Origin: Paludisphaera borealis
GTDB taxonomy: Bacteria > Planctomycetota > Planctomycetia > Isosphaerales > Isosphaeraceae
DNA: 64,000 bases
NCBI RefSeq assembly: GCF_001956985.1
Contig: NZ_CP019082.1
Span: forward strand, 2,418,001 to 2,482,000
Reading direction: 5' to 3'
Part shown: one piece after another, positions 1 to 64,000 of the stretch
Layout of the letters: every line of letters begins with the position of its first letter
Numbering within the stretch: the stretch's first letter is position 1
Made by a program: the position numbers and the translations under genes
The notes under the pieces: model-generated
Seen by the model: only the letters and a program-made list of their open reading frames with translations
What the model was told of the DNA's origin: nothing
Databases searched by the model: none

Positions 1-797
1 GCCAGGACCGGCAGCGCGCGGAAGGGGGCGGTGAGGAACTGGTAAGGGTAGCCGTAACGCCCGGAAGAGACGTGATGAACCAGGCTCTTGGCCCATCGCT
101 TGCGGTCGTCGCCCCCGCCGAAGGTGAAGACGTCGTCGGCCGCCGAGAGGAGCAGTCCGGTGGTTCGGTTGTCGCCGGTGGAGACGACTTCGAGCCCAGT
201 TCCGTCGGGGCGAACCCGGACGACTCCCCCGGACTGCATCCGGATGGTCGCGCCGTCCTTACCGGTTCCTCGGGGAATGCCCCGGTCGCCGACCGCTATA
301 TAGAGGAAGCCGTCGACGCCTCGACGAATCCCACCGCCGGAATGGTCGTCGATCGGCTCGCCGACGGCCGGGGCGCCCAGGCCCGAGAACAGGTCGATGC
401 GGCTCTCGGCCCGGCCATCGCCGTCGGCGTCGCGAACGGCCGAGACGAATGGAGGATGAACCACGTAGAGGGTCTCGCCGATCCGCTCCAGGCCGTTCAC
501 GGATTCCAGATGATCGGCGAAGACGCGCCAGGCACCCTTGTCGAGCACGAACACCGAGGCGCTGGGTTCAGCGGTCGGCGGGGACGGATTCCGGCCGAGG
601 AAGAGCGAGCCATCGCGTCTGGAGACCACGGCGGACGGCGAGCCGAATCGCGAAGGTAGGGCGACGTGCTCGACTTTCCAACCTTCCGCCGCCGCCGGCC
701 GACCGGCTTCGATTTCGGCCCCGTCCTCGACGCCGGCCGCAATCGTGGCTGGAAGGGTGGCGATCCACAGGAATGCAAGACGGATGGGAATTCGCAT
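1..797 (-). CDS. PVC-type membrane-bound dehydrogenase-like protein (partial, C-terminus beyond the left edge)
   Basis: The minus-strand frame is open from an ATG at 797 to the window edge, giving about 265 residues of the N-terminus. It begins with a secretion signal (MRIPIRLAFLWIATLPATIA), so the protein is exported. The body has beta-propeller-like stretches such as GFLYIAVGDRGI and RYGYPYQF, and a DADGDGRAE calcium-binding-type loop. This matches the sugar-dehydrogenase-like propeller of the large planctomycete putative membrane-bound dehydrogenase family, in which a cytochrome c domain often follows. That part would lie outside the window, so substrate and electron acceptor cannot be read. 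The gene is divergent from the small gene at 1019. Family assignment is from memory of the fold signature. Confidence 0.75.
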   Translation of the reverse strand, partial: MRIPIRLAFLWIATLPATIAAGVEDGAEIEAGRPAAAEGWKVEHVALPSRFGSPSAVVSRRDGSLFLGRNPSPPTAEPSASVFVLDKGAWRVFADHLESVNGLERIGETLYVVHPPFVSAVRDADGDGRAESRIDLFSGLGAPAVGEPIDDHSGGGIRRGVDGFLYIAVGDRGIPRGTGKDGATIRMQSGGVVRVRPDGTGLEVVSTGDNRTTGLLLSAADDVFTFGGGDDRKRWAKSLVHHVSSGRYGYPYQFLTAPFRALPVL

Positions 798-1018
798 CGT
801 GATCACCCCTCCATGGTCTCGGCGACGAGCAGGCCGGCTGGCGGTCGGGCTCCGAGTGGTCTGGTCAGAGAACGCCTGGTCGACCACAATAGAGGCTCGG
901 GGCCGCGGCGGAATCGTACCGCCTTTGCCGATTCACCTCAATGTAAACCGGTTCGGGCTCGCCTCGGGGGACGTCTCCAGGGCTGGTTCCGGAACTCGCC
1001 CGGTGAGGAGTTTTTCCC

Positions 1019-1405
1019 GTGTCTTCGAGTCCCGCGATCAATCCGTCCCGTCCTGACGGCTCTGAACTCGCCCAGCCGACTTCGGCCCGATGGTTCAAGA
1101 ATCCGAGCTATCCGGAACGGACCCACCAGGCCGACCGCGCCGGGCTCGCGACCACCCTCAAGTCGTGTGACGAGAAGATCACGGCCGTCCGCAAGAAGCT
1201 GGGGCTGCTGGCGAACCACCCGCGTCGCGCGGAGTACGAGAAGATCTTCCACCAGCTTCAGGGCGGCCGCGACCAGATCGCCGACGCGGCGTCGCGGATG
1301 CCCCGCGAAGCGGGCGAGCTTTACCACGAAGACGCCGAGCGGCTCGAATTCGCAAAGCAGGCGTTTGCCCGGTTCATGGCGCGTTGGGACGCGGTCGCTT
1401 CCTGA
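1019..1405 (+). CDS. Small conserved-type hypothetical protein, 128 aa
   Basis: The GTG start at 1019 is preceded by a GAGGAG ribosome binding site about 10 bases upstream. The product is soluble, rich in charged residues and apparently all-alpha: residues about 35-125 hold heptad-like stretches (TTLKSCDEKITAVRKKLG, QLQGGRDQIADAASRM) that could form a helical hairpin or short coiled coil. There is no signal peptide, membrane segment or catalytic motif, and I do not recognise the family. It stands alone, and a strong hairpin follows its stop. Codon use resembles the neighbours, which supports it as a real gene. Confidence 0.7.
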   Translation: MSSSPAINPSRPDGSELAQPTSARWFKNPSYPERTHQADRAGLATTLKSCDEKITAVRKKLGLLANHPRRAEYEKIFHQLQGGRDQIADAASRMPREAGELYHEDAERLEFAKQAFARFMARWDAVAS

Positions 1406-1436
1406 AAACTCGGCTGCCGAGCATCCCAAAGCGAAT

Positions 1437-1474
1437 CGAGCCCTCCCGCTCAGCAGTCTGAGCGGGGGGTCTCG
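1437..1474. terminator. Probable bidirectional terminator hairpin
   Basis: CCCGCTCAG and CTGAGCGGG form a perfect 9-bp stem around a CAGT loop, and the stem can extend outward through CGAG/CTCG. It lies between two convergent stops (1405 plus, 1506 minus). There is no T-run, so rho-independent strength is uncertain. Confidence 0.6.
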
Positions 1475-1505
1475 AATCCTTCTGACGTCCCATCACGATC
1501 GCGGC

Positions 1506-4500
1506 TCAGCCGAAGAAAAGACCGCTGACCGAGGCGTTGCTTCCCGCGATCTTGGTGAAGCGGATTTTCACGTGACCACTGACGTTCCACGTCAGGTAGG
1601 CGCCGTTCTGGAACGACGAGAGGGTCTGACTGTCGAGGACCGCCCCGGAGTTCGGATCGATCACGTCGATCCGCTCGGTGCGGGCGGAGCCGTCGCGGTC
1701 GTAGGCGTAGATGCTCAGCTTGTGCATGAGATTGTCGGTGAAAGCCACGTCGATCGTGATCTGGGCGCCGTACCAGTAGGAATTCAACCGGTCGTCGACC
1801 AAGGGGTTGGCCTTCAGAAGGGGCACCATGTCGGTGCTCGTCCAGTACCCATTGCGCAGCGTCTGCCCGCTCATGGTGACCGAGTTCACGTACGCGGGGT
1901 AGTTGAACCCGCTGTTGGCGATGTTGTAGCCCTGCGACCCGTAGACGCCTCTCCAGGTGCCTTGGGTGGTCGTATCCTTGCCGACGAAGGCGGCCGAGGG
2001 GGTCCCGTCGAGGAACAGTCCGCTGACGACGGCGCTCGCGCCGCCGAGCTTGGTGACCACGAATTTCACGTGGCCGGTGATGTTCCAGGTGGTGTAGACT
2101 CCGTTATGGAACGACGACAGCGTGCGGCTGTCGATGACCTTTCCGGTGGCCACGTTGACCACGTCGATCCGCTCCGAGCGGGCGCTGGAATCCCAGTCGA
2201 CGGCGTAAAGGCTCACCCGATGGGCGAGGCCGTCGGAGAACGCGACGTCGATCGTGAACTGGTTCCCGCTCCAGGCCGCGGCGAAGCGGTCGTCATTCCA
2301 GGAAGGCGCCTTCTGAAGCGCGCGGACGTCGCTGGTGCTGACGGTCCAGAAGGGGGTCGTCTGACCCGAAACCTGGACGAAACTGTACGATGGGTAGCTC
2401 GCGACGCTGCCCGCAAGGCTGTAGCCGGCCCCGCCGTACGCTCCCTTCCAGCTTCCTCGCGTCGATGCGTCGGTTCCGGCGAACTTCGCCGAGGTCGCGG
2501 TCGAGGCGGCGGTCACGTTCACCTCGACGCTCCGCGTGGCCTTGGCGCCGTAGGCGTCGGTCGCCTGAACCGAGACGACGTAATTTCCGGCGCCCGACGG
2601 GATGAACACGAAGGAATCCACATTGGTGGAAGTCACGATGTTTCCATTCTTCGTGACCGTCCAGGCGAGCTTGGTCGGGGAGACGGCCGAGGTCGACGGC
2701 GAGTTCACCAGGCGCGCCATGGCCCAGTCGGCCGGAGTCGCCGCGCTGGCGCCGCCGGTCGTCGTCACGACGAGCAACAACGTCTTCACGCCCTTGACCG
2801 CGACATCGATGACGGCCGGCGACGACCCGGCCGTCATCACCGCCGAGGTGTACAGGATTTTGCCGTCGCCGATCACCTGGAAGACCGACTTCCCGACTCC
2901 CGCGCCGGCGCTGTCGTCGACTCCGATGATCGCATCGAAGCTGGTATAGGCGCCGTTCAGTGGCACGACGACTTTCGAGTTGCTCGAAACGCCCACCCCC
3001 TTGTTGTAGACGACGCCGCCGAGCGAGGCGAGGCCCCCACCGCTGGCGGTTCCATTGTAAGTCGCATTGACCGCGATGGGGGTGACGCCGCCGTTTCCGA
3101 AGGCCAGATCGCCGACGTACGACCGGCCGAACAACTCGAATTCGATGGATTGGTTGGCAGCGATCGCCGACGGCTGGGCGAACGTGACGATTTGCGCCGC
3201 CTGATCGGCGGTGAGTGCGCCAGCGTTGATATGTGCGAGCAACACGTCAAGATCGGCGCGGTCGACCTTGTTGTCGTGGTTGAAGTCGCCCTGCTCCCAC
3301 CATCGACCGGCCAGGTTGTAATTGGCTGCGAGGATCTGGAAGTCGGCGAAATCGACCTTGCCGTCCAGGTTCGCGTCGCCGCCAGGAACGAGCGTGCTCA
3401 CCACGGCGTCCCATCGTTGCGACCCGGGCGACGTCACCCGCGACTTGAGCCCCCAGAAGTCGCCGCTGTAGGTGTAAAAGTCCATCGTCCGGCCGCCGGC
3501 CTTCTGCCAGACGCTGATGTAACGCTTGTAGACGTCGTACATCCGGGGATCGTCGAGGATCGCCTGGGTCGTCACGATGCTGGACGGGGTGGTGAGGCCT
3601 TGCCCCGCTTCATATGCGTCGAGGGGGAGCCCGAACGCCGCGGCGACCTTGACGTTGTTCTGGATGTTGGTCCCGGCCTGATCGAGGTACTGGTTTATCG
3701 AGGTGAAGAAGCCCGAGGCGGACAGGGTCGCGGCCTTGGTGCCCGACTTGAGCCCGAAGTAGGGGGCGATGGCCGTCGACTTGATGAACTGGTCCGGAGC
3801 GCCGTAGTGATCCTGGATGAATTGCAGCCCCACCTGGATCACCCAGGGCGAGATCGTCCAACCGCCGAGCACCGGGATGACGCGGTCGAAATCGGCGCCG
3901 AACTCTTGCCGGAAGATGTCGGAGATCTTTTTGAGCTGGAACGCCGTCTGCTGGGCCACCATCGTCCCCGTGTTGGTCGACACCGGCACCAGGGGGTTCG
4001 CCTTGGCGGCCGTCAGGATCTGCGCGTTCTGCTCGAAGCCGGTGTTCCAGGTCTCGTTGCTGTACTCGATGTAGACCTTCAAGTCCGGCGAGAGCTTGTC
4101 GTGCACCAGGGTTGCGAGGTTCCTGATGAAGTCGTCGTCGGCCAGGGCGGGGACGTTCAACCAAATATCTTTATGCGCCTCGTTGCCCAGCTCGATCATG
4201 GTCTCGTAGTCGATCGGCCGCTTCGACGGCGTCGTGCTGAGGAGTTCGTCGGGCTGGCCGCGATCCGACCAATGGGCGACCTTCGAACCGTTGGTCAATC
4301 CCCAGTCCATGAACCGAATGTTGTCGAACGGCTGAAGGTCCTTGAGGAACCCGGAAGTGAAGGGTTGACTGCCATCCGCGGCGTACCCCGGCGCGATGAT
4401 CTTGAGATCGGCGAGCGGATTGTTGGGATCGATCGCCGTCACGTCCATGACCAACGCCCGCTGGCCGGATTGATCGCCGACCCCGCTGACCTTGACCTGA

Positions 4501-4874
4501 CCGCGAGTGACTCCGTCCGCCCCCTTCACGAGCGGAGAGACCAGATGGCCCACTCCCCAGAAGTCGAGGGTGGCCGTCCCCTCGTAGCTTACCTGGTACA
4601 CGCCGTCCGGGTAGTTCGTGAGATACGCATACGTCGAGGCGTCGACTAGCGGAGAATTCAACGAGTTCGTCGGCAACGACGGATCCGCCGTCCACCAGTT
4701 CGCCTTGTTGATGTCGCCCCACTCCCCCATGAGGCGGGAGACGTTGGTCCAGACCGCGTCGCCTTGGTACTGGTAGTTCACCAACAGGTTCACACCCACT
4801 CCGCTCAGCATCGCTCGATCCTCGAGCGTTTCGAGACGGGGGATCGAACGAACACGTCGAATACGCTTCAACAT
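1506..4874 (-). CDS. Secreted modular protein with dockerin, NPCBM-like domain and twin C-terminal modules, 1122 aa
   Basis: The ATG at 4874 follows a GAGGTGG site; a GTG two codons upstream at 4880 is the alternative. The N-terminus carries the planctomycete export motif LETLEDRAMLSG. Residues about 20-490 form a catalytic-looking region with YIEYSNETWN and MIELGNEAHKD, which resembles a TIM-barrel glycosidase; the family is not certain. Residues about 498-556 hold a dockerin-type pair of calcium loops (GDANLDGKVDFADFQ, GDFNHDNKVDRADLD). Residues about 577-725 resemble NPCBM/NEW2, a carbohydrate-binding module. An Ig-like stretch follows at about 735-795. Two homologous modules of about 160 residues end the protein (about 798-960 and 963-1122), each with WKGAYG/WRGVYG and SSARSERIDV/GSARTERIDV. 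It probably acts on or binds polysaccharide outside the cell; that role is inference. Confidence 0.85.
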   Translation of the reverse strand: MLKRIRRVRSIPRLETLEDRAMLSGVGVNLLVNYQYQGDAVWTNVSRLMGEWGDINKANWWTADPSLPTNSLNSPLVDASTYAYLTNYPDGVYQVSYEGTATLDFWGVGHLVSPLVKGADGVTRGQVKVSGVGDQSGQRALVMDVTAIDPNNPLADLKIIAPGYAADGSQPFTSGFLKDLQPFDNIRFMDWGLTNGSKVAHWSDRGQPDELLSTTPSKRPIDYETMIELGNEAHKDIWLNVPALADDDFIRNLATLVHDKLSPDLKVYIEYSNETWNTGFEQNAQILTAAKANPLVPVSTNTGTMVAQQTAFQLKKISDIFRQEFGADFDRVIPVLGGWTISPWVIQVGLQFIQDHYGAPDQFIKSTAIAPYFGLKSGTKAATLSASGFFTSINQYLDQAGTNIQNNVKVAAAFGLPLDAYEAGQGLTTPSSIVTTQAILDDPRMYDVYKRYISVWQKAGGRTMDFYTYSGDFWGLKSRVTSPGSQRWDAVVSTLVPGGDANLDGKVDFADFQILAANYNLAGRWWEQGDFNHDNKVDRADLDVLLAHINAGALTADQAAQIVTFAQPSAIAANQSIEFELFGRSYVGDLAFGNGGVTPIAVNATYNGTASGGGLASLGGVVYNKGVGVSSNSKVVVPLNGAYTSFDAIIGVDDSAGAGVGKSVFQVIGDGKILYTSAVMTAGSSPAVIDVAVKGVKTLLLVVTTTGGASAATPADWAMARLVNSPSTSAVSPTKLAWTVTKNGNIVTSTNVDSFVFIPSGAGNYVVSVQATDAYGAKATRSVEVNVTAASTATSAKFAGTDASTRGSWKGAYGGAGYSLAGSVASYPSYSFVQVSGQTTPFWTVSTSDVRALQKAPSWNDDRFAAAWSGNQFTIDVAFSDGLAHRVSLYAVDWDSSARSERIDVVNVATGKVIDSRTLSSFHNGVYTTWNITGHVKFVVTKLGGASAVVSGLFLDGTPSAAFVGKDTTTQGTWRGVYGSQGYNIANSGFNYPAYVNSVTMSGQTLRNGYWTSTDMVPLLKANPLVDDRLNSYWYGAQITIDVAFTDNLMHKLSIYAYDRDGSARTERIDVIDPNSGAVLDSQTLSSFQNGAYLTWNVSGHVKIRFTKIAGSNASVSGLFFG

Positions 4875-5414
4875 GACCACCTCAAAATCACAAGATGCGG
4901 TTTCGTCGCTGGGTGGCCCACACGCGGGCCGGATGAGACTCGTCGTCGATCGTCAGTGAAGCGCGCGGAACCAACGCGGCGGGCATGTGACGCCGGCGCG
5001 TTCGTTCACACAGTGATGAGAACAGTCAACCTATCCTCGGGCTTTCGTACGTGCATCTGAAAGCATGAAAGAGAACGAAGTCTATCAGTACGTCGATGAA
5101 TATCAACAAGCCGGCTTATTTTGTCGATCCGTGCTTCGATCCATCAAATCATCTCATAACGCGAAACGAATGAATTCATTGTGAAGACGGCGCGTTCCAC
5201 TGCCGCCGCGTCAGCAAAATTGCGCGGCCGGGTCCTCCAAACGATCCGCGGGAGCCGGGGGACTTCTCGGCGCGACCGGCGATGGGCGATAATCAACGGA
5301 GGAGTCACCCCGACACCGGTCGCGGCAAGCCGGTCCTCGGACGGTTTCTCGAAATCGACGCCTGGAGCGGGTTGCTCGGGAACTTTCGCGAGAGTAGGAG
5401 CGTCCAAGACCTTG
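4875..5414. other. Divergent intergenic region, AT-richer centre
   Basis: About 540 bases lie between the secreted dockerin gene (minus) and the ECF sigma gene (plus). Positions about 5030-5180 are clearly richer in A and T than the flanks and are the likeliest place for divergent promoters. Frames continue upstream of the sigma start to 5181 but show no sigma-like residues, so I treat that stretch as leader. No RNA gene was recognised. Confidence 0.5.
5379..5404 (+). promoter_or_regulatory. Candidate ECF-type promoter for the sigma gene (autoregulation)
   Basis: GGAACT at 5379-5384 is followed by 16 bases and CGTC at 5401-5404, the usual layout of ECF sigma-dependent promoters. It sits directly before the sigma start at 5415, so a transcript from it would be almost leaderless. 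The spacer also contains AGGAG (5396-5400), which may instead be the ribosome binding site. Nine conserved positions can arise by chance in this GC-rich window. Confidence 0.35.
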
Positions 5415-6032
5415 ATGACGCGGAACGTCGACGACCTCAGCCTTGTGCAGGCGTGTCGCGCAGGTCGGACCGAGGCCTACGGTCTTCTGGTCCGGCGCTG
5501 TCAGGACCGCCTCTTCCCGACGATCCTGCGCCTCATGGGCTCGCACGAAGACGCCCAGGACGTCCTTCAAGACGCCTTCGTCCGGGGGTTCGAGAAGCTC
5601 GATCAATACCACGGAGACAGTTCGTTCTACACCTGGATCTACCGGATCGCCGTTAACCTGGCGTTGACGCGGTTCCGCAGGCGACGTCTGCGCGGAGTCC
5701 TTCGGTTGTGGGAGCCGAACCGCGACCAGCTCGCTCTTGACCCGCCGGATCAGTCGCCCGGGGTCGATCCCGCGTTCGCGATGGAACAAGCCGAGCGCGA
5801 GGCGGTCGTCGCCGCCGCGCTCGGAGAACTCGCCCCGGAGCAACGCGCAGTGGTGGTCCTGAAAGACTTCGACGGCCGCCGTTACGAAGAAATCAGCGAA
5901 ATCCTGAACATTCCAATCGGCACGGTGCGCAGCCGCCTCCACCGGGCTCGAAGTCAACTCCGCGATCGGCTGCGATCGCTCGTCGAGGACCCGGACCCGG
6001 CCCATCCCGACGTCGAGAGCGTGAGGCCCTGA
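5415..6032 (+). CDS. ECF-family RNA polymerase sigma factor, 205 aa
   Basis: The protein directs RNA polymerase to stress- or envelope-type promoters. Region 2 is clear: LVRRCQDRLFPTILRLMG, then EDAQDVLQDAFVRGFEKL and FYTWIYRIAVNLALTRFRRR, which contain the core-binding and -10-recognising helices. Region 4 is at about 140-195, with ALGELAPEQRAVVVLKDFDG, YEEISEILNIPIGTVRSR and LHRARSQLRDRL forming the -35-binding helix-turn-helix. Start chosen at ATG 5415 because homology begins there; TTG 5412 is possible, and the frame is open to 5181 without sigma features. The membrane protein starting at 6124 is its likely anti-sigma factor. Confidence 0.93.
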   Translation: MTRNVDDLSLVQACRAGRTEAYGLLVRRCQDRLFPTILRLMGSHEDAQDVLQDAFVRGFEKLDQYHGDSSFYTWIYRIAVNLALTRFRRRRLRGVLRLWEPNRDQLALDPPDQSPGVDPAFAMEQAEREAVVAAALGELAPEQRAVVVLKDFDGRRYEEISEILNIPIGTVRSRLHRARSQLRDRLRSLVEDPDPAHPDVESVRP

Positions 6033-6123
6033 TGCGACGCCGAGGCGGAAACACCGGACTCTCCAAGACCACTCCGATTCCCATGGGGTCCCTTCGCCGT
6101 CCCAAGCCAGCGAACCCACTATC

Positions 6124-7215
6124 ATGAGTATGGATCAAGACTCACTGTTGTCCGCCTTCCTTGACGGTCAGGTCGACCCGGATCAGAAACGACGCGCCGA
6201 GTCGGCCGTCGCCTCCGATCCCGCCGCGGCCGAAGCCCTGCATGCGTTCGCCGCCATCCGCGACCTGGTCGCCGGACTGTCTCGTCCGCCGGCGCCGGAC
6301 GTCTCCGCCTCGGTTCTGAGCCGGCTCGCCGCGGACGCCGCGCGGCCTCGTCCCTGGAAAACCTGGGGGCCGTACGTGGGGCGCGGACTCGGCGCGGCCG
6401 GAATCGCGGCGAGCGTGGCGCTGGTCGTCGTCCTGGGGGGACAAACCCGATCCTGGAGGCTCGTCGAGCCGCCGCGAGTGGCCTCGACGCTCGTCGTCCC
6501 GGTTCCCGCTCCGGTTTCGACCGTGGCGACGCCCTCCGCGCGAACCGAGGTGGTCGCGACGGCTCAACCCAAGCCCGTCGGACCGGCCCCGATTTCAACG
6601 CCGGCCCCCGCCGTGACGGTCGTCGAGTCTCGGGTTGCCCAGCGCGACGATCCTCCGGGGTTCCGTGAGTTCTGGGCGACCGCCGGCCCTCGACGCGACT
6701 TCGCGGTGACCCCCGACGCGGGCGAATCGACGACCGCGACCGTGGCGACGCTGGTCGGGCAGTCCACCCATCGCGATTTCTACAAGATCGTGGTCCCCAC
6801 CGGAGCCAACGGCGTTCCAGGCGATGAGGCGGCCGTCGCCTTCGCCGCAACCCTCGATCCCAACGAGTTCATGACTCTCCAGCGACGCCTCGAGTCGCAT
6901 TTCGGGAAACGGGTCGAAGAGCGCGACGCCGACCCGGAAGTCTCGGCCCTGCTGGCGGACGTCGGCCAGGCGACGTCCTCTCCCGCAACGCCGGCGGCGG
7001 ACGTTCTGGTCCCTCAGACCGGCGAACTCGCCCTCCGCGTTCGCTCCGGCTCGCCCGTTTCGAGCCGTCCGGAACCGGCCGAAGCCTCCAAGCGATCCGA
7101 CAAGGGCCGAACTTCCCCCGCGCGGCCCGAGGACGCTCCGGCCGCTCCCGCTACTGCCGATCCCACCCGGCCCTCGCTCGTCCTGATCTGGATCGTCGGC
7201 CCCGCCCCAAGGTGA
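6124..7215 (+). CDS. Probable membrane-anchored anti-sigma factor, 363 aa
   Basis: This lies 91 bases after the ECF sigma gene, the usual place for its regulator. The N-terminal 70 residues (LLSAFLDGQVDPDQKRRAE, then SDPAAAEALHAF) have the layout of an anti-sigma domain, but the zinc-binding HxxxCxxC of the ZAS type is absent. One membrane helix follows at about residues 88-106 (GLGAAGIAASVALVVVLGG). The remaining 250 residues would be extracytoplasmic. They are rich in Pro, Ala, Thr and Val, with a more ordered part at about 220-275 (FYKIVVPTGANG, FMTLQRRLESHFG). That ordered part may be the sensor; no ligand can be inferred. A second ATG at 6130 is possible. Confidence 0.7.
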   Translation: MSMDQDSLLSAFLDGQVDPDQKRRAESAVASDPAAAEALHAFAAIRDLVAGLSRPPAPDVSASVLSRLAADAARPRPWKTWGPYVGRGLGAAGIAASVALVVVLGGQTRSWRLVEPPRVASTLVVPVPAPVSTVATPSARTEVVATAQPKPVGPAPISTPAPAVTVVESRVAQRDDPPGFREFWATAGPRRDFAVTPDAGESTTATVATLVGQSTHRDFYKIVVPTGANGVPGDEAAVAFAATLDPNEFMTLQRRLESHFGKRVEERDADPEVSALLADVGQATSSPATPAADVLVPQTGELALRVRSGSPVSSRPEPAEASKRSDKGRTSPARPEDAPAAPATADPTRPSLVLIWIVGPAPR

Positions 7216-7268
7216 CGGGTCGAGGCGGCGACGGCCGACGGCGGCGATGCGGCTTGACTTCGATTGAC

Positions 7269-7294
7269 GGAACCATTCAACTTTGGGGGTCGTC
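7269..7294 (+). promoter_or_regulatory. Candidate ECF-type promoter upstream of the glycosyltransferase/ABC genes
   Basis: GGAACC at 7269-7274 is followed by exactly 16 bases and CGTC at 7291-7294. The same arrangement precedes the ECF sigma gene at 5379, so both may be targets of that sigma factor. This is inference from motif and position only. Confidence 0.4.
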
Positions 7295-7308
7295 CCACGA
7301 GGAGGGAC

Positions 7309-7335
7309 TGCGTGGAAGGTCTCTTACTCCACGCA
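7309..7335. promoter_or_regulatory. Perfect inverted repeat in the leader of the glycosyltransferase gene
   Basis: TGCGTGGA and TCCACGCA form a perfect 8-bp inverted repeat with an 11-base loop, just downstream of the GGAACC/CGTC motif. It could be an operator, an RNA hairpin in the leader, or a terminator for the anti-sigma gene. There is no T-run, so a simple terminator is less likely. Confidence 0.45.
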
Positions 7336-7421
7336 TTGAAGATCCTATAGACTAGGCAACAGCTTGCGTGACGGCCGGCGTCGTCGCCGTGCGCCGAGTT
7401 ATTCCCGGGGATTCACCTATC

Positions 7422-8159
7422 GTGTCCACCCAAGCCGAGGCGCCTAAGGTTCTCATCTCGCTGGCGACTTACAACGAGGCCGGCAACGTCGAGCCGCTGA
7501 TCGAGAACATCCGCCAGTTCGCACCCGACGCCTCGATTCTGGTGATCGACGACAATTCCCCGGACGGCACCGGCGCGATCGCCGACGCAATGGCCGCGCG
7601 GCTCAAGAACGTCTTCGTGATCCATCGCAGCGGCAAGCTCGGTCTGGGGACCGCCACGCTCGAAGCGATGGCGTTCGCCATCGAGAACCGGTTCGACTAC
7701 CTGCTGAACATGGACGCGGATTTCAGCCATCCGCCGAAGTTCATCCCCGACCTGCTGGCCGGAATGGCCGATCATGACGTCATGATCGGGTCGCGGTACG
7801 TGCCCGGGGGGGGCGTCGAAGGCGAGTTCAACCTCAAGCGGAAGTTCATGAGCACGGGCATCAACATGTACGCGCGGACGTTTCTGGGGCTGACCAACCG
7901 CGACAACAGCGGCGCGTTCCGCTGTTACCGCGTCAGCAAGCTCGCGGAGATGGACTTCTCGAAGATCCGCTCGCGCGGGTATTCGTTCCAGGAAGAGATC
8001 CTCTACTGGTGCAAGAAGGTCGGCTGCCGCTTCGGCGAGACGCCGATCTTGTTCATGAACCGCCGCTCGGGCATGTCGAAGATCAACTCGCGCGAGGCCG
8101 CGGCGGCGATCTGGATCATCTTTCGGATCGGCGTGGCAAGGCTCGTCGGTCGCGCCTGA
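7422..8159 (+). CDS. Glycosyltransferase family 2, polyprenol-phosphate mannose synthase-like, 245 aa
   Basis: Members of this family transfer mannose or another hexose from a nucleotide sugar to a polyprenyl phosphate, giving a lipid-linked donor for glycosylation at the membrane. The GT2 fold is shown by ISLATYNEAGNVEPLIE at the N-terminus, VIDDNSPDGTG, LLNMDADFSHPP (the DxD motif that binds metal and nucleotide sugar) and MIGSRYVPGG. The C-terminal GYSFQEEILYWCKKVGCRFGE and FMNRRSGMSKIN are typical of DPM1-like enzymes. No membrane segments follow, so it is the short, soluble form. Start chosen at GTG 7422, which gives the usual length; GTG 7368 adds 18 residues without homology. Confidence 0.88.
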   Translation: MSTQAEAPKVLISLATYNEAGNVEPLIENIRQFAPDASILVIDDNSPDGTGAIADAMAARLKNVFVIHRSGKLGLGTATLEAMAFAIENRFDYLLNMDADFSHPPKFIPDLLAGMADHDVMIGSRYVPGGGVEGEFNLKRKFMSTGINMYARTFLGLTNRDNSGAFRCYRVSKLAEMDFSKIRSRGYSFQEEILYWCKKVGCRFGETPILFMNRRSGMSKINSREAAAAIWIIFRIGVARLVGRA

Positions 8160-8247
8160 ACCTCGCCCGACTCGTCGTCCGCCGTCACCGTCGCGGTTCG
8201 GCCGCGTAGGGTCAGGGGCGGCTTTCACGAACACGTTTCCGCAAGGG

Positions 8248-9210
8248 ATGAATCGCTCGATGATCGACGTGCAACGAGTCTCGAAGAACTACGGTTCGAT
8301 TCGAGCGCTCGACCAGATCTCTTTTGAGATGGGGAAAGGCGAGATCGCCGGCCTGCTCGGTCCCAACGGGGCGGGCAAGACGACGACGATGCGCATCCTC
8401 ACCACCTACCTGACGCCCACCAGCGGCAAGGCGGTGCTCTGCGGACACGACGTCCTCGACTCGCCGATCGAGGTCCGTCGGTCGATCGGCTACCTGCCCG
8501 AGAACGTGCCGCTGTACACCGAGATGCGGGTCCGCGAGCTGCTCCACTTCCGGGCCAAGCTCAAGGACGTCCCCCGGTCGAAGCGGCGGCGGGCCGTCGC
8601 CGAGGTGGTCTCCCGGTGCGGGCTGGCCGACGTCGAGAACCGGATCGTGGGCAACCTCTCGCGCGGGTATCGCCAACGCGTCGGGCTGGCCGACGCGTTG
8701 GTCCACGACCCGCCGATCCTGATCCTCGACGAGCCCACCGCGGGGCTCGACCCGATCCAGATCCGCGAGGTCCGGGCCTTGATCCGCGAGCTGGGCGACC
8801 GCCACACGGTCCTGCTCTCGACCCATATCATGTCGGAGGTCGAAGCGGTTTGCAGTCGCGTGGTCATCATCGCCCGGGGGCGGATCGCCCTCGACGAGCG
8901 GCTCGAGAACCTCCGGCACGACACCGCGCTCGTCGTCGAGGCGCGGGGCCCGGCCGACGCGATCCGGAACGCCCTGGCGGCCGTCCCCGGAGTTGAACGG
9001 GTTCGGACGACCGGCGAGCACGACGGCGTGGCGGAGTTCGAGGTCCAGACCCGCGAGGGGGACGACCCCCGCGAGGAGATCTCCCGACGGCTGGCGGCCA
9101 ACGGCTGGCCGCTGCGGACGCTCGACGCCCGCCGCAGCTCGCTGGAAGAGCGATTCATCGACGCCGTCACGCGATCGAGCCTGTCGGTTCACGAGAAGGA
9201 GGCGGTCTGA
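8248..9210 (+). CDS. ABC transporter ATP-binding protein, GldA-like, 320 aa
   Basis: This is the nucleotide-binding subunit of a transporter whose permease and accessory proteins are the next three genes. It has Walker A GPNGAGKTT (residues about 38-46), signature LSRGYRQRVG (about 135-144), Walker B ILILDEPTAGLDP (about 157-169) and the switch histidine in LLSTHIMSE. The closest architecture is the gliding/Nos-type family, where this ATPase is followed by an ABC-2 permease and a GldG-like membrane protein. The C-terminal 90 residues are a typical DrrA/GldA accessory region. ATG 8248 or 8260 can start the protein. The transported substrate is unknown. Confidence 0.92.
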   Translation: MNRSMIDVQRVSKNYGSIRALDQISFEMGKGEIAGLLGPNGAGKTTTMRILTTYLTPTSGKAVLCGHDVLDSPIEVRRSIGYLPENVPLYTEMRVRELLHFRAKLKDVPRSKRRRAVAEVVSRCGLADVENRIVGNLSRGYRQRVGLADALVHDPPILILDEPTAGLDPIQIREVRALIRELGDRHTVLLSTHIMSEVEAVCSRVVIIARGRIALDERLENLRHDTALVVEARGPADAIRNALAAVPGVERVRTTGEHDGVAEFEVQTREGDDPREEISRRLAANGWPLRTLDARRSSLEERFIDAVTRSSLSVHEKEAV

Positions 9211-9217
9211 AAGCCTT

Positions 9218-9982
9218 ATGAGACATGTACCCGCCCTCCTCGCCCGCGAGCTGAGCGCCTATTTCTGGGGGCCGACGGCCTACCTGGTGATGCTCGCCTT
9301 CCAGATCATCGCCTTCATGAATTTTTGGGAGCTGGTCGACGCGCTCAGCCAGCCCCAGAGCGAGTTCTCGAACCTTCGCGATCCGATGAGCGCGTACATC
9401 TCGGGGAGCACGCCCTTCTGGGTCGCGATCATGGTCGCCGTCCCGGCGCTGACGATGCGGCTGTTCGCCGAGGAGAAGCGGTCCGGGACGATCGAGACGC
9501 TGCTGACGGTCCCGGTCACGGAAGGCGAGATCGTCATCGCCAAGTGGCTCGCTGGGGTCGTCATGTACGTGGTGTTGCTGGCGCCGTTCGCCCTCTATCT
9601 GCCGTTCCTCTACTATCAGGCGCGATTCTACTTCGACGTCGGCCCGGTCGTCAGCCTGGGCGTCGGCCTGGCGACGATGGGCATGATGTTCGTCGCGATC
9701 GGGGTCTTCTTCAGCGCGCTGACGAAGAACCAGGTGGTCGCGGCGATTTGGACGTTCGTGGTCCTGTTCCTGTTGGTGGTCATGACGCTGCTGGCCTATT
9801 TCTACGGGGCGAGGCAGCAGGCGGGCTGGGCCGAGGCGGCGCGGCACGTCGCGATCCTCTACCAGGTCCAGAGCTTCGGCCTGGGGCGAGTCGACCTGAG
9901 GACCGTCGCGCTTCAGCTTTCGGTGTGCGTGTTCGTGTTGTACGCCACGACGATGATCTTCGCCGCGCGGCGAGGACGTTGA
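9218..9982 (+). CDS. ABC-2 type permease, GldF-like, 254 aa
   Basis: The ATG at 9218 lies eight bases after the ATPase stop, so the two are translationally linked. About six membrane helices are visible, including TAYLVMLAFQIIAFMNFW near the start, WVAIMVAVPALTMRLF, MYVVLLAPFALYLPFLYY, GMMFVAIGVFFSAL and AIWTFVVLFLLVVMTLLAYF. The cytoplasmic motif EEKRSGTIETLLTVPVTEGEIV is the characteristic ABC-2 permease signature that couples to the ATPase. It is the integral-membrane partner of the 8248 gene. The frame is open further upstream, but that part overlaps the ATPase and has no membrane character. Confidence 0.9.
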   Translation: MRHVPALLARELSAYFWGPTAYLVMLAFQIIAFMNFWELVDALSQPQSEFSNLRDPMSAYISGSTPFWVAIMVAVPALTMRLFAEEKRSGTIETLLTVPVTEGEIVIAKWLAGVVMYVVLLAPFALYLPFLYYQARFYFDVGPVVSLGVGLATMGMMFVAIGVFFSALTKNQVVAAIWTFVVLFLLVVMTLLAYFYGARQQAGWAEAARHVAILYQVQSFGLGRVDLRTVALQLSVCVFVLYATTMIFAARRGR

Positions 9983-10019
9983 TCGAAACGCTCAAGGGTG
10001 GAGGATCGATCGAGCCGCG

Positions 10020-11852
10020 ATGCTTTCAGGTCTATCGATGTTCTTGAACCGCGCTGAAATCTGGGTGGGCGCGCTGGCGGTCGCGGCGTTCCTGGTCCTG
10101 TACTGGACGCTCCGTGGAGCGCCCCCGGGCCAGAGCGCGACGGCCGAGGACGACGACGACGCCCCGCGCTCGGGGTATCGCGACCGCGTGATCGCCGCCG
10201 TCGTGACGGGCCTGCTCTTGATCCTCGCCGGTGCCTACGTTGCGGCGACTCGGGGGGTCCCGTGGTCGCTGCCGCTCTTCGCGCTGGGGTTCGGCATGGT
10301 GCTCGCCCTCGCGATGGTCAATCAGCGGTACCGGCATTCGAGCCCCAGCCTGCGGCGCACGATCGAGTACTCGAACGCGATCCTCAACACGGCGCTCCTG
10401 GCGGGCGTGCTGATCGTCGCCAACGTCATCGCCTTCCGCTACGGCGGCCACGTCATCGACCTGACCCGCGAGCGGGCGTACTCGCTCTCGTCGCTGACGA
10501 TGAACCAGGTCGGCAGTCTCGATCGTCCCTTGACGTTCCACCTGATCTACGGGCGAGGCGCCCGGGCGGGGCGGCAGCTCGACCGGATCGCCCAGTTGCT
10601 CGAACTCTACCGAACCGCCCGGCCCGACATGGTCAAGATTGAGAGCGTCAACCCGTTCACCGACCTGGAGCGGACCGAAGACCTCGCCAAGCGCGCTCCC
10701 GACCTGGCGGTGATGCAAGGGGGGGGCGTCCTGATCGAGTTCGGCGAAGGGGAAGACGCCAAGTACGTCGCGGTCGGCGGTCAGGAGATGTTCGACGCCC
10801 CTCCGCCCGAGCGGTCCCCCGCGAGCCTCGACCGCTTCGAGTCGACGTTCAAGGGGGAGGACGCCCTGACCTCGGCCTTGATCCGGATTCGCGAGGGCCG
10901 GACGGCTAAGGTGGCCTTCCTCGTCGGCCACGGCGAGCCGAGGCTCGACGACCTCAATCCCAACGGCCCCGGACTCGGGCTCTGGAAAGCGCGGATGACG
11001 TCGAACGGCTACGACGTGACCGAGCTGAACCTGCTGGAAGCCTCGGTCCCCGACGACGTCGAGCTGGTCGTCGTGGCTGGCCCCAAGGACGCGTTCAAGC
11101 CCGTGGAGACCGCCCGGCTGAAGGCGTACGCCGATCGCGGCGGCCCGGTACTGGCGATGCTCGGCAACACCGAGCCGACGGGCCTCGACGACTTCCTGCT
11201 GTCGTTCAATCTGGAGCTGGGCAAGGGGCTGGTGATCGATCCCCAGCTCAACTTCAACCACAACATGCAGCTCGTCCACTGCATCCTCAAGGGAGGCGTG
11301 GGCCATCCGATCACCGACTCGCTGGGTAGCGAGCGGTCGGTCCTCATCGCCAACGGAGCGCCGATCGAGATCCTCGGGACGAAACCGCAGGCGAAGGAGC
11401 TGAACAAGTCGGTCGATCGTCGGTTCGTGCCGACGCCGATCGTCAAGAGCGGGTCGCGGTCATGGGCCGAGACCGACCTCAAGAACCCGCGCCCGCGTTT
11501 CGACCAGGACGTCGACCAGGCGGGACCGATCGTGGTGGGCGTCGCGGTCGTCGAGCGCGGCGCCGAACCCGCCGCGGCGACCAAGCCGAGGCTGGTGTTG
11601 TTCTCGACGCGATCGATCGCCGAGAACATCGTCCAGGGGATCGAGCCGACGAACCTCGACCTGGTGATGAACGCCGTGAGCTGGCTTCGCGAGCGGCCCA
11701 ACGCGGTGGGCATCACACCGAAGACCCACGTGGCCCTGACTCTCACCGCCGACCCCCTACTCCGCTGGCGGCTGGTCGTCGTGCCGACGGTCGCCGCCGT
11801 GCTGACCATCGTCGGCCTGGGCGGCCTGGTTTACGTCGTCCGACACGAGTGA
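10020..11852 (+). CDS. GldG-like ABC-associated membrane protein, 610 aa
   Basis: This belongs to the family of large accessory proteins (GldG/ABC_transp_aux) found after GldA/GldF-type transporters. Four hydrophobic segments occupy the first 150 residues (for example WVGALAVAAFLVLYWTL, AAVVTGLLLILAGAYVAA and ALLAGVLIVANVIAF), and one more closes the protein (VVVPTVAAVLTIVGLGGLVY). Between them lies a 430-residue extracytoplasmic domain with DLTRERAYSLSSLT, the entry signature of the family, then AFLVGHGEPRLDD and LVVVAGPKDAF, which recall a catalytically inert peptidase-like or GATase-like fold. It starts 37 bases after the permease and ends 25 bases before the DUF4340 gene. Its role is presumed to be assembly or force coupling at the envelope. 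Confidence 0.85.
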   Translation: MLSGLSMFLNRAEIWVGALAVAAFLVLYWTLRGAPPGQSATAEDDDDAPRSGYRDRVIAAVVTGLLLILAGAYVAATRGVPWSLPLFALGFGMVLALAMVNQRYRHSSPSLRRTIEYSNAILNTALLAGVLIVANVIAFRYGGHVIDLTRERAYSLSSLTMNQVGSLDRPLTFHLIYGRGARAGRQLDRIAQLLELYRTARPDMVKIESVNPFTDLERTEDLAKRAPDLAVMQGGGVLIEFGEGEDAKYVAVGGQEMFDAPPPERSPASLDRFESTFKGEDALTSALIRIREGRTAKVAFLVGHGEPRLDDLNPNGPGLGLWKARMTSNGYDVTELNLLEASVPDDVELVVVAGPKDAFKPVETARLKAYADRGGPVLAMLGNTEPTGLDDFLLSFNLELGKGLVIDPQLNFNHNMQLVHCILKGGVGHPITDSLGSERSVLIANGAPIEILGTKPQAKELNKSVDRRFVPTPIVKSGSRSWAETDLKNPRPRFDQDVDQAGPIVVGVAVVERGAEPAAATKPRLVLFSTRSIAENIVQGIEPTNLDLVMNAVSWLRERPNAVGITPKTHVALTLTADPLLRWRLVVVPTVAAVLTIVGLGGLVYVVRHE

Positions 11853-11877
11853 CCCTCTGGATCGAACCGTATCACCG

Positions 11878-14202
11878 ATGAAAACGTCGCGCACAACCTA
11901 TGTCTTGATCGGTCTGTTCTTCGCCGGCCTGCTCCTCCTCTGGGGGCTCGAATTCACGGGCGTCCTCACCGAGTCGCAGCGGCGGAGACGGCAGGACCGC
12001 ATCCTCCCCGCGCTCACGGACGTGATGGAGTCCGGAATCCAGAAGGTCGAAATCGACCGCAAGGGCGAGCGGCTGATCTTCGAGCGTCGCGGCCGGTACG
12101 GCTGGCAGATGCGGGGGCCGATCGACGCGGCGGCCGACGCCAACGACCTGGAGAGCCTGCTCCAGAACCTGCGGGCGCTCCGACGGTCGGCCGACGCCGG
12201 CGTGATCGACGCGCCCGCCGAATCGTACGGCCTGGCCCCGGCCGAGGCGACGTTGCGGCTGTGGGCCGGCGGCGCCCAGGGCGGAACGAGCCCGAAGGAC
12301 CCCGTCGCCGTCCTCGAAATCGGTAAAACGGCCCAGAATCATCGGTATGTGAAGACCGACGACGCGGGCGGCATCGACGTCGTCGACCGGAGGGTGCTCA
12401 CCGCGATCGATCGCCCGGCCGCCGAATGGCGCGACAAGATGCTCGCGCCGTTGCCGACCTTCCAGGTGACCGGCGTATCGATCCAGCGTCCCGGCGTGAC
12501 GCTGAAGGCCGAGCGGATATCGGGCGGCCAATGGCGGCTGACCGAACCGGTCCGCCTCCCGGCCGACGGCTCCAAAATCGAGGCGGCGCTCGCCGCGCTC
12601 GCGGGCCTGCGGATCGCCGGACCGTCGGGCAGCTTCGCGGCTGACGACGTGAAGGATTTCGCGCCCTACGGCCTCGACAAGCCCGAGGCGACGATCGAGC
12701 TGACGTCTTCGGCCGATCCGTCGAACCCCACGGTCTTGATGGTCGGCAAGTCGCCCGCCGACCAGCCGGGCCGCGTCTACGTCCGCCGCGGCGACCAGGA
12801 CGACGTGGCGCTCATCGACGCCAAATTCCTCGCCGAGATCCCCGCCGACCGGCTCGGCTTCCGGAGCCAGCATATCGCCGAGATAACGCCGCCGGCCGCC
12901 TACCGCATCGAGATCAAGGCCCCCGGCGGCCCGTTCGAGATGGTCCGCAATCCGGCGGGTTGGGATCTGGTCTCGCCTCAACCCGGCAAGGCCGACCGGT
13001 TCCTGGTGGATTCGCTGCTCGGCCAGATCGACGCCCTCCAGACCAGCGAATACCTCGACCCTTCGCAGATGATCGACGTCGGACTCGACCCGCCGATCAT
13101 GTCGATCCGGGTCTGGGAGATCGAGTTGGGCGGGGCAAAGAACCGGAAGGCCCCGGCCGACGCTCCTCCCGCCTTCGAACTCGCGCTCGGCCGTCATGAC
13201 ATCCTCAAGAAGACGATCTACGGACGGCTCCCCGGCGACTCGTACGTCCTGGCGCTGCCAGACTCGTTCCTCAAGATGCTTCCCAAGAACTCGTACGCGT
13301 TTCGCGACCGCACGCTTCCCTCCGCACAGCCCGCCGGCGTCGCCAAGCTGACGTTCGTCCACGACGGCAGGACGACGGTCCTCGAACCGGATCGCGCTTC
13401 GGCCACTCCCAACCAGTGGCGGATGATCGCGCCCGTGAAAGCGCCGGCCGACGTCCGCGCGGTGACCGCCGTTCTCGCCGCCCTCTCGAACCTGCGAGCC
13501 GACGACTTCGCGGCCGACTCGGCCGGCGACGGCGTCGCATTCGGTCTCAATGCCCCACTGCTGGATCTGAACTGGGAGGGCGAGGGGGCGGCCGGCGGCC
13601 TGAAAGTCGGCAAGCAGGTTCCCGACAAGCCGTCGACCTATTACGCGGTCCTGAGCGGCTACCCTCCCGTGTTCACGCTCGACGCCCAGGCGCTTCAGCC
13701 CTACTTCGCCGAGATGCACGAGACCCTGGTGCAGAAATTCCCGCTCGACGACGTCCGTCGGCTGGTGCTGCGATGGCCGGATCGAACGCTCGCCTTCGCG
13801 CGGAGCAGCCAGCCCACGGGTCAACCGACCGACTGGTCGCCCGAGCCGGGAACCTCGGTTCAGGGGATCGACCTGTCCCGGTTCAACGACCTGGCCATCC
13901 ACCTGTCGCAGCTTCACGCGGTTCGATTCGCGCAGTATGAAGGGCCGATCCCGACGTCTTCGGGCCTGGCCGAGCCGCGACTCAAGATCGAAATCGGCTT
14001 CGGCGCGGGCAAGCCGCCGAGCGTCGTGCGGCTCGGGTCGCCGACCCGCGACGGCTTCGTCCTGGCCACGACCGGCGACGGCGCGACGGGCCCGGTCTTC
14101 CTGCTGCCCGGTCCCGCGTGGGAAGCCCTGATCGAGCCGGGGGCCGAGGGATCGTCGGCACCGCTCCCCGACGACGTCTTCGCCCCGCTCGACGCGCGCT
14201 GA
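11878..14202 (+). CDS. DUF4340 domain protein, 774 aa
   Basis: An N-terminal membrane anchor (about residues 8-28, VLIGLFFAGLLLLWGLEF) is followed by a very long extracytoplasmic region. The pattern repeats: GRYGWQMRGPIDAAADAND, GGQWRLTEPVRLPADGSK, AGWDLVSPQPGKADRFLVD and NQWRMIAPVKAPADVRAV mark at least four copies of a W-(R/Q/D)-(M/L)-x-x-P unit, each followed by a short helix and a YGL/FGL loop. This is the DUF4340 repeat found next to GldG-like proteins in many bacteria. It is the last gene of the ABC/GldG operon. The biochemical role of the domain is unknown. Confidence 0.87.
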   Translation: MKTSRTTYVLIGLFFAGLLLLWGLEFTGVLTESQRRRRQDRILPALTDVMESGIQKVEIDRKGERLIFERRGRYGWQMRGPIDAAADANDLESLLQNLRALRRSADAGVIDAPAESYGLAPAEATLRLWAGGAQGGTSPKDPVAVLEIGKTAQNHRYVKTDDAGGIDVVDRRVLTAIDRPAAEWRDKMLAPLPTFQVTGVSIQRPGVTLKAERISGGQWRLTEPVRLPADGSKIEAALAALAGLRIAGPSGSFAADDVKDFAPYGLDKPEATIELTSSADPSNPTVLMVGKSPADQPGRVYVRRGDQDDVALIDAKFLAEIPADRLGFRSQHIAEITPPAAYRIEIKAPGGPFEMVRNPAGWDLVSPQPGKADRFLVDSLLGQIDALQTSEYLDPSQMIDVGLDPPIMSIRVWEIELGGAKNRKAPADAPPAFELALGRHDILKKTIYGRLPGDSYVLALPDSFLKMLPKNSYAFRDRTLPSAQPAGVAKLTFVHDGRTTVLEPDRASATPNQWRMIAPVKAPADVRAVTAVLAALSNLRADDFAADSAGDGVAFGLNAPLLDLNWEGEGAAGGLKVGKQVPDKPSTYYAVLSGYPPVFTLDAQALQPYFAEMHETLVQKFPLDDVRRLVLRWPDRTLAFARSSQPTGQPTDWSPEPGTSVQGIDLSRFNDLAIHLSQLHAVRFAQYEGPIPTSSGLAEPRLKIEIGFGAGKPPSVVRLGSPTRDGFVLATTGDGATGPVFLLPGPAWEALIEPGAEGSSAPLPDDVFAPLDAR

Positions 14203-14297
14203 GACCTGGAAACCTGGCGATGACCGGGGCCATGCGTCTACTATAATATAGGATTGGAGAAGGAGAGCAGACCCGCCGCCGCCCCGGAGCCCGACTC

Positions 14298-14921
14298 GTG
14301 CTGAGCATCGTGAAGTACCCGCATCCCGCCCTTCGTTACACCTCGCGACCCGTGGGTCAGATCGACGATGAGCTGCGCGCCGTCGTCCGCGAGATGTTCG
14401 ACCTGATGTACGAGGCGCGCGGAGTCGGCCTTGCCGCGAATCAGGTCGGGTTGCCGTTCCGGTTTTTCATCCTGAACGTTACGGCCGACCCGGACGAGAA
14501 GGACCAGGAGCTGGTGTTCATCAATCCCGAGATCGTCAAGCGGCACTCCTCGGCTGAGGACGAGGAAGGCTGCCTGAGTATTCCCGGCGTATATTCCAAG
14601 GTCCGGCGCGCCCGCAAGATCAAGGTGCAGGCGTTCGACCTCGCGGGCGAGCAGGTCGAATACGACGCCGACGAGCTGTTCAGCAAGGCGATCCAGCACG
14701 AGACCGACCACCTCGACGGCAAACTGTTCATCGACTACCTCGGCCCGCTCACCCGGCACTCGATGAAGGGGAAGCTCCGCGAGTTCGAGCTGGAGTTCCG
14801 CAAGGCCCAGGCCGGCGGCGAGGTTCCCGACGACGCCGAGATCGTCCGGCGGCTCAACGCGATGTCCGCCCCGAGCGCTGGGGCGATCGCAACCCTGAGC
14901 GGCACTTCGGCCGGCACCTGA
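14298..14921 (+). CDS. def: Peptide deformylase, 207 aa
   Basis: The enzyme removes the formyl group from the N-terminal methionine of new proteins. All three metal-site motifs are present: GVGLAANQVG (residues 42-51), EGCLS (90-94, Cys92 as metal ligand) and QHETDHLDG (133-141, His134 and His138 as ligands, Glu135 catalytic). The start is GTG 14298. The C-terminal tail after about residue 180 is an Ala/Ser/Gly-rich extension not needed for activity. Its partner fmt follows 44 bases downstream, the common def-fmt arrangement, so formylation and deformylation of Met are co-expressed. Confidence 0.97.
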   Translation: MLSIVKYPHPALRYTSRPVGQIDDELRAVVREMFDLMYEARGVGLAANQVGLPFRFFILNVTADPDEKDQELVFINPEIVKRHSSAEDEEGCLSIPGVYSKVRRARKIKVQAFDLAGEQVEYDADELFSKAIQHETDHLDGKLFIDYLGPLTRHSMKGKLREFELEFRKAQAGGEVPDDAEIVRRLNAMSAPSAGAIATLSGTSAGT

Positions 14922-14965
14922 ACGATCGCCGGCGCAACGACCTTGATGGATGAGAGGCTTCGCTC

Positions 14966-15958
14966 ATGGCCACGCCGATCGCGATCGTCATGCTGGGAAC
15001 CGGCGACTTCGCCCTACCCTTGTTCGAGAGCCTGCACGGAGCGGGCCATCGGCTGCTGTCCCTCGTCACCCAGCCCGACCGCCCGCAGGGGCGTCATCAA
15101 GAGCTGATCCCCAGCCTGATCAAGCAGTCGGCCCTGCGCCTGGGCGTGCCCGTGTTTCAGCCCGAGAAGGTCAACGAGCCGGAGGCCGTCGAGTCGATCC
15201 GGGAACTCGCCCCCGACCTGCTGGTGACGGCGGCGTACGGCCAGATCCTCTCGCCCGAACTTCTAGGCGTCGCCCGGCTGGGAGCGATCAACCTGCACGG
15301 CTCGATCCTCCCCTCCTACCGAGGCGCGGCGCCGGTCGCCCGAGCGATCGAGCGGGGCGAGACCGAGGCCGGCGTGACCGTCATCCAGATGACGCCGAAG
15401 ATCGACGCGGGGGGCATGATCGCCGTCGCCCGGACCCCGATCGATCCCGACGAGACGGCCGGCGAACTGGAAGATCGGCTGGCGCGCCTGGGGGCTCCGT
15501 TGACGCTCGACGTCATCGAGAAGATCATCGCCGGCCGGGCCGAGATCCTCCCCCAGGACGGTTCGCTCGTCACCAAGGCCCCGAAACTGCGGAAGGAGTC
15601 GGGCGTCATCGACTGGACCCGCCCCGCGCTTGAGATCCACAACCTGGTGCGGGCGATGCAGCCCTGGCCGATCGCCTCGACCACCTGGACCGCCCTCCCA
15701 TGGACGCCCACCGGCCCGCTTCGCGTGATCGTCCACAAGACGCGCCCCGTCGAAGGCGAAGGCGAGCCCGGCGTCGTGCTGTCCGCCACCCAGGGCGACC
15801 TCGTCGTCGCCGCCGGCCAGGGGGCGATCCAACTGCTGGTCGTCCAGATTCCCGGCAAGAAACCCATGACGGCCGCGGAATTCCTTCGTGGTCGACACGT
15901 TCAGCCCGGCGATCAAATGGGTGATGGATCGAAATCGGCGCCGCGAACGTCGTCGTGA
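14966..15958 (+). CDS. fmt: Methionyl-tRNA formyltransferase, 330 aa
   Basis: This transfers the formyl group from 10-formyltetrahydrofolate to the initiator Met-tRNA. The N-terminal hydrolase-like domain shows VMLGTGDFALPLFESL, VTQPDRPQGR, VTAAYGQILS and the catalytic region INLHGSILPSYRGAAPVARA, with the Asn and His of the active site. The third catalytic residue is the Asp in KIDAGGMI. The C-terminal domain begins with DWTRPALEIHNLVRAMQPWP and ends with PMTAAEFLRG, the tRNA-binding OB fold. Length is normal. The stop overlaps a possible GTG start of the phosphatase at 15955, although ATG 16021 is the better start. Confidence 0.96.
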   Translation: MATPIAIVMLGTGDFALPLFESLHGAGHRLLSLVTQPDRPQGRHQELIPSLIKQSALRLGVPVFQPEKVNEPEAVESIRELAPDLLVTAAYGQILSPELLGVARLGAINLHGSILPSYRGAAPVARAIERGETEAGVTVIQMTPKIDAGGMIAVARTPIDPDETAGELEDRLARLGAPLTLDVIEKIIAGRAEILPQDGSLVTKAPKLRKESGVIDWTRPALEIHNLVRAMQPWPIASTTWTALPWTPTGPLRVIVHKTRPVEGEGEPGVVLSATQGDLVVAAGQGAIQLLVVQIPGKKPMTAAEFLRGRHVQPGDQMGDGSKSAPRTSS

Positions 15959-16020
15959 GTTATAGTGTCTTTGGCCCGACCGCTTCCTTTCGGAGCATCG
16001 ACAGGAGCACTCCCGCGAAG

Positions 16021-16692
16021 ATGACCGGACGAACCATCGCCATCGGCGACATCCACGGCTGTTCGATGGCTTTGCGTTCCCTGCTCCAGGCGGTGGATCC
16101 GGGCTCGAACGATTTGATAGTCACCCTGGGCGATTACGTCAATCGCGGCCCCGATTCGCGGGGGGTGCTGGACCAGCTCATCGACCTCCGCCGACGATCG
16201 CGTCTGATTTCGATTCTGGGCAATCACGACGAGATGCTGCTGCGAGCCCGAGGCGGATCGTCGGATGTCGCGCAGAGGCCGGCCGGCGGCCTGCTGACGC
16301 GCGCCGCGTCCGAGATCGACCGCCCCCAGATCGCGCTCACCGAAGGGCACTTCGGCTTCCTTGAAGCCTGCGACGATTATTTCGAGACCGACGACCACAT
16401 CTTCCTGCACGCCAGCTACGATCCTGTCTTACCCATGAATGAGCAGCCGACCTCGTTGCTCCGCTGGCAGTCGCTGCGCCGGGGAATCCCCGGCCGGCAC
16501 GTGTCGGGGAAGACGGTCGTCGCCGGCCACACTTCGCAGAAGAACGGCAAGATCCTCGACCTCGGCCATCTCCGGTGCATCGACACCTACTGCTACGGCG
16601 GCGGATGGCTGACGGCCCTCGACGTCCATTCCGGCGAAGTCTGGCAAGTCGATGTCCGAGGCCGCGCGCGACCCCGACGGTCCTTGCGCTGA
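16021..16692 (+). CDS. PPP-family metallophosphatase (Ser/Thr phosphatase-like), 223 aa
   Basis: This is a calcineurin-like metallophosphoesterase of the bacterial PrpA/lambda-phosphatase type. The signature motifs are complete: GDIHG, GDYVNRGPDSRG (metal bridging Asp and Arg), GNHDEM, and the later AGHTSQK with its His ligand. It probably dephosphorylates Ser/Thr phosphoproteins, or possibly nucleotides such as Ap4A; the substrate cannot be told from sequence. ATG 16021 is favoured because homology starts there (MTGRTIAIGDIHG). A GTG at 15955 overlapping the fmt stop would add 22 residues. In a genome rich in Hanks-type kinases, a matching phosphatase is expected. Confidence 0.9.
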   Translation: MTGRTIAIGDIHGCSMALRSLLQAVDPGSNDLIVTLGDYVNRGPDSRGVLDQLIDLRRRSRLISILGNHDEMLLRARGGSSDVAQRPAGGLLTRAASEIDRPQIALTEGHFGFLEACDDYFETDDHIFLHASYDPVLPMNEQPTSLLRWQSLRRGIPGRHVSGKTVVAGHTSQKNGKILDLGHLRCIDTYCYGGGWLTALDVHSGEVWQVDVRGRARPRRSLR

Positions 16693-16833
16693 GCCGAAAA
16701 CGCCGGCCGTCGCCGGTCCGCCCAGGAGGTTTGGTCTCAGGTCGTTTGTGAGTGGGCCGCTCCGGGAGTAGGATGAGGGTGCAGCACCATCGCGAACGAC
16801 AACGGGCCCGGCGTATGGAGGCAAGAGTCGATC

Positions 16834-18411
16834 ATGAGCGACAACCGGAACGACGTGTCCCGAGCGTGGGGACTCGAAAAGCTGGGGATCGAGCGCCGAG
16901 CTTCCACGTACTGGAACCCGCCCACGGCCGTCTTGTACGAGCACGCCGTCCGGCGGCAAGAAGGACTGATCGCGTACGGCGGGGCGCTCGTCGTCGACAC
17001 CGGCGCGCACACCGGTCGGGCGCCCAATGACAAGTTCACGATCGACGAGCCGGGCAGCCGTGACAAGATCTGGTGGGGCGTCAGTAATCATCCGCTCTCC
17101 GAAGAGTCGTTCGAGCGTGTCTGGGCCCGGCAGCGGGCCTACATGGCCGACAAAGAGCTTTACGTCCAGGATTGCTATGGAGGGGCCGACCCGCGCTACC
17201 GGCTCCCCGTCCGGATCGTCACCGAATACGCGTGGCACAGCCTGTTCGTCCGCGACCTGCTGATCCGCGAGCACGCTCACGACGTGCTCCGAGCTTTCGT
17301 CCCCGAATTCACGATCATCGACACCCCCCACCTGTCCGCCGACCCCGCGACCGACGGCACCCACTCGGGGACCTTCATCCTGGTACACCTGGCGAAGAAG
17401 CTGGTGCTGATCGGCGGCACGCAGTACGCGGGCGAGATCAAGAAGTCGGTCTTCTCGCTGCTGAACTACCTGCTGCCGCAGCGCGGCGTCCTCGGCATGC
17501 ACTGCTCGGCCAACTACGGCCGCGACAAGGACGACGTCGCGCTCTTCTTCGGGCTTTCGGGGACCGGCAAGACGACCCTCTCGACCTCGCCCGACCGCCG
17601 CCTGATCGGCGACGACGAGCACGGCTGGAGCGACGACGGCGTCTTCAATTTCGAAGGCGGCTGCTACGCCAAGGTGATCGGCATTCATGCAGAGAGCGAG
17701 CCCGAGATCTACGAGACGACCCGGATGTTCGGCACGGTGCTCGAGAACGTCGTCATCGACCCGGAGACTCGGAAACTCGACCTCGACAGCAAGCGATTGA
17801 CCGAGAACACCCGCGCCGCGTATCCAATCACGCACGTCCCGGGGGCCGACCCCGAGGGCCTCGGCGGCCATCCCCGAAACATCTTCCTGCTGACGTACGA
17901 TGCCTTCGGCGTGCTGCCGCCGATCGCCCGGCTGACCCCCGAGCAGGCGATGTACCACTATCTGACCGGTTACACATCGAAAGTCGCCGGAACCGAGGAA
18001 GGCGTCAACGAGCCGCAAGTCGTCTTCAGCCCGTGCTTCGGAGCGCCGTTCCTGCCGCTTCATCCCAAGGTCTACGCCCGGCTGCTCGGCAAGAAGATCG
18101 CCGAGCATCAGGCGCGGTGCTGGCTGGTGAACACCGGCGTGACCGGCGGACCGTACGGCGTCGGCAAGCGGATCGCGATGCCGATCACCCGGTCGCTGAT
18201 CAACTCAGCCCTGGCCGGCGAGCTGGACGACGTGCCCACGAAGGTCAACGAGGCGTTCCATCTCAGCGCGCTGAGCCGGGTCCCCAGGCTGCCGCCCGAC
18301 GTCCTCGACCCGCGCGCCTCATGGCCCGACCCCGAAGCCTACGACCGCAAGGCGGCCGAGCTGGCACGGCGGTTCGAGGAGAATCATCGCAGGATCGACG
18401 TCGAGATCTGA
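16834..18411 (+). CDS. pckA: Phosphoenolpyruvate carboxykinase (ATP), 525 aa
   Basis: This catalyses oxaloacetate plus ATP to phosphoenolpyruvate, CO2 and ADP, the first committed step of gluconeogenesis. The ATP-type family is identified by GLSGTGKTTLS (P-loop, residues about 244-254), GDDEHGWSDDGVFNFEGGCY with the kinase-2 metal site, the RAPNDKF substrate site near residue 65, and NTGVTGGPYGVGKRI near the end. A GGAGG ribosome binding site lies at 16818. Length is typical. It is monocistronic and ends 21 bases before the convergent hpnR-like gene. Confidence 0.97.
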   Translation: MSDNRNDVSRAWGLEKLGIERRASTYWNPPTAVLYEHAVRRQEGLIAYGGALVVDTGAHTGRAPNDKFTIDEPGSRDKIWWGVSNHPLSEESFERVWARQRAYMADKELYVQDCYGGADPRYRLPVRIVTEYAWHSLFVRDLLIREHAHDVLRAFVPEFTIIDTPHLSADPATDGTHSGTFILVHLAKKLVLIGGTQYAGEIKKSVFSLLNYLLPQRGVLGMHCSANYGRDKDDVALFFGLSGTGKTTLSTSPDRRLIGDDEHGWSDDGVFNFEGGCYAKVIGIHAESEPEIYETTRMFGTVLENVVIDPETRKLDLDSKRLTENTRAAYPITHVPGADPEGLGGHPRNIFLLTYDAFGVLPPIARLTPEQAMYHYLTGYTSKVAGTEEGVNEPQVVFSPCFGAPFLPLHPKVYARLLGKKIAEHQARCWLVNTGVTGGPYGVGKRIAMPITRSLINSALAGELDDVPTKVNEAFHLSALSRVPRLPPDVLDPRASWPDPEAYDRKAAELARRFEENHRRIDVEI

Positions 18412-18432
18412 TCCGATCGGTCGGCGATCGCG

Positions 18433-19989
18433 TCACACGGCCGGCTTGCCGTTGATCCGCGTCTGCTCGACGAAGTTCTCGGTGTCGGCGTCGATCGCCC
18501 GGCCGCGACGCCCGCGCGCCGGGTGGATGTAAAGCGTGTTGGGATCGACGACGTCGCGGTGCGGCGGCGGCGTGCTCATCTCGTACTTGACCGTCTGGCG
18601 GTGGTCGGCGAGTTGGAGTTGGGGGTTGAAGACGCTGTTGAACTTCCAGAGCATCCGCAGCGTGTTGGTCTGCCCTCGGCTGAGGTTGTTGGCCAGGATG
18701 CCGGCCAACGCCCCCACCGCGCGCCATCCCAGGTGCTTGCGGTTCAAGACCTGCTGCGTCCGCACCAACTCGCCGTAGAATTCGTGGAGCGGCAGTTTGG
18801 TGGGGAGCACCGCGTGCTGGATGTCGAACAGCCGGTAGTCGCGCGTGGTCAGCTTACGCGCCTCCGTCACCCAGCTCTCGGTGCCCGGATACGGCGTGTT
18901 GACGCTGATGTTGACGATCTCGGGGATCTCCAGGCACCACTGACGGATCACCTCGAATTGCTGATGGTCCCACGAGGGGTCGGCGATGATGTTGATCGCC
19001 ACCATAATGCCGAGCGACCGGGCGAATTCGAGCGCCTCGAAGTTCTTCGAAAGCGTCACCCGCTTGCGGAACCGCTTGAGCCCATCCTCATCGATCGCCT
19101 CGACGCCGAGGAACATATACTGAAGTCCGAGCGTCTTCCAGAACCGGAAGACGTCCTTGTTGCGAAGGAGGACGTCGCCCCGGGTTTCGAGGTAATACTG
19201 CTTGCGAATCCCCCGCCGCGCGATCCCCTCGCCTATCGCCATGCCGTGCTCGGCCTGGATGAACGCCACGTCGTCGACGATGAAGACGCCGGGCTCGCGG
19301 ATCGAGGCCAGCTCGTCGACCGACGCCTCGGCCGATTTGACTCGATAGCTCCGGCCGTAAAACGTCCAGGCGCTGCAAAACGAGCAATCCCACGGGCAGC
19401 CTCGGCTGAACTCGATCGAGGCGCATGGATCGAGGACGCCGATGAAGTACTTGCGCCGATGGCGCAGCAAGTCGCGCGCGGGATGGTGGTCGTCGAGGTT
19501 GCGGACGAACGCGGGAGCGGGGCCCGCGCCCGCCGCCGTGACGACGCCGGGAAGTTCGATCAGGCTCGCGGGGTCGCGATCGGACGCGGCGGCTTCGATG
19601 AGCCTCGCGACCGTGGCCTCCCCCTCTCCCTTGAGCACGCAGTCGATCGCGCCGTCGCTGTGCGCGATCATGTCGGCCGCGACAAAGGACGCGCTGTGGC
19701 CGCCGACGAAGAAAAACACGTCGGGCAGGCGATCCTTGGTCGCCTTCGCCAGGTCGACGATCTCCGGAATGTTCGCCAGGTAGTTGCATGAGAATGCGAC
19801 AACGTCCGGACGCCAGCTCTCGATCTCGCGGAAGTACGCCGCGTGGTCGTCGACCTGCAAGTCGATCAGGCGGACGTCGTGCCCCGAGCGGCGAAGCTCG
19901 GCGGCAATCGTCTCGATTCCCAACGGTTCGAGACGGAGGAAGATCTTCGTGTACATCAACGAGCTGGGATGAGCGGCCAGTATTTTCAT
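18433..19989 (-). CDS. hpnR: B12-binding radical SAM protein, HpnR-type hopanoid C-3 methylase, 518 aa
   Basis: HpnR transfers a methyl group to C-3 of the hopanoid A ring using cobalamin and S-adenosylmethionine. The N-terminal 130 residues are a cobalamin-binding domain (HPSSLMYTKIFLRLEPLGIE, IDLQVDDHAAYF, FFVGGHSASFV). The radical SAM cluster motif CPWDCSFC has its three cysteines at about 198, 202 and 205, followed by SAWTFYGRSYR, which I associate with HpnR specifically. The ATG at 19989 opens directly into homology, and the length agrees with the family. No other hopanoid gene lies near; it is flanked by convergent pckA and divergent miaB. A related B12 radical SAM methylase with another lipid substrate is the main alternative. 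Confidence 0.8.
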   Translation of the reverse strand: MKILAAHPSSLMYTKIFLRLEPLGIETIAAELRRSGHDVRLIDLQVDDHAAYFREIESWRPDVVAFSCNYLANIPEIVDLAKATKDRLPDVFFFVGGHSASFVAADMIAHSDGAIDCVLKGEGEATVARLIEAAASDRDPASLIELPGVVTAAGAGPAPAFVRNLDDHHPARDLLRHRRKYFIGVLDPCASIEFSRGCPWDCSFCSAWTFYGRSYRVKSAEASVDELASIREPGVFIVDDVAFIQAEHGMAIGEGIARRGIRKQYYLETRGDVLLRNKDVFRFWKTLGLQYMFLGVEAIDEDGLKRFRKRVTLSKNFEALEFARSLGIMVAINIIADPSWDHQQFEVIRQWCLEIPEIVNISVNTPYPGTESWVTEARKLTTRDYRLFDIQHAVLPTKLPLHEFYGELVRTQQVLNRKHLGWRAVGALAGILANNLSRGQTNTLRMLWKFNSVFNPQLQLADHRQTVKYEMSTPPPHRDVVDPNTLYIHPARGRRGRAIDADTENFVEQTRINGKPAV

Positions 19990-20391
19990 GAGGTTCAGCG
20001 GCTGATCGTAGCGGAGGAGTTTTGCCAGGTGGTTTCCATCAAGCGCGGTGCAATCCTACCAGAACCACACGCCACGAGTGCCCGCCGAGCCGGCAAGAAC
20101 CGAGGAATCCACGACGACGAAGCCCGCACGCCTTGCTCATCGCCCCTATTTTCTCTGCCGCGACGAATTCCAAGGGTTGCGGACGCCCTCCAGCCGTCAT
20201 GCCGGCCGCATTTCGGCTCGTTCTCAAGGCCTCGATCGACAGCGGTTCCCATGCCGCGCCAAGCTTGTTAGAATCAAGGTCCGGAAGCGGTCGCCCGGCG
20301 CAGGTGATTGGGCCTGTTGAAAATGGATCTCGACCCGAGAGATACCTGCCTGTCAGTCCGCGAGCCAATGAGCGGTCTGGGAGCAAGAGCG
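19990..20391. other. Divergent intergenic region between hpnR-like gene and miaB
   Basis: About 400 bases hold the promoters of both genes. The miaB frame is open from 20308, but its first 28 residues lack homology, so part of this is leader. I found no well-spaced -35/-10 pair, RNA gene or repeat. Confidence 0.4.
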
Positions 20392-21828
20392 ATGGCCGAT
20401 CAGCCGACCTCGCATCCGCGTAAGAAGTTATACATCGAGACGGTCGGCTGCCAGATGAACGTTCTGGACAGCGAGCTCGTCGTTGCGCGGTTGCGCGACG
20501 ACGGATATGAGCTGACGACCGACATCGAGGAAGCCGACGCGATCCTCTACAACACCTGCTCGGTCCGCCAGCACGCCGAAGACAAGATCTACAGCGCCCT
20601 GGGACGGATCAAGCAGCTCAAGAAGCGCAAGCCCGAGCTGTCGATCGGGGTCCTCGGCTGCATGGCGCAGAAGGATCAGAACCTGATCCTGAAGCGGGCG
20701 CCGCACGTCGACATCGTCGTCGGCCCCGGCCAGCTCGCGCGGGTGCCCGAACTCTTGACGATCGCCAAGGCCGAGGCGAAGCCGCAGCTCGCCGTGAGCC
20801 TGGCGCGCACCGCCGGGTCGCGCGACGACGTCACGTCGAGCTTCGACAACTACGACTCCGACCGCGAGCCCTCGGTCCGGCCCAGTCCGTTCCAGGCGTA
20901 TCTCCGCGTGATGATGGGCTGCGACAAGTTCTGCACCTACTGCATCGTGCCGTCGGTCCGAGGCCCCGAGCAGAGCCGGCCGCCCGACGGCATCGTCGCC
21001 GAGGCCCGCGCCCTCGCCGGCCAGGGGGTGAAGGAGATCACCCTCATCGGTCAGACGGTCAACAGCTACAAGTTCCGCGAGCCCGACGGCCGCACCACGC
21101 GGCTCTCGGACCTCCTGGCCCGGCTCCACGACGTCGAAGGCGTCGAGCGGATCAAGTTCATCACGAACTTCCCCAACGACATGACCGACGACCTGCTCCA
21201 GGCCGTCCGCGACCTCCCCAAGGTCTCGCGCTATATCCACGTCCCCGCCCAGAGCGGCTGCGACCTGGTCCTCAAGCGCATGAAGCGGATGTACACGGTC
21301 GGCTTCTACGAAGACATGCTGGCCCGGCTTCGCGAGACGATCCCCGGCTCGTCGGTTTCGAGCGACTTCATCGTGGGGTTCTGCGGCGAGACGGACGAGT
21401 CGTTCCAGAAGACCATCGGCCTGGTCGAGCGGTCGCGGTTCAAGAACAGCTTCATCTTCAAGTACAGCCCCCGGACCGGCACGAAGGCCGACGACCTGTT
21501 CGCCGACGACGTCCCGGAGGAGGTCAAGAAGCGCCGCAATCATGAGTTGCTGGAGCTTCAGACGGCGATCAGCCTGGAAGACAACATGGAGTTCGTGGGG
21601 CGGGAAACGACCGTCCTGGTCGAAGGCCGGAGCCGTTCGACGACGCGTCGGGAGGGCTGGGACGGCGTCGATCAGTTGTCGGGCCGGACGCACTGCGACC
21701 GCATCGTGGTGTTCGACGGCCCCGAGCGGTTGATCGGTCGGATGGTTCAGGTCCGGATCGAGAACGCCAGCGGCGTAACCTTGTTCGGACAGGTTGTGAC
21801 GGCCGAGCGAATCGCGTCTTCGGTGTGA
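20392..21828 (+). CDS. miaB: tRNA-2-methylthio-N6-dimethylallyladenosine synthase MiaB, 478 aa
   Basis: This radical SAM enzyme adds a methylthio group to A37 of tRNAs that read UNN codons. The N-terminal UPF0004 domain has cysteines in VGCQMN, YNTCSVR and VLGCMAQK, which bind the auxiliary 4Fe-4S cluster. The radical SAM motif is CDKFCTYC in MMGCDKFCTYCIVPSVRG. The C-terminal TRAM domain (ETTVLVEGRS to VRIENASGVTLFGQVV) binds tRNA. The start at 20392 (MADQPTSHP) fits the family length; ATG 20308 and 20368 are in frame upstream. The SUKH-like gene overlaps or directly follows the stop. Confidence 0.96.
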   Translation: MADQPTSHPRKKLYIETVGCQMNVLDSELVVARLRDDGYELTTDIEEADAILYNTCSVRQHAEDKIYSALGRIKQLKKRKPELSIGVLGCMAQKDQNLILKRAPHVDIVVGPGQLARVPELLTIAKAEAKPQLAVSLARTAGSRDDVTSSFDNYDSDREPSVRPSPFQAYLRVMMGCDKFCTYCIVPSVRGPEQSRPPDGIVAEARALAGQGVKEITLIGQTVNSYKFREPDGRTTRLSDLLARLHDVEGVERIKFITNFPNDMTDDLLQAVRDLPKVSRYIHVPAQSGCDLVLKRMKRMYTVGFYEDMLARLRETIPGSSVSSDFIVGFCGETDESFQKTIGLVERSRFKNSFIFKYSPRTGTKADDLFADDVPEEVKKRRNHELLELQTAISLEDNMEFVGRETTVLVEGRSRSTTRREGWDGVDQLSGRTHCDRIVVFDGPERLIGRMVQVRIENASGVTLFGQVVTAERIASSV

Positions 21829-21839
21829 AGGGGGAGCCG

Positions 21840-22568
21840 ATGGCGTGCCAGCTCGGCGCGCTGGTGAATTGTTGGATGGCCTGGGGCGGGATCGAGTCGA
21901 GCCTTGCGCCCGACGACGAGGTTCTGGCGACCGGTTTCGCCGAGACCGACGTCTGCCGGCCCCCCGCCGATCCCGGTGCCATCGCGGCGTGGGAGAACCG
22001 TCACGGGTTCCGCCTGCCCACGGGCCTTCGCGCCTGGCTGCTGCTCTCCAACGGCCTCTACCGCGGCGGCCCGCTGATCCACCCGATCACCGCGATCGGT
22101 CCGATGGTCATCTTCGCGCGGATGAACGAGCTGTTGATCCAGCCGGAAAGCTGGTTCGAGCTGGGCAACCCCAACATCGAAACGGTCTGCGTCGATCTGG
22201 CCTACCGCTGGCCCGGCGGCGGCCATCCAATCTTCGTCTCGGGCGACGACGAGGCCGGCACCTCCCCTCGGATCATCGCCCGGAGCTTTGAAGAGTGGTT
22301 TCTCGAACTGCTCCGCCAGGGAGGCCGGGAATACTGGCTGGACCCGGGTTCGACGGATCTCGGCGACCCCTGGGCGGCGCATCGGCGGTTCACGCCGCAG
22401 CCCGAGTTGCCCGGCCGTCTCCGTCGATTCGCCGCCGAGGTCCGTTCGCTGGTTTCGGCCCGCGTCGACGAACGCGAGATCGCGGCGCGAACCGGCCTGA
22501 GCAACGACGATGTGGAAGCGATCATCCGACACGTTCAGCACGTCCCGCCGGATTTCGCCCCCTCGTGA
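21840..22568 (+). CDS. SMI1/KNR4 (SUKH)-like domain protein, 242 aa
   Basis: The central part has the SUKH superfamily signature: IAAWENRHGFRLPTGLRAWL, LLSNGLYRGG and, towards the end, SFEEWFLELLRQGG. SUKH proteins are often immunity proteins against nuclease toxins, but many standalone members have unknown functions. ATG 21840 is preceded by GGGGGAG; a GTG at 21825 overlaps the miaB stop by four bases, so translation is probably coupled to miaB. The C-terminal 60 residues (ARVDEREIAARTGLSNDDVE) look like a small helix-turn-helix, an unusual addition. No toxin gene is adjacent, so an immunity role has no support here. Confidence 0.65.
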   Translation: MACQLGALVNCWMAWGGIESSLAPDDEVLATGFAETDVCRPPADPGAIAAWENRHGFRLPTGLRAWLLLSNGLYRGGPLIHPITAIGPMVIFARMNELLIQPESWFELGNPNIETVCVDLAYRWPGGGHPIFVSGDDEAGTSPRIIARSFEEWFLELLRQGGREYWLDPGSTDLGDPWAAHRRFTPQPELPGRLRRFAAEVRSLVSARVDEREIAARTGLSNDDVEAIIRHVQHVPPDFAPS

Positions 22569-22620
22569 ACGAGCGCCACCGCAGTCGAGTCCGCTCCCGG
22601 GTTCGTTGGAGATCTCGTCG

Positions 22621-25600
22621 TTGCACGCCCATCGGCTCCTGAGCAAGCTCGCAAACCTGGAAGACGCGCGCGAGTGGCTGGTCGGTCTGGGCGTTCGCGA
22701 CGCCAAACGGGGCGTCGATGATCTGCTCGATCTGGTCGGCCGCTGCGGTTCGGACTCGAACGACGTCGTCGTGAGAATCCTTGAGCAGCTCGAAGTCCTC
22801 CTCCCGCGTTGCTCCGATCCGGGCATGGCGCTCACGAACCTCGATCGTTACGTCGCGGCCCTGGCGACCCCGCGAGGCGGCCTTGCGAGGCTGGCCGTGC
22901 GGCCGAGGGCGACCGAGACGCTGCTTCAGGTTTTCAGCACCAGCCAGCATCTCAGCGAGGTCTTGATCCGCAGTCCCGAGCTGATCGACTGGTTGCAGTC
23001 AGGCGCCGAGCGTCGCGATCGCCAGACCCTGATCGACGACCTCTGGAACATCCTGACCAGGAGCGAACCGGCCGACGATCATCGGCTGGCCCTCCGCCGG
23101 TTCCGGCTCCGCGAGACGCTCCGCATCGGCTACAACGACATCGTCCGGGGTTTCCCGCTCGAAGTCACCACCGTCGACCTCTCGAACCTGGCCGACGCCT
23201 GCGTCGAAGCGGCGACGCGGCTGGCGCGGGCGTCGGTCGAATCGCGTTACGGAACGCCGATGCGAGCCGACGGCGAGCCCGCTCGGTTCGTGGTCCTGGG
23301 CCTGGGCAAGCTCGGCGGGACCGAGCTGAACTACAGCTCGGACATCGACCTGATCTTCATGTACGACGAGGACGGGATGACGCGGGGGCCTCGGGTCGTC
23401 TCGTCGTCCGAGTTCTTCGCGCGGATGGGGGGCGAGGTGGTCCGGCTGCTGGCCGATCACACCCAGCTCGGCATGGCGTACCGCGTCGACATGCGGCTGC
23501 GGCCGGAGGGCGACCAGGGGGTCCTCGTCCGCTCGTTCGACGCCACGATGGGCTATTACGTCACGCGCGGTCGGACGTGGGAGCGCCAGGCGCTCATCAA
23601 GTGCCGGCCGGTCGCCGGCGACCTCGATCTCGGCCGCGGCTTCATCGAAGCCATCACGCCGTTCATCTACCGACGCTATTTGAGCGCCTCGGAGATCGCG
23701 GAAATCAAGGCGCTCAAGCGGCGGATCGAGCAGCGGACGGCCTCGGCGGGACGGGCCGAAGTCGAGGTCAAGACCGGCCGCGGCGGCATTCGCGACGTCG
23801 AGTTCGTCGTCCAGTTCCTCCAGCTCCTGCACGGCGGCGAATACCCCGAGGTCCGCGGCCCTAACACGTTCGAAGCCATCGACCGCCTCGAACAGCTCGG
23901 GTCGCTCACCGCCGAAGAGCGCGCCGTGATGGACGGCACCTACCGGTTTCTCAGGCAGGTCGAGCACCGGCTCCAGATTCTCTTCGACCGCCAGACCCAC
24001 GAGATGCCGCGCGACATCGAAGACCTGCGCACCCTGGCGATCCGGATGGGATACACCGCGCAAGGCGCGCTCGACGAACGGTCCGGCCCGGCCCATCGGT
24101 TCCTCGCCGACTACAAGAGCAAGACCGAGCTGAACCGCCGCATCCTCGACCATATCCTCCACGACGCCTTTCTCGATGACGCGGGCGCCGAGGCCGATCC
24201 GGTCGTCGACCTGGTCCTCGACCCCGATCCTAGCGATGAACTCGTCGCCGAAGTGCTCGGACGATACCCGTTCCGCGACCGCGCCGGCGCGTATCAGAAC
24301 TTGATGGCGCTGGCGCGCGAGGATTTCCCGTTCCTGTCGCACGCGCGCTGCCGGCACTTCCTGGCGTCGATCGCGCCTCGGCTGATGCAAGCCCTCGGCC
24401 AGACCGCCGACCCCGACCTGACGCTCGCGAACCTCGAAAAAGTCTCGGCCTCGCTCGGCGCTAAGGCGATCCTCTGGGAGCTGTTCAACTTCAACCCACC
24501 GAGCCTGCGGCTGTACGTCGATCTCTGCGCGACCAGCCAGTTGGTCTCACGGCTCTTGATCACGAACCCCGGCATGATCGACGATTTGATGGATTCTCTG
24601 GTCATCGACCGGCCGCTCCCGGGCGCGGCGATCAAGGCCGAACTCGCCGAGCTGACCAAGGGCGCGGAAGACCTCGCGCCGATCCTCTGGAGTTTCCGCA
24701 ACAAGGAGTGGGTGCGCATCGGCACGCGCGACGTGCTGGGGCGCGAACCGATCCGCGAGGTGACGCGCGAGCTGGCCGACGTCGCCGAGGCCGTCGTCGG
24801 CCAGATCGCGCGCAACCAGTGGACCCAGCGCGCCAAGCGGTTCGGCGTCCCAACGCGCGCGACCGACGGCGCGCGCGACCGGTGGGCGATCCTGGCTCTC
24901 GGCCGACTCGGCGGACGCGAGCTGAACTACCACAGCGACCTTGACCTCGTCTTCCTCCATGAGAGCGACGGACAGACGATGAGAGGCGTCGATACGACCT
25001 CGAATCAGCAGTTCGTGACCGAGGTCGCCCAGCGGATGCTCAAGGCGCTGGGGCGCGACGCCCTGACCGGGACGCTCTACCAGGTCGACACCCGGCTCCG
25101 ACCCCACGGCGCCGCCGGGCCGCTGGTCAACACCCTGGAGTCGTTCACGCATTACTATGAGACCGCCGCGCAGTCATGGGAACGACTCGCACTGACGCGC
25201 GGGCGCGTGATCTTCGCCACCGGCGGCTTCGGCCGCGAGGTCGGCGAGGCGCTCCGCGCGATTCTCACAGCGCCCGTGGACCCGGCGACGATCGGCCCCG
25301 AAGTCGCCGCCATGCGCCGCCGGCTCGAAGATTCACGCAGCCGAAACGACCTCAAGCGGGGCATCGGCGGGTTGGCCGACGTCGAGTTCATCGTCCAGTA
25401 TCTCATGCTCGTCAACGCCGCCCAACGGCCCGATGTGCTTCGTACGAATCTCTGGGACGGGCTCGACGCGCTCCTGAAAGCGGGCGTGCTCCCAGCCGAC
25501 ATGCACGCCGAGCTTCGCGACATCTACAACTTCCTCCGAAGCGTCGAGGCTCGGCTCCGGCTGGTCCACGACCGCGCGGGGACCGAGCTTCCAGAGGACC

Positions 25601-25758
25601 CCGACGACCTGACCCGACTCGCGCGTCGGCTCAACTACGACGCCGCCGATCCAACGCTCGCGGTCTCCACGTTCCTCCTCGACTCGGCCCGGTTCACCAC
25701 CCGCGCCCGGGCGATCTTCCAGCAGATCATCCTGTCCGAAGACAAGCCGGAGGCGTGA
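22621..25758 (+). CDS. glnE: Bifunctional glutamine synthetase adenylyltransferase/deadenylase, 1045 aa
   Basis: This attaches and removes AMP on glutamine synthetase in response to nitrogen status signalled by PII. The protein is two copies of a nucleotidyltransferase plus helical domain. The N-terminal adenylyl-removase half has LGLGKLGGTELNYSSDIDL (near residue 226) and the C-terminal adenylyltransferase half has LALGRLGGRELNYHSDLDL (near 758). Both halves also contain GRGGIRDVEFVVQFLQ-like and GIGGLADVEFIVQYLM-like helices. The start is TTG 22621 with GGAG about eight bases upstream; the frame is open to 22510 but overlaps the SUKH gene. Length is slightly above that of E. coli GlnE. Confidence 0.95.
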   Translation: MHAHRLLSKLANLEDAREWLVGLGVRDAKRGVDDLLDLVGRCGSDSNDVVVRILEQLEVLLPRCSDPGMALTNLDRYVAALATPRGGLARLAVRPRATETLLQVFSTSQHLSEVLIRSPELIDWLQSGAERRDRQTLIDDLWNILTRSEPADDHRLALRRFRLRETLRIGYNDIVRGFPLEVTTVDLSNLADACVEAATRLARASVESRYGTPMRADGEPARFVVLGLGKLGGTELNYSSDIDLIFMYDEDGMTRGPRVVSSSEFFARMGGEVVRLLADHTQLGMAYRVDMRLRPEGDQGVLVRSFDATMGYYVTRGRTWERQALIKCRPVAGDLDLGRGFIEAITPFIYRRYLSASEIAEIKALKRRIEQRTASAGRAEVEVKTGRGGIRDVEFVVQFLQLLHGGEYPEVRGPNTFEAIDRLEQLGSLTAEERAVMDGTYRFLRQVEHRLQILFDRQTHEMPRDIEDLRTLAIRMGYTAQGALDERSGPAHRFLADYKSKTELNRRILDHILHDAFLDDAGAEADPVVDLVLDPDPSDELVAEVLGRYPFRDRAGAYQNLMALAREDFPFLSHARCRHFLASIAPRLMQALGQTADPDLTLANLEKVSASLGAKAILWELFNFNPPSLRLYVDLCATSQLVSRLLITNPGMIDDLMDSLVIDRPLPGAAIKAELAELTKGAEDLAPILWSFRNKEWVRIGTRDVLGREPIREVTRELADVAEAVVGQIARNQWTQRAKRFGVPTRATDGARDRWAILALGRLGGRELNYHSDLDLVFLHESDGQTMRGVDTTSNQQFVTEVAQRMLKALGRDALTGTLYQVDTRLRPHGAAGPLVNTLESFTHYYETAAQSWERLALTRGRVIFATGGFGREVGEALRAILTAPVDPATIGPEVAAMRRRLEDSRSRNDLKRGIGGLADVEFIVQYLMLVNAAQRPDVLRTNLWDGLDALLKAGVLPADMHAELRDIYNFLRSVEARLRLVHDRAGTELPEDPDDLTRLARRLNYDAADPTLAVSTFLLDSARFTTRARAIFQQIILSEDKPEA

Positions 25759-25825
25759 GGCGAGCCTAACGCGATTCTTGCTCTGGGGTTTCAGATATTC
25801 ATCAAAAACGGCTGTCGCGAGCATA

Positions 25826-25849
25826 CCCTCTCCCTCAAGGAGAGAAGGG
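25826..25849. terminator. Hairpin between convergent glnE and DUF1080 genes
   Basis: CTCTCC and GGAGAG form the core of an imperfect stem, with CCC and GGG at the outer ends. It lies between the stops at 25758 and 25892 and could terminate both. The CCCTCTCCC text also resembles a common dispersed bacterial repeat; a related piece occurs at 47733. Confidence 0.45.
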
Positions 25850-25891
25850 AATTCAGATCCGCCTTCGGGCGCAACTCAGCTTTAACCTGGT

Positions 25892-26590
25892 CTAACGCGC
25901 GCTGAGGACGTTTCGATCCGATGATCGATCGACCCGGCCCCGATCGCCGGCCTTCCGCTCCTTGACCTCGATGGCCCGGAACTCGATGTCGCCGCCGTGG
26001 TTCTGAAGGCAGATGAAGCCTCGCAGCGGCTTCGTCTTCAGCGGCTCGAGCGCGCTCTGGTCGACGTCCTGGATCAGCTTGCCGTTGAGCGAAACGCGGA
26101 TCTTCGGTCCGATGCAGGTGACCTCGATCGTGTTCCACTGGCCGGCCGGCTTGATCGCGTTCTCCTTCGGGGCGACGTACCGGTAGAGTGAGCCGGTGCT
26201 GTGCGGCGTGGGGGGCTTCCCCGAATCGTCGGCGAGCTGGATCTCGTACGAGTAGAACGACGGCCGCGTGGCCCGCGATTGCTCGGGGTTGAAGGCGCCG
26301 GTGCGAATCCCCAGGCCGCTGTTGCAGCCGGGCGCCATCCGGAATTCGAGATGGAGCGTGAAGTCGTCGAACTCCCGCTCCTTGAACCGGAGGAACCCGA
26401 ACCCCTTGCCCTTGCACGAGAGCAGGCCGTCGTGAACCGTCCAGACCGGGACGGTCTTGCCGTCGCGCTGGAACTCCGACGCCCCCTCGGCGATCCAACC
26501 GTTCAGGCTCTTGCCGTCGAACAGCGACCGGGGCGCTTCATCATCGGGGGGATATCCCATCAACACCAAGGCGAGCAACGCGATCCGCAT
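25892..26590 (-). CDS. Secreted DUF1080 (3-keto-disaccharide hydrolase-type) domain protein, 232 aa
   Basis: The family has a concanavalin-like beta-sandwich fold and is very expanded in planctomycetes; some members cleave 3-keto-glycosides. The diagnostic start of the domain is SLFDGKSLNGWI, followed by VWTVHDGLLSCKG, DFTLHLEFRMAPGCNSGLGI, YEIQLADDSG, AGQWNTIEVTCIG and LCLQNHGG-like FICLQNHGGDIEFRAIEV at the end. The N-terminus (MRIALLALVLMG) is a short signal peptide. The extra 20 C-terminal residues after the domain are poorly ordered. It is a single gene, convergent with glnE. The sugar substrate is not deducible. Confidence 0.88.
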   Translation of the reverse strand: MRIALLALVLMGYPPDDEAPRSLFDGKSLNGWIAEGASEFQRDGKTVPVWTVHDGLLSCKGKGFGFLRFKEREFDDFTLHLEFRMAPGCNSGLGIRTGAFNPEQSRATRPSFYSYEIQLADDSGKPPTPHSTGSLYRYVAPKENAIKPAGQWNTIEVTCIGPKIRVSLNGKLIQDVDQSALEPLKTKPLRGFICLQNHGGDIEFRAIEVKERKAGDRGRVDRSSDRNVLSAR

Positions 26591-27328
26591 CGATCACCGC
26601 CGGGTCAGAGGAGTGGCGACAGAATCGCCGGATCGAGAATATGCACGAATCCCAACGCGGCCGAGGACGACCGAACGCGATCCTATCATGCCCCCCGACG
26701 ACTTGCGAGATCCTGACCAGGAGTCGCCCGTCGGCGGCTTTGTCTCATCCGATTGGGTCTCTTCTACCTTGACAGCCAGGCTTAGCTGTTTTTAATAATA
26801 GTATGGAAGCCAGATAGGCTTGATCGCTCCGTCGCACCCAGCGAAAGTCTGAAATCGAGCATGCGTCCGTTATCGGGCACGATGAGATTTCTGGTAGCGC
26901 TTATCCTTTTGCGCATGCTCGCAGCGCCCGTCGCCTTACGGTCGGACGCGCTCAGGCTCCCGGCGCGCGACCACTTCGTGGTCCGCATGTGCGCGTGGCC
27001 GGCCCAGAAGCCGCAACGCTTGACCTGTGCGTCGATCCTTTCAAGGATCTGGCGCCAACGGTGGACTCCGAACGACGATCCGCCGCTGAGTTCTCTGGTT
27101 CGTGGGTCCGCCGGCCTGACCCGCGCCTGCCTCTCTCAGCTCGTCCTGAGCTTATTTCGAAGCACGACCGCCAGCCGACTGGTCGATAGTCCGCGCTGTT
27201 GAGCCGCTTCGTCCCACCCTCCTGATGATCGGCCGTATCGAGTTTCCAGTCGGGATCCCGTGCGCGTCGTTACATTCCGACCATTCACCCCCATCTGGAA
27301 TCGCCTTTCCAACGGTGGAGACTCTCAA
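26591..27328. other. 738-base non-coding stretch upstream of the RND pump
   Basis: No convincing gene is present. Frames at 26861-27202 and 26989-27189 are open, but their products have no recognisable motif and no ribosome binding site. A sigma-70-like promoter is suggested at 26769-26799. The region may be a long regulatory leader or a decayed gene. Confidence 0.4.
26769..26799 (+). promoter_or_regulatory. Candidate sigma-70-type promoter
   Basis: A perfect TTGACA at 26769-26774 is followed after 19 bases by AATAAT at 26794-26799 (five of six matches to TATAAT), inside one of the few AT-rich patches here. The spacer is two bases longer than ideal. If it serves the RND gene the leader would be over 500 bases. 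Confidence 0.35.
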
Positions 27329-30300
27329 TTGAACGGCTTGATCCGTGCATCGCTCAGGAATCCCTACGCCGTGACCGTCTTTTGCCTGACGCTCGTCATG
27401 CTCGGAACGGTTTCGGTATACATGATCCCCATCGACATCCTGCCGGTGTTCAAGAGCCCGGCCGTGCAAGTTCTGACGTTCTACTCGGGAATGCCCGCGG
27501 CGAGCATTGAGAAGGACATCACCAACCGCATGGAACGCTGGGTCGGCCAGGCCAACGGCACGTCCCGGCAAGAGTCGCGGTCGATCGTCGGGGCGAGCAT
27601 CGTCCGCGACTTCTTCCGTAGCGGCGTCGACCCCAACGGCGCACTGACCCAGGTCAACTCGCTGGCCCTGGCAGCGGTTCCAAACCTGCCGCCGGGCACT
27701 CTTCCCCCCGTGGTCCTGCCGTTCGACCCCACGAGCATCACGCCCGTCGGCATCGTCGCGGTCGACAGTCCCGACGGCTCGCAGAACGAATCGATCCTCT
27801 ACGACGTGGGACGTTACGAAGTCCGGAACATGCTCATGAGCATCAAGGGCGCCGTGGCGCCGGTCGTCTACGGCGGGAAGATCCGGGCCGTGATGGCGTA
27901 TCTCGACCGCCAGAGGCTTCAAGCTCGGGGGCTCTCGCCGCTGGACGTCATGAACGCGCTGGACAACTACAACGTCTTTCTCCCCACCGGCGACGCCAAG
28001 ATCGGCGACGTCGATTACGCGCTCGATTCGAACTCGATGTTCGACTATCCCTCGGACATGGGAGACATCCCCCTCGGTTCCAAGATCGGCAACGTCTCCT
28101 ACCTACGGGACGTGGCGACCACCAAGGACGCGTCGTACATTCAGACGAACGTGGTGCGGATCGACGGCCGCCGCGAAGTCTACATCCCCGTCTTCCGCCA
28201 GCTTGGCTCCAGCACCCTGGCCGTCGTCAACAATGTGAAGGCGAAGCTCGACGAATTCACCTCGCGACTGACCCGCGACGGGATCGAGCTCAAGTTGGTC
28301 ATGGACCAGTCGATCTTCGTCCGCCAGGCGATCTCCAGCTTGGTCCAGGAAGGCGTGCTGGGAGCCGTCCTTTGCTCGCTGACCATCTTGCTGTTCCTCG
28401 GCCAGTGGCGAATGACCGCGATCGCCGTGATGACTCTGCCGATCTCGGTGCTCTCGGCGTGCATCCTGCTTTTCTACGCGGGCCAGACGATCAACGTCAT
28501 GACACTGGCCGGCCTCACCCTCGCAATCGGGCCGATGATCGACAGCGCGATCATCTGTCTGGAAAACACGCATCGACACCTGGGCCTGGGGGCGAGTTCC
28601 AGGGAAGCCGCCTACCTCGGCGCCAGCGAAGTGGCGCTGCCCGAGTTGGTCTCAACCCTCTGCACGTTCTTGGTGCTCGCGCCGCTGGCTCTGATGCCCG
28701 GCATGGGCGAGTTCCTGTTCATGCCGCTGACTCTGGCGGTGGCGTTCGCCATGTGCTCGGCCTACATCCTCTCGCGGACGCTGGTCCCAGCCTGCAGCGC
28801 CGCATGGCTGAGCGGTCACGGCCACGGCCAGGGGCACGGGCACGCGGAAGCGGACTCCTTGGGGAACGCGAGCGACGGCGAGAGCCGATGGTTGGCGGCA
28901 AGGGCGTTCGCTCGCTGGGAACGGATGGTCGACGGGATGTTCGAGGCGTACGCCCGAGTTTTGGAAGTGGTCCTCAGGCATCGACTCCTCGTGATCGGCG
29001 TCGGTTACGGTGCGTTGGTCCTGACGCTGTTGGTCTTCTGGCCGATCATGCGCCGGGAGTTCTACCCCGAGGTGGACGCCGGGGCGTTCGAGATGTACGT
29101 CCGGGCTCCGAGCGGCACACGGATCGAGAGGACCGAGGAGAAGATCGCCCAGATCGAGGAACTCATCAAGACGACGATCCCCAAGCACGACCTGGAGCTG
29201 TTCGTCTCCGAGATCGGAGTCAACGCCGACTGGTCGGCGGCGTACACGCCCAACTCGGGACCGATGGACGCGGTGATCAAGGTCCAGCTCAAGGAACATC
29301 GCGGCAAGTCGGCGCAAGAATACGTGCATATCGTTCGAACCGCCGTGGCGAACGACTCGCGGTTCCACAACCTCGACTTCGGCTTCGACGCCGGCGGCCT
29401 GGTTCGCGGCGCCATGAACGAGGGCAAATCGACTCCCATCAACATCCGAATCACCGGCAAGAACCAGCGGACGGCGCGCAGCGTCGCCGAGCAGATTCGC
29501 GCGCGGTGCGTCAAGATCGACGGTATCGTCGACGCGCGGATCATCCAGCGGCTCGACTATCCGGAGTACGTGATCGAGGTGAACCGGGCCAAGGCGGCCG
29601 ACCTGGGACTGACTCAGATCGACGTCATGAAGAACGTGGTCGCCGCGTTCAATTCCTCGATCCAGTTCAACAAGAAGAACTTCTGGATCGACCCGATCGG
29701 CGGCAACCAGTACTTCGTCGGCGTCCAGTATCCCGAAGGGGACATCAAGTCGATCGAGACCTTGCTGAACATACCGATCACCAGCACCGACCAGCGCAAG
29801 GCGATCCCGCTTCGCAACCTGATCACGCTCCGCAAGACCACCGTGCCGACCGAAGTGACCCACGACAACATCCAGCCGACGATCGACCTGGCGATGGGCG
29901 TTTACGGCCGCGACCTCGGCCACATCTCCGACGACGTGACCGCCGTCGTCGACGCCTTCGGCGTGAAGCAGGCGGACGGGTCGTGGCAGCCCTTCGATCC
30001 TTCGTCCAGCCGCAAGCAGCTCCTGAAAGGCTCGAAGATCGTGCTCAGCGGCGAGTACTCGCGGATGCAGGACACCTTCCGCAACCTCGGCTTCGGACTG
30101 ATCGGCGCATCGGTTCTGATTTACTTCCTGATGGTTGGTCTGGACAAGTCGTGGGTCGTCCCCTTGACCGTCATGCTGATCGTGCCGCTCTGCCTGGTCG
30201 GCATCCTGCCGGCCCTCTTCTTCACGGGGACGGCGGTGAATGTGCAGTCGCTGCTCGGGTTCATCTTCGTCGTCGGTATCAAAGTGGCCAACACGGTGTT

Positions 30301-30655
30301 GATGACCGACTTCGCCCAGGAACTCAGACACTCCGAGTCGCTCACCCCGACTCAGGCGATACTCAAGTCGGCGTCGATCCGGGTCAAGCCGGTCACGATG
30401 ACGGCGGTCGCGGCGTTCTTCGCCCTGATCCCGGGCGCCCTCGCGCTCGAGCGGGGGAGCGAGGCCAACGCCCCACTCGCCCGCGCCATCCTCGGCGGCC
30501 TGCTGGCCGGGGAGCCCGCCACCCTGTTCGTGCTCCCTTGCCTCTATTCGCTCCTGGTGCGCGACCGCGCGGGCGCCCACGACGGCGAGGGCGCTGACGA
30601 CGCGGCCCCCAACCGCGACAGCGACGAATTCGCGGTGGATGTCGACGAATACTAG
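27329..30655 (+). CDS. Efflux RND transporter permease, 1108 aa
   Basis: This is an inner-membrane pump of the resistance-nodulation-division class, which exports substrates using the proton gradient as a trimer with the next gene's adaptor and a TolC channel. The two-fold architecture is visible: TM1 at the N-terminus (NPYAVTVFCLTLVMLGTVSV), a first porter loop, TM2-6, TM7 (LLVIGVGYGALVLTLLVFWP), a second loop and TM8-12. TM4 reads LAIGPMIDSAIICLEN, with only one of the two relay aspartates of AcrB, and TM10 reads GIKVANTVLMTDFA, where the AcrB lysine position is Ala. A His-rich insert (SGHGHGQGHGHAEAD) lies near residue 493. The start is TTG 27329 with GGTGGAG eight bases upstream. The substrate is unknown. 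Confidence 0.92.
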   Translation: MNGLIRASLRNPYAVTVFCLTLVMLGTVSVYMIPIDILPVFKSPAVQVLTFYSGMPAASIEKDITNRMERWVGQANGTSRQESRSIVGASIVRDFFRSGVDPNGALTQVNSLALAAVPNLPPGTLPPVVLPFDPTSITPVGIVAVDSPDGSQNESILYDVGRYEVRNMLMSIKGAVAPVVYGGKIRAVMAYLDRQRLQARGLSPLDVMNALDNYNVFLPTGDAKIGDVDYALDSNSMFDYPSDMGDIPLGSKIGNVSYLRDVATTKDASYIQTNVVRIDGRREVYIPVFRQLGSSTLAVVNNVKAKLDEFTSRLTRDGIELKLVMDQSIFVRQAISSLVQEGVLGAVLCSLTILLFLGQWRMTAIAVMTLPISVLSACILLFYAGQTINVMTLAGLTLAIGPMIDSAIICLENTHRHLGLGASSREAAYLGASEVALPELVSTLCTFLVLAPLALMPGMGEFLFMPLTLAVAFAMCSAYILSRTLVPACSAAWLSGHGHGQGHGHAEADSLGNASDGESRWLAARAFARWERMVDGMFEAYARVLEVVLRHRLLVIGVGYGALVLTLLVFWPIMRREFYPEVDAGAFEMYVRAPSGTRIERTEEKIAQIEELIKTTIPKHDLELFVSEIGVNADWSAAYTPNSGPMDAVIKVQLKEHRGKSAQEYVHIVRTAVANDSRFHNLDFGFDAGGLVRGAMNEGKSTPINIRITGKNQRTARSVAEQIRARCVKIDGIVDARIIQRLDYPEYVIEVNRAKAADLGLTQIDVMKNVVAAFNSSIQFNKKNFWIDPIGGNQYFVGVQYPEGDIKSIETLLNIPITSTDQRKAIPLRNLITLRKTTVPTEVTHDNIQPTIDLAMGVYGRDLGHISDDVTAVVDAFGVKQADGSWQPFDPSSSRKQLLKGSKIVLSGEYSRMQDTFRNLGFGLIGASVLIYFLMVGLDKSWVVPLTVMLIVPLCLVGILPALFFTGTAVNVQSLLGFIFVVGIKVANTVLMTDFAQELRHSESLTPTQAILKSASIRVKPVTMTAVAAFFALIPGALALERGSEANAPLARAILGGLLAGEPATLFVLPCLYSLLVRDRAGAHDGEGADDAAPNRDSDEFAVDVDEY

Positions 30656-30725
30656 GATCGAAACTCTCAGCCGATGATCAATTGAAAGAATCGTTGCGGC
30701 GTCTGAAATTTGGAGGCCTTCGTCC

Positions 30726-32189
30726 GTGTCAACTGCAACAAGTACTCATGCGTCGCCTCACGCTGCTCCGGCGAAACGAGGACGGCGGCGATGGATCGTG
30801 CTCGCCGCGACGGTCGTCGCCGGTCTGAGCGCCGCGGCCTGGTACATTCACATGAAAGAGGCCGCGGCCGCGTCACGCACGGCTAGAAGCTCAAACACCC
30901 CTGAAGGGCAGGCGGCGGACGAGCCGATCCCGGTTGAAACAGTTCGGTTGACCAAGGGGGGGATCATAAGAACCTCGACCCAGATCGGCTCGGTCCACCC
31001 TTACGAGGAGGCTGACCTCTTCGCCAAGATCTCGGGCTACCTCTCGAAGCTCAACGTCAACTACGGCGATTCGGTGAAGCAAGACCAGGTCCTGGCCGAG
31101 ATCGACGATCCCGAGGTCGAGGCCGATGCGGAGAAGGCCGTGGCGGACGTGCGGCAGGCCGTGGCGGCCTCGGCCCAGACCGAGGCGTTCATCGAGGTCG
31201 CGAAGGCGGACCGGGAAGCCGCGGCCAGCGCAGTCGAACAGGCGACCTCCGAGGTCGAGCGATTCGTCTCCATGAGCTCCTACCACGGCAAGAAATTTGA
31301 ACGCTACAGACGGCTGGTCCAGAGCAAGGCGGTTCCCCAGGAGATCGCCGACGAGGAGGAGGAGAGTTATGAATCGGCCAGGTCCAACGAGCACGCGGCC
31401 CGGCATGCGGTCTTGAAAGCCAAGGCCGACCTCATCGCGGCCGAGGCCAGGATCAAGAAGGCCAAGGCCGACCTCGACGAGGCCAGGGCCAACATCTCGG
31501 TGGCCGAAGCCAAGCGAGCCAGGGCCGAGGCGCTGCTCGGGTACACCAAGATCCACTCTCCCTACGACGGCGTCGTCACCAAGCGCAACTTCTTTCGAGG
31601 GGCGTTCATCCGGTCGGCCGCCGAGGGGGGCGTCGTCCCCTTGCTGACGGTCGCCCGGACCGACAAGGTCTACGTGGTCACCGAGGTCCCCGACCGCGAC
31701 GTGCCGCTGACCGACGTCGGCGACGCGGTCGAGATCACGCTCGACGCCCTCGGGACCGAGGTCTTCAAGGCCAAGGTCTCCCGGATCGCCGAGCGGGAAG
31801 ACCCCACGTCCCGGACCATGCACACCGAGATCGATCTCCCCAACCCCGAGAATCGAATCCGCCCGGGGATGTACGGCATCGCCAAGATCATCCTCGACAT
31901 GTCCACAAAGAACTCGACCCTGCCCGCCTCCTGCCTCGTGGGGGAGTCGAGGGGGGGCCGAGCCGACGTCTACCTGATCAAGGACGGCAAGGCGAAAAAA
32001 ACGGCCGTCGCGGTCGGGGCCGACGACGGCATCCGGGTCGAGATCCTCTCCGGCGTCAATCCGGAAGACGAGGTGCTTACGAATCCCAGCTCTGTGACCG
32101 AAGGCATTCCCGTCCGCGGCATTCATCAAGAAGTGGGAGAATCCGAGCCGGCCGAAGCGTCCCCCACAGAGCACGCCCCTAACACATAA
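30726..32189 (+). CDS. RND efflux periplasmic adaptor (membrane fusion protein), 487 aa
   Basis: This connects the permease to the outer-membrane channel. A GTG start at 30726 follows GGAGG. One N-terminal membrane anchor (RRRWIVLAATVVAGLSAAAWYI, about residues 20-40) precedes the lipoyl half-motif GYLSKLNVNYGDSVKQDQVLAEID, a long alpha-helical hairpin (about 135-270, rich in Ala, Glu and Lys), the returning lipoyl part YTKIHSPYDGVVTKRN, and the beta-barrel domain with DVPLTDVGDAVEITLDALG. The helical hairpin is long, which suits tip-to-tip contact with TolC. It starts 70 bases after the permease, so the two are one operon, with outer-membrane partners on the opposite strand at 32247-35738. 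Confidence 0.92.
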   Translation: MSTATSTHASPHAAPAKRGRRRWIVLAATVVAGLSAAAWYIHMKEAAAASRTARSSNTPEGQAADEPIPVETVRLTKGGIIRTSTQIGSVHPYEEADLFAKISGYLSKLNVNYGDSVKQDQVLAEIDDPEVEADAEKAVADVRQAVAASAQTEAFIEVAKADREAAASAVEQATSEVERFVSMSSYHGKKFERYRRLVQSKAVPQEIADEEEESYESARSNEHAARHAVLKAKADLIAAEARIKKAKADLDEARANISVAEAKRARAEALLGYTKIHSPYDGVVTKRNFFRGAFIRSAAEGGVVPLLTVARTDKVYVVTEVPDRDVPLTDVGDAVEITLDALGTEVFKAKVSRIAEREDPTSRTMHTEIDLPNPENRIRPGMYGIAKIILDMSTKNSTLPASCLVGESRGGRADVYLIKDGKAKKTAVAVGADDGIRVEILSGVNPEDEVLTNPSSVTEGIPVRGIHQEVGESEPAEASPTEHAPNT

Positions 32190-32246
32190 CTTCTTGTGAC
32201 TAGGCCCCGCGAGCGGGCGCGTCGGCTTATATCAGCACAGGCCAGG

Positions 32247-33968
32247 CTAGGGCGCGGCCCGCATCGCGGCGAGCGGGGGCAAGGGCGGCGAGGCGATCGG
32301 GGCTGGCGGGATCGGCTCGGTTGCGGACTCGCCCAGCGGCGGCGGCGAACCAAGGGAGACGAACAGCCGGACCTCCGCCTTGTTGTAATCCATGACCGCC
32401 CGGATACGGTCGACTCGCGCTTGATTCAGCAACTCCAAGCTGTTGACGACTTCGATGGGTCGGCCGACCGTGTTCTTGATCCGCACCAGGTCTTCGCGGA
32501 ATCCGATCACGGCGCTGTTGAGCTGACGGGTGGTCAGAGCGACCTGCCGGCGGGAGGCCGACACCCCGGCGTAGGCCGACGCGACCTCCGTTCGGATCTC
32601 CGCGATCGCGCGCGACCTCTCGCCGACGGCCTGGCCCACCTCGGCCTGGCGGCGCTTGACGAGCGAGAGGTTGCCGGCGCCGAGGTTGCGAAGCGTCCAG
32701 AAGAGTTGCACGTCGAAATCGGTTCGACCGCCGAAATTCGAGAGTTGGGGCGGAGCCACGTTGCTGCCGCCGCCGAACGCCCCTCCGCTGAAGCCGAGCC
32801 AGAGCGTCGGGAGAAACGGACGGTACCATTCCTGCTTGCGCCGGACTTCCGCCGCCGCGACCGCGGCCCCCCTGGCCCCGACCTCGGGGCGTCCCGCGAG
32901 CGCCGCCTGGATCAGGTCCGTCAGCGGAGCGACGGGGTCGACGATCGTGGCCAGCTCGACTTTCGGCGCGACCGGTCGAACCCGCACGGACTGGTCGAGG
33001 TGAAGTCGCTGAGACAGGTGGGCCGCGGCGACCGCCACCTGCTCCTCGGCCTGCCGGATTTCGTCCACGATCAGGCTGAGCTCGGTCGCCGCGCGCTCGG
33101 CGTCCGCTTCTCGGCCCTGTTGGGCTTGAGCATAGGCGCGGGTGAGCCTTGCGACCTCCGCCGCTTGCTCGGCCGTCTCATACCGAACACCGAGGTCGGC
33201 CTCGGCGGCCAAGAGCTCGAAGTACAGTTCCGCCACCTCGAGGAGGATGTTGTTCGCCGTGGCCGACGCGCCGAATCGCGCCGCCTCAACCTGCTGCCGC
33301 GCGGCCAGCGGCTCGAAGATCGCGTCGGTCAATTCACTGAAGATGCTCACGGCGGGGACCTCCGGCGCGCTCGCCGCTATCACGCCGGCGCCGCCGCCGA
33401 AGTAAAGCGAGTTCTCGTCGAGGCTCAGAATCCGGCCCGCCGAGCGCTGGAGGTTGCCCGTATGACCGTGGTAGTTCATCCCCAGATTCAGCGAGGGCAG
33501 CAGCAAGACCATGGCCTTCTGCCGTATCGCCAGAGCCTCGCCGATCCGTTGTCGGGCTTCCGCGATCATCGGGTTTTCGATCTCAGCAAGCCGGAGCGCG
33601 GTCGTCAGATCGATGGGGTATTCTCGTTCCGCGGCCGGGATCGCGTGGATCGGATCGCCCGTCGCAAGCCTGGACGGCATTTCGGCCGCGGTCAGGACGA
33701 GTCCGACGTCCCCGACCCGCGGCTCCTCCGCGTCGGGCGTCCGAGGCCTCGACCGCCCTCGGCGCTTCGGCAGGTCGGATTTCACCTCGTCGCGCGAGGA
33801 CTCCGGCGGAGATTCACGGTGAGGCGCCTGGGAACCTTGCCAGCGCAGTTCGGTCGTCGACGTACACCCAGAGAGTATCGACGACATTAACAATGCCAGA
33901 TACGAGAGTACGACAGGTATTCGGAGCCTGGGGTCCGCGCTCCAATAATCCGCGGATGTCGTCATCAT
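32247..33968 (-). CDS. TolC-family outer-membrane channel, lipoprotein type, 573 aa
   Basis: The ATG at 33968 has GGAGGG about six bases upstream. The signal peptide ends in a lipobox (LLMSSILSGC), so the protein is probably lipid-anchored, like OprM. The OEP domain is repeated twice: DLTTALRLAEIENPMIAEARQR opens the first half and APLTDLIQAALAGRPEVGARG the second, with long helices (YFELLAAEADLGVRYETAEQ, AYAGVSASRRQVALTTRQLN) that build the periplasmic tunnel. FGGGSNVAPPQLSNFGGRTD is shared with the upstream paralogue. The end lies 58 bases from the convergent adaptor stop, which places it as a partner of that pump. Confidence 0.9.
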   Translation of the reverse strand: MMTTSADYWSADPRLRIPVVLSYLALLMSSILSGCTSTTELRWQGSQAPHRESPPESSRDEVKSDLPKRRGRSRPRTPDAEEPRVGDVGLVLTAAEMPSRLATGDPIHAIPAAEREYPIDLTTALRLAEIENPMIAEARQRIGEALAIRQKAMVLLLPSLNLGMNYHGHTGNLQRSAGRILSLDENSLYFGGGAGVIAASAPEVPAVSIFSELTDAIFEPLAARQQVEAARFGASATANNILLEVAELYFELLAAEADLGVRYETAEQAAEVARLTRAYAQAQQGREADAERAATELSLIVDEIRQAEEQVAVAAAHLSQRLHLDQSVRVRPVAPKVELATIVDPVAPLTDLIQAALAGRPEVGARGAAVAAAEVRRKQEWYRPFLPTLWLGFSGGAFGGGSNVAPPQLSNFGGRTDFDVQLFWTLRNLGAGNLSLVKRRQAEVGQAVGERSRAIAEIRTEVASAYAGVSASRRQVALTTRQLNSAVIGFREDLVRIKNTVGRPIEVVNSLELLNQARVDRIRAVMDYNKAEVRLFVSLGSPPPLGESATEPIPPAPIASPPLPPLAAMRAAP

Positions 33969-34031
33969 CGCCCCCTCCAAACATTGGCTTCCACGTCTTC
34001 TCATTCCTCCTTGTTCCTTGCGTCGGTCGAC

Positions 34032-35738
34032 TCAGGACGAGCGAGCCGGCGGCGACGAAGGCGCGATCGGGGTAAGCACTCGTGCGCCCGGATCGCGAGG
34101 CGGGACGGATTCGGCCGGGTTGTTGTTGGCGGGTTGATCGGGAGACGCCGTCGTCGGCTCGGGGGACGGCGTGACGCCGGTGGTCGGCACGGGATGGGCC
34201 AACGCATCGGCCGGCGGCTGACCGAGCGCCACGTAAAGCTCGAACTGGGCGCGGTCGTAATCCACAATCGCATCGAGATATGCGTACCGGGCGCGAGCAA
34301 GCAGCCGCAGGCTGTCGACCGTCTCGATCGCCGGGGCCACCGAGTTTTCGATCCGAATCAGGTCTTCCTGGAAGCCGCGCGTGCCGCTGCGCACGGCTCT
34401 CTCGGAGGTCCCGATCCGGGCGTACCGAGCGTGCGTCTTGGCGTATGCTTCCGCGACTTCGGCCCGAACCTGGTCGAGAACCGCGATCTCTTGAAAATTG
34501 GTCACGCCCAGGCGGGCCTTGCCCAGATTGATCTGGGCGAGATTTCCGACGCCGAGATTCTGGAGCGTCCAGTACGCCATGACGTCGAAGTCGGAACGGC
34601 CGCCGAACGCCCCGAAGACCGGACGAACAAGATTGCTGCCGCCGCCGAACCCGCCTCCGCTGTACCCGATCAGGATCGTGGGCGAGAACGGCAAGAGCTT
34701 CGCCCCCTCAAGGGCCAGGAAGGCTTCGCGAATCGCCGCTTGACGCTCCTTCAACTCCGGTCGCTGGAGCAGTCCCAGGGCGATCAGCTCGCGCACCGAG
34801 GTCGGGTCGGGAACCACCGGATGGGGAACGACGAACGCGTCGGTCGGGTGGAGGCGGATCGACGGGTCGAGGTTCAGGACGTAGCAGAGTCGCGCCGACG
34901 ACGTCAGGATGGCCTCCTCGGCCGCCTGGATATCGTATTCGCGCGACTCCAGTTCGGTCTGGGCTCGCTGGGCGTCGGCCTGCCGGCCCTGCCCCTCGTT
35001 GGCGTAAGAGGCGGTTAGCTCGGCGACCCGCTTCGCCTCGCCTCGAACTTGCAGCGACACGGCGCGCCGGCCTTCGGCCCGCAGCAATTCCGAGTACGCC
35101 AAGGTCGTCTGGAGGAAAGTCTGGTTCCTGATCGCGAGGGTCGCGAACTGGCGCTGGGCCACGACCTGGCGCGAGGCCAGGTACCCAAACACGCCGGCGG
35201 CCACGTTCCCCTCGAGCAATACCCCGGGCACGGCGACCGTGCCGGCGGCCACGGCGCCCGAACCGGCCCCGAGATAAAGCGCCGACCGGTTGACCGGGAG
35301 GATGTTGCCGTTCGACTGTTGCAACGGGCCCGAGTGAGAGTCGTAGTTCATGCCCAGGTTGATCGAAGGCAGGATCTGGGCGGCCGCGAGTTGCCTTAAC
35401 GCCGCGGCCTCGACCACGCGCTGCCTGGCGATCATCAACTGGGGGTTTTGCACGCCGGCCAACCGAAGCGCGGTATTCAGATCGATCGGGCGGACGTTCG
35501 GGTCGAGGAGCGTCGCAGGAGACGGCGGCGTGGTAATCCGCGAATTCGAGTCGTCCGCCTGCCCTCGGTCGTTCGTCTCCAGCGGAAGCGGCTTCAGGTC
35601 GCTTCCAGCCGTCGAGTCCGTTGCCGCCGCCGGTCGGTCAGCGAATGGCGATTGGGATTGGGCGGCCGCCGAACCGCCGCCGAGCGAGCTTGCGGCGGTG
35701 AATACTCCAGCGACGACCAATCGCATGATCCTGCCCAT
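34032..35738 (-). CDS. TolC-family outer-membrane channel, 568 aa
   Basis: This is a paralogue of the next gene on the same strand. ATG 35738 gives a clean Sec signal peptide (MGRIMRLVVAGVFTAASSLG, cleavage after SAAA). The frame runs upstream to 35855, but those residues are not signal-like. OEP repeats begin at DLNTALRLAGVQNPQLMIARQR and SVRELIALGLLQRPELKERQA. The shared strings GFGGGSNLVRPVFGAFGGRS and YWTLQNLGVGNLAQINLG match the second channel closely, which implies tandem duplication. It lacks a lipobox, unlike the downstream copy. The C-terminal 50 residues are Pro/Thr/Asn-rich. Both probably dock the pump encoded at 27329-32189. Confidence 0.9.
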   Translation of the reverse strand: MGRIMRLVVAGVFTAASSLGGGSAAAQSQSPFADRPAAATDSTAGSDLKPLPLETNDRGQADDSNSRITTPPSPATLLDPNVRPIDLNTALRLAGVQNPQLMIARQRVVEAAALRQLAAAQILPSINLGMNYDSHSGPLQQSNGNILPVNRSALYLGAGSGAVAAGTVAVPGVLLEGNVAAGVFGYLASRQVVAQRQFATLAIRNQTFLQTTLAYSELLRAEGRRAVSLQVRGEAKRVAELTASYANEGQGRQADAQRAQTELESREYDIQAAEEAILTSSARLCYVLNLDPSIRLHPTDAFVVPHPVVPDPTSVRELIALGLLQRPELKERQAAIREAFLALEGAKLLPFSPTILIGYSGGGFGGGSNLVRPVFGAFGGRSDFDVMAYWTLQNLGVGNLAQINLGKARLGVTNFQEIAVLDQVRAEVAEAYAKTHARYARIGTSERAVRSGTRGFQEDLIRIENSVAPAIETVDSLRLLARARYAYLDAIVDYDRAQFELYVALGQPPADALAHPVPTTGVTPSPEPTTASPDQPANNNPAESVPPRDPGARVLTPIAPSSPPARSS

Positions 35739-35851
35739 GATTCCCCGCTTTCCCTTGGGGTCCAACGTGCCTGGAACTGGGATTGCACCGGTTTCATCGA
35801 CTATAGGAAGAGTTCCTCTTGAATCGGAGCTGCGGGCGGCGTCGCGTTCGA

Positions 35852-36805
35852 TCAAACTCTGCCGGCGGCGAACGGGATCCAGAAAATCGGAAAGGCGCGA
35901 ATGAGCTGATGCCCGAATGGGTCGAGTATGAGGAAGTCGTTGTTGTTCAGCCCCTCTTCGTTCGTCGTCTGGATCGAGAAGAAGCCGTTGGCGTCGGTGG
36001 CGTGGGCGGGTCCCGTAAAGCTGTACGTCTGGGTCCCGCCGGGTAGTCGCGACGTGTGATTGTCTTCGATGATCAGGCTGCCGGGAGTCGTCCGGCCGAT
36101 GATCGTGACGACCTTGTGAAGCGTCGACGCGCCCGACGTCGTCGTCGCCGCGTAGTGCGCCTGGTCGGCGGGCGCCAGATGCATGGATACGGAAAGCGGG
36201 ATGTTCCGGGTCAGGGGGGCCAGGTTGTGCAGCAGCGCCTTGGCGTCGTACAGGTTGATGACGCCGTTTTGATTGAAATCGGCCGATGCAACGTACTTCG
36301 ATCCCCCCGCCGAGGACATGTACGTCGGTGCGAACGCCTGGAGGTCGGCGAAGTTCACCTCGCCGTCGCCGTTCACGTCGCCCACAAGCGTCGTCTGAGA
36401 CCAGTATAAACCCGTCGTCCCCGCGGCACCGGCCACGGACGTCGTCAGGTCTCCGGACTGGTTCGTCTTGGTGAACGCGACGGACGTGGGATTCGCCCCC
36501 GACCGCGCGACTCGTCCCTGCTTGAGGGGCAGCTTCCTCCCCTGATCGGCTGAGGCCGCCACGATTCGCGGCTTCAGGCTGCTGTCGCCTTCGGGTTCGA
36601 CGAACAGCCCGAACAGCGTGGCTCGCTTGTGAGGCGTGATGTTCCGACCAGCGACGGCCACCGACGTTCGGCTGACCTGATGTGGGCTCGCGACCGTCCC
36701 GAGGTTCACACCAATCACGTTGGCGGGCGGCGAAGCGCTCAGCGCAAGGCGAGGCTCCAGCCCCTCTAACGACGGGTGGATACCACGGGAATTCGACCTG
36801 GCCAT
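35852..36805 (-). CDS. Secreted dockerin-type protein with planctomycete export motif, 317 aa
   Basis: ATG 36805 follows a G-rich ribosome binding site. The N-terminus has LEGLEPRLALSAS, the LExLExR export motif shared with two other proteins in this window. Residues about 155-215 form a dockerin-like pair of EF-hand loops (GDVNGDGEVNFADLQAF and ADFNQNGVINLYDAKALL), each with Asp/Asn ligands at alternate positions, which would bind calcium. The C-terminal 110 residues are beta-rich (VTIIGRTTPGSLIIEDNH, TYSFTGPAHATDANGFFSI) and unrecognised. It ends 113 bases before the TolC-family gene on the same strand. No cohesin is visible in the window, so its partner is unknown. Confidence 0.82.
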   Translation of the reverse strand: MARSNSRGIHPSLEGLEPRLALSASPPANVIGVNLGTVASPHQVSRTSVAVAGRNITPHKRATLFGLFVEPEGDSSLKPRIVAASADQGRKLPLKQGRVARSGANPTSVAFTKTNQSGDLTTSVAGAAGTTGLYWSQTTLVGDVNGDGEVNFADLQAFAPTYMSSAGGSKYVASADFNQNGVINLYDAKALLHNLAPLTRNIPLSVSMHLAPADQAHYAATTTSGASTLHKVVTIIGRTTPGSLIIEDNHTSRLPGGTQTYSFTGPAHATDANGFFSIQTTNEEGLNNNDFLILDPFGHQLIRAFPIFWIPFAAGRV

Positions 36806-37074
36806 CAGTTCCCCCCCTTGCTCACGCACGAAATCCACGTCCCTGGAATAAGTCTTGTTTCGGCCATCACCGGGCAGGCACTCGATACTCGTCTCAGATC
36901 AAGAAGAGGGACGCGCCAGCGAAGCAATATGAAGAGAAATCAATCTCGATTATCATGAATCATGAAGCCGAGCCCTTCACCTCAGTCCGGGTGGCGGGCG
37001 GTGCCGCTTGAACCATGGATCGCAGGTGCCTCTCAGGAATCAGATGCTGGGGCCTTTTCAGGGGGAGTGGTCGG

Positions 37075-37443
37075 ATGCCCGTCATTCCATCGCGTTTTGA
37101 ATATCTGACGGTGAAAGTCGTGGACGGCGTGGCCGTCATCGGCTTCCTCGAATCGGCGTCGATGATCGAGGGAGATCGCGTCGACAAGCTGGCCAAGGAG
37201 CTTTTCGACCTGATCGATGAGAAGAAGTTCACCAAGATCCTCTTGAACCTGTACAACACGGGGTACATGTCGAGCGCCATGCTGGCGCAGCTCATCCGGC
37301 TCAACCGTAAGATGCAATCGGTTCGCGGCAAGGTGAGGCTCTGCGCCCTCCGACCGCCTATCGTCGACGCCTTCAAGGTCAGCCAGTTCGACAAGCTGTT
37401 CGAGATCTTCCCCGACGAACCCTCGGCCCTCAAGAAGTTCTGA
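37075..37443 (+). CDS. STAS domain protein (anti-anti-sigma factor-like), 122 aa
   Basis: ATG 37075 follows GGGGAG at seven bases. The single domain fits the STAS fold of SpoIIAA-type proteins: EYLTVKVVDGVAVIGFLE (strands 1-2), KELFDLIDEKKFTKILLNL and NTGYMSSAMLAQLIRLNRKM, where one of the two serines (about residues 66-67) takes the place of the phosphorylated residue. The usual Asp before that Ser is replaced by Asn/Thr. Such proteins regulate sigma factors or are parts of signalling modules with phosphatases. No kinase partner is adjacent, so its circuit cannot be assigned. The repeat-rich region starts immediately downstream. Confidence 0.8.
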   Translation: MPVIPSRFEYLTVKVVDGVAVIGFLESASMIEGDRVDKLAKELFDLIDEKKFTKILLNLYNTGYMSSAMLAQLIRLNRKMQSVRGKVRLCALRPPIVDAFKVSQFDKLFEIFPDEPSALKKF

Positions 37444-37466
37444 GAGCCGCCGCTTCGGCCCACGCG

Positions 37467-37830
37467 ATTGGCTTCGTTCGCGCCGAAAACCGCCCTCCTC
37501 AACTCGGCCGCCATCTCGTCGATGCCCCCGTTCCCCGTCGATTGGCTTCGTTCGCGCCGAAAACCGCCCTCCCCAACTCGGCCGACGACCCGCCGCGTCG
37601 ATCTCCCCGTTCCTCGTCGATTGGCTTCGTTCGCGCCGGCACGGCTTCCGATTTCGTGTTCTAACTCGTGATTTGGTAAGACTTTCTTCACGATTCAAAA
37701 AATTGGCTTCGTCTGCGTGCTTTTCGTCTCCGAACCTCTCTTCGCTCCATGGAAACGGTGCCCTGCGGGGGCGGGCGAGGCTCGTCTGGCGCGCCGCAGG
37801 CAACGCCCGGCGAATTGGGTTCGCTCGCTC
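37467..37830. repeat. Degenerate direct-repeat array (five copies)
   Basis: ATTGGCTTCGTTCGCGCC begins at 37467, 37541 and 37620, and weaker copies start at 37702 and 37814. The first two units continue identically through GAAAACCGCCCTCC and then ACTCGGCCG, giving conserved cores of about 45 bases at periods of 74, 79, 82 and 112. Copies decay left to right. No cas gene is near, and spacing is irregular. Confidence 0.75.
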
Positions 37831-38168
37831 ACTTTTCCCGATCCTCGCCACCCCGCTCGCCGCTCATCGCGCCGGCCCATGACGTGCGTCTGGCGCATCC
37901 CGATGAATGCGGCGAATCGCCATGATCCTTCCAACCGAATTTCCAAAGATTCGTGCAACGGATGAGCAGAGTGCTCCATCTTGAGTGTGGATCACGCCGA
38001 CCGCTTAAGAAAAGAACTCCAGCCTCTCGGCGAAGAATTCCGGGCGGCTTGTGCCGGGTGTATGGTGCCGAGAGGGCCCGTTCCACTAGGGGTTAACGAC
38101 CCGGTACTTTGCCGCGAGCGAGTGCAAGACGCCGACACGAACCATCATGACGTCGTCGGGACTCCCTG

Positions 38169-38344
38169 CCTCATAAAGATGAGGGCTCCAAATGCAAGCT
38201 CGACGCGCAAGCGAGGGAGGAAGGGCTTTGGGTTGCTGGCGCCGGACGCGACGAGGTTCGCGCGCCCTTCTCTCGCTTGCGCTTCGGGCTTGTTTTTCGG
38301 GGAAATCCAATGCGAACCCGGGCCGCCCACCCATCTTCATGAGG
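38169..38344. repeat. Nested inverted repeat, about 176 bases
   Basis: The outer arms are CCTCATAAAGATGAGGG at 38169-38185 and CCCATCTTCATGAGG at 38330-38344. The inner arms are GCGCAAGCGAGGGAGG at 38205-38220 (arm continuing to 38225) and TTCTCTCGCTTGCGC at 38268-38282. This is consistent with two inverted copies of one short element or a miniature transposable element. No target-site duplication was identified. Confidence 0.6.
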
Positions 38345-38453
38345 CCGGGGCGCCGATGGTTTGGATTCCGATCGGAGACTTCCAGAAACGTGCCGGGTCG
38401 CCAGTTCGTGGGATGGGCGCCGACAGCCGAACCGACGTGCGGGGAGCAGCGCG

Positions 38454-38867
38454 TCAGGGGCGCTGACCTCGGAGGGGAATGAGGGCGCGGAGGCGGGGTT
38501 CGCGCAGGTAGAGCCCGCTCCAGAGGATCGCGCCGAAGAGTACCGGGAAAACCATCGGGAAGACCGGCCCACCCATGCGGACGTGGGTCCAGACCGCGCC
38601 GCCGAGATAGCCGGTCAGCACGATGGCCCCGAGGATCGAGGTCTGCGGGACCGCGTAGAGCAGCGTGGCCAGGATCAAGACGATCCCGAGACCGGGGATC
38701 ACCGATTCGGGGATTTCGAGCGGGGCGCATGCTTCCATGACCGGCGCGATCTTCAGCACCTTCCCCACGCCGTCGAACAGCAGGAACAGAACGCCGAGGC
38801 CGGACAGGCCTCGGCCGATCCAGAGGGCGTTTTTCGACGGAAGACTTGCGGGAATCACGCCTTGCAT
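38454..38867 (-). CDS. DoxX-like small membrane protein, 137 aa
   Basis: The ATG at 38867 (MQGVIPASLPSKNALWIG) starts a product with four hydrophobic segments: GLSGLGVLFLLFDGVGKVLK, IPGLGIVLILATLLYAV, SILGAIVLTGYLGGAVWTHV and FPMVFPVLFGAILWSGLYL. The FDGVGK and GYLGGAVWTHVR strings are typical of the DoxX_2 family. The function of this family is not settled; some members work with oxidoreductases. The frame is open far upstream through the next gene, but that part is its antisense shadow. It lies 44 bases after the FAD oxidoreductase on the same strand and may be co-transcribed with it. Confidence 0.85.
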   Translation of the reverse strand: MQGVIPASLPSKNALWIGRGLSGLGVLFLLFDGVGKVLKIAPVMEACAPLEIPESVIPGLGIVLILATLLYAVPQTSILGAIVLTGYLGGAVWTHVRMGGPVFPMVFPVLFGAILWSGLYLREPRLRALIPLRGQRP

Positions 38868-38911
38868 GAAGGTCGCCCTATTGTCGGAGGAATTCACCCA
38901 ACCGCAACGTC

Positions 38912-40492
38912 TCAGGCCGATTTGAGGCGTTGGGGGACCGCACGGCCGACGTTCGCGGCTTGCGCGCCGTCGGCGGCGGCTTCCTCGTGGTACTCGGCGT
39001 CGGTGTTGACCTTCCAGGTGTCGTACTGGCCGAGCCCCAGGATGTTCCGCGCGGCGAGGAGGGCGGTCATCATCGAGTGATCCTGGTTGTTGTACTTGTG
39101 CATGCCGTTGCGGCCCGCGAGTTCGAGGTTGTCGAGCCGGCTCAGCCAGCCGCGAATCACGTCGAGGTGCTGGCGGTATTCGTCGTCGTAGACCGGATAC
39201 GCCTTGGGCATCCGCACGACGCAGCCGTCGACGACGTCGGAGGCCGAGACCAGGCCGATCGCGTCGATCTCGCGACGTCCCAGGGCGATCAAGTCGGCGT
39301 CCGACATGGTCCAGAGGTCGTCGCCCTCGAAGCAGAAGTATTCGAGGCCCAGGCTCGTCTTGGACTGGTCCGGGACGAGGTCGGGCGACCAGTTCTTGAA
39401 GTTCTGAATCCGGCCCACGCGGACGTCGGGCTCGTGAATGTAAATCCAGGTGTCGGGAAAGGTTTCGGGCCGATCGACGATCAAGACGACCGACAGGAAA
39501 TCGCGGTACTTGAGCGACTCGGCCGCCTCGATCACCTCGGCCGGCGCCGGCGGGTCCATCGACCGGATCAGGTCGCGGACCGGCAGCGTCGAGAGGAACT
39601 GCTTGCCCGTGTAGCGGTAAATCCGACCGGCCTGGTCGCGCGAGACGACGGCGGTCACGCTCGAACCGTCGTGCTCGATCTTGACCACTCGGCGGTCGAG
39701 CTGCACCGCTCCACCGAACTCCCGGATGCGGTCGCGGGCCGCTTCCCACATCTGCCCCGGCCCCAGCCGAGGATACTGGAACTCGTCGATCAGCGTCTTG
39801 ATCACCTCACCACGACGCTTGCCCGCGTTGCCGAACAGGCCGCTCCAGACCGCCTTGGTCAGACTCAGCCCCTTGATTCGCTGGGCCGCCCAGTCCGCCG
39901 AGATGGAACTGGTCGACATCCCCCAAACCTTTTCCGTGTAGCACTTGAAGAAGGTCTCGAAGAGGGTCCGCCCGAAGCGGTTGACGACCCAGTCCTCGAA
40001 GCTCTTTTCAGGCTGAATCGGCTTGATTCTTGCGCGCATGTAGCTGAGCAAGATCCGGGCCGCGCGCCAGGGGCCCAGCTTGCGGAGGGCGTCGACCGGC
40101 TTGAGGGGATAATGGAAGAATTTGCGGTCGTAGTAAATGCGGCTCAACCGCGAGCGCGTGACGAACTGATCGCCGAGGATCTCACGCCAGAGGTCGTTGA
40201 TCTCCTGGCTCTTGGAGAAGAACCGATGCCCGCCGATGTCGAACCGGAACCCCTTGTACTCGTCGGTCCGGCTGATGCCGCCGACGAGCCGGGAATCGGC
40301 CTCAAGGACGACGCAGGATCGACCATGCTTGGCGAGTTCATAAGCGCCGGTCAGACCGGCGGGGCCGCCGCCGGCGATCACCGTCTCGTAGGCTGCGACC
40401 ACCGCTTCCGCGTCGGGCTGCTCGACGCGCGTCCAGCGGTGGGGGACGACGCCGGCGCGCGACGTTGGCGAATATGGCGACTCCTTGCCCAT
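38912..40492 (-). CDS. FAD-dependent NAD(P)-linked oxidoreductase (UDP-galactopyranose mutase/protoporphyrinogen oxidase-like), 526 aa
   Basis: A Rossmann dinucleotide motif (IAGGGPAGLTGAYELAKHG, near residue 40) is followed by VVLEADSRLVGGISRT and FRFDIGGHRFFSKS, which place it in the amine-oxidase/UDP-galactopyranose-mutase-like superfamily. FKCYTEKVWGMSTSSISADW and the C-terminal NLELAGRNGMHKYNNQDHSM support the same group, often linked to polysaccharide or lipid modification. GAGGAG lies seven bases before ATG 40492. The substrate is unknown. The DoxX-like protein follows in the same direction. The C-terminal 30 residues are Ala-rich and probably disordered. Confidence 0.85.
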   Translation of the reverse strand: MGKESPYSPTSRAGVVPHRWTRVEQPDAEAVVAAYETVIAGGGPAGLTGAYELAKHGRSCVVLEADSRLVGGISRTDEYKGFRFDIGGHRFFSKSQEINDLWREILGDQFVTRSRLSRIYYDRKFFHYPLKPVDALRKLGPWRAARILLSYMRARIKPIQPEKSFEDWVVNRFGRTLFETFFKCYTEKVWGMSTSSISADWAAQRIKGLSLTKAVWSGLFGNAGKRRGEVIKTLIDEFQYPRLGPGQMWEAARDRIREFGGAVQLDRRVVKIEHDGSSVTAVVSRDQAGRIYRYTGKQFLSTLPVRDLIRSMDPPAPAEVIEAAESLKYRDFLSVVLIVDRPETFPDTWIYIHEPDVRVGRIQNFKNWSPDLVPDQSKTSLGLEYFCFEGDDLWTMSDADLIALGRREIDAIGLVSASDVVDGCVVRMPKAYPVYDDEYRQHLDVIRGWLSRLDNLELAGRNGMHKYNNQDHSMMTALLAARNILGLGQYDTWKVNTDAEYHEEAAADGAQAANVGRAVPQRLKSA

Positions 40493-40827
40493 GAGCGGCT
40501 CCTCGTCCTCATCCTGAGGGAGAATTCCAGATCGGTCCGGCTTGAGAAACGCGTCGAATGGCGCACTATAATTCTATCGGCGGCCGAGAGGCGGAGTTTT
40601 GGCATAAATTCCGCGACCGGTCAACGCCGATCAAACTCCTTCAACGGGTGTCGGCGGTGTCCCGAATCTTCCGATCACCCGTAGTAGCTAGAGCCGCGGT
40701 TCGCGAGTTTAGCGGAGGGAGAGGTCCGGGAGCTGGCCAGGAAGGCCTCCTCGCCGTGCGGCTCTTGCTCTGTGACGTCGAGAAGTCTCCCGTCGTAGGC
40801 TTCATGACCACCCAGGAAGGTTCCAAG

Positions 40828-41133
40828 ATGACCGCTGAACAGTTCGAGTCGGTGCTCCAAGAAATCCGCCGCAAACAGGGAACCTCGACGCCGCTGGTGC
40901 AAGTCACCACGGCCGCCGCGACCGTCCGCGGGCGGGTGACCCAGCCGGACGTCGACCGGTCGTTGCATCGCCGCAACCCGGCCTCGCCTTTCGGCGTCGT
41001 CGCCCTGGAGCAGCCGGGCCTCGTGCCCGGTCCCCTGTCCCTCGTTCAGATCGCCGACATCCCCGACGGCGGCGTCCGCGACGTCGCTCCCCGCCACGCC
41101 GGGAACGTCAACCTGGCCGCCTCGGCCAACTGA
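40828..41133 (+). CDS. Small hypothetical protein, 101 aa
   Basis: ATG 40828 has AGGAAGG eight bases upstream; ATG 40804 and an open frame to 40558 are less likely. The product begins with a short helix (MTAEQFESVLQEIRRKQG), followed by a Val/Thr-rich stretch and a Pro-rich, probably extended, C-terminal half (PFGVVALEQPGLVPGPLSLV). There is no signal peptide, membrane segment or known motif, and I do not recognise the family. It stands alone with a strong terminator 22 bases after the stop, which supports it as a real transcription unit. Confidence 0.65.
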   Translation: MTAEQFESVLQEIRRKQGTSTPLVQVTTAAATVRGRVTQPDVDRSLHRRNPASPFGVVALEQPGLVPGPLSLVQIADIPDGGVRDVAPRHAGNVNLAASAN

Positions 41134-41154
41134 CGACGTCGATCCAGCTCACAC

Positions 41155-41192
41155 AAAAAAAGAAACGGCCCTTCACGGGCCGTTTCTTTTTT
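41155..41192. terminator. Strong bidirectional intrinsic terminator
   Basis: The stem GAAACGGCCC/GGGCCGTTTC with a TTCAC loop is flanked by a run of A on the left and T on the right. It serves both the small gene ending at 41133 (plus) and the P450 ending at 41208 (minus). This is the clearest rho-independent terminator in the window. Confidence 0.95.
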
Positions 41193-41207
41193 AGGCGAGC
41201 AAAAGTC

Positions 41208-42578
41208 TTATCGGGACAAACTCCTAACAACCACCCGCGCCTCGTCGTCCGGCCCCAGGACGAGGCCGTACCGCCTCGCTCGCGAACGCGCTCCGGTCGG
41301 GCGAGCCAGCCGGACCTGACCAAAAAGCGTGGCGAGCAGAGTCTTCATCTCGTACAGGGAGAATGGCATCCCGAGGCAGACTCGATTGCCGCCGCCGAAC
41401 GGGAACCACTCGTGCGGCCCGAACTTCCGCTCCAGGAACCGCTCCGAGCGGAACTGATCCGGTTCGGGGTAGAGCTCGTCGCGCCGGTGGACCAGGTACG
41501 AGCACGGGCAGAGGACCACCCCGGCCGGGTACTCCCGCCCGCCCGCGACGAACGGTCGAACCGTCTTCCGAACGACGAACGGCACCACCGGGCTGATCCG
41601 CAGACTCTCGCGGATCGCCGCGTCGAGGTACTCAAGCGCCGGCAAGTGCTCGGCCTCGGGTGGGCCGCCGCCGGTGACCCGCGTCAATTCGTCGGCCAGG
41701 CGATCGACGACCTCCGGGCGCGGCACAATATCGATTAGCGCCCAGGCGAGCGCCAGGGCGGTCGTTTCGTGGCCCGCGATCAGGATCGTGATCAGCGCGT
41801 CCCGGACCTCCCGATCATCGAGCGGCGAGCCGTCCTCGTGCGTCGCCGCGAGCAGGTCGTCGAGCACGTTTTCGCCACCCGTCGGGCCCTCGCCGCGCCG
41901 CCTCGCCGCGATGACCGCGGACAGGTCGTCATCGAGGTCGCTCAACTGCCGGAACAGCGGGACCCATCGCGAACCGCTCAGCCGGTTGATCGGGACGATC
42001 GTCATGAGCACCAGCGCGTACCGCTGCCGCCCGTTGGACAGGAACGCCTCCATCTTGCGCTCGAAGCGGTCCATCTCCGGGCCGGGGGCCAGGCCCATGG
42101 CGGTGCGGAGGATGACCCGGAGCGTGATCCGCCGCATCATCGGCAGGGCGGGAAACGGCGAGTCGAGCGGACACGCCCGCGCGGCGTCAAACGTCTCGCT
42201 CCGCATCGCGTCGAAGAAGGCCCGCATCCGCTCGCCCTTCAGGGGCGGGACCAACACGCGGCGCTGCCGGGCGTGCGGGGCCCCGTCGAGCACCAGCACC
42301 GAGTTCCGCCCGACGGTCGCGGTGAGCATCGCGTTGGCTTCGCCCGAGTGGAGCGTCTCCGGGTCGGCGCGGAAGACCTCGCGGACGGCCTCCGGGTTGG
42401 AAAGCATCACGAACCGGCCGTAGCCGGCGATGTCGAGCGTGAAGGCGTCGCCGTACCGGTGGTGGCACTCGTCGAGCAGCCCGAGCGGGTCGCCCGCGAA
42501 GCGAACGAGCTGCCACCAGGCCGGGGACCTGGGTCCGGGAGGAAGCTGAGGCGTCGACTGCGCAGGCCTTTGGGACAT
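41208..42578 (-). CDS. Cytochrome P450, 456 aa
   Basis: This heme monooxygenase inserts one oxygen atom into an organic substrate. The I-helix oxygen-binding motif is AGHETT (residues 268-273), the K-helix ExxR is ESLR (324-327) and the heme loop is FGGGNRVCLG (394-403) with proximal Cys401. The N-terminus is Pro-rich (STPQLPPGPRSP) with no membrane anchor, so the enzyme is probably soluble. The overall pattern resembles cyanobacterial CYP110-like and other bacterial class members that use separate ferredoxins. No ferredoxin or reductase is adjacent, and the substrate cannot be inferred. Confidence 0.95.
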   Translation of the reverse strand: MSQRPAQSTPQLPPGPRSPAWWQLVRFAGDPLGLLDECHHRYGDAFTLDIAGYGRFVMLSNPEAVREVFRADPETLHSGEANAMLTATVGRNSVLVLDGAPHARQRRVLVPPLKGERMRAFFDAMRSETFDAARACPLDSPFPALPMMRRITLRVILRTAMGLAPGPEMDRFERKMEAFLSNGRQRYALVLMTIVPINRLSGSRWVPLFRQLSDLDDDLSAVIAARRRGEGPTGGENVLDDLLAATHEDGSPLDDREVRDALITILIAGHETTALALAWALIDIVPRPEVVDRLADELTRVTGGGPPEAEHLPALEYLDAAIRESLRISPVVPFVVRKTVRPFVAGGREYPAGVVLCPCSYLVHRRDELYPEPDQFRSERFLERKFGPHEWFPFGGGNRVCLGMPFSLYEMKTLLATLFGQVRLARPTGARSRARRYGLVLGPDDEARVVVRSLSR

Positions 42579-42704
42579 CGGGCGAGCTCCAGTCCGTCAT
42601 CGCGGATGGGTTGCATATCTTGGAATCAGTCTGACATGCAACTCTGGAGCGGGACAGTCCCAAGTGAAATCAGCACCTCTCGCTTCCCTTGATCTGGAAG
42701 CGAG

Positions 42705-45140
42705 TCAGGGACGCCAGTCGAGTACGGACGGGCTGACGTCGAGGCGGACGGCGAGTTTGGCGAAGATCTCGCGCAGCGACGGATCGAGGGTGCCGTCGTC
42801 GGACAGTCTGATGAACGCGTCGAGGAACTGGTTCTGGACCTGCCAGAGGTCGGGCTTCATCCCCAGCAGGGCGGCGGCGTCGAGCAGGAGTTCGACCCGG
42901 GTGGCGACCATGCCGAGGTTCGAGCCGTCCTGGATTCCCCGCAGCGTGCGCTGCAAGCCCTCGGCGACGGCCTTGCCCAGGGCCTCGCGTTCGGGAGTGT
43001 AGCCCCAGCTTCGTCCTCGGTCGCAGAGGTGCTCGACGGGCGCGAGGCTGTGCTCCTCGCCGGTTTCGAGCCAATCGATCTGCTCGCGCAGATGGTGGTC
43101 GAGATAGGTCGAGGCCGCCGCGCGGAGCGGCTTGGGGATCGGATACCGCAGCCTTCCCAGCCGATTGAGAACCTCTTCGTCCTCGTTGGCGAGATGCTCG
43201 AACGCGCGGCGATAGTCTTCGAAGCGGTCGCTGAGCACGATCCCGATGATCCGCCGCTGCTCGTCCCGGAACAGGTCGTCGAGCTGGTGCGTGGCGCCCG
43301 GGAACTCCTGGTCCAGAAGCCTCATCAGCTCGGCCAGCGAGCCCGATCGATAGATCGGCAGCAACCGCGACTGGAACTCCAGAAAGTCCTCGGCGCTCAG
43401 GCTCGAACTCAGCACCGTGTGGAAGTCGAGCCCTCCGAAATGGACGACGACGAAGTTGCTCTCGGCTTCGTTCCAGGTCCGTCGCGACCGGGCGCGGAGC
43501 CGGCCCACGGCCAGGTGCCCGACGCCCCGGGTCCGGATCTGCTGATCCAGGGTCTGCACGTCGTAGGCCGAGGCGTCGTCGCGCCGGCCGTCGTCGCCGG
43601 ACTGGTAGATCAGGCTGATGGCGTGATGGGCCAGCACGCGGTCGAGGTCCACGACCGACGGCCGGATGCACTGCTCCCAGACGCCCCGGCCGTCGCCGTA
43701 CTGCGGCAAGTTGCTGGGCGCGGCCTCGAGCGCCGTGACGAACGCCTCTTCGAGATCGCGGTCGAACTGCCGCGCCATCGAGATCGCCCGCGCCGCGTAC
43801 TGGAGACACTGGGTCGTCTCAAGGCCGCTCAGCTCGTCGAAGAACCAGCCGCACGACGTGTACATCAGCATGGCGTCGAGCTGAATCTCCAGCAGCCGAA
43901 GCGCGTCGGTCGTCTGCTGATCGTCGAGATCGGGATGCCCGAACTCGTTCAGAAACGCCTGAATCGCCTCCTCGGAATAGCGACTGAGGATCACGCGGAT
44001 GTAGCCGTCGCGCGCCGCCCAGGGGTCGCGGAAGCAGACGCGGCCCCGGGTGCTGAACAGGTGGTCGAGCTGCTCCTTGAGTCCGTCGAGTGCCGACCGC
44101 AACGGACCTCGCCATTTTTGCTGCCAGTCGCCCCGCGTCTTGCAGCCGCAGTCGGACCGCCAGCGTTCGACGCCGTGGACGCAGCTCCACGAGCTGTTCT
44201 CGTGGATCTCGACCTCCCACCGCGGCGGATGCAGTTCGAGGAACTCGCCGTAATTGGTGAGCTTGACGTTCGGATCTTTCGACAGCCGTTCGAGCACGTA
44301 CGCCAGCGCCATGTCGCCGTGCGCGTGGTGATGGCCGTACGATTCGCCGTCGGTGGCGATGTGCATGAGTTGGGGATGGTCGCGATGACCGTCGAACCCG
44401 CCGAACAGACGGCCCAGGAACCGCTCGCCGCGATCCAGCAGCCGCTCGAACGCGACCTGCTGCGAGATGATCCCGTCGTAGAAGAACAACGCGATCGAAC
44501 GGCCCGAGGGGAGCCGGCAGAGGTACGCCTGCGACGGATCGATTCCGCCGCCGTTCTCGATCCAGGTCTTCTCGCCGATCCTCCGCCACCGCTTCGCCTG
44601 CCGGGGCGCGAGGATCGTGAACTTGATCCCAGCGTCGGCCAGAGCTTCGAGCGAGGCGACGTCGACGGCCGTCTCGGCCAGCCACATCCCCTCGGGCTCG
44701 CGGCCGAACCGATGACGGAAATCGGCGACTCCCCACAGCACCTGCGTCCGCTTGTCGACGGCGCTCGCCAGCGGCATGATCATGTGATTGTACGCCTGGG
44801 CGATCGCGTTGCCGTGGCCCCCCCGCCGCTCGCGGCTGAGGCGATCGGCCTCGACGATCTTCCGCAGCACGTCGGGCTCGGCGTCGGCCATCCACTGGAG
44901 CAGCGTCGGCCCGAAATTGAAGCTCATCCACGCGTAATTGTTGAGGATGTTGGTGATCCGCCCCCGGTCGTCGAGCAACCGCGCCCGGGTGTTGGGGGCG
45001 TAGCTCTCGTGGGTGACGCGCTCGTTCCAGTCGTGGAACGGCGCGGCGGAGTCCTGAACCTCGACGACGCCCAGCCACGGGTTCTCGCGTGGCGGCTGAT
45101 AAAAATGTCCATGAATACAGATGTAGCGAGGATGCGGCAT
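42705..45140 (-). CDS. Glycoside hydrolase family 57-type protein with DUF3536, 811 aa
   Basis: The N-terminus YICIHGHFYQPPRENPWL contains the histidine motif of GH57. GMWLAETAVD carries the candidate nucleophile Glu (about residue 156), and HIATDGESYGHHH the candidate acid/base Asp. GH57 enzymes hydrolyse or rearrange alpha-glucans. The C-terminal half is the DUF3536 region, helical and of unknown role, with YRRAFEHLANEDEEVLNRLG. No signal peptide is seen, so it is probably cytoplasmic and may act on glycogen-like storage glucan; that is inference. It is followed by the P450 gene 126 bases later on the same strand. Confidence 0.9.
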   Translation of the reverse strand: MPHPRYICIHGHFYQPPRENPWLGVVEVQDSAAPFHDWNERVTHESYAPNTRARLLDDRGRITNILNNYAWMSFNFGPTLLQWMADAEPDVLRKIVEADRLSRERRGGHGNAIAQAYNHMIMPLASAVDKRTQVLWGVADFRHRFGREPEGMWLAETAVDVASLEALADAGIKFTILAPRQAKRWRRIGEKTWIENGGGIDPSQAYLCRLPSGRSIALFFYDGIISQQVAFERLLDRGERFLGRLFGGFDGHRDHPQLMHIATDGESYGHHHAHGDMALAYVLERLSKDPNVKLTNYGEFLELHPPRWEVEIHENSSWSCVHGVERWRSDCGCKTRGDWQQKWRGPLRSALDGLKEQLDHLFSTRGRVCFRDPWAARDGYIRVILSRYSEEAIQAFLNEFGHPDLDDQQTTDALRLLEIQLDAMLMYTSCGWFFDELSGLETTQCLQYAARAISMARQFDRDLEEAFVTALEAAPSNLPQYGDGRGVWEQCIRPSVVDLDRVLAHHAISLIYQSGDDGRRDDASAYDVQTLDQQIRTRGVGHLAVGRLRARSRRTWNEAESNFVVVHFGGLDFHTVLSSSLSAEDFLEFQSRLLPIYRSGSLAELMRLLDQEFPGATHQLDDLFRDEQRRIIGIVLSDRFEDYRRAFEHLANEDEEVLNRLGRLRYPIPKPLRAAASTYLDHHLREQIDWLETGEEHSLAPVEHLCDRGRSWGYTPEREALGKAVAEGLQRTLRGIQDGSNLGMVATRVELLLDAAALLGMKPDLWQVQNQFLDAFIRLSDDGTLDPSLREIFAKLAVRLDVSPSVLDWRP

Positions 45141-45204
45141 GCGTCGACTCGTTTCGGGAATGCGACGTCGCCGGGTGTATCCGGCGAGACGTCCCAGGCG
45201 CTGA

Positions 45205-46242
45205 TCAGAGCCCGTCGAGGGGGGCGACGGGAACGGCTTCGAGCGGCGGCCGCGAGGGGAGGTCGCAGACGGTCGCCGCGTAGGACGTGGAGTCTTCGGC
45301 CCCCACCCAGGCGAGAGTCGTGCCGGGAGCCGAGTGCGATACGCGGACCAAGCCCAGGCCGACGCACGATTTCCAGCCCGGCGAGAAGGCCGACGACGTG
45401 ACCACGCCGACGCGCTTGCCGTCGGCTTCGAGCACGGCGCCCGGCGGCGGACACGGGGCGCCCGGCTCGAATCGCAGGCCCTTGACGATCCGGTTCACGT
45501 GGCCCAACGCGTCGAGCCGGGCGACGGTCTCCTGACCCAGGTAGCAGCCTTTCACGAAATTGATCGCGCGGTCGTCGCGGCCGATCTCCTGGGGCAGGTT
45601 GCTCTCGGTCGCCTCACGGCCGAAGACCGGCGTCCCCGCCTCGATCCGGAGCGCCTCGAAGGTCTCGGCGTCGATCTCGACCGGTCCCGAGCTTGCCGAC
45701 CGCAGCGCCTCGCCAAGCTCCGAAGCGTCCGAGCCGAACGCGATCAAGGTCAGGCCGGACCGTCCGGTGGGCGATTCGCGAATGCAAAGCACGTCGCGGC
45801 CGAGCACGCGGGTGACGACGAAGGCCAGGTCGTCGGCCTCCGGCGCGGTTCCGCCCACACTCGCGAGCCACGCCTCGCACACCGGCCCCGCGAGGTGGTA
45901 TTCGCGCGAGTCCTCGGTGCGATCAACCAGCGTGACATCGTCGAACACGCCGTACTTCCGCAGGTGAGGCAACGCCAGCGCCAGGCCGTCGGGATCGGAT
46001 CGGACCAGCAGCGCGTCGGGCCGGGCCAGCACGGAGATGTACGCCAGCGTCTTGCCTTGCGGACTGGTCACGAAGGCTTCGCAACCGCGCCCTTGGGGCA
46101 GCCGCTTGATGTCGTTCGTGGTCAGATTGTGCAGAAACTTGGCGGCGTCGGGTCCCGAAATCTCCAGCCGCGAGCGCGAGGATCGATCGATCCAGCCGAC
46201 CGCCTCGTCAACCGCCCGATAAGAATCGAAACGACTCATCAT
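45205..46242 (-). CDS. YgfZ/GcvT-like folate-binding protein, 345 aa
   Basis: YgfZ proteins help build or repair iron-sulfur enzymes, such as the radical SAM methylthiotransferases, in a folate-dependent way. The family signature KGCYLGQETVARLD is complete, with the conserved Cys. The N-terminal part reads RLEISGPDAAKFLHNLTTND, typical of the aminomethyltransferase fold. The start is one of two adjacent ATGs at 46242 and 46239; a longer frame to 46410 has no homology. A YgfZ gene in the same genome as MiaB is functionally consistent. It is 64 bases from the GH57 gene and 136 bases from the LarA-like gene. Confidence 0.9.
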   Translation of the reverse strand: MMSRFDSYRAVDEAVGWIDRSSRSRLEISGPDAAKFLHNLTTNDIKRLPQGRGCEAFVTSPQGKTLAYISVLARPDALLVRSDPDGLALALPHLRKYGVFDDVTLVDRTEDSREYHLAGPVCEAWLASVGGTAPEADDLAFVVTRVLGRDVLCIRESPTGRSGLTLIAFGSDASELGEALRSASSGPVEIDAETFEALRIEAGTPVFGREATESNLPQEIGRDDRAINFVKGCYLGQETVARLDALGHVNRIVKGLRFEPGAPCPPPGAVLEADGKRVGVVTSSAFSPGWKSCVGLGLVRVSHSAPGTTLAWVGAEDSTSYAATVCDLPSRPPLEAVPVAPLDGL

Positions 46243-46378
46243 GGATGGACGCAAGTTCTCTGAATGGAGATAGATCGTCTGAAACAACAGCGCAAGGAAG
46301 AGCGCACAAAACGCCGACCGCAGGCCGCCGTTTGTCCTTATATCGTCATTATAGCTTATCGCCGCCCTCCGGCCCAGT

Positions 46379-47593
46379 TCAGGAGGCGTCCGTGTCGGGC
46401 ACGAAACCACGCGTCCATTCGGCCTGGCTGACGAACGTGCACGACGCCGCGCGGGCGGCGAGGCGCCGAACGTCCTCGATCCGTTCGACCGGGATCATCG
46501 ACAGATCCTCGACGGTCTCATGATCGAGGCCGCTGAGGAGATAAACGTCGGCCCATCCGAGAACCTTGGCGAGCCGACGGCCGGCGACGGAATCGCGGTC
46601 GGATTCGTGTCCTGACAGGACGCCCGACGACGAGATCGAATCGCCGGACGCGATCAGACGCTGCAACGCGGGGCCGAGCGCTTCGCGGACCTGGCAAAGC
46701 GCGACGATCTTGCCGCCGTGCCGTACCAGGCGACTCGCGGTCGCCAGGCCGGCGGCAAGGTCGTCGATGGTTGTCGCAACGCCGGGCCGCCCGATCCCCG
46801 CCACGACCAGCTCGGCGCGCGCTTCGGGCTGGAAACTCCAGAGCCGGTCGACCGCATCGGCACCCTGGTCGCGGACCGTCTCCATCAGCCCGGCCACGAA
46901 TTCCGCCGGACCGCGGACTCCTGGAACCACGCCGATCTGCATCTGACTCCCCAGCAACCAGGAAGCCTCCAGCGCCTCGTCGATGTGCGGCTGCGGAAAG
47001 GCCTGATCCTGGGAGTCGTCGCGCATGCCGCGACGGTAGGATTCACCGGTCTCCTGGTCACTCAGGCCGGGGAAAATCAAGCTCCAGGGACCGTGACGAC
47101 CCACGAGCGGATCGTACCGAAGCAGCCCGACGGGCAACACGACGTCGGCGTCGGTCAGGGTCCGGTTGAGATAGACGCGCCGTCCTTCGGCGGTCGTCGC
47201 CAGGTACGACAGTCGGTCGCGATCAGACGGGTCGTGGATCTCGACCGTCGGCCCCCCCTTTTCCGCCTCGGCGCCTTCGACCGGCGCGGAGAGAGCGACC
47301 ACGTTGATCGAATCGGGCTCGACTCCCGACTCGTTCAAGACCTCTCGTAGGACCTTGACGAGGGTTCCGGTTCGTCGCAGGCCGGAGTCGATCGCGATGG
47401 CGACGTGGTCCCCTGGAACAACGACCTGTCGCAGCGGCGGATACCCGCGCGGTTGCTCGATCGCCGCGCGGAGCGCGGCCTCGGCGGCTTCCGGCTCCAT
47501 TCCGTCGGGACCATTCCAGCAGCCGACGACCGACTCAGCCGGAAGCTCGAAATCCAGGCTCTCATTGCCATAAGAAACGACGTATCGCGACAC
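46379..47593 (-). CDS. LarA-like (DUF2088) protein, probably lacking the cofactor lysine, 404 aa
   Basis: LarA lactate racemase holds a nickel pincer cofactor on a lysine. Family features here are VVPGDHVAIAIDSGLRRTGT, RVYLNRTLTDADVVLPVGLL and HGPWSLIFPGLSDQET, the last aligning with the loop that normally reads GGxKxxLPG. At the lysine position this protein has Ser, so covalent cofactor attachment as in LarA seems impossible. The start is GTG 47593. The C-terminal half (GGKIVALCQVREALGPALQR) matches the LarA C-domain with its Rossmann-like fold. It may be a non-racemase paralogue; no lar maturation genes are adjacent. Confidence 0.8.
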   Translation of the reverse strand: MSRYVVSYGNESLDFELPAESVVGCWNGPDGMEPEAAEAALRAAIEQPRGYPPLRQVVVPGDHVAIAIDSGLRRTGTLVKVLREVLNESGVEPDSINVVALSAPVEGAEAEKGGPTVEIHDPSDRDRLSYLATTAEGRRVYLNRTLTDADVVLPVGLLRYDPLVGRHGPWSLIFPGLSDQETGESYRRGMRDDSQDQAFPQPHIDEALEASWLLGSQMQIGVVPGVRGPAEFVAGLMETVRDQGADAVDRLWSFQPEARAELVVAGIGRPGVATTIDDLAAGLATASRLVRHGGKIVALCQVREALGPALQRLIASGDSISSSGVLSGHESDRDSVAGRRLAKVLGWADVYLLSGLDHETVEDLSMIPVERIEDVRRLAARAASCTFVSQAEWTRGFVPDTDAS

Positions 47594-47928
47594 GTAAACT
47601 CACTCTCATCCGGTGCGGACCCGCCGGGTCCTGGGGGCTTCTCGTCCTCATCTGCATGATAGAAGGCCCTGCGGAGGCGGGTCAAGCGCGCCTCGAATCG
47701 CCAGCTCCGAACGAGCGCGGGGCCCCTCATCCCCTCTCCCAAGCAGAGGAGTCCGATATATTAAAAATGATTCATGGAACCGCGTTTTTGGCAACTATGC
47801 AATAATGATGAATTCGAGCCGACTGCGCGAGGCGTCGCTCACAGACCGCATCGCGGGGACAGGCTTTGTTTCCATCGATCCCGGTCATCCGTTTCTTTCG
47901 GCCCGATCCCTTCTGGGGCCTCCATTCG
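47594..47928. other. Intergenic region before the ECF/kinase genes
   Basis: About 335 bases lie between divergent genes. Positions about 47755-47815 are AT-rich (including GCAATAATGATG) and likely contain the promoter of the sigma gene. A short CCTCT/AGAGG inverted repeat lies at 47733-47749. The plus frame is open from 47866 but begins without homology. Confidence 0.45.
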
Positions 47929-48504
47929 ATGAGTGAAGTGACTCGCGTCCTCTCAGCCATTGATCAGGGCGACGCCCAAGCTGCCGAGCAGCTGCTGCCG
48001 TTGGTCTATGACGAACTCCGCAGGCTGGCCGCCCAGCGGTTGGCTCAGGAGAAGCCGGGGCAGACGCTCCAGGCCACGGCGCTGGTCAACGAGGCCTATC
48101 TGCGTCTGGTCGGCCACGACGGCGGCCGGAATTGGGACGGCCGCGGCCACTTCTTCGCCGCCGCGGCCGAGGCCATGCGGCGCATCTTGATCGACAACGC
48201 CCGGCGGAAACGGTGCGAAAAGCACGGCGGAGGCCTTCGCCGTCGAGAGCTCGACGAGGTCGAGATCGTCGCCGAGGCCGCCGACGACGACGTGCTGGCC
48301 TTGGACGAGGCCTTGATCCGGCTGGCCGCCGAAGACCCGGCCAAGGCCGAGCTGGTAAAGCTCCGCTACTTCGCGGGCCTGTCGATCGAACAAGCCGCCA
48401 ACGTCCTCGGCATCTCGCCGGCGACGGCCAAGCGACACTGGACGTACGCCCGCGCCTGGTTGTTCCGCGTGATCGAGGGCGCCGACCCTCCCCCGCCGTC
48501 CTGA
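47929..48504 (+). CDS. ECF sigma factor, planctomycete TIGR02999-like group, 191 aa
   Basis: Region 2 is seen in QAAEQLLPLVYDELRRLAAQ, LQATALVNEAYLRLVG and HFFAAAAEAMRRILIDNARR, and region 4 in PAKAELVKLRYFAGLSIEQA and VLGISPATAKRHWTYARAWL. The ALVNEAYLRL and ARAWLFR strings match the planctomycete-rich group that often precedes Ser/Thr kinase genes. There is no anti-sigma factor nearby; such sigmas may instead be controlled by the linked kinase. The start is ATG 47929 (MSEVTRVLSAIDQGD); an ATG-like upstream extension to 47866 is not homologous. The kinase gene begins 86 bases after the stop. Confidence 0.93.
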   Translation: MSEVTRVLSAIDQGDAQAAEQLLPLVYDELRRLAAQRLAQEKPGQTLQATALVNEAYLRLVGHDGGRNWDGRGHFFAAAAEAMRRILIDNARRKRCEKHGGGLRRRELDEVEIVAEAADDDVLALDEALIRLAAEDPAKAELVKLRYFAGLSIEQAANVLGISPATAKRHWTYARAWLFRVIEGADPPPPS

Positions 48505-48590
48505 AGACTTTTCGACGTCTCGTGAGCCCGTCGCCTCCTCGTTCTCGCATTGCGTTGAGGACCGAGCGAGTCACTTCAGGGAGATCCACA

Positions 48591-51371
48591 ATGAGCGTGA
48601 AACTCCCGAGCGTCGAGACCGTCTTCAGCGAAGCGATCGAGATCGTTTCGAAAGCCGAGCGGTCGGACTTTCTGGAACGGGCGTGCGGCGGCGACGCCGC
48701 GCTGCGTCGGCAGGTCGAGTCGCTGCTCGACGCCCATATCCGGGCGGGCGGATTCCTTCAGACTGCCACCGAGGCCGACACCCTTACACTCGGCTCCGCG
48801 CCTTCGGCCGACAGCCTTGGCGCGGCCATCGGCCCGTATAAGTTGCTGGAGGCGATCGGCGAGGGGGGCATGGGCGTCGTCTACATGGCCGAGCAGACGC
48901 ATCCCGTGCGACGCAAGGTGGCGCTCAAGCTCATCAAGCCGGGGATGGACTCGAAGCAGATCATCGCCCGCTTCGAGGTCGAACGCCAGGCGTTGGCGAT
49001 GATGGACCACCCGAACATCGCCAGGGTACACGACGCAGGAGCGACCGACGACGGCCGGCCTTACTTCGTCATGGAGCTGGTTCACGGCCTGCCGATCACC
49101 GAGTATTGCGACCGCGAGCGGCTCTCGATCCCCGAACGGCTGGAGCTGTTCGTCCTGGTCTGCCGCGCCGTTCAGCACGCCCACCAGAAGGGGATCATCC
49201 ACCGCGACCTGAAGCCCTCGAACATCTTGGTGACGGTCGTCGACGGCTCGGCGGTCCCCAAGATCATCGACTTCGGCATCGCCAAGGCCACGGGTCAGAC
49301 CCTGACCGACAAGACCTGCTTCACGGCCTTCGCCCAGTTCGTCGGCACGCCCATGTACATGAGCCCAGAGCAGGCGGAGCTGGCGGGCGTCGACGTGGAC
49401 ACCCGCAGCGACGTCTACTCCCTGGGCGTCCTCCTCTACGAACTCCTGACCGGCACGGCGCCGTTCGACTCCGAGACGTTCCGCAAGGCCGCGTTCGACG
49501 AGATCCGCCGGATCGTCCGCGAGGAGGAGCCGCCGAAGCCGAGCACTCGACTCAGTTCTCTCGGGGCGACGCAGTCGACGATCTCGGCGAATCGCAAGGC
49601 CGACGCACGCCGCCTCGACCGCTCCGTCCGTGGCGACCTCGACTGGATCGTGATGAAGGCGTTGGACAAGAAACGGCAACGGCGTTATGAGACGGCCAAC
49701 GACTTCGCGGCCGACGTGATGCGGTACCTCACCGACAAGCCGGTGGAGGCGTGCCCGCCGTCGTCATGGTATCGGTTCACAAAGTACACCCGGCGCCACC
49801 GCATGGCGATCACGACGTCGGCGGTCGTGGCGACGATCCTGGTCCTCGCGGTGGTCGGTCTCACGGTGAGCCTGCTGGCGATCTCGCGGGAGCAGGCGAA
49901 GGCGAAGGGCCGGCTAGTCCTGGCCCGCCGCGCCGTCGACGAGATGTACACGGAGGTCGCCGAGAAGTGGTTCGCCCGGCAGCCGCGGCTCACCCAGGTT
50001 CAGCGGGAGTTCCTCGAGAAGGCCTTGGCGTTCTACGAGCGATTCGCCGCCGAGGAGGGCGACGACTCGGGGGTCCGGCTCGAAGCCGCCAGGGCCGGGC
50101 TCCGGACGGGGACGATTCAGGACAAGCTTGGGAGGCCCGAACGGGCGGAGGCCGCCCGGCGGCAGGCGATCGAGCGGCTCGAAGACCTTGTCGGCTGCCA
50201 CCCCGATCGTGCCGAGTACAGTGCCGAGCTATCCGACGCTCTCGGAACACTCGGAAGGCAATACGCGATGGACGCGAGATCCGCCGAAGCCGAACCCCTT
50301 CTCACGCGAGCGGTGGTGACCTACGATTCGCTCGTGGCCAGACTCCCAGATGTCCGGAAATACCGCCTCGGGCTCGCTCAGTCACTCGGGGCGAAGGGCG
50401 ACTTGCGTGTGGCGCAAGGACGCTGGCAGGAGGCTGAGTCCGACGTACGTCGCGGGCGGGAAATCCTCCTCAAGCTCCTGGCGGACGCCCCTCGCGATCG
50501 GGATTGCCTGCGATCACTCGCCGCCCGGGACATGAGCCTCGGGAGCGTCCTCCACGGTACTGACCAATATCGAGAGGCCGAGGAGGCCGACCGTCTGGCA
50601 GTGACGCGGTTCGATGCGCTTCTGGTGGGAGACCCGACCGAGGCGGACCTCCGGCACCGGCTCGCCGTCTCTCTGGATAACCACGCACTCTCCTTGGAAA
50701 TCACTGGGCGACGGGATGACTCCATCGCGAGTTCGCGGCGCGGCGAGGAACTGCTCCGATCCCTCATCAGCGAGTTCCCCGACGTTCCCGAGTATCGTGC
50801 TCACCTTGCCAAATGCGAGCAGGCACTGGTTCTCAAGCTCCGCGTGGCAGGCCGTCTAGGGGAAGCGATACAGACCGGTGAACTGGCCGTTCAGGTGGGC
50901 GAGGCCCTGGTCCGCGAGCACCCGGCTGTGCTCGAGTACCGCGTGACCCTGGCTAGAAGCCTCGAGGCGCTCGCTGACATCTGTTCTGCCTGGCGCGGAG
51001 AGCGGTTTTATGACCCGCCGCGCGCGCTGGAACTGGCTCGCCGGGCGGTCGAGGTTGCTCCCGACGATGGCGAAGCGTGGCAATCCCTGGGCTGGGCCCA
51101 GTACCGCTCGGGGGACTGGACGGGCTGCATCAAGTCCTTGGAGAAGCAAAAGGATTACTCACGCCTCGGCGATTTCGTCGCCGTCATGGCCTACTGGAGG
51201 TTGGGAGACCAGGCCAGGGCCCGCGCGATGTTCGCTCGTTGCGACGAATGGTTACGCGGCTACGAAACGCACTCGAACGGGAGCAAATACCCAGAACCGC
51301 CGCTGTTCCGCCGCTTTCGCGACGAGGCGGCGACCCTGCTGGGCACCGAGTCGCCTGAGCGAGGGCGATAA
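48591..51371 (+). CDS. Membrane Hanks-type Ser/Thr protein kinase with TPR-like sensor tail, 926 aa
   Basis: A short cap domain (SVETVFSEAIEIVSKAERSD, residues 1-75) precedes the kinase domain. Motifs: glycine loop GEGGMGVVY (about 90), VALK (invariant Lys), HRDLKPSN (about 204-211), DFGIAK (226-231), GTPMYMSPEQ activation segment and DVYSLGVLLYELLTG. A membrane helix occupies about 405-432 (AITTSAVVATILVLAVVGLT). The 490-residue tail is helical with TPR-like repeats (RAVVTYDSLVARLPDVRKYR, AIQTGELAVQVGEALVREHP), and should be outside the cytoplasm. ATG 48591 is preceded by AGGGAG. It probably phosphorylates the linked ECF sigma factor; that is inference from neighbourhood. Confidence 0.95.
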   Translation: MSVKLPSVETVFSEAIEIVSKAERSDFLERACGGDAALRRQVESLLDAHIRAGGFLQTATEADTLTLGSAPSADSLGAAIGPYKLLEAIGEGGMGVVYMAEQTHPVRRKVALKLIKPGMDSKQIIARFEVERQALAMMDHPNIARVHDAGATDDGRPYFVMELVHGLPITEYCDRERLSIPERLELFVLVCRAVQHAHQKGIIHRDLKPSNILVTVVDGSAVPKIIDFGIAKATGQTLTDKTCFTAFAQFVGTPMYMSPEQAELAGVDVDTRSDVYSLGVLLYELLTGTAPFDSETFRKAAFDEIRRIVREEEPPKPSTRLSSLGATQSTISANRKADARRLDRSVRGDLDWIVMKALDKKRQRRYETANDFAADVMRYLTDKPVEACPPSSWYRFTKYTRRHRMAITTSAVVATILVLAVVGLTVSLLAISREQAKAKGRLVLARRAVDEMYTEVAEKWFARQPRLTQVQREFLEKALAFYERFAAEEGDDSGVRLEAARAGLRTGTIQDKLGRPERAEAARRQAIERLEDLVGCHPDRAEYSAELSDALGTLGRQYAMDARSAEAEPLLTRAVVTYDSLVARLPDVRKYRLGLAQSLGAKGDLRVAQGRWQEAESDVRRGREILLKLLADAPRDRDCLRSLAARDMSLGSVLHGTDQYREAEEADRLAVTRFDALLVGDPTEADLRHRLAVSLDNHALSLEITGRRDDSIASSRRGEELLRSLISEFPDVPEYRAHLAKCEQALVLKLRVAGRLGEAIQTGELAVQVGEALVREHPAVLEYRVTLARSLEALADICSAWRGERFYDPPRALELARRAVEVAPDDGEAWQSLGWAQYRSGDWTGCIKSLEKQKDYSRLGDFVAVMAYWRLGDQARARAMFARCDEWLRGYETHSNGSKYPEPPLFRRFRDEAATLLGTESPERGR

Positions 51372-51559
51372 CCGCCCCGAGGCCGCCAGGCCCCGGGTGA
51401 GTCGGTCGACCAGTCCCGAGCCGCGCCGCGGCCCACTGTACCGAGACCCATGTCTCCCAATCCCCGCGGTGCGACGGGTGCACTCCGCGAACGTCCGGGG
51501 TGCGCGCCGAGCGTATCCCGATTCAACCTTCACCCTGAACCCTCCCAAGGAGCCGAGCA

Positions 51560-53029
51560 ATGTGGCAGCCCTTCTCGTCCCGAACCCAAACCTCCCCGAA
51601 GCGTCCCCGGACCGTGAGCAAGGCGTCGCGTCCCCGCCTTGAATCCCTCGAGGACCGCGTCGTCCTCTCCGCCGTGTTCGACTCGGTCTTTGATGTCGGG
51701 AGTGATACCGCGTCGGCCACCGCGCAGTCCAACGCCGTGGACGCGGCCGGCAACACTTACGTGATCGGCAGCTTCAGTGGCCCGATGGATTTCGACCCGA
51801 ACGTCGTCCGCCCCGACGGCTCCGACATCCTCACCCCGCCGGGACCCTGGGCCGGTTACATCGCCAAGTACGCCCCCGACAACACGCTCGTCTGGGCCCG
51901 CATGGTCGGCAGCAAGCTCAGTACAGGGCCCGGTAGCGTCGCGGTCGACGGGGCCGGGAACGTCCATGTCAGCGGCGAATTCTCCGGTCAGGCCGCCTTC
52001 GGATCGACGTCCTTGACGGCGGCTGGACCCTCCGACGCCTTCGTCACCAAGCTGGACGCGAACGGGAACTTCCTCTGGACCAAGAGCTGGGGATCATCGA
52101 CCACGGGGGAACACGACGGGGATATCGCCATCGACGCCTCCGGCAACGTCTTCACGGCTGGTACCTCGTGGTACCAGAGCGGCAACACCATCTACTACAC
52201 CGGCTTCGAGGTCCGGAAGTACAGCCCGACCGGGGCGGTCACGTGGTCCAAGCGCTTCGACAATTCGGGCGGGGGGGCCTCGAGCCTGGCGACCGACGCG
52301 GGGGGCAACGTCTACGTCGCCGGTGCCTTCTTCGGCATCCTCGACTTCGATCCGGACGCCAAGAAGACGAACTACGTGACCGGAGGACCGAACGCGAACG
52401 CCTACGTCCTCAAACTGACGGCGGCCGGTTCCTTCGGCTGGGTCGCGCCGTTCATTACCCGGTCAACCCAGGTGCTCTCCACGGTCAGCCCGACCGACCT
52501 GGCTCTCGACGCGGCGGGCAACATCGTCGTCGGCGGGATCTACAACGGCCAGGTCGACTTCAACCCGAGTACGAGCGTCGATACCAGACTGCCGAACTTC
52601 GCGACGCTCACCAGCGACGGGTTCGTCGCCCGGCTCTCGCCCACCGGCTCGCTCCAGTGGGCGACCCGGCTGGGCTGTGCGCCGGTCGCAAGCCTGGCAG
52701 TCGACACCGCCGGCGCCGTCTATGCCACGGGCACCTTCTACGAGCCGTTTGTTCCCGGCTTCGGCCTGCCCACCGCCACTTCTCTGGGCGGGACTGATGT
52801 CTTCGTGACCAAACTGACGAAGACCGGGGCGGTCGACTGGGCGGTGACGTTCGGTGGCACGGGGGGTGACTACGCAAACGGGATCGCGGTCGACGCGGCC
52901 GGCAACATCTACCTGGCCGGCTACTACTCCTCCGCCACGGTTGACTTCGACCCAGACCCCATCGGCACCCACACGTTGACGAACCCGAGGGGAACAAACA
53001 TGTTCCTTCTCAAGCTGAGGAAGAGTTAG
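51560..53029 (+). CDS. Secreted SBBP-type beta-propeller protein, 489 aa
   Basis: The N-terminus carries LESLEDRVVLSA, the planctomycete export motif. The body consists of at least seven beta-propeller blades with the repeat AVDAAGNxYVxGxF: AVDAAGNTYVIGSF, AVDGAGNVHVSGEF, AIDASGNVFTAGTS, ATDAGGNVYVAGAF, ALDAAGNIVVGGIY, AVDTAGAVYATGTF and AVDAAGNIYLAGYY. Asp and Asn in the loops may bind calcium. There is no enzyme motif, so it is probably a structural or binding protein at the surface. ATG 51560 follows AAGGAG. It is 188 bases after the kinase and may belong to the same regulon. Confidence 0.88.
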   Translation: MWQPFSSRTQTSPKRPRTVSKASRPRLESLEDRVVLSAVFDSVFDVGSDTASATAQSNAVDAAGNTYVIGSFSGPMDFDPNVVRPDGSDILTPPGPWAGYIAKYAPDNTLVWARMVGSKLSTGPGSVAVDGAGNVHVSGEFSGQAAFGSTSLTAAGPSDAFVTKLDANGNFLWTKSWGSSTTGEHDGDIAIDASGNVFTAGTSWYQSGNTIYYTGFEVRKYSPTGAVTWSKRFDNSGGGASSLATDAGGNVYVAGAFFGILDFDPDAKKTNYVTGGPNANAYVLKLTAAGSFGWVAPFITRSTQVLSTVSPTDLALDAAGNIVVGGIYNGQVDFNPSTSVDTRLPNFATLTSDGFVARLSPTGSLQWATRLGCAPVASLAVDTAGAVYATGTFYEPFVPGFGLPTATSLGGTDVFVTKLTKTGAVDWAVTFGGTGGDYANGIAVDAAGNIYLAGYYSSATVDFDPDPIGTHTLTNPRGTNMFLLKLRKS

Positions 53030-53534
53030 CCGATTACGACTGATCCTTGCGGCGCATCGAGACGGCAGCCGCCCTGGGTTCCTTCCACCCGGTGCCTCGT
53101 GTTGAGGCCGAGGCATCGGCTCTATTGCGCGGAGGTGCTCGCGGCCAGATGGGACCTCATGACAGCCTCGCTACCTCTGGGCCTACCAGCTCGACAACGC
53201 CCGCAGCCTTTCCTCCGGATCGCTCTCCCCATCGACGAGCTTCGCCCTGACCGCTGGCAACACCAACCCCCAAGCGATCGCCGACCCGCCCGCGTCGATC
53301 TCAATCAGACCGCGAACCGCGATCCTGCACGGCGTCGCGCATCCGTTCGCCAATCGGACCGCACGCCGAAGTGGCGGGCTATCGAACTTCCGAACTTGGA
53401 AGTCGACCGAACGGACCTTCTCCATGACCGCCGCTCGCCAGCGATTCCACGCCCACGCATGACGCCGCTCTTTCGACGCTCCGCGCATCCTGGCGACGCC
53501 GGAGCGTCAATTTCCATGTCCCGACGTCGCGGGG
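53030..53534. other. Intergenic region without a convincing intact gene
   Basis: About 505 bases lie between the propeller gene and the SDR gene. A minus frame at 53183-53488 (101 codons) is open but has no motif or ribosome binding site. A plus-strand relic is suggested at 53169-53300. Nothing else is seen. Confidence 0.4.
53169..53300 (+). pseudogene. Possible relic of a secreted protein C-terminus
   Basis: The plus frame at 53169 reads RYLWAYQLDNARSLSSGS and then FALTAGNTNPQAIADPP, which resembles the terminal repeats of planctomycete secreted propeller proteins as I remember them. No start, signal or upstream homology exists in this frame. It lies directly after the propeller gene, so it may be a decayed neighbour. 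Chance similarity is the alternative. Confidence 0.35.
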
Positions 53535-54413
53535 TCAGACGGTCTGCGACTTCATGCCGGCCAGGTCTTCGCTGAACTGCCAGAGTCGCCGGGCGGTGGC
53601 TTCGTTGCGTGCTTCCTTGGAGATGCTCGCGGGCTTGCACCGGGCGTAATACTCGCCCGACTCGCCTTGCACGGCGGGCGAGGACGCCAGGTAGAGCGTC
53701 GTCTCGGCCCCGCGCTCGGGTGCGATCGCGAACAGCCCCGCGGCGCAGCGCATGATCAGCCCTCGCAAACCTTCCTCGCGGAAGATCTGGGTGTTCACAT
53801 AACCGGGATGGAGTGAATTGGCCGTGACGCCCGTGCCCGTCAGCGCCTTGGCCAGTTCGCGGGTGAAGAGGATGTTGGCGAGCTTCGACTGCTGGTACGC
53901 CCGCCACCCGCTGTAGTGCTCGCGGCCGCCGATATCGTCGAAATTGATTTTCGCCCCGCGATGGGCGCCCGAGGCGACGTTGATGATCCGCGCCGGGCTG
54001 CTGGCCTTCAGGAGGTCGAGCAAGAGATTGGTGAGCAGGAAATACGCCAGATGATTGACCGCGAACGTCATCTCGATGCCGTCGACGCTTTCGCGGCGGT
54101 CGAGCAGGATGACTCCGGCGTTGTTGATGAGCACGTCGAGCCGGTCGACGCGGCTCTTGACCTCGCGAGCCAGAGCGCGGATGTCGGCCTGCGAGGCGAG
54201 GTCGGCCGTCAGGGCCTCGACGGTCTGAGCGCCGGTTTCCTCGGCGATCCGCCGAATCGTCTCGGCCCCTTTTTCAGGCGACCGCGCGACGATCAGCACG
54301 CGCGCCCCGGCGCGGGCCAGTTCGCGAGCCGTTATGAAACCGATGCCCGTGGTCGCACCGGTCACGAGGCAGGTCTTGCCTTGCATCGACGGAAGAGTAT
54401 GCTGCGGTGTCAT
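53535..54413 (-). CDS. Short-chain dehydrogenase/reductase, retinol-dehydrogenase-like, 292 aa
   Basis: This is an NAD(P)-dependent oxidoreductase for a small alcohol or ketone substrate. The cofactor motif is TGATTGIG (near residue 19), the structural motif NNAG (about 96), and the catalytic residues are Ser in INVASG and Tyr/Lys in YQQSKLAN. The C-terminal HPGYVNTQIF is typical of the group of long SDRs related to retinol dehydrogenases. Length is normal. It starts 12 bases after the cupin stop on the same strand, so they form a two-gene operon. Substrate unknown. Confidence 0.92.
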   Translation of the reverse strand: MTPQHTLPSMQGKTCLVTGATTGIGFITARELARAGARVLIVARSPEKGAETIRRIAEETGAQTVEALTADLASQADIRALAREVKSRVDRLDVLINNAGVILLDRRESVDGIEMTFAVNHLAYFLLTNLLLDLLKASSPARIINVASGAHRGAKINFDDIGGREHYSGWRAYQQSKLANILFTRELAKALTGTGVTANSLHPGYVNTQIFREEGLRGLIMRCAAGLFAIAPERGAETTLYLASSPAVQGESGEYYARCKPASISKEARNEATARRLWQFSEDLAGMKSQTV

Positions 54414-54425
54414 GGCGGCGTCGCC

Positions 54426-54791
54426 TCACTCCGGATCGCGGTTGGCGGCTTCGAGGGTGAATGCCGGAAGGCAGACGGCGATGTACTCGGCGCCCTCGGC
54501 CTCGGGCGTGCTGTATCGCACCCACTCGCCCGAGGCGACCTGAACGGCCTGGCCCGCGCGGACGTCGAGCCGACCGTCGCGATGTTCGACGCACAGCAGG
54601 CCGCGTAGAACCAAGGTGTACTCGTCGAAAGCCGGCGTCTGTCCGGGCTCGACCCAGCCCGACGGGCTGCGCATGTGCGCGACGCTCAGTCGAGAGTCGC
54701 CGGTGTTGACCCGTCCGACGTACTCGTCGATCAGCTTGGGGGGTGTCCCGGCGGCCTCGACCCGGCTCGGACGCGGTATAAGCGTCGGCAT
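54426..54791 (-). CDS. Cupin-domain protein, 121 aa
   Basis: A single small beta-barrel: VGRVNTGDSRLSVAHMRSPS, then EPGQTPAFDEYTLVLRGLLC (cupin motif 1 region) and LDVRAGQAVQVASGEWVRYS (motif 2 region). Metal ligands are sparse: the usual two motif-1 histidines are not obvious, although EYTLVLRG aligns with the Glu-containing part. The protein may be a small isomerase, dioxygenase or ligand-binding protein. It is encoded directly upstream of the SDR in the same operon, which suggests a shared small-molecule pathway; the substrate is unknown. Confidence 0.8.
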   Translation of the reverse strand: MPTLIPRPSRVEAAGTPPKLIDEYVGRVNTGDSRLSVAHMRSPSGWVEPGQTPAFDEYTLVLRGLLCVEHRDGRLDVRAGQAVQVASGEWVRYSTPEAEGAEYIAVCLPAFTLEAANRDPE

Positions 54792-55021
54792 GGCGACTCG
54801 TTCCTTGGACGTCTGATTTTGATTTTGTTCTATAGAAGAGTGGGTGGCAAGATGCTAAGAAACGGCGGCGTGGGCGTCAAGCACCTGGCGGACCGCCGAG
54901 GCGGCCCTCCCGCTTGACGCGACCGTCGCCTCGGTCGATGATCGATGCTTCCTCGGGGTCCGGAGGCCGCCGATGCGTCGGCTTCGTCGTTCCCTTGCTT
55001 CACGTTCGGAAAGTCGACCTC

Positions 55022-55516
55022 GTGATTCGAAAACGGCCCCTGCTGCTCGATCTGGCCGGCTTGCTCGGCTTTGTAATCCTCTCGTTCAGCGCGGCCGCCA
55101 TCGGGACCGCGGCGACGATCCCGAACCTGTCCCCCTGGTACGCCGGGCTGCGCAAGCCGCCGTGGATTCCTCCCAGCTCGCTCTTCGGACCCGTCTGGAC
55201 GGTGCTTTATCTGCTGATGTCGCTCGCCGCATGGCTCGTCTGGAGACATCGAAACACTCACCGGGAGGACGTCCAGACGGCGCTCGGGTGCTTCGTTTTC
55301 CAGCTCGCCCTCAACGCCGCGTGGTCCTGGCTGTTCTTCGGCCTCCACCAGACCGGGCTCGCGTTCGCCGAGATTCTCTCGCTCTGGCTGGTGATCGCGG
55401 CGACGATCCTCAGCTTCTTCAAAATCAGTCGGGGTGCCGCTCTGCTCCTGGTTCCTTACCTCCTCTGGGTGAGTTTCGCCGCGGTGCTGAACGGCGCGAT
55501 CCACCGTCTCAACTGA
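55022..55516 (+). CDS. TspO/MBR family membrane protein, 164 aa
   Basis: TspO is a five-helix membrane protein that binds porphyrins and can act as a sensor or carrier. Helices: LLLDLAGLLGFVILSFSAAA, GPVWTVLYLLMSLAAWLVW, ALGCFVFQLALNAAWSWLFF, AEILSLWLVIAATILSFF and ALLLVPYLLWVSFAAVLNGA. The conserved WYAGLRKPPWIPPSSLFGPV between helices 1 and 2 and LNAAWSWLFFGLHQTG are diagnostic. GTG 55022 follows GGAAAG and gives the usual length; a longer frame to 54914 lacks homology. It stands alone. Confidence 0.93.
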   Translation: MIRKRPLLLDLAGLLGFVILSFSAAAIGTAATIPNLSPWYAGLRKPPWIPPSSLFGPVWTVLYLLMSLAAWLVWRHRNTHREDVQTALGCFVFQLALNAAWSWLFFGLHQTGLAFAEILSLWLVIAATILSFFKISRGAALLLVPYLLWVSFAAVLNGAIHRLN

Positions 55517-55646
55517 TCCGAGACTTGCGACGGTCGAAGTTTGGTCCGTCATGAGATACAATAGGCCGAGGTCAAGTGGCGTCGGCCGCCCGGTCGGTCG
55601 AGCCCACGCATGCAAAGTCCTTGAGCCGCGATCTGGAGTCGTCCCC

Positions 55647-56810
55647 ATGCCCCCGATCTCCCTGAATCGGCGCCGATTCCTCGGCTGCTCGGCGGCGAGC
55701 CTGGCCTTGTCGCCGGGCGCCCTCGCGCCCCCGACGGCCGGCGGCGGCCCGGACCACCCCGTCCGGGTGGGATTGATCGGCGTCGGCAATCGCGGGACCA
55801 ACCTGCTGCGCAGCCTGCTCGAACTGCCGGGGACGGTCGTCCCGGTCGTCTGCGATCCCGAGCCGCGGCACCGCGCCCGAGGCCAGGGAATCGTCGAGAA
55901 AGCCCGTGGGCAACGCCCGGAGGCGGTTGAAGACCCCCGACGGCTCATCGAACGCAACGACCTCGACGCAGTGATCGCGGCCGTGCCCTGCGACCTCCAC
56001 GAATCGATCGCCGGCGACGCCGTCCGCGCCGGGAAGCACGTCTATGCGGAGAAACCGCTCGCCCTGACCATCGCCGGCTGCGACCGCCTGATCGCCGAGT
56101 CGGCGAAAGCGCCGGGCGTCGTCGTTCACGTCGGCTTCCAGCGGCGGTCGAACCCACGGTTTCAGGACGGCGTGGGACGCATCCGCAACGGCGAGCTGGG
56201 CGCGCTGATCGAGGCGCGCGGTTCGTGGACGAGCAGCAACGGCCCGCTCACCGGCCACGACGGCTGGCTCGGCCGCCGCGACCGCTCGGGCGATTTCATG
56301 GTCGAGCAAGCCGTCCACATCTGGGACGTCCTGAACTGGCTGCACGGCGGACCTCCCGTCCGCGCCAGCGGCTGGGGGCTGCGCGGACTGTTCGAGCGCG
56401 AGCAGCCCGGGCGCGACGTGACCGACCACTACGCCGTCGATCTCGCCTGGGCCGACGGCTTCCGCGCGTCGTTCTCCCAGAGCTACGTCGCTCCCGCCGA
56501 CGACAACTTCACCGGCTCGCACCTGCGCGTGCTCGGCGTCGAAGGGGGCCTCGACTTCGGCAGCGGCGCGTTGACGTTCCGCGACCGCCGCAAGGCCCGG
56601 CAGACGATCCATCCCGGCTCGCAAAACGACACCCGCCTGGCCCTCGAAGCCTTCCTCGCCGCCGTCCGGGCCGAGACTCCCACTCCTCCGCCGATCTCCC
56701 TGGCCGAAGCCCGCGCCGCCACCCTGACCGGCCTCCTCGTCCGCAAAGCCGTCGATGAAGCCCGGCTGGTGACGATCGACGAGATCACCGGTCGGTCCAC
56801 GCCCGCCTGA
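55647..56810 (+). CDS. Secreted Gfo/Idh/MocA-family oxidoreductase, Tat substrate, 387 aa
   Basis: ATG 55647 gives an N-terminal twin-arginine signal (LNRRRFLGCSAASLALSPGA), so the protein is exported folded with its cofactor. The Rossmann motif VRVGLIGVGNRGTNLLRSLL is followed by VCDPEPRH, the AEKPLALT motif with the catalytic-type EKP, and HVGFQRRSNPRFQ. These enzymes oxidise or reduce sugar hydroxyls using NAD(P); planctomycetes carry many, often near DUF1080 proteins. The C-terminal domain has SGDFMVEQAVHIWDVLNWL. The sugar substrate is unknown. It precedes the Uma2 gene by 53 bases. Confidence 0.9.
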   Translation: MPPISLNRRRFLGCSAASLALSPGALAPPTAGGGPDHPVRVGLIGVGNRGTNLLRSLLELPGTVVPVVCDPEPRHRARGQGIVEKARGQRPEAVEDPRRLIERNDLDAVIAAVPCDLHESIAGDAVRAGKHVYAEKPLALTIAGCDRLIAESAKAPGVVVHVGFQRRSNPRFQDGVGRIRNGELGALIEARGSWTSSNGPLTGHDGWLGRRDRSGDFMVEQAVHIWDVLNWLHGGPPVRASGWGLRGLFEREQPGRDVTDHYAVDLAWADGFRASFSQSYVAPADDNFTGSHLRVLGVEGGLDFGSGALTFRDRRKARQTIHPGSQNDTRLALEAFLAAVRAETPTPPPISLAEARAATLTGLLVRKAVDEARLVTIDEITGRSTPA

Positions 56811-56863
56811 GTTCGACGTCCTCCATGCGCTGTCTGGAAGCAAAGCCTCGTGGAGTCGATCCC

Positions 56864-57568
56864 ATGTCAACGATCACGTCGCCGACGAAGTCCCATCAGC
56901 CGCCCGAAGTCGCCGTGCCACCGCTCGAGAACGGGGATCGGCTGTCACGCATCGAATTCGAGCGCCGCTATCTGGCGATGCCCGGGGTGAAAAAGGCCGA
57001 ATTGATTGAAGGGATCGTCTATATGCCATCGCCGGTGAGCTATGAGCGGCACGGTTCGCCCCACGCGAAAGTCCTGGGATGGCTGATCGTCTACAAGGCC
57101 GAGACGCCCGGGGTAGGGGTCGCCACCGACGCTACCGTGCGGCTCGATCTCGACAATGAGCCGCAGCCGGACGCCCTCCTCCTGATCGACCCCAAGCGCG
57201 GCGGCCAGACGCGCCGATCGAGCGACGATTACATCGAGGGAGCGCCGGAACTGGTCGTCGAGGTGTCGTCCAGTACCGCGAGCATCGACCGCAACCAGAA
57301 ACTCCAGGCGTACCGCCGCAACGGGGTCCGCGAGTACATCATCTGGCGGGTCCGCGATCGCCAGATCGACTGGTTCGCTCTTCAGGACGGCGAGTTCGTT
57401 GCTCTCGCCCCCGACGAGCAAGGCGTCTATCGGAGCCGAATCTTCCCCGGCCTCGCGCTCGACTCCCCGGCGATGCTCGCCGACGACGTCGCGAAGGTCC
57501 TCGAAACCCTCCGGCAAGCCATGGCCGGTCCCGAACATCAGCGGTTCGTCGAGAAGCTCGCGAACTGA
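56864..57568 (+). CDS. Uma2 (DUF820) family PD-(D/E)XK nuclease-like protein, 234 aa
   Basis: The family has the restriction-endonuclease fold and is highly expanded in planctomycetes and cyanobacteria; its biological role is not established. Features: KKAELIEGIVYMPSPVSYE, the catalytic Asp in PQPDALLLID, then APELVVEVSSSTAS with the Glu, and NQKLQAYRRNGVREYIIWRV with the Lys/Tyr part. All active-site positions appear intact. ATG 56864 follows GGAG. It faces the HEPN-like gene tail to tail, with ten bases between the stops. Transcription is independent, so a toxin-antitoxin pair is not implied. Confidence 0.9.
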   Translation: MSTITSPTKSHQPPEVAVPPLENGDRLSRIEFERRYLAMPGVKKAELIEGIVYMPSPVSYERHGSPHAKVLGWLIVYKAETPGVGVATDATVRLDLDNEPQPDALLLIDPKRGGQTRRSSDDYIEGAPELVVEVSSSTASIDRNQKLQAYRRNGVREYIIWRVRDRQIDWFALQDGEFVALAPDEQGVYRSRIFPGLALDSPAMLADDVAKVLETLRQAMAGPEHQRFVEKLAN

Positions 57569-57578
57569 GCCATCTTCC

Positions 57579-57986
57579 TTACTGGGCGATCAGTTCGAGG
57601 GTCCTCTTGACGAACGCGGAGGCTGACGCGACGGCGTCGGCGGGTGAGAGCTTGAGGCGCTGGGCGAGTTCGAACTTGCGGAGGTGTTCGGCGTCGAACT
57701 GTCCGGGCTTCACGTAAAGGCTCTCGCAGGCGAGGAGGAGACAGCGGAGTCCCATCTCGCGGTACCCCTTGGCGTAGACCAGGGCTCGGAGGCAGCAGAA
57801 CATCGCCTCGTAGCTCAGGAAGACCGCGTCGGCGGGGTCGCCCTGGCCGGTCGACTGGATGTTCAGCGCACCTTCGAGGCGGTCGCCGGCCTTGGCAAGC
57901 AATTCTCCGATCCGCGAGCCGGCGTCCTTGTCGGCAATCAAGTACGGACTGTCCAGGCACTTCTGAAACGTATTGATGATCGCCAT
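57579..57986 (-). CDS. HEPN-like domain protein, 135 aa
   Basis: The four-helix pattern resembles HEPN/SAV_6107-type domains: AGSRIGELLAKAGDRLEGA, AVFLSYEAMFCCLRALVYAK, RCLLLACESLYVKPGQFDAE and AVASASAFVKRTLELIAQ. The SYEAMFxxxRALxxxKGYR core is the most family-like part. HEPN proteins include RNases with an Rx4-6H motif; the exact motif is not seen here, so ribonuclease activity is doubtful. The start is ATG 57986. It lies 53 bases upstream of nuoN, whose gene ends at 58040 on the same strand, so it could be read through from the complex I operon. Confidence 0.6.
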   Translation of the reverse strand: MAIINTFQKCLDSPYLIADKDAGSRIGELLAKAGDRLEGALNIQSTGQGDPADAVFLSYEAMFCCLRALVYAKGYREMGLRCLLLACESLYVKPGQFDAEHLRKFELAQRLKLSPADAVASASAFVKRTLELIAQ

Positions 57987-58039
57987 GATCGAGGGATCTC
58001 ACGGGCGTGGGGAAAGAGGAATCCGCTTGAACTCGAACA

Positions 58040-59779
58040 TCAGCCGGACAGTCCCGGCCTTGGCGACGGGGCCGCCGCAGCCGCCGCCGGAGCCGCGACA
58101 GGGACGGGCGCCGCGACGGGGGCCGGGGCCATTTCCGGGGGCGGGGCCGTCTCCGAGGCGGGCTGCGCGGCCGTCAGCATCGGCACCGCGGCCGCTTTCA
58201 TGAGATCGACGAGCGGCGTCGGGGTCAGGCCGAACACGGTCACCACGACCGCCGAGATCAGAACCGGGAACGCGATCGACGATCGGGGCGGTCCCAGACG
58301 CTGGCCCGAGGGCTCGCGCAGGTACATCGCCTTGAGCACCCGGACGTAGTAGAACGCGGAGATCACCGAGTTGAACAACCCCAGCGCGACGAGCCCCATC
58401 AGGGTCAGTCGGTAGCCCGAAGACCCCTGGTTGAGGGCTTCCATGAAGATGTACAGCTTGCCGAAGAAGCCCGCGAACGGCGGAATGCCGATCAGCGAAA
58501 GCATCAGCACGACGAGGCAGAGGGCGAGTACCGGGGCCTGTCGGCCCAGACCGTTGAGGTCGTCGATCTGGTCGCCGTTACGGTCGCGAACCAGCCAAGC
58601 GGCGACCGCGAACGCGCCGATGTTCGCGAACGCGTAGACCACGAGATAGTACAGCACCGACCCGGCCGACGCGGGACCGCTCGTCGACACGCTCACCGCG
58701 GCGACGCCCACCAGCATGTAGCCGGCGTGGGCGATCGACGAATACGCGAGCATCCGCTTGAAGTTCTTCTGGGCCAACGCGGCGAAGTTGCCGTAGGTCA
58801 TCGTCACGGCGGAGATCACCGCGACCACGGCCAGCCAGCCGGGGCCCAGCAGCTCGTTCGACGGATGCGACCAGGGCTGGACGGCGTGCAGAAACACCTT
58901 CAGCAGAGCCACGAAGCTGGCGATCTTCGAGCCCGTGGCGATCCAGGCGGTGACCGGCGCGGGGGCCCCTTCGTACACGTCGGGCGCCCACTGGTGGAAC
59001 GGCACGGCCGCGACCTTGAAGCCGAAGCCGACGAGCATCAACAGCAAGGCCGTGGCGCCGGCCAGGTTGCCCGCAAGCCCGACGTCGGTCGGCCCCGAAG
59101 CCACGAGGACCTGGCGGATGCCGTCGAACTGGGTCGTCCCGGTCAGGCCGTAGACCAGGCTCAAACCATACAGGAAGAGGGCCGAGGAGACCGAGCCGTA
59201 GACGAAGTACTTGAGCCCCGCTTCCGTCGACCGCCGCCGCGATTTCTCCATCGCCGTCAGGAGGTAGAGGCAGATCGTCATCGTCTCGAGCGCCAGGAAC
59301 AGCGTCACCAGCTCTTCCGAGGCCGCCAGCAGCATCATGCCCACCGTGGCCCAGATCAACAGCGCGAAGTATTCGCCCCAGTTGTCCGTGAACGTGTACG
59401 ACGTCGAGACCCAGACCACCAGGCCCAGGAGGATCACGAACAGCACGTTGAAGACGTCGGTCGGGAAGTTCGCGGCCAATGTCCCCAGGAAGATCGTCGA
59501 ACTCGGCTGGCTGAAGTACGCCTCGAGCGAGGGGCCGAGCAACTTCGAAAAGTCCGCCGGGCGGACGCCGATCGCGAGCAGGCCGATCGCCGCGAGCAAG
59601 GCGAGCCCGACGCCCACGAGCGACAACAGGCCGATCGACCGCCGGCGCGCGTCGACGCTCATCCTTCTGGCCAGAACCAGGTCGGCGATCAGGACGACCA
59701 AGCCCCAGGCGGCGAGGACGACGGCCGGTGCGATGTGCCAGAAGTCGCGGAAGTCGATCGTCGGGACGGTCGGGGGCAT
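58040..59779 (-). CDS. nuoN: NADH-quinone oxidoreductase subunit N, 579 aa
   Basis: This is one of the three antiporter-like proton-pumping subunits of complex I. Fourteen membrane helices are expected; visible ones include AVVLAAWGLVVLIADLVLA and FGFKVAAVPFHQWAPDVYEG, the hallmark loop with the pumping Lys. AYSSIAHAGYMLVGVAAV and IPPFAGFFGKLYIFM are conserved in NuoN. The C-terminal 45 residues are a Pro/Ala-rich tail (PPPEMAPAPVAAPVPVAAPA) that the family normally lacks. It is the last nuo gene here and follows nuoK by 50 bases, where nuoL and nuoM would normally lie. Confidence 0.95.
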   Translation of the reverse strand: MPPTVPTIDFRDFWHIAPAVVLAAWGLVVLIADLVLARRMSVDARRRSIGLLSLVGVGLALLAAIGLLAIGVRPADFSKLLGPSLEAYFSQPSSTIFLGTLAANFPTDVFNVLFVILLGLVVWVSTSYTFTDNWGEYFALLIWATVGMMLLAASEELVTLFLALETMTICLYLLTAMEKSRRRSTEAGLKYFVYGSVSSALFLYGLSLVYGLTGTTQFDGIRQVLVASGPTDVGLAGNLAGATALLLMLVGFGFKVAAVPFHQWAPDVYEGAPAPVTAWIATGSKIASFVALLKVFLHAVQPWSHPSNELLGPGWLAVVAVISAVTMTYGNFAALAQKNFKRMLAYSSIAHAGYMLVGVAAVSVSTSGPASAGSVLYYLVVYAFANIGAFAVAAWLVRDRNGDQIDDLNGLGRQAPVLALCLVVLMLSLIGIPPFAGFFGKLYIFMEALNQGSSGYRLTLMGLVALGLFNSVISAFYYVRVLKAMYLREPSGQRLGPPRSSIAFPVLISAVVVTVFGLTPTPLVDLMKAAAVPMLTAAQPASETAPPPEMAPAPVAAPVPVAAPAAAAAAPSPRPGLSG

Positions 59780-59829
59780 CGGTCGTTCACCCTGGTGGTT
59801 GGAGAAGCTTTTTTCTCAGAGAGCTTCGT

Positions 59830-60159
59830 TCAGCCCGACAGGCTGTCGTAGCGGTCCACGTCGGCGGCGTTCCAACGACGGTAGCAGAGCAAGATCAGGC
59901 CGATCCCCACGGCCACCTCGGCGGCGGCGATCGTGATCACGAACAGGGCCAAAATCACCCCGGCGAGCGGCCCGGCGCCCGGCGGCGGCGTCCCGTATCG
60001 CCAGAAGGCGACCAGGTTGATGTTCGCCGCGTTGAGCATGATCTCGATCGCCATCAAGACCGCGATCGCGTTCCGCCGCAGCAACACGCCGACCAGGCCG
60101 ATCGTGAACGACGCCGCGGCGAAATAGAGGAACCAGTTGAGCGGAATGTCGGAATCCAT
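59830..60159 (-). CDS. nuoK: NADH-quinone oxidoreductase subunit K, 109 aa
   Basis: This small three-helix membrane subunit of complex I carries two functionally essential glutamates. They are visible in LMAIEIMLNAANINLVAF (helix 2) and in TIAAAEVAVGIGLI (helix 3). ATG 60159 (MDSDIPLNWFLYFAA) is chosen because the upstream frame lacks membrane character. The length agrees with the family. It is followed by nuoN rather than nuoL, and its start lies 81 bases downstream of the nuoJ stop. Confidence 0.95.
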   Translation of the reverse strand: MDSDIPLNWFLYFAAASFTIGLVGVLLRRNAIAVLMAIEIMLNAANINLVAFWRYGTPPPGAGPLAGVILALFVITIAAAEVAVGIGLILLCYRRWNAADVDRYDSLSG

Positions 60160-60240
60160 GGGTTCATGCTCGAGCGGGTTCGAGGACCAGAATCGGAGAG
60201 CCGGACGCACGACGGACGGAAGCGACGTTCAAGATCCAGA

Positions 60241-60924
60241 TCAAGCTCGCGACCGCGACGACGCGACCGCCGGCGGGGTCGAGACGGCGCCGCGAGCGCC
60301 GTTGTCCGTGGTCGATTGCGAGCCCATGGCGGCCGACCGGCCCGGCGTGGGATCGTCTTCCTCGCGGTGGGCCAGCGCGATCGCTCCCACCAGGGCCGCA
60401 GTCAGCAAGAGGCCGGCGACCTCGAACGCCACCGCGTAGCGGGTCATCAGTTGGATGCCCACCATTCGGGCCATGTCGTTGATCGACTGCCTGCGCTCCG
60501 TCACCCAGGCCGGTTCGGGGCCTTGCCCGACGGCGATCGAGGGCCGGAGCGTCGAGCTCGACCAGGTCCCTTTTCCCGACGGCGCCACGGCGTTGTTGAT
60601 CCCGAAGACCAGGATCACGAACAGGCAGAAACCGGCGAACAGGCCGGGGACCTTCCAGGCGGTCGGGATCGTCGTCGTGTCGTCGCCCTGAATGTTGCGG
60701 GTGAGCATGATCCCGAAGATCAACAGGATCGCCACCGCGCCGATGTAGACGAGAACCTGGATCGCCGCCAGGAACTCGGCCTCCAGCAGCACGAACATGC
60801 AGGCCACCGTGAAGAAGAAGCCGATCAGATACAGCGCGGCGTGCACCAGATTGCGCGCCAGGACCGTCCCGAACGCCGAGGCCAACCCGAGCACCGCGAT
60901 CACCAGGAAAAGAAACTCGGCCAC
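60241..60924 (-). CDS. nuoJ: NADH-quinone oxidoreductase subunit J, 227 aa
   Basis: Subunit J contributes five membrane helices next to the quinone and antiporter modules. FLFLVIAVLGLASAFGTVLA opens the protein, followed by LVHAALYLIGFFFTVACMFV, and AAIQVLVYIGAVAILLIFG contains the family's conserved Tyr/Gly region with the helix break. A GTG at 60924 follows GGAGAGG. The insert after TM4 (about residues 115-150) is long, and the C-terminal 40 residues are hydrophilic, rich in Thr/Ser/Asp. The frame is open further upstream but overlaps nuoH. Confidence 0.93.
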   Translation of the reverse strand: MAEFLFLVIAVLGLASAFGTVLARNLVHAALYLIGFFFTVACMFVLLEAEFLAAIQVLVYIGAVAILLIFGIMLTRNIQGDDTTTIPTAWKVPGLFAGFCLFVILVFGINNAVAPSGKGTWSSSTLRPSIAVGQGPEPAWVTERRQSINDMARMVGIQLMTRYAVAFEVAGLLLTAALVGAIALAHREEDDPTPGRSAAMGSQSTTDNGARGAVSTPPAVASSRSRA

Positions 60925-61006
60925 GTTCGCCTCTCCGTTCGATGGGGCGGCGCTCCGCCCGGCTGATTCTCGCGTGGTTCGTTGACGACCTCTCGATGCG
61001 CCCCGG

Positions 61007-62293
61007 TCACGGCTGCGGGTGGAGAGCCGGCCGGCCGTCGGCCTCGCGGGCGGGGGGCCCCAGGGTCGGCCAGTCGGCGTTGATCGGCTGCGACGCGGTG
61101 ATCTTGCGGTTCGCCCAGAGGACGAGATACACCGCGACCACCACCAGAACACCGGTCACCAGCGTCCCCCACAACCAGTTGCTGAACAGCAGCACGCCCG
61201 GACGGATGACGATCTCGTACCAGACGGCCGCGAACACGATGTTGACGATGCTCAGCGGGATCAGGAACTTCCAGGCGAAATTCATGAGCCGGTCGACCCG
61301 CATCCGCGGCAGCGTCGCCCGAATCCAGAACATCAGGAAGATGAAGAACAGGACCTTCCCCATGAACACCGACACCAGGACGACGTCGACCAGGATCAGC
61401 GAGGCGATCGAGTCGCTCAGCAGGCTGATCGGGAACTCCATGAACGGGAACGGGGTCCCACCGCCCAGGAAGAGCACCGTCGCCACGCAGCTCACGGCGA
61501 AGACGCTCAGGTACTCGGCCAGGAAGAACAGCCCGAACCGCATCCCCGAATACTCGGTGTGATAGCCGGCGATGATCTCCGACTCGGCCTCGGGCAGGTC
61601 GAACGGGGTCCGGTTCACCTCGGCGATGCTGGCGATCAAGAAGATGGCGAACGCCAGCAGGCCGGGGGGCGAGAAGACGTTCCAGCCGAACTCCACCTGA
61701 CGGTCGAAGATCGTCACCAGGCTGAGGCTGCTCGCCCAGAGCACGATCGGAATGGTCGAGAGGACTTGCGGAACCTCGTACGAGACGAGCTGGGCCACCG
61801 ACCGCATCGCCCCCAGCAACGAATACTTGTTGCGGCTCGACCAGCCGGCCAGGAAGATCCCCAGCGGGCTGAGACTCGAAACGGCGATCAGATAGACGAG
61901 GCCCGAGGGGATGTCGACGGGGACCAGGTCGACCGCGAACGGCACCACGGCCATCACCAGAAACGACGAGAGCAGCACGATCACCGGGGCGACGAGGTGG
62001 ACGAGCTGGTCGGCTGACCGCGGCACGATGTTCTCTTTGATGAGCAGCTTGAGCCCGTCGGCGATCGGCTGCAAGAGCCCGAGCGGGCCGACCCGGTTGG
62101 GGCCGATCCGGTCCTGGAACCGAGCGGCCACCTTCCGCTCCAGCCACACCATGTAGGCCACGATGCCAGGGAAAACCCCGGCGAAGCCCACCAGCAGCCA
62201 GAGCGCCCATCGCAGTTTCGTGTAGAAGTCGAGCTCGACCAACTGCGACTGGGAAGCCACGACCGTCCCCCGCCAGACCGTATCGAGATCCAC
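61007..62293 (-). CDS. nuoH: NADH-quinone oxidoreductase subunit H, 428 aa
   Basis: NuoH links the peripheral arm with the membrane arm and forms part of the quinone chamber. Conserved stretches: WLERKVAARFQDRIGPNRVG, LIKENIVPRSAD, ASIAEVNRTPFDLPEAESEI and AGYHTEYSGMRFGLFFLAEY, the last two lining the quinone tunnel. GTG 62293 follows a G-rich GGGGGAGAG site. The C-terminus has 25 extra, Pro-rich residues. It follows nuoA by 57 bases. Length is somewhat above the usual 330-350 residues because of N- and C-terminal additions. Confidence 0.96.
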   Translation of the reverse strand: MDLDTVWRGTVVASQSQLVELDFYTKLRWALWLLVGFAGVFPGIVAYMVWLERKVAARFQDRIGPNRVGPLGLLQPIADGLKLLIKENIVPRSADQLVHLVAPVIVLLSSFLVMAVVPFAVDLVPVDIPSGLVYLIAVSSLSPLGIFLAGWSSRNKYSLLGAMRSVAQLVSYEVPQVLSTIPIVLWASSLSLVTIFDRQVEFGWNVFSPPGLLAFAIFLIASIAEVNRTPFDLPEAESEIIAGYHTEYSGMRFGLFFLAEYLSVFAVSCVATVLFLGGGTPFPFMEFPISLLSDSIASLILVDVVLVSVFMGKVLFFIFLMFWIRATLPRMRVDRLMNFAWKFLIPLSIVNIVFAAVWYEIVIRPGVLLFSNWLWGTLVTGVLVVVAVYLVLWANRKITASQPINADWPTLGPPAREADGRPALHPQP

Positions 62294-62350
62294 TCTCTCC
62301 CCCTTCCGAACCTTCGCCGCATCGCCGAGGATCGACCGCGAGCCGTCGTC

Positions 62351-62710
62351 TCACACCCAGCGCAGCACGCCCTTGGCCCAGGCGTAGCCCAGGCCGACGA
62401 ACAAGATCGCCAGGAACACCACCATCTCCACCAGGGCGAACGCCCCGAGCCCGGCGTAGCTCACCGCCCACGGATAGAGAAACACCGTCTCAATATCGAA
62501 TACCACGAACATGATGGCGTAAATGTAATACTGGATCCGGAACCGCACCCAGGTCTCGCCGTAGGTCTTCACGCCGCACTCGTAGGTGTCGCCCTTGGCC
62601 AGCGAATTCTTGCGGGGGGCGATCACCCTCACGATCAGCAGCGGCAAGAGGGCGAAGCCGATCGCCAGCAGGATCAGCAAACCGATGAAGACATAATTGT
62701 AAATAACCAT
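62351..62710 (-). CDS. nuoA: NADH-quinone oxidoreductase subunit A, 119 aa
   Basis: A three-helix subunit: YNYVFIGLLILLAIGFALLP, IQYYIYAIMFVVFDIETVFL and ALVEMVVFLAILFVGLGYAW. The strictly conserved loop between helices 1 and 2 (YECGVKTYGETW, with Cys) sits at the quinone entrance and YAIMFVVFDIETVFLYPWAV is diagnostic. ATG 62710 is clear. It is followed directly by nuoH instead of nuoB, so the classic A-B-C-D order is not kept. Confidence 0.96.
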   Translation of the reverse strand: MVIYNYVFIGLLILLAIGFALLPLLIVRVIAPRKNSLAKGDTYECGVKTYGETWVRFRIQYYIYAIMFVVFDIETVFLYPWAVSYAGLGAFALVEMVVFLAILFVGLGYAWAKGVLRWV

Positions 62711-62762
62711 TGTTCGCGAAACCTCGGGTTGGTTCGGCGGGCGGCTGCGGGGCGGCTTCGAA

Positions 62763-63020
62763 TCACGACAGCACTTCGACCTCGGTCCGTTCGTCCAGGG
62801 CCACTTCGGTGATCTCGCCGTCGACCCGCCGGAGCCGAAGCGTCGGCTGCTGGCAGTACGAGGCCTTGCCCCCCATTTCGATGCCGCCGACCGGGCGGCG
62901 GCCTTCGGCCTCGACGACGCCGTCGAACTGGGTTCGCCAGCGGCGGTGTCCGACGCGGACGAACTGAACGATGCGGACCTTCTCGCCGGGGTTGTATTTC
63001 GGCTGCTGAGTGGGAATCAT
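62763..63020 (-). CDS. Unknown 85-residue protein inside the complex I operon
   Basis: ATG 63020 opens a basic, beta-rich small protein. Its sequence alternates hydrophobic and charged residues (KVRIVQFVRVGHRRWRTQFD, LRLRRVDGEITEVALDERTE), suggesting a small barrel such as an SH3- or KOW-like fold. No known family is recognised and there is no signal or membrane segment. It lies between nuoI and nuoA on the same strand, 52 bases from the nuoA start, and shares their codon bias. Position suggests an accessory or assembly factor for complex I or a translational regulator; neither has direct support. Confidence 0.7.
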   Translation of the reverse strand: MIPTQQPKYNPGEKVRIVQFVRVGHRRWRTQFDGVVEAEGRRPVGGIEMGGKASYCQQPTLRLRRVDGEITEVALDERTEVEVLS

Positions 63021-63193
63021 ATTCGAGTTTGCCAGGGCGACGCGCCGGCGAGGCGAAAGGCGCGTGGATTTCGGGAATCAGGCCGGTCCTCGCGAAGCCG
63101 GCTGGAAAGGCTTCGGAAACGACTTCCGAGGCCACATCTTAAGCGTGCGTGATGGTCGCGGCAAGCCCCTCCTCGAGGGCCGTCGCGTCCCGG

Positions 63194-63904
63194 TCAGACC
63201 TTCGCCGGCTGGGCCGCGGGCTTCGCCGCCGCCGGGGCCGGCTTGGTCGCCCCGAGGGCCTTCTGGAGCCGCTGATCCTTCTTCTTGGCGACCTTCCCGC
63301 GCTCGACCGTCTCTTCGCTGCTCTGCCACGCGTCGGGATGCGTCTTGGAGTAATACTCGCTCGAAACCAGCAAGTCCTGGAGGCTGTAAATATGGGTCTG
63401 ATGCCGCTCGTAGTTCGACAGCTCGAAATTCTGATCCATCTTGATGGCGTCGAACGGACAGTACTCCGAGCATAGACCGCAGTTCATGCAGACGTCCATG
63501 TCGATGTAGAAGTCTTCGGGCAGCGGGACGACCGTTCCCTTCGGGCTCTTGGCCTGTGTCATCCAGATGCACTGCGGCGGGCACACCTTGGCGCAGATGT
63601 TGCAGCTCGTGCACCGGACGTTGCCGTCCTCGGTGTCGTAGACCAGCACCGGCAAGACGCGGAACCGCTCGTAAACCGGCAGCCGTTCGTCGGGGTATTC
63701 GACGGTGAACAGGCCGTCCGTCTTCGAATCCTGGAGGACCGTCGGTTCGTTGCCGCGACCCGGCTTGCGGAAGAAATCGAGCACCTGGTGGCCGCCGCCC
63801 CGTCGCTTGAACGCGCCGCCGGTGCGGGCGTCGCGCCAGAACGTCAGCAAGAACCGCCTGAGTGTGATCAGGTGCCCTCGTATGACTCCTTGACCCATTC
63901 CCAT
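63194..63904 (-). CDS. nuoI: NADH-quinone oxidoreductase subunit I, 236 aa
   Basis: NuoI carries the N6a and N6b 4Fe-4S clusters that pass electrons towards quinone. The two cluster motifs are CTSCNICAKVCPPQCIW and CMNCGLCSEYCPFDAI, each with the complete CxxCxxCxxxC pattern. The N-terminus (RRFLLTFWRDARTGGAFKRR) is the usual amphipathic part. The C-terminal 45 residues form a Lys/Ala/Pro-rich tail (KKDQRLQKALGATKPAPAAA) not seen in most NuoI proteins. ATG 63904 or ATG 63898 may start it. It stands upstream of nuoA, unlike the usual H-I-J order. Confidence 0.95.
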   Translation of the reverse strand: MGMGQGVIRGHLITLRRFLLTFWRDARTGGAFKRRGGGHQVLDFFRKPGRGNEPTVLQDSKTDGLFTVEYPDERLPVYERFRVLPVLVYDTEDGNVRCTSCNICAKVCPPQCIWMTQAKSPKGTVVPLPEDFYIDMDVCMNCGLCSEYCPFDAIKMDQNFELSNYERHQTHIYSLQDLLVSSEYYSKTHPDAWQSSEETVERGKVAKKKDQRLQKALGATKPAPAAAKPAAQPAKV

Positions 63905-63941
63905 GCGCCGTCCCTCTCGATTTCTTGTCCGAAATGCAAGG

Positions 63942-63962
63942 CGAGGGGCTGTCCGCCCCTCG
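63942..63962. terminator. Short hairpin between nuoI and the upstream gene
   Basis: CGAGGGG and CCCCTCG form a perfect 7-bp stem with a 7-base loop, lying 13 bases downstream of the upstream gene's stop on the minus strand. It may be an attenuator or an RNA-processing site rather than a full terminator because there is no T-run. Confidence 0.4.
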
Positions 63963-63974
63963 TTCGTCTCTCGA

Positions 63975-64000
63975 TCAGCGATCCACTTCGCCGAGCACGA
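63975..64000 (-). CDS. nuoD: C-terminal end of a probable NuoD (partial)
   Basis: Only seven codons and a TGA stop are visible on the minus strand, reading VLGEVDR at the C-terminus. NuoD proteins commonly end in a (V/F)(L/M/F)GE(V/I)DR-type string, and a nuoD gene just upstream of nuoI would fit the operon. The assignment rests on seven residues plus context, so it is tentative. Confidence 0.5.

Follow-up and report, generated by a model that had tools for sequence, protein, structure and literature searches.

Does the planctomycete Paludisphaera borealis, whose type strain comes from boreal wetlands and is in culture (PMC5352709), encode a methylase acting on C-3 of hopanoids, and what would such a gene mean for the use of 3-methylhopanoids as biomarkers? 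The question is raised by one open reading frame in a 64,000-nucleotide stretch of the chromosome (the window), which a first-pass annotation had read as an HpnR-type gene. In the literature searched as full text, a body that leaves most subscription journals uncovered and includes PMC12195314, PMC7231039, PMC12493201, PMC4919349, PMC11868695 and PMC12697185, there is no earlier report of HpnR or of 3-methylhopanoids for planctomycetes; the text of the P. borealis genome paper mentions neither hopanoids, nor squalene, nor radical SAM (PMC5352709). The gene thus adds a member to an established enzyme family, from a phylum on which these searches gave no earlier report, and the NCBI model would label such proteins automatically.

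The reading frame (Table 1) is intact, with 518 codons from ATG to stop. Its GC content by codon position is 0.63/0.42/0.88, similar to that of the adjoining pckA and miaB genes, and because codon-position GC and homology both favor it over overlapping plus-strand frames, such as the one at 18523-19791, a chance or antisense frame is rejected. The product matches TIGR04367, the NCBI equivalog model of HpnR, with 900.9 bits (cut-off 650, E = 1.7e-271) over model positions 1-488 of 490, and none of the 19 other models listed reaches its cut-off. The second-best model is BchE, at 169.1 bits against a cut-off of 481.35, and this identity is rejected, as are HpnJ (67 bits, cut-off 578) and TIGR04072 (70 bits, cut-off 360). 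Judged by its sequence, then, the frame is a member of the HpnR family, well supported at the gene level; the first-pass annotation had both the family and the coordinates right.

Table 1. Features discussed in the text. Coordinates are positions in the window, except in the last two rows, which refer to loci from anammox genomes
Feature	Coordinates	Strand	Evidence
hpnR (518 aa), predicted hopanoid C-3 methylase of the cobalamin-dependent radical SAM type	18433-19989	-	TIGR04367; ORF and translation; trees
Cobalamin-binding domain of hpnR product, residues 15-130	19600-19947	-	PF02310, 82.2 bits (cut-off 32.1)
Radical SAM domain of hpnR product, residues 192-351	18937-19416	-	PF04055, 58.3 bits (cut-off 29.5)
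CX3CX2C cluster motif CPWDCSFC, residues 198-205	19375-19398	-	Cysteines invariant in alignment
HpnR-typical stretch SAWTFYGRSYR, residues 206-216	19342-19374	-	SAWTFYxRxYR in HpnR rows only
miaB, divergent neighbor that borders the hpnR site on one side (start codon uncertain)	20308-21828	+	TIGR01574, 462.9 bits (cut-off 355.3); positions in relatives
fmt, other border of the hpnR site	14966-15958	+	TIGR00460, 255.4 bits (cut-off 201.5)
pckA (PEP carboxykinase), convergent neighbor	16834-18411	+	NF006820, 774.8 bits (cut-off 636); synteny
glnE, in conserved block beyond miaB	22510-25758	+	NF008292, 670.2 bits (cut-off 487); synteny
HpnR of anammox genome G106	L136:8688-10235	-	866 bits, over cut-off
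HpnR of anammox genome G248	L137:8838-10385	-	862 bits, over cut-off

The cobalamin-binding N-terminus and the two motifs on which the first-pass annotation had relied are all present (Table 1). The two motifs differ in what they tell. Cysteines 198, 202 and 205 are common to all 56 HpnR rows and all eight outgroup rows of our alignment, as is expected of radical SAM enzymes generally; the pattern S-A-W-T-F-Y-x-R-x-Y-R occurs in 56 of 56 HpnR rows versus none of the eight outgroup rows, and is specific to HpnR in this sense. In total, 123 positions are invariant across the 56 HpnR rows, the window protein included. An AlphaFold model of the product, computed from an input of 27 sequences, has a mean pLDDT of 75.3 and a pTM of 0.80, with pLDDT below 50 at residues 197-214, which make up the cluster loop. 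Its best matches in the PDB, at 16-22% identity, are MgmA, OxsB, CysS and TokK, which are cobalamin-dependent radical SAM enzymes.

Phylogenetic analysis places the protein inside the HpnR clade. The first tree had 64 rows, 56 of HpnR and eight of outgroup, in which the non-planctomycete rows represent 29 of 70 such loci found within the best 80 of 487 relatives; Methylococcus capsulatus is represented by strain Texas in place of strain Bath. One outgroup row, present in the first tree only, is a Methylobacterium soli protein (L163) that is a candidate HpnP by its sequence features. The window protein groups with HpnR and away from this row, the other outgroup rows and HpnJ, so that identity with HpnP is rejected, with this single candidate as the reference. 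The second tree (67 rows) gained Kozakia baliensis and seven Alphaproteobacteria and lost five long outgroup rows. Neither contains rows known to come from Actinobacteria, Acidobacteria or NC10, and deep HpnRs of other phyla may be absent from them. Among the alphaproteobacterial matches, one in genome G514 consists of two abutting pieces (L179 and L180), each below the cut-off, which may reflect a disrupted gene or a misassembly.

In the first tree, 17 Isosphaeraceae rows form one clade (support 99/98) inside a crown clade (100/100) that also holds Methylococcaceae, Nitrospirota, other Pseudomonadota, Rokubacteria and two anammox rows. The second tree recovers the Isosphaeraceae clade at 100/100 and the crown at 100/99; M. 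capsulatus Texas lies in the latter, as does Kozakia baliensis DSM 14400. The sister of the Isosphaeraceae is Methylobacterium soli plus Caballeronia in the first tree (93/82), and the second tree resolves no sister. Eight planctomycete rows, belonging to six other family codes, fall outside the crown clade. The deep position of planctomycete HpnR that these rows suggest is a lead only, because several of them have long branches, flagged by the tree program, and because the rows from outside the phylum are biased towards window-like sequences.

The substrate pathway appears to be present in the same genome. The assembly has 7,651,896 bases in three contigs, the first of 7,497,544, in line with the published PX4T genome of a 7.498 Mb chromosome and plasmids of 111.833 and 42.519 kb (PMC5352709). 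Our search took in shc, hpnC, hpnD, hpnG and hpnH. The gene for squalene-hopene cyclase, shc, is located at chromosome positions 5795266-5797152 (719.5 bits, cut-off 431.1), about 3.36 Mb from hpnR. It is directly followed by hpnH (439.3 bits, cut-off 225.05) and then by a gene for an HpnG-like protein, whose 110.8 bits are below the cut-off of 187.1. Elsewhere, a tandem pair encodes HpnC (331.6 bits, cut-off 250.45) and an HpnD-like enzyme, at 271.4 bits just short of its cut-off of 278.6. The check for shc and hpn genes that had been proposed along with the initial reading thus finds shc, hpnH and hpnC over their cut-offs, and hpnD-like and hpnG-like genes below theirs. Of the outcomes named there as counting against the reading, neither a position outside the HpnR clade nor a genome devoid of squalene-hopene cyclase is observed.

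HpnR scores over the cut-off in 17 of 45 Isosphaeraceae genomes, in five of 21 genera, and in all six genomes of P. borealis' own genus. One genome scored as a non-carrier, G394, has 41 hpnR codons with 88% identity at a contig end adjoining miaB; at least part of the gene is therefore found in 18 of 45 genomes, a set that comprises every genome sampled from the five genera. Among the 17 over the cut-off, G407 has a stop inside the match. Since shc is found in 44 of the 45 genomes, its co-occurrence with hpnR is uninformative inside the family. An even sample of the phylum, in which up to three candidates per genome were scored and weaker matches were taken from those listed, comprises 392 genomes, 12 of which, P. 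borealis included, have an HpnR that clears the cut-off. A match in genome G037 (L101) was left out of the 12: it covers HpnR positions 2-207 with 340 bits, below the cut-off, in a 232-codon frame at the end of a short contig, and may be an HpnR truncated there. Five other planctomycete B12 radical SAM proteins (L102, L103, L104, L106 and L109), relatives of HpnR, have 222-307 bits on the HpnR model, below the cut-off, and served as outgroup only. In two genera of another planctomycete family (f60, genomes G198 and G220), the order hpnR-sucC-shc is found on one strand (L138:6452-11382, minus; L139:6645-13378, plus), an arrangement that, among planctomycetes, links hpnR with the hopanoid pathway; L139 has an extra ORF between hpnR and sucC.

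Two of the 12 carriers in the phylum sample, G106 and G248, belong to genus g114 and encode the alpha subunit of hydrazine synthase (1579 and 1598 bits against a cut-off of 800); they are therefore anammox bacteria. This call used the full hydrazine synthase model and PDB structure 5c2v, which the G248 protein matches, in place of the domain PF18582 alone; the latter was dropped as a test, as G306 and G044 also match it. In G248 both genes are on the same 3.46 Mb contig, which speaks against contamination, and in G106 they are on separate contigs. Across the anammox family, HpnR over the cut-off is found in two of 33 genomes, both of g114. Like the Isosphaeraceae copies, the anammox HpnRs exceed the cut-off and belong to the crown clade; unlike them, they are placed beside Rokubacteria in both trees (91/92, then only 81/45).

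The site of the gene may tell how it was acquired. In P. borealis, the interval from fmt to miaB holds hpnR, pckA and one further gene; both borders are also visible in L009, L011, L067 and L081. The adjacency of pckA and hpnR is limited to the window and two loci of the same genus (L009 and L011), and we do not take it as a functional or pathway link. In 13 of the 18 carriers miaB is on the hpnR contig: ten have it divergent and within 0.6 kb (six of the same genus, G405, G412, G377 and G394), and in G411, G409 and G392 it lies 3.6, 13 and 27 kb away, respectively. Four carriers have miaB on a different contig (G393, where fmt is 1 kb from hpnR, G407, G408 and G410), and it was not found in G413. 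We took the miaB regions of 17 of the 27 non-carriers. There fmt lies within 400 bp of miaB in 11 of 17 and at 2.2 kb in G402; it is absent from the stretch in five, one of which ends 3.9 kb past miaB. No hpnR remnant was seen at these 17 regions (best E 4.1). In a MiaB tree of 27 rows, sampled from 10 of 18 carriers and these 17 non-carriers, the ten carriers group together as a single, moderately supported clade (92/84). Since 11 of these 17 non-carriers have fmt and miaB as neighbors and the carriers share a MiaB clade, the simplest account is one gain of hpnR between fmt and miaB, followed by inheritance in five genera.

The same distribution might be the outcome of old descent within Planctomycetota and many losses, not of transfer into Isosphaeraceae. 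The eight planctomycete HpnRs outside the crown clade would fit such a history, and a single clade of the Isosphaeraceae with those eight is not rejected (p-AU 0.132). The crown clade, however, joins Isosphaeraceae to Pseudomonadota and Nitrospirota with high support in both trees, a single clade of all 27 planctomycete rows is rejected (p-AU 0.0036), and fmt adjoins miaB in 11 of the 17 hpnR-less relatives, with no remnant of hpnR. One clade of Isosphaeraceae and anammox rows is rejected as well (p-AU 0.027), for a group named after the tree had been seen. We consider old descent with losses quite unlikely; entry into the ancestor of the five Isosphaeraceae genera, once and most likely by horizontal transfer, would account for the data better.

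Since its arrival the gene appears to have been maintained. Between P. borealis and Paludisphaera soli dN is 0.096 and dS 0.70, and in a closer pair they are 0.018 and 0.26; over six Isosphaeraceae pairs dN/dS is 0.07-0.22, a range from which the anammox pair was excluded, as its dS of 3.98 is saturated. Low dN relative to dS indicates purifying selection. Taken together, the reading frame is very probably an HpnR that acts on a hopanoid of the same cell, having entered the ancestor of the five genera once and been kept by purifying selection since.

By analogy with the cobalamin-dependent radical SAM C-methylases of class B, C198, C202 and C205 would carry a [4Fe-4S] cluster that cleaves S-adenosylmethionine to form a 5'-deoxyadenosyl radical, which would abstract a hydrogen from C-3 of the hopanoid A-ring; methylcobalamin in the N-terminal domain would then donate a methyl group to C-3, and the cobalamin would regain its methyl group from a second S-adenosylmethionine. 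The expected substrate is a hopanoid that the cell itself builds by way of HpnC, the HpnD-like enzyme, Shc and HpnH; most probably it would be an extended bacteriohopanepolyol. As HpnR methylated bacteriohopanepolyols and not C30 hopanoids in an alphaproteobacterial survey (PMC12583986), the products in P. borealis are likely to be 3-methyl bacteriohopanepolyols.

Whether these would accumulate is another matter, because the presence of the gene does not guarantee the product: in the same survey, 3-methyl hopanoids were missing in culture from four of 12 hpnR-bearing alphaproteobacteria, and methylation in Rhodospirillales except Komagataeibacter was below 0.25% (PMC12583986). Methylobacterium soli, which supplies one of the HpnR rows of our trees, is one of the four. 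P. borealis may likewise carry a protein that is HpnR by ancestry yet stays silent or acts only under special conditions, and show no detectable 3-methylhopanoids. We give this an appreciable but minor chance. Against it, none of the 18 genomes sampled from the five genera lacks hpnR (17 over the cut-off, of which one has the internal stop, and one cut by a contig end) and its dN/dS is low, so that it must be useful at least sometimes. A further alternative is a change of function. Cobalamin-dependent radical SAM enzymes methylate many substrates, hpnR does not adjoin shc in P. borealis, and the protein might have come to act on another lipid or another carbon. This has very little chance of being correct, given that the window protein shares the 123 positions invariant in all HpnR rows, lies within a clade bracketed by M. 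capsulatus and Kozakia, and belongs to a gene family that co-occurs with shc across the phylum sample: TIGR01507 is matched at E 1e-60 in 154 of the 392 genomes, including all 12 with HpnR (Fisher p 1e-5, with genomes that are non-independent). We therefore retain an HpnR acting on hopanoids as the preferred reading.

3-Methylhopanoids have found wide use as biomarkers of bacteria that oxidise methane (PMC8590665), and the first-pass annotation held that a planctomycete source would matter for this use. It does add a possible source; the methanotroph-only reading, however, had already been broken by other producers, Rhodopila and the acetic acid bacteria among them (PMC8590665, PMC12583986, PMC5462960), and a 3-methylated lipid is listed also for nitrite-reducing methanotrophs (PMC5516240). 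Since the acetic acid bacterial, phototrophic and nitrite-reducing methanotroph cases had weakened the marker before, the surprise is limited, and a planctomycete source extends the list of producers and does not overturn it. Methylated fossil hopanes may, as far as gene content can tell, have had more makers than methane-eating bacteria. With carriers in the terrestrial Isosphaeraceae and in anammox bacteria, the set of possible sources in peat, soil and oxygen-poor water would become larger. It is rather doubtful, in our opinion, that Planctomycetota are a broad source of 3-methylhopanoids, with an anaerobic anammox genus and the deepest HpnR lineages among them, and that part of the 3-methylhopanes found in rocks goes back to planctomycetes or to anaerobes of the nitrogen cycle and not to aerobic methanotrophs. 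As P. borealis is in culture, a planctomycete source is directly testable by lipid analysis.

Among known systems, the closest are the HpnRs of M. capsulatus and Kozakia baliensis, with 70% (strain Texas) and 63% identity to the window protein, respectively. They share with it the full-length domain order, the cluster motif, the HpnR-typical stretch, a score at the equivalog level and the clade; the differences are in the host phylum and in the site between fmt and miaB. Kozakia baliensis DSM 14400 made small amounts of 3-methyl bacteriohopanepolyols (PMC12583986). Its annotated hpnR gene is on plasmid pKB14400_3 (L171:4001-5542, plus strand), a location that makes plasmids a possible route of transfer. 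Unlike the window protein, the candidate HpnP of Methylobacterium soli reaches only 44 bits with the model of HpnR and is placed among the outgroup rows; HpnP is the hopanoid ring-A (C-2) methylase (PMC12583986). BchE, HpnJ and TIGR04072, which are B12/radical SAM enzymes of pigments and lipids, belong to the superfamily of the window protein, and its scores on their models are far below the cut-offs. MgmA, OxsB, CysS and TokK, finally, have solved structures with the folds nearest to the predicted model, but act on other substrates.
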